DNA of 5,165 nt. Source: Actinomycetota bacterium (GTDB taxonomy: Bacteria; Actinomycetota; Acidimicrobiia; Acidimicrobiales; Microtrichaceae). The notes beneath the pieces are model-generated. The model saw nothing but the letters and a program-made list of their open reading frames with translations. It had not been told where the DNA came from and ran no database searches. Positions 1 to 5,165 of this stretch are shown here, one piece after another. The DNA is taken from assembly GCA_018268735.1 (NCBI GenBank), contig JAFDWA010000155.1, positions 1-5,165 of the forward strand, written 5' to 3'. A program made the position numbers and the translations under genes. The number at the start of each line of letters is the position of its first letter. The first letter of the stretch is position 1.

Positions 1-27
1 TCCCGCCTGAACCAGGGCAGCGGGGCC

Positions 28-33
28 TACTGT
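28..33 (+). promoter_or_regulatory. Candidate leaderless -10 box for the 99-aa membrane protein
   Basis: TACTGT matches the TANNNT form of the actinobacterial -10 element. It is followed by 8 bases (gttgcccc) and then the ATG at 42, so transcription would begin at or next to the start codon. No Shine-Dalgarno sequence is visible, which agrees with a leaderless transcript. No TTGACA-like -35 can be seen in the few bases available to the left. A GGGGC/GCCCC inverted repeat (22..26 and 37..41) frames the box and may be chance. Confidence 0.45.
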
Positions 34-41
34 GTTGCCCC

Positions 42-341
42 ATGGGTTGCGGCTGCCTCATCGTCCTGGCCTCGGCGCTGTCGCCGAGGTTCGCGCTCTT
101 CCTCGTGTGGCTGTTCACCGACCGGGTCCCTGCGGCCTACGACGGGAGTTGGATCGTCGGCATCCTCGGCTTCTTCCTCCTGCCGTGGACCACCCTCGCA
201 TGGACCCTGGTGTGGGCACCGCACGGCGGCGTGTCCGGGCTCGGCTGGTTCATCGTGATCCTCGGGTTCTGCGTTGACATGAGCACCCACCTCGGCGCAG
301 CGCGCACCGAACGTGACCGTCGGGCATCGCTCGCGACATGA
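42..341 (+). CDS. Small actinobacterial membrane protein of unknown function (99 aa)
   Basis: The product is 99 residues with three hydrophobic stretches at about residues 4-25, 37-59 and 65-79, ending in a short charged tail (RTERDRRASLAT). The N-terminus MGCGC and the following LFTDRV, FFLLPWTT and GGVSGLGW segments resemble a small integral membrane protein common in actinobacterial genomes; to my knowledge it has no assigned function. The two N-terminal cysteines do not form a lipobox because no cleavable signal precedes them. The start at 42 is supported by an upstream TANNNT box and by where the hydrophobic sequence begins. The stop overlaps the potassium-channel start by 4 bases (ATGA), so the two are probably co-translated. 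A role next to the channel, for example as an accessory subunit, is only inference from the overlap. Confidence 0.8.
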   Translation: MGCGCLIVLASALSPRFALFLVWLFTDRVPAAYDGSWIVGILGFFLLPWTTLAWTLVWAPHGGVSGLGWFIVILGFCVDMSTHLGAARTERDRRASLAT

Positions 342-1087
342 GCACGGTTGCGCCTGAGGACGGGGCGTCGGCGTTGCACCGCTTCCCACGCCTCGGGCGC
401 TACATCCAGCCATCGGAGCAGAAGAGCATCGCCCCGGTGCTGTGGTTGACGGTGCTCGCGATGACGCTCAGCCCGCTGCTGGCCGACGGCAACCGCGGCC
501 GAGGCGTCGAGGTCGGGATGATCGGTGCCAGCGCGGTGGTGGCGCTGCACCGAACCGGCGTGCACCGCGCGGTCCGACACGCCGCGATCGCCGTCGTCAT
601 CCTCACGACCCTGGTCGCTGCGAGCATCCCGGTCCTGCACGACGGGACGAGCGGAGCGCTGGAGGTCACCGCCGTCGGCCTGTTCGTCGTGCTCCTGCTC
701 ATCACCCCGGTGCTGGTGATGGTCCGCCTGATGCTCCGACCGCGCGTCACCGTCGACACGCTCGCCGGAGCACTCACCGCCTACCTCCAGATCGGCATCT
801 TCTTCGGCGCGCTGTACCTGTTCATCGCGATGGTGATCCACCCGACGCCGTTCTTCGCGCAGACCGCGTCGATCGTGTACTCCGACTACGAGTACTTCAG
901 CTTCATCACCATGACCACCGTCGGCTACGGCGACCTGACGCCGGCCACCCGGGTCGGCCAGACCCTGGCGTCGGTCGAGGCGGTGGCCGGCCAGGTGTTC
1001 CTCGTGACAGTCGTCGCGCTCACCGTGTCGAACCTCGGCCGGCCCATCCGCAGGCGAGCCGACGAGCCGACCGACGACGGATCCTGA
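338..1087 (+). CDS. Potassium channel family protein (Ion_trans_2 type pore)
   Basis: This 249-residue membrane protein should conduct K+ across the cytoplasmic membrane. The diagnostic feature is the selectivity filter TVGYGDL at residues 194-200, preceded by a pore helix (about 183-193, YEYFSFITMT) and flanked by transmembrane segments at about 147-166 and 206-232. Three or four further hydrophobic segments lie before it (about 32-49, 59-72, 82-101 and 108-129), giving a 6TM-like layout. None shows the regularly spaced arginines of a voltage-sensing S4. Only about 17 polar residues follow the last helix, so there is no RCK/TrkA-N or cyclic-nucleotide regulatory domain. The ATG at 338 overlaps the stop of the preceding gene in ATGA and has no clear ribosome binding site, which points to translational coupling. 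The family is clear; gating and physiological role cannot be read from sequence. Confidence 0.93.
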   Translation: MSTVAPEDGASALHRFPRLGRYIQPSEQKSIAPVLWLTVLAMTLSPLLADGNRGRGVEVGMIGASAVVALHRTGVHRAVRHAAIAVVILTTLVAASIPVLHDGTSGALEVTAVGLFVVLLLITPVLVMVRLMLRPRVTVDTLAGALTAYLQIGIFFGALYLFIAMVIHPTPFFAQTASIVYSDYEYFSFITMTTVGYGDLTPATRVGQTLASVEAVAGQVFLVTVVALTVSNLGRPIRRRADEPTDDGS

Positions 1088-1100
1088 CCCACCCGGTGGC

Positions 1101-1115
1101 GGTCCGACCCGGACC
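1101..1115 (+). terminator. Small hairpin just after the potassium-channel gene
   Basis: GGTCC (1101-1105) and GGACC (1111-1115) form a perfect 5-bp stem with a 5-base loop, 14 bases after the channel stop codon. No T-run follows, and the stem is short for this GC content, so this is a weak terminator candidate. Confidence 0.25.
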
Positions 1116-1190
1116 TCGGCACGCCGGTGCTCGTGCAACCCGTTGCCAGACCCGACGACGCGCACCATGATGACCGGTGGGGCAGGGGCT

Positions 1191-1226
1191 CCACGCCGGT
1201 ACCAACTCACCACGAGCGGCGTGGAA
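1191..1226. terminator. 9-bp inverted repeat between convergent genes
   Basis: TCCACGCCG (1191-1199) pairs perfectly with CGGCGTGGA (1218-1226) across an 18-base loop. It lies between the convergent potassium-channel gene and the GlsB-like gene, where a bidirectional terminator would be expected. There is no T-rich tract on either side. High-GC actinobacterial terminators often lack one, so assignment rests on position and stem only. Confidence 0.4.
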
Positions 1227-1240
1227 CATGGGAGGACCGG

Positions 1241-1272
1241 CAGGGTTCGGGCCCAGGAAGGACCGGACCCTG
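1241..1272 (+). terminator. 10-bp stem-loop next to the first 16-bp repeat array
   Basis: CAGGGTTCGG (1241-1250) pairs with CCGGACCCTG (1263-1272) over a 12-base loop, with one U-G wobble when read as + strand RNA (a C-A mismatch on the other strand). The stem is therefore better in transcripts coming from the potassium-channel side. Its right arm overlaps the first, 18-base unit of the repeat array. It may be a terminator or a structure belonging to the repeat element. Confidence 0.4.
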
Positions 1273-1328
1273 CTACAGCACAGGACTACTCCGGCACAGG
1301 ACTACTCCGGCACCGGACTACTTCGACG
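1263..1328 (+). repeat. 16-bp degenerate tandem repeat array, copy A (4 units)
   Basis: Units begin at 1263, 1281, 1297 and 1313. Each has a CAGGAC-like hexamer (ccggac, caggac, caggac, ccggac) followed by a spacer. The spacer is 12 bases in the first unit (cctgctacagca) and 10 in the others (tactccggca twice, then tacttcgacg). The two middle units are identical. The last unit covers the stop codon and final residues of the minus-strand GlsB-like gene. The same unit architecture recurs at 4264..4377. There are no unique spacers and no transposase, so this is neither a CRISPR array nor an insertion sequence. I do not recognise the family. Confidence 0.75.
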
Positions 1329-1572
1329 TGCGCGAGTCGATCGCCCGCCAGATCAGCAGCACGATCACGGCACCGACGAACGAGCCGATCAGCCCGCTCG
1401 GGCGGGGCTCCAGCCCCTCGCCGGAGATGAGGCTGCCGAGCGTCCCACCCACGAACGACCCCACGAGGCCGGCGATCAACGACTGCGCGTTGGGACGGGT
1501 GCCCATGCCCAGCACGACCTGGCCGAGCCAGCCGACGAGCATTCCGAAGACGATGATTCCGAGGATCAGCAC
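1318..1572 (-). CDS. GlsB/YeaQ/YmgE-family small membrane protein (transglycosylase-associated type)
   Basis: This is an 84-residue, glycine-rich, very hydrophobic protein with three predicted membrane segments at about residues 2-21, 31-50 and 58-76 and a short charged end (RAIDSRTSK). Size, triple-helix layout and glycine-rich spacing (GLVGSFVGGTLGSLISG) match the Transgly_assoc family, whose members are linked to envelope and general stress responses; no enzymatic activity is established. It starts with GTG at 1572, 11 bases after the stop of the MOSC gene, so co-transcription is likely. A TANNNT box overlapping that upstream stop codon could also give it its own leaderless transcript. Its TAG stop and last residues lie within the 16-bp repeat array, which is unusual and suggests that the 3' end was shaped by the repeat. 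Confidence 0.85.
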   Translation of the reverse strand: MLILGIIVFGMLVGWLGQVVLGMGTRPNAQSLIAGLVGSFVGGTLGSLISGEGLEPRPSGLIGSFVGAVIVLLIWRAIDSRTSK

Positions 1573-1580
1573 GGACGGGG

Positions 1581-1586
1581 ACCCTA
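1581..1586 (-). promoter_or_regulatory. Candidate leaderless -10 box for the GlsB-like gene
   Basis: Read on the minus strand this is TAGGGT, a TANNNT match, followed by 8 bases (ccccgtcc) and the GTG start at 1572. The first three bases are the stop codon of the MOSC gene. No -35 element or Shine-Dalgarno is evident. It could be an internal promoter, or a coincidence created by the TAG stop. Confidence 0.35.
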
Positions 1587-2444
1587 GCCGTCCATCGGCG
1601 ACGGGCCGCCCAGGTGCACGGCGTCGCCGACGCGCACCGGCCCCGCGCTGACGACCTCCGCGTACACGCCGACGTTCTGGCCGAGGTCCGCCACGATGTG
1701 GCGCAGCACCGCGCGATCCGCGGGGATCGAGTCGTCCACCTCACGCGTCACCATCACGCAGCGCGGGCAGCCCGTGACGATCCGGAGCTCCGTCGCACCC
1801 ACCCGGAGGTTCCGGCCGACCCAGTCGAACTCGGGATGGCCGACGTCGTCACCTGTGTCGACGACGATGCTCGGCCGGAAGCGCCGGACGTCGACGACCG
1901 AGCCCTCCAGCGCCTCGTCGAGCGAGCGGAGCGCGGACGTCGTGAGCAGGAGAAGAGGGAACGCGTCGTGGTAGGTCCCGAGCGGCGACTCGTACTCGAG
2001 GATCTCCGGCGGGAACACCGACAGGTCCGGCAACGGCTCGTCGGGCTCGCGACCGAAGATCGCCCGCAGCTCCTCGAGCAGGTCGTCGCTGTCGGGTGCG
2101 CCGCGGCGGTAGTGGTCGAGCTCGGTCGCCGGCAGCCGCGGCCACAGCGTCACCTCGTGGTCGAGCGCCGCGCTCACAGCTGCGTCGGTCCCCTCGGCGC
2201 CTGCCCGAACGGTGGTCCCGTCGGGGAGGGTGATCGTCACCGAGGAGCCAGGACCGTCGTCGTAGGCGGCTGCCAGGCGCATCAGGGCGCCGATCTTCTT
2301 CGCCCCACGGATCCCGCCACGCACCTCGTCCCGGGTCGCCCACGCGCGGTCGCCGGCGATCCCGTCGGCCACGACGTCGACAGCATCGACTCGCTCACCG
2401 AGCATCGACTTCACGGGGTAGCGCCACAGCTCGCTCACGTGCAC
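1584..2444 (-). CDS. MOSC domain-containing protein (YcbX/mARC-like, no ferredoxin domain)
   Basis: The 286-residue product has an N-terminal MOSC beta-barrel domain, beginning SELWRYPVKSMLGE at about residues 4-17, and a C-terminal MOSC domain at about 150-275. Family landmarks are YPVKS (9-13), RFRPSIVVD (188-196) and TGCPRC (224-229). The cysteines at 226 and 229 fall where YcbX and mARC proteins carry the molybdenum-coordinating cysteine. Such proteins bind a sulfurated molybdenum cofactor and reduce N-hydroxylated substrates or deliver sulfur; the substrate here is unknown. E. coli YcbX has an extra C-terminal 2Fe-2S ferredoxin domain that is absent here, so a separate electron donor would be needed. 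I chose the GTG at 2444 over an in-frame ATG at 2486 because homology begins there, the extra 14 residues look non-native (RPWCRVRRYGAG), and a TANNNT box lies 6 bases before the GTG. Confidence 0.92.
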   Translation of the reverse strand: MHVSELWRYPVKSMLGERVDAVDVVADGIAGDRAWATRDEVRGGIRGAKKIGALMRLAAAYDDGPGSSVTITLPDGTTVRAGAEGTDAAVSAALDHEVTLWPRLPATELDHYRRGAPDSDDLLEELRAIFGREPDEPLPDLSVFPPEILEYESPLGTYHDAFPLLLLTTSALRSLDEALEGSVVDVRRFRPSIVVDTGDDVGHPEFDWVGRNLRVGATELRIVTGCPRCVMVTREVDDSIPADRAVLRHIVADLGQNVGVYAEVVSAGPVRVGDAVHLGGPSPMDG

Positions 2445-2450
2445 GCCGGC

Positions 2451-2456
2451 ACCGTA
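2451..2456 (-). promoter_or_regulatory. Candidate leaderless -10 box for the MOSC gene
   Basis: On the minus strand this reads TACGGT, followed by six bases (gccggc) and then GTG at 2444. TANNNT six bases before the start codon is the standard actinobacterial leaderless layout and supports the GTG start. No -35 consensus is visible; instead, two copies of a 12-bp direct repeat lie just upstream. Confidence 0.5.
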
Positions 2457-2461
2457 CCGCC

Positions 2462-2487
2462 GGACGCGACACCACGGACGCGACACC
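2462..2487. repeat. Paired 12-bp direct repeat upstream of the MOSC promoter
   Basis: ggacgcgacacc occurs at 2462-2473 and again at 2476-2487, a perfect 12-bp direct repeat with 14-bp spacing. In minus-strand orientation it lies 5 bases upstream of the candidate -10 box of the MOSC gene and fills the region where a -35 would sit. This position suits a regulator binding site, but a simple duplication is also possible. Confidence 0.5.
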
Positions 2488-2532
2488 GGGGACCGAACCG
2501 CCGAGGTCGGCAGCCGGTCCCCGGTGCTCGGA

Positions 2533-2563
2533 CCGACCGGGAGGAGAGGAGGGATCCGGTCGG
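2533..2563 (-). other. 8-bp hairpin, third of three downstream of the HtrA gene
   Basis: CCGACCGG (2533-2540) and CCGGTCGG (2556-2563) pair perfectly across a 15-base loop. On the minus strand the loop is pyrimidine-rich (atccctcctctcctc), with CCTCCT-like runs. It lies between the protease gene and the MOSC promoter and may belong to a transcript 3' end or leader structure. Confidence 0.45.
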
Positions 2564-2573
2564 CCCGTTCGCT

Positions 2574-2600
2574 CGGCCGGGGGAGGTGGAGGACCGGCCG
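2574..2600 (-). other. 7-bp GC hairpin, second of three downstream of the HtrA gene
   Basis: CGGCCGG (2574-2580) and CCGGCCG (2594-2600) form a perfect stem around a 13-base loop that reads tcctccacctccc on the minus strand. The arms are themselves near-palindromic, so other pairings are possible. Confidence 0.35.
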
Positions 2601-2621
2601 GGAGCAGGGTTGGATGTCAGG

Positions 2622-2648
2622 CTCGGGTCCGGTGGATCCGGTCCCGAG
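2622..2648 (-). terminator. Candidate terminator hairpin after the HtrA-like protease
   Basis: Ten bases beyond the protease stop codon, CTCGGG (2622-2627) pairs with CCCGAG (2643-2648). After one T-T mismatch, CCGG (2629-2632) pairs with CCGG (2638-2641), leaving a 5-base loop. This strong GC stem has no following T-run on the minus strand, as is common for high-GC actinobacteria. Its position makes termination of the protease mRNA the simplest reading. Confidence 0.55.
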
Positions 2649-2657
2649 ACCCGGCGA

Positions 2658-4214
2658 TCAGTCCGGAGGACCCGCGGTCAGCGTGACCGTGGCGGTGCGG
2701 CTCTGACCGTTCGGGTCGCTCCACGTGAGCGACACCTTGTCACCGGGCTTCGCGTTGGCGAGCGCAGTGGTGAGCGCCTCGGCCGAGGTGATGGACCTCC
2801 CGTCGAGCGCCGTGATCGTGGAACCGGCGACGAGTCCCGCGTTCTGGGCACCGGAGCCGTCAGCCACACCGGCCACCGCCGCACCGACGACCGCCTGCGC
2901 CGAACCCGAGGTCCCGAACGGGTCCGAGGAGTTCGACGTCACCTGCACGCCGAGCACCCCACGGGTGCCGATGTGCACCACGTCGCTCGCCTTGCCGGCC
3001 TTGATCTGCTCGACGATCCGCAGCGCGTCGTTGATCGGGATCGCGTAGCCCTCACCCTGCCCCGAGATCTGAGCGGAGGCCTGGTTGGTGACCGACGCTG
3101 CAGAGTTGACGGCGATGACCTCGCCGTTCGCGTTGGCGAGCGGACCGCCCGAGTCCCCGGGGACGATGTTGGCGTCGGTCTGGATCAGGTTGCTGAGGCG
3201 TTGCGACTCCTGCCCGCTCTGGTCGCTGGCAGTGATGCTGCGTCCGAGGGCGACGACATTGCCGGGGACGACCGACGGCCTGCCGCCCTTCCCTCCGGCG
3301 TTGCCGAGCGCGACGACCGGATCGCCGACCTTCACCGTGTCGGAGTTCCCGGTGCGGACCGTGGTGAGTCCCTTGGCACCGACCAGCTTGATGAGCGCGA
3401 CGTCCTTGGTGGGTGCGGTGCCCAGGACCTTGGCGTCGTATCGGTCACCGGTGTCGGCGTCGACGACGACCATGCGGGTCGAGCCACGCACGACGTGGTT
3501 GTTGGTCAGGACCAGCCCGTCGGAGGTGAGGATCATGCCGGTGCCCGCACCCTGGCCCTCGGCGGTCAGGACGTTGATGTTGACGACGCCCGGCGACACT
3601 GCGGCATCGACCTTGCCGACATCGATCGAACCGGTGGGTGTCGAGCCCTGCGTCCCGGTCCCGTTCTGGCTCTGACCCTGGTCGACGCCGGATGACCCGT
3701 TGGGGAACGTGGGATCGACGGGCAGCGACGAGGACCCGTTCGACCGATCGGTGGGGGTCGGCGCAAGCCGGGAGGTGCCGCTCGCGGCGCTCTGGTCACC
3801 GTCGGTGCTCCCGAGGCGGGCGAGGCCGAACCCACCGGCGAGCCCGGCGAGGAGCGCGAACACCAGGAGCAGCGCGATCGCGACGCCACGTCCACGGCCA
3901 TGGCCGTTCCGCGACGGCGGCGACGGCTCGGCGCCGAGCGGGTGCCATCCGCCGGGAGGTGCCATGCCGGGAGGCGGCGGACCGAGCGGGCCGACGGGGC
4001 CACCGGGGCCGCTCGGGGGCATCGACCAGCCCGACACGGTCGGGATGCGTCCGGTGGGTGCCTGCGGCACGCCCGGGAACGCAGGCGGGACGACCGGCGC
4101 GGTGGGCGGAGCCGGCACCGCAGCGCTGGGGGGTCCGAGCGGATACGTGCTCGATGGATCGCCCCATGCCGGGGTCGGGGCCGTCGTGGGATCGCCGTTT
4201 GACATGGGTTCCAT
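2658..4214 (-). CDS. HtrA/DegP-like S1C serine protease, membrane-anchored, with PDZ domain
   Basis: This is a 518-residue envelope quality-control protease. Residues 1-105 are a proline-rich cytoplasmic segment. A single transmembrane helix follows at about 111-134, then a low-complexity Ser/Thr/Gly/Asn/Gln linker to about 196, then a trypsin-like domain at about 200-405. The catalytic triad is visible: His240 in LTNNHVV, Asp271 in DVALIKL and Ser355 in VPGDSGGPL. GYAIPI (389-394) is the usual end of the protease domain. A PDZ domain covers about 417-515 (RGVLGVQV, AGLVAGSTITALDG). The layout matches actinobacterial HtrA/PepD proteins, which degrade or refold misfolded secreted proteins; all key residues are intact. 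ATG at 4205 (MSNGDPTT) is an equally plausible start because neither site has a clear Shine-Dalgarno. The 5' region is shared with the divergent arfB and contains a tandem-repeat array. A hairpin follows the stop. Confidence 0.95.
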   Translation of the reverse strand: MEPMSNGDPTTAPTPAWGDPSSTYPLGPPSAAVPAPPTAPVVPPAFPGVPQAPTGRIPTVSGWSMPPSGPGGPVGPLGPPPPGMAPPGGWHPLGAEPSPPSRNGHGRGRGVAIALLLVFALLAGLAGGFGLARLGSTDGDQSAASGTSRLAPTPTDRSNGSSSLPVDPTFPNGSSGVDQGQSQNGTGTQGSTPTGSIDVGKVDAAVSPGVVNINVLTAEGQGAGTGMILTSDGLVLTNNHVVRGSTRMVVVDADTGDRYDAKVLGTAPTKDVALIKLVGAKGLTTVRTGNSDTVKVGDPVVALGNAGGKGGRPSVVPGNVVALGRSITASDQSGQESQRLSNLIQTDANIVPGDSGGPLANANGEVIAVNSAASVTNQASAQISGQGEGYAIPINDALRIVEQIKAGKASDVVHIGTRGVLGVQVTSNSSDPFGTSGSAQAVVGAAVAGVADGSGAQNAGLVAGSTITALDGRSITSAEALTTALANAKPGDKVSLTWSDPNGQSRTATVTLTAGPPD

Positions 4215-4263
4215 GACACCCGCGATTCGTGAGGAACGGGTAAGCGTTGGCTGTGAGGACGCT

Positions 4264-4377
4264 GAGGACTGTGCTCTACCTCAGAACTGCTCTACCTCAG
4301 AACTGCCCCACCACGGGACAGCCCCACCACAGGACACCTGCAACTCAGGACACCTGCAACTCAGGACACCGCGATCC
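4264..4377 (+). repeat. 16-bp degenerate tandem repeat array, copy B (7 units)
   Basis: Hexamers start at 4264, 4282, 4298, 4314, 4330, 4346 and 4362. The first step is 18 bases; all later steps are exactly 16. They read gaggac, cagaac (twice), cgggac and caggac (three times). Spacers are tgtgctctacct (12 bases), tgctctacct, tgccccacca, agccccacca, acctgcaact (twice) and accgcgatcc. Neighbouring units resemble each other most, a sign of local duplication. Positions 9 and 15 of the unit are C in every 16-base unit. The period is not a multiple of three and the array lies in a divergent intergenic region, so it is not a coding repeat. It has the same orientation and the same 18-base first step as the array at 1263..1328. 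Confidence 0.85.
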
Positions 4378-4405
4378 CGGCTCGCTGGGAGTCGAGCGCC
4401 ACGTC

Positions 4406-4415
4406 CTGCATGCAG
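4406..4415. promoter_or_regulatory. 10-bp perfect palindrome upstream of arfB
   Basis: CTGCATGCAG is a perfect 10-bp dyad in the divergent gap between the protease and arfB, about 85 bases before the arfB start and about 190 bases before the protease start. It could be an operator half of either promoter region. A 10-bp palindrome is short enough to occur by chance. Confidence 0.2.
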
Positions 4416-4489
4416 TCCTACCACGACACCGCGGGACCGCGCAGCCGGGACCCGCCGGGCGGGCCGGCTGTCCGACGGCACCCCGACGG

Positions 4490-4495
4490 TACCCT
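4490..4495 (+). promoter_or_regulatory. Candidate leaderless -10 box for arfB
   Basis: TACCCT, a TANNNT match, is followed by six bases (ccccag) and GTG at 4502. This spacing equals that of the MOSC gene. It supports GTG as the true start rather than the long upstream extension, and agrees with the absence of a Shine-Dalgarno. No good -35 hexamer is visible. Confidence 0.5.
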
Positions 4496-4501
4496 CCCCA
4501 G

Positions 4502-4924
4502 GTGGCCGAACACGACGAGGCGCTGACGATCCGGCCGGGCCTCGTGGTCGCCGGGAGCGAGCTCGACGAGCGGTTCACCACGTCGGGCGGTCCCGGCGGC
4601 CAGCACGCCAACCGCTCGAGGACCCGGGTCGAACTGCGGATCGACCTCCGGCGTTGCACCACCTTCGACGACCACCAGCGATCGCTGCTCGTCGAGCGGT
4701 TCGGGACGGAGATCCGCGTCGTGGTCGACGACGAGCGATCCCAGATGCGCAACCGAGCACTCGCGCGGGAACGACTCGCCGCACGGATCCGAGGGGCGCT
4801 CGTCCCGCAGCGGACCAGGACGGCGACGAGAGCCACCCGGGCCTCCCAACGCAGACGGCTCGACGCGAAGGGCCGGCGCAGCGAGCTCAAGCAGCAGCGT
4901 CGACGGCCGACCGATCAGGACTGA
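4502..4924 (+). CDS. arfB: ArfB-type peptidyl-tRNA hydrolase (GGQ ribosome-rescue factor)
   Basis: This 140-residue, release-factor-like protein frees stalled ribosomes by hydrolysing peptidyl-tRNA without a stop codon. The catalytic core carries SGGPGGQHANRSRTRVELR (residues 28-46), with the GGQ at 32-34 that acts in the peptidyl-transferase centre. There is no codon-recognition domain. From about residue 103 the chain is a strongly basic, Ala/Arg-rich tail with the K-R-R-S-x-x-K-x-x-R pattern (about 123-133) used by ArfB to occupy the empty mRNA channel. Length equals that of E. coli ArfB (140 aa). The frame is open back to 4247, but that stretch reads through the 16-bp repeat array and has no homology-like sequence. 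GTG at 4502, with a TANNNT box 6 bases before it, is therefore the chosen start. The stop overlaps the convergent oxidoreductase by 10 bases. Confidence 0.9.
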   Translation: MAEHDEALTIRPGLVVAGSELDERFTTSGGPGGQHANRSRTRVELRIDLRRCTTFDDHQRSLLVERFGTEIRVVVDDERSQMRNRALARERLAARIRGALVPQRTRTATRATRASQRRRLDAKGRRSELKQQRRRPTDQD

Positions 4925-5165
4925 CCGGCTCCCGCGAGCCGGATCACGACCTTGCCGGTGTTGGCACCGGTGAACATGGCGTTGAGCGCGTCGACGGCGG
5001 AGGCGAGGCCGTCGAAGACCTCGGCGTGGTAGCGCAACCGTCCCTCACGCTCCCACGACCGGAGCCGATCGCCGATCTCGGGGAACCTGGGGACGTCGTC
5101 GAGCGCCAGGAACCCCGTCATGGATGCACGCTGCTGGATCAGGTTCACGTAGTTCGCCGGGCCCG
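4915..5165 (-). CDS. NADP-dependent oxidoreductase, MDR superfamily, C-terminal fragment (runs off the window)
   Basis: Only the last 82 residues are present; the frame continues beyond the right edge through GPANYVNLIQQ. An in-frame GTG at 5148 is therefore internal, not a start. The pattern GPANYxNLIxxRASMTGFLALD, followed by RLRSWEREGRLRYHAEVFDGL, the ALNAMFTGANTGKVVIRL ending and a short tail, is typical of the C-terminus of zinc-independent medium-chain reductases such as curcumin reductase or leukotriene B4 12-hydroxydehydrogenase-like enzymes. These use NADPH to reduce the double bond of alpha,beta-unsaturated carbonyls. The Rossmann core and catalytic residues lie outside the window, so substrate class is inference. 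The gene converges on arfB and overlaps its end by 10 bases. Confidence 0.85.
   Translation of the reverse strand, partial: GPANYVNLIQQRASMTGFLALDDVPRFPEIGDRLRSWEREGRLRYHAEVFDGLASAVDALNAMFTGANTGKVVIRLAGAGQS

Follow-up and report, generated by a model that had tools for sequence, protein, structure and literature searches.

Bacterial minisatellites and non-coding satellites are described as short units set head-to-tail, often unique to the place where they occur (PMC6749651, PMC2884548). In the account given by PMC6749651, coding satellites of prokaryotes are linked to unit lengths that are multiples of three, and some satellites form scattered families. The array of 16-base units dealt with here, hosted in the gap between two divergent genes, resembles the non-coding elements in its short head-to-tail units, and differs from the scattered families in that it bears no sign of family membership; arrays located within genes in the genomes sampled below also keep to multiples of three, as coding satellites do (PMC6749651). 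CRISPRs are comparably regular in spacing, but the gap array consists of contiguous 16-base units devoid of unique spacers, and the preliminary description of this DNA had correctly set CRISPR aside. The loci commonly used for minisatellite typing are longer in total than the gap array. The reading favoured here, with a probability of about 0.85, is that one 16-base stretch was expanded in tandem by copying slippage in this lineage, where a conserved block has its upstream edge.

The gap array and its setting

The source genome (G000; 2.93 Mb, 83% complete) is split into 767 contigs. The window, i.e. the whole stretch of 5,165 bases analysed, is its contig C61. Genes were predicted by a home-made caller that missed arfB and truncated the protease in the window, and window genes were therefore placed by hand in the gap analysis. 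The minus strand encodes an HtrA-like protease (2658..4205; Pfam domains Trypsin_2 and PDZ), the plus strand an RF-1 domain protein (4502..4924; domain match), called arfB-like after its earlier name. The divergent gap between them measures 296 bases. The protease probably starts at the ATG at 4205, rather than at 4214, because the orthologue from the same genus begins MSYGDPTTAP at the corresponding place. The array had been placed 50 bases upstream of the protease; with the probable ATG at 4205, its supposed beginning at 4264 is 59 bases upstream. Sigma-70 and terminator consensus sequences were sought in the 4150-4560 interval and not found, and no replication initiator gene was identified by Pfam among the six proteins of the window, the sixth of which had no match of any kind. 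The window also hosts a MOSC-domain gene, just upstream of which a 14-base stretch is tandemly duplicated (CGGACGCGACACCA, 1.9 copies, 2461-2487).

Six related 16-base units were recognized in the gap by TRF, self-match and unit comparison. Full units span 4275-4370 and the whole array 4272..4370, which TRF splits into three 16-base sub-arrays (4272-4306, 4294-4336 and 4330-4370). The self-match of the 4251-4385 segment is 0.68 at lag 16, against a mean of 0.28 and a maximum of 0.43 at the same lag in 2000 dinucleotide shuffles, none of which attained 0.68 at lags of 8-40. The tandem array first described is thus confirmed; it sits between genes and is indeed not a coding repeat. Six hexamers lie in 16-base register, at 4282 and 4298 (CAGAAC), 4314 (CGGGAC), and 4330, 4346 and 4362 (CAGGAC), only the last three being exact. 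The reported phasing of C residues holds as well, since positions 6, 9 and 15 are C in all six units, and position 12 in four of six. An extra hexamer noted at 4264 does exist (GAGGAC), but is not clearly a seventh unit, because it falls inside a block conserved in the same-genus relative.

Read on the minus strand from distal to proximal (4370 to 4275), the units are GGTGTCCTGAGTTGCA twice, GGTGTCCTGTGGTGGG, GCTGTCCCGTGGTGGG, and GCAGTTCTGAGGTAGA twice. Two units are identical, two match at 14/16 positions, and two are again identical; across groups matches are 10-12/16. Adjacent units resemble each other most, a pattern suggesting that the array was duplicated in rounds and subsequently diverged. 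The unit at 4362 agrees with its neighbour over the first nine bases only. As in minisatellites, the units are arranged head-to-tail, lie with their 16 bases in the usual range of about 10-100, and carry mismatches.

One unit in a relative, six here

The search brought up no second genome of the species and a single one of the same genus (G001), whose protease is 65% identical to that of the window. The 80-base block before the protease (4205..4284, minus strand) is conserved in G001 at 65 of 80 bases, with an alignment score of 47 versus a shuffle maximum of 14, and the proximal unit of the array overlaps with its distal end, CTGAGGTAGAGCACAG. The 4306-4500 interval did not align to G001 (score 13, versus 20 for shuffles). 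At the far edge of the block, the proximal unit has a single counterpart in G001, CTGAGGTCGAGCACAG, identical at 15/16 positions; in keeping with a minisatellite, the unit is single at the orthologous place of the relative, versus six copies here. No 16-mer with at least 11 matches to units of the two distal groups was found in G001, where the lag-16 self-match is merely 0.32 and TRF detected no 16-base array; in a gapped alignment the remaining units fall mostly in gaps. The protease and arfB-like genes of G001 are still divergent, but lie about 8.4 kb apart.

Comparison with this one same-genus genome suggests that the array was gained here rather than lost in G001. Six units versus one match point to a likely ordinary expansion by copying slips, not to a new kind of element. 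A single 16-base stretch, ancestrally present at the upstream edge of the block, would have been brought to six units by slippage of DNA copying over several rounds; groups of units would then have diverged, leaving what may now be a decaying minisatellite devoid of any required function, regulation being plausibly carried by the conserved block. Also in favour of this reading are the findings that hexamers other than CAGGAC form 16-base arrays too, and that CAGGAC forms 17-base ones. Against it stand the lead of CAGGAC over control hexamers by number of places, the 23 matches (17 places) to the C-phased pattern versus 13 to its reverse, the retention of the word CTGAG in four of six units, and the fact that divergent gaps are poorer in arrays than expected. 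CTGAG, the reverse complement of CTCAG in the block, is contained in the copy common to G001, and is absent from two of the six units; its retention in the other four would fit selection.

TRF covered 7 of the 30 protease loci fetched, namely those of the source genome, G001 and five other relatives (G022, G012, G032, G027 and G039), and found no 16-base array in these last five. Such arrays were similarly missing from 29 arfB loci of relatives; in all, 38 relatives had an arfB match. Conservation of the array at orthologous promoters was accordingly not observed at six protease and 29 arfB loci of relatives. At some of these loci, tandem arrays of other periods were seen close behind the arfB-like gene, for example with units of 20 bases in G001 (L184, 1902-1981) and of 22 bases in G009 (L207, 1894-1991), positions being counted on the strand of the gene.

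The conserved block and regulation

The block carries CTTACCCGkTCCTCAC. Within it, the operator-like word CTTACCCGTTCCTCA (4230..4244, minus strand), in which the half-words CTTAC and CTCAC are 11 bases apart, is a predicted regulator site. Searched as CTTACCSGNTYCTCA, the word was matched exactly four times in 25 genomes, 21 of which have no match. Three matches are located shortly before this same protease, in G000, G001 and G012; the remaining one, at G005:C242:36329, does not clearly precede any gene. The reversed word had no exact match in the 25 genomes. It is probably the conserved block, and not the array, that is the regulatory part of the gap.

MtrA is a response regulator of the OmpR family. 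The block, in contrast to the array, resembles operators of this family, those of MtrA included, in having a pair of direct half-words at a distance of 11 bases. In Streptomyces, the sites of MtrA are described as direct repeats of 5-6 bases with five bases between (PMC5650626). The half-words of the block, CTTACC and CTCACG, differ however from the MtrA consensus, and the block site is a sequence-based prediction. MprA was also considered as the regulator of the block and rejected, the motif given for Corynebacterium glutamicum, TKTTAAGAAM (PMC12113857), bearing no resemblance to it.

The array adjoins this operator-like block. Its units might multiply the half-sites of a regulator binding the block and, set on alternate faces of the DNA, tune protease expression, an alternative that is unlikely though the best of those considered. 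Sixteen bases correspond to about 1.5 helical turns. Four of six units carry the reverse complement of the CTCAG of the block, and the location of three of four exact operator matches before this protease is also in favour. Yet G001 keeps the block without the array, CTGAG is missing from two units, the other protease loci examined have no 16-base array, and arrays at large share no hexamer above chance. Somewhat less probable again is the bolder proposal that the expansion made the conserved inverted half-word CTGAG into a ladder of sites 1.5 turns apart, the number of units being an evolvable dial on the expression of a stress protease. Expansion by slippage is the preferred reading, and the array is in all likelihood a commonplace minisatellite in decay, whose extra units may have a regulatory use, though nothing in the data requires one.

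Short arrays in this and other genomes

CAGGAC, and the recurrence of C at every third base, had been regarded as possible marks of a recurring element. This view was not borne out by control hexamers, by the reversed pattern or by a census of hexamers. Exact CAGGAC pairs 16 bases apart are found in three arrays of the source genome, the gap array, one at 1281 in the window and one in contig C745; the latter two differ from the gap array in the other ten bases of the unit. The one at 1281 (1278..1322 by TRF, 2.8 copies of the 16-base unit GCACAGGACTACTCCG), which the preliminary description did not list, overlaps the TAG that ends a glsB/yeaQ-like (Transgly_assoc) gene (1318-1572, minus strand). 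Behind the orthologue of this gene an unrelated 16-base array is present in G003 (L383), and none in G001, G002 and G015. In C745 (17043-17101, L163), 3.7 copies of the 16-base unit GACCGTCCTGACCGAC occupy much of a 77-base convergent gap. The preliminary description would have reduced the array to a chance local duplication had the genome contained no further copies and the gaps of relatives no array; the genome hosts two more CAGGAC arrays, and only the second half of the expectation held, the orthologous places examined being free of 16-base arrays.

Hexamers present in three copies at 16-base steps, with at most one mismatch, were counted in 41 genomes along with controls of the same composition. 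Matches were found in 6/41 genomes for CAGGAC, 6/41 for GACCAG and 5/41 for AGCGAC. Inspected by eye, true 16-base arrays were seen at 7, 6 and 3 places, respectively; CAGGAC is slightly ahead because of its three places in the source genome, where the two controls have none. By appearance, true AGCGAC arrays are those of G019:C202, G024:C45 and G039:C7. The AGCGAC matches of G027 and G013 do not look like such arrays, and those in G019:C38 (AGCGAC) and G036 (CAGGAC) are 8-base repeats. At 17-base steps CAGGAC, the sole hexamer run at this spacing, was found in 4/41 genomes, at seven places. A 17-base array of CAGGACAGACCTTGAGA in G002 (C17:15067-15191) extends for seven steps with no more than one mismatch in the hexamers.

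Of 397 genomes of the order, 16 contain the C-phased consensus (23 matches, or 17 places once overlaps are merged) and 13 its backwards control (13 matches, counted from the table). CAGGAC was present in 3 of 112 intergenic arrays taken from four genomes, versus 1.5 expected; one of the 3 is on G002:C4, and this contig had been retrieved on account of that array. The best hexamer of this set (p ~0.001) is unremarkable among some 2000 hexamers, and none is common to the 112 arrays beyond chance. The control hexamers and the hexamer census do not support CAGGAC as a genus- or order-wide motif, nor does the similar spread of the reversed pattern support an element with C at every third base. A scan of named genomes for the hexamer pattern returned at least 120 stretches, in records from many phyla; 80 loci were scored, and 128 of their 132 places had at least 6/10 inter-hexamer bases alike. 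Since these bases are mostly alike and the phyla many, such a search would mainly catch plain 16-base tandem repeats. Among the literature matches listed, no title, as judged from titles and the starts of abstracts, dealt with this repeat.

Two roles offered in the preliminary description are disfavoured by these and further data. A selfish or dispersed short repeat, spreading by its own sequence, is very improbable: the two additional 16-base CAGGAC arrays of the genome would suit it, but the whole array used as query found only itself in its own genome at E<=0.001, instead of the many places at which a REP- or MIRU-like unit would recur, the ten bases beside CAGGAC vary among places, and the C-phased pattern is hardly more widespread than its reverse. 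Just as improbable is an RNA element in the leader of the protease or arfB. CCTG and CAGG can pair inside the two distal units, as read from the sequence, but neither strand folds better than shuffles (z-scores of -0.05 for the minus and +0.49 for the plus strand), no Rfam match was found in the window at gathering scores, and the array, being distal to the predicted operator, is probably outside the protease transcript. Finally, assemblers may get the unit number of a short array wrong and the genome is incomplete and fragmented, but an assembly artefact is hardly credible, as the sub-arrays differ in sequence and an array of ~100 bases would be spanned by ordinary reads.

Arrays with units of 10-40 bases were surveyed by TRF in 519,863 bases of G000 and in 400-kb samples of G001, G002 and G035. 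The window and G000:C745, picked for the pattern, were left out, and G002:C4, similarly picked, was kept. Where TRF rows overlapped, the best one stood for all, and an array was counted only if it lay in a called gene or between two such genes. Intergenic arrays numbered 91 in 196 kb (0.46/kb), coding arrays 162 (0.11/kb). Unit length is divisible by three in 44/91 of the former versus 148/162 of the latter (Fisher p 5e-14). Both sets would be explained by a single duplication process on which the reading frame acts as a filter within genes. Units of 14-18 bases make up 21/25 of the intergenic arrays in G000, 16/31 in G002, 8/11 in G035 and 8/24 in G001. Pooled intergenic arrays are enriched in convergent gaps (20 versus 10.4 expected, p 0.005) and number 15 versus 25 expected in divergent ones; G001 by itself does not show the convergent enrichment (2 arrays). 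The idea that arrays are tied to stop codons, suggested by the overlap of several of them with gene ends and by their excess in convergent gaps, fails for the gap array, because its gap is divergent.

On the comparisons made, the array is beyond a chance match and short of a system, and belongs with the local tandem duplications that are common in these genomes. Ordinary in itself, it provides, with the relative, a before-and-after pair of some use, one unit there and six here. The census indicates that in the four sampled genomes the density of arrays between genes is roughly four times that within genes, where units are mostly multiples of three. The conserved operator-like word, almost confined to the region before this protease, offers a more promising lead than the array does.
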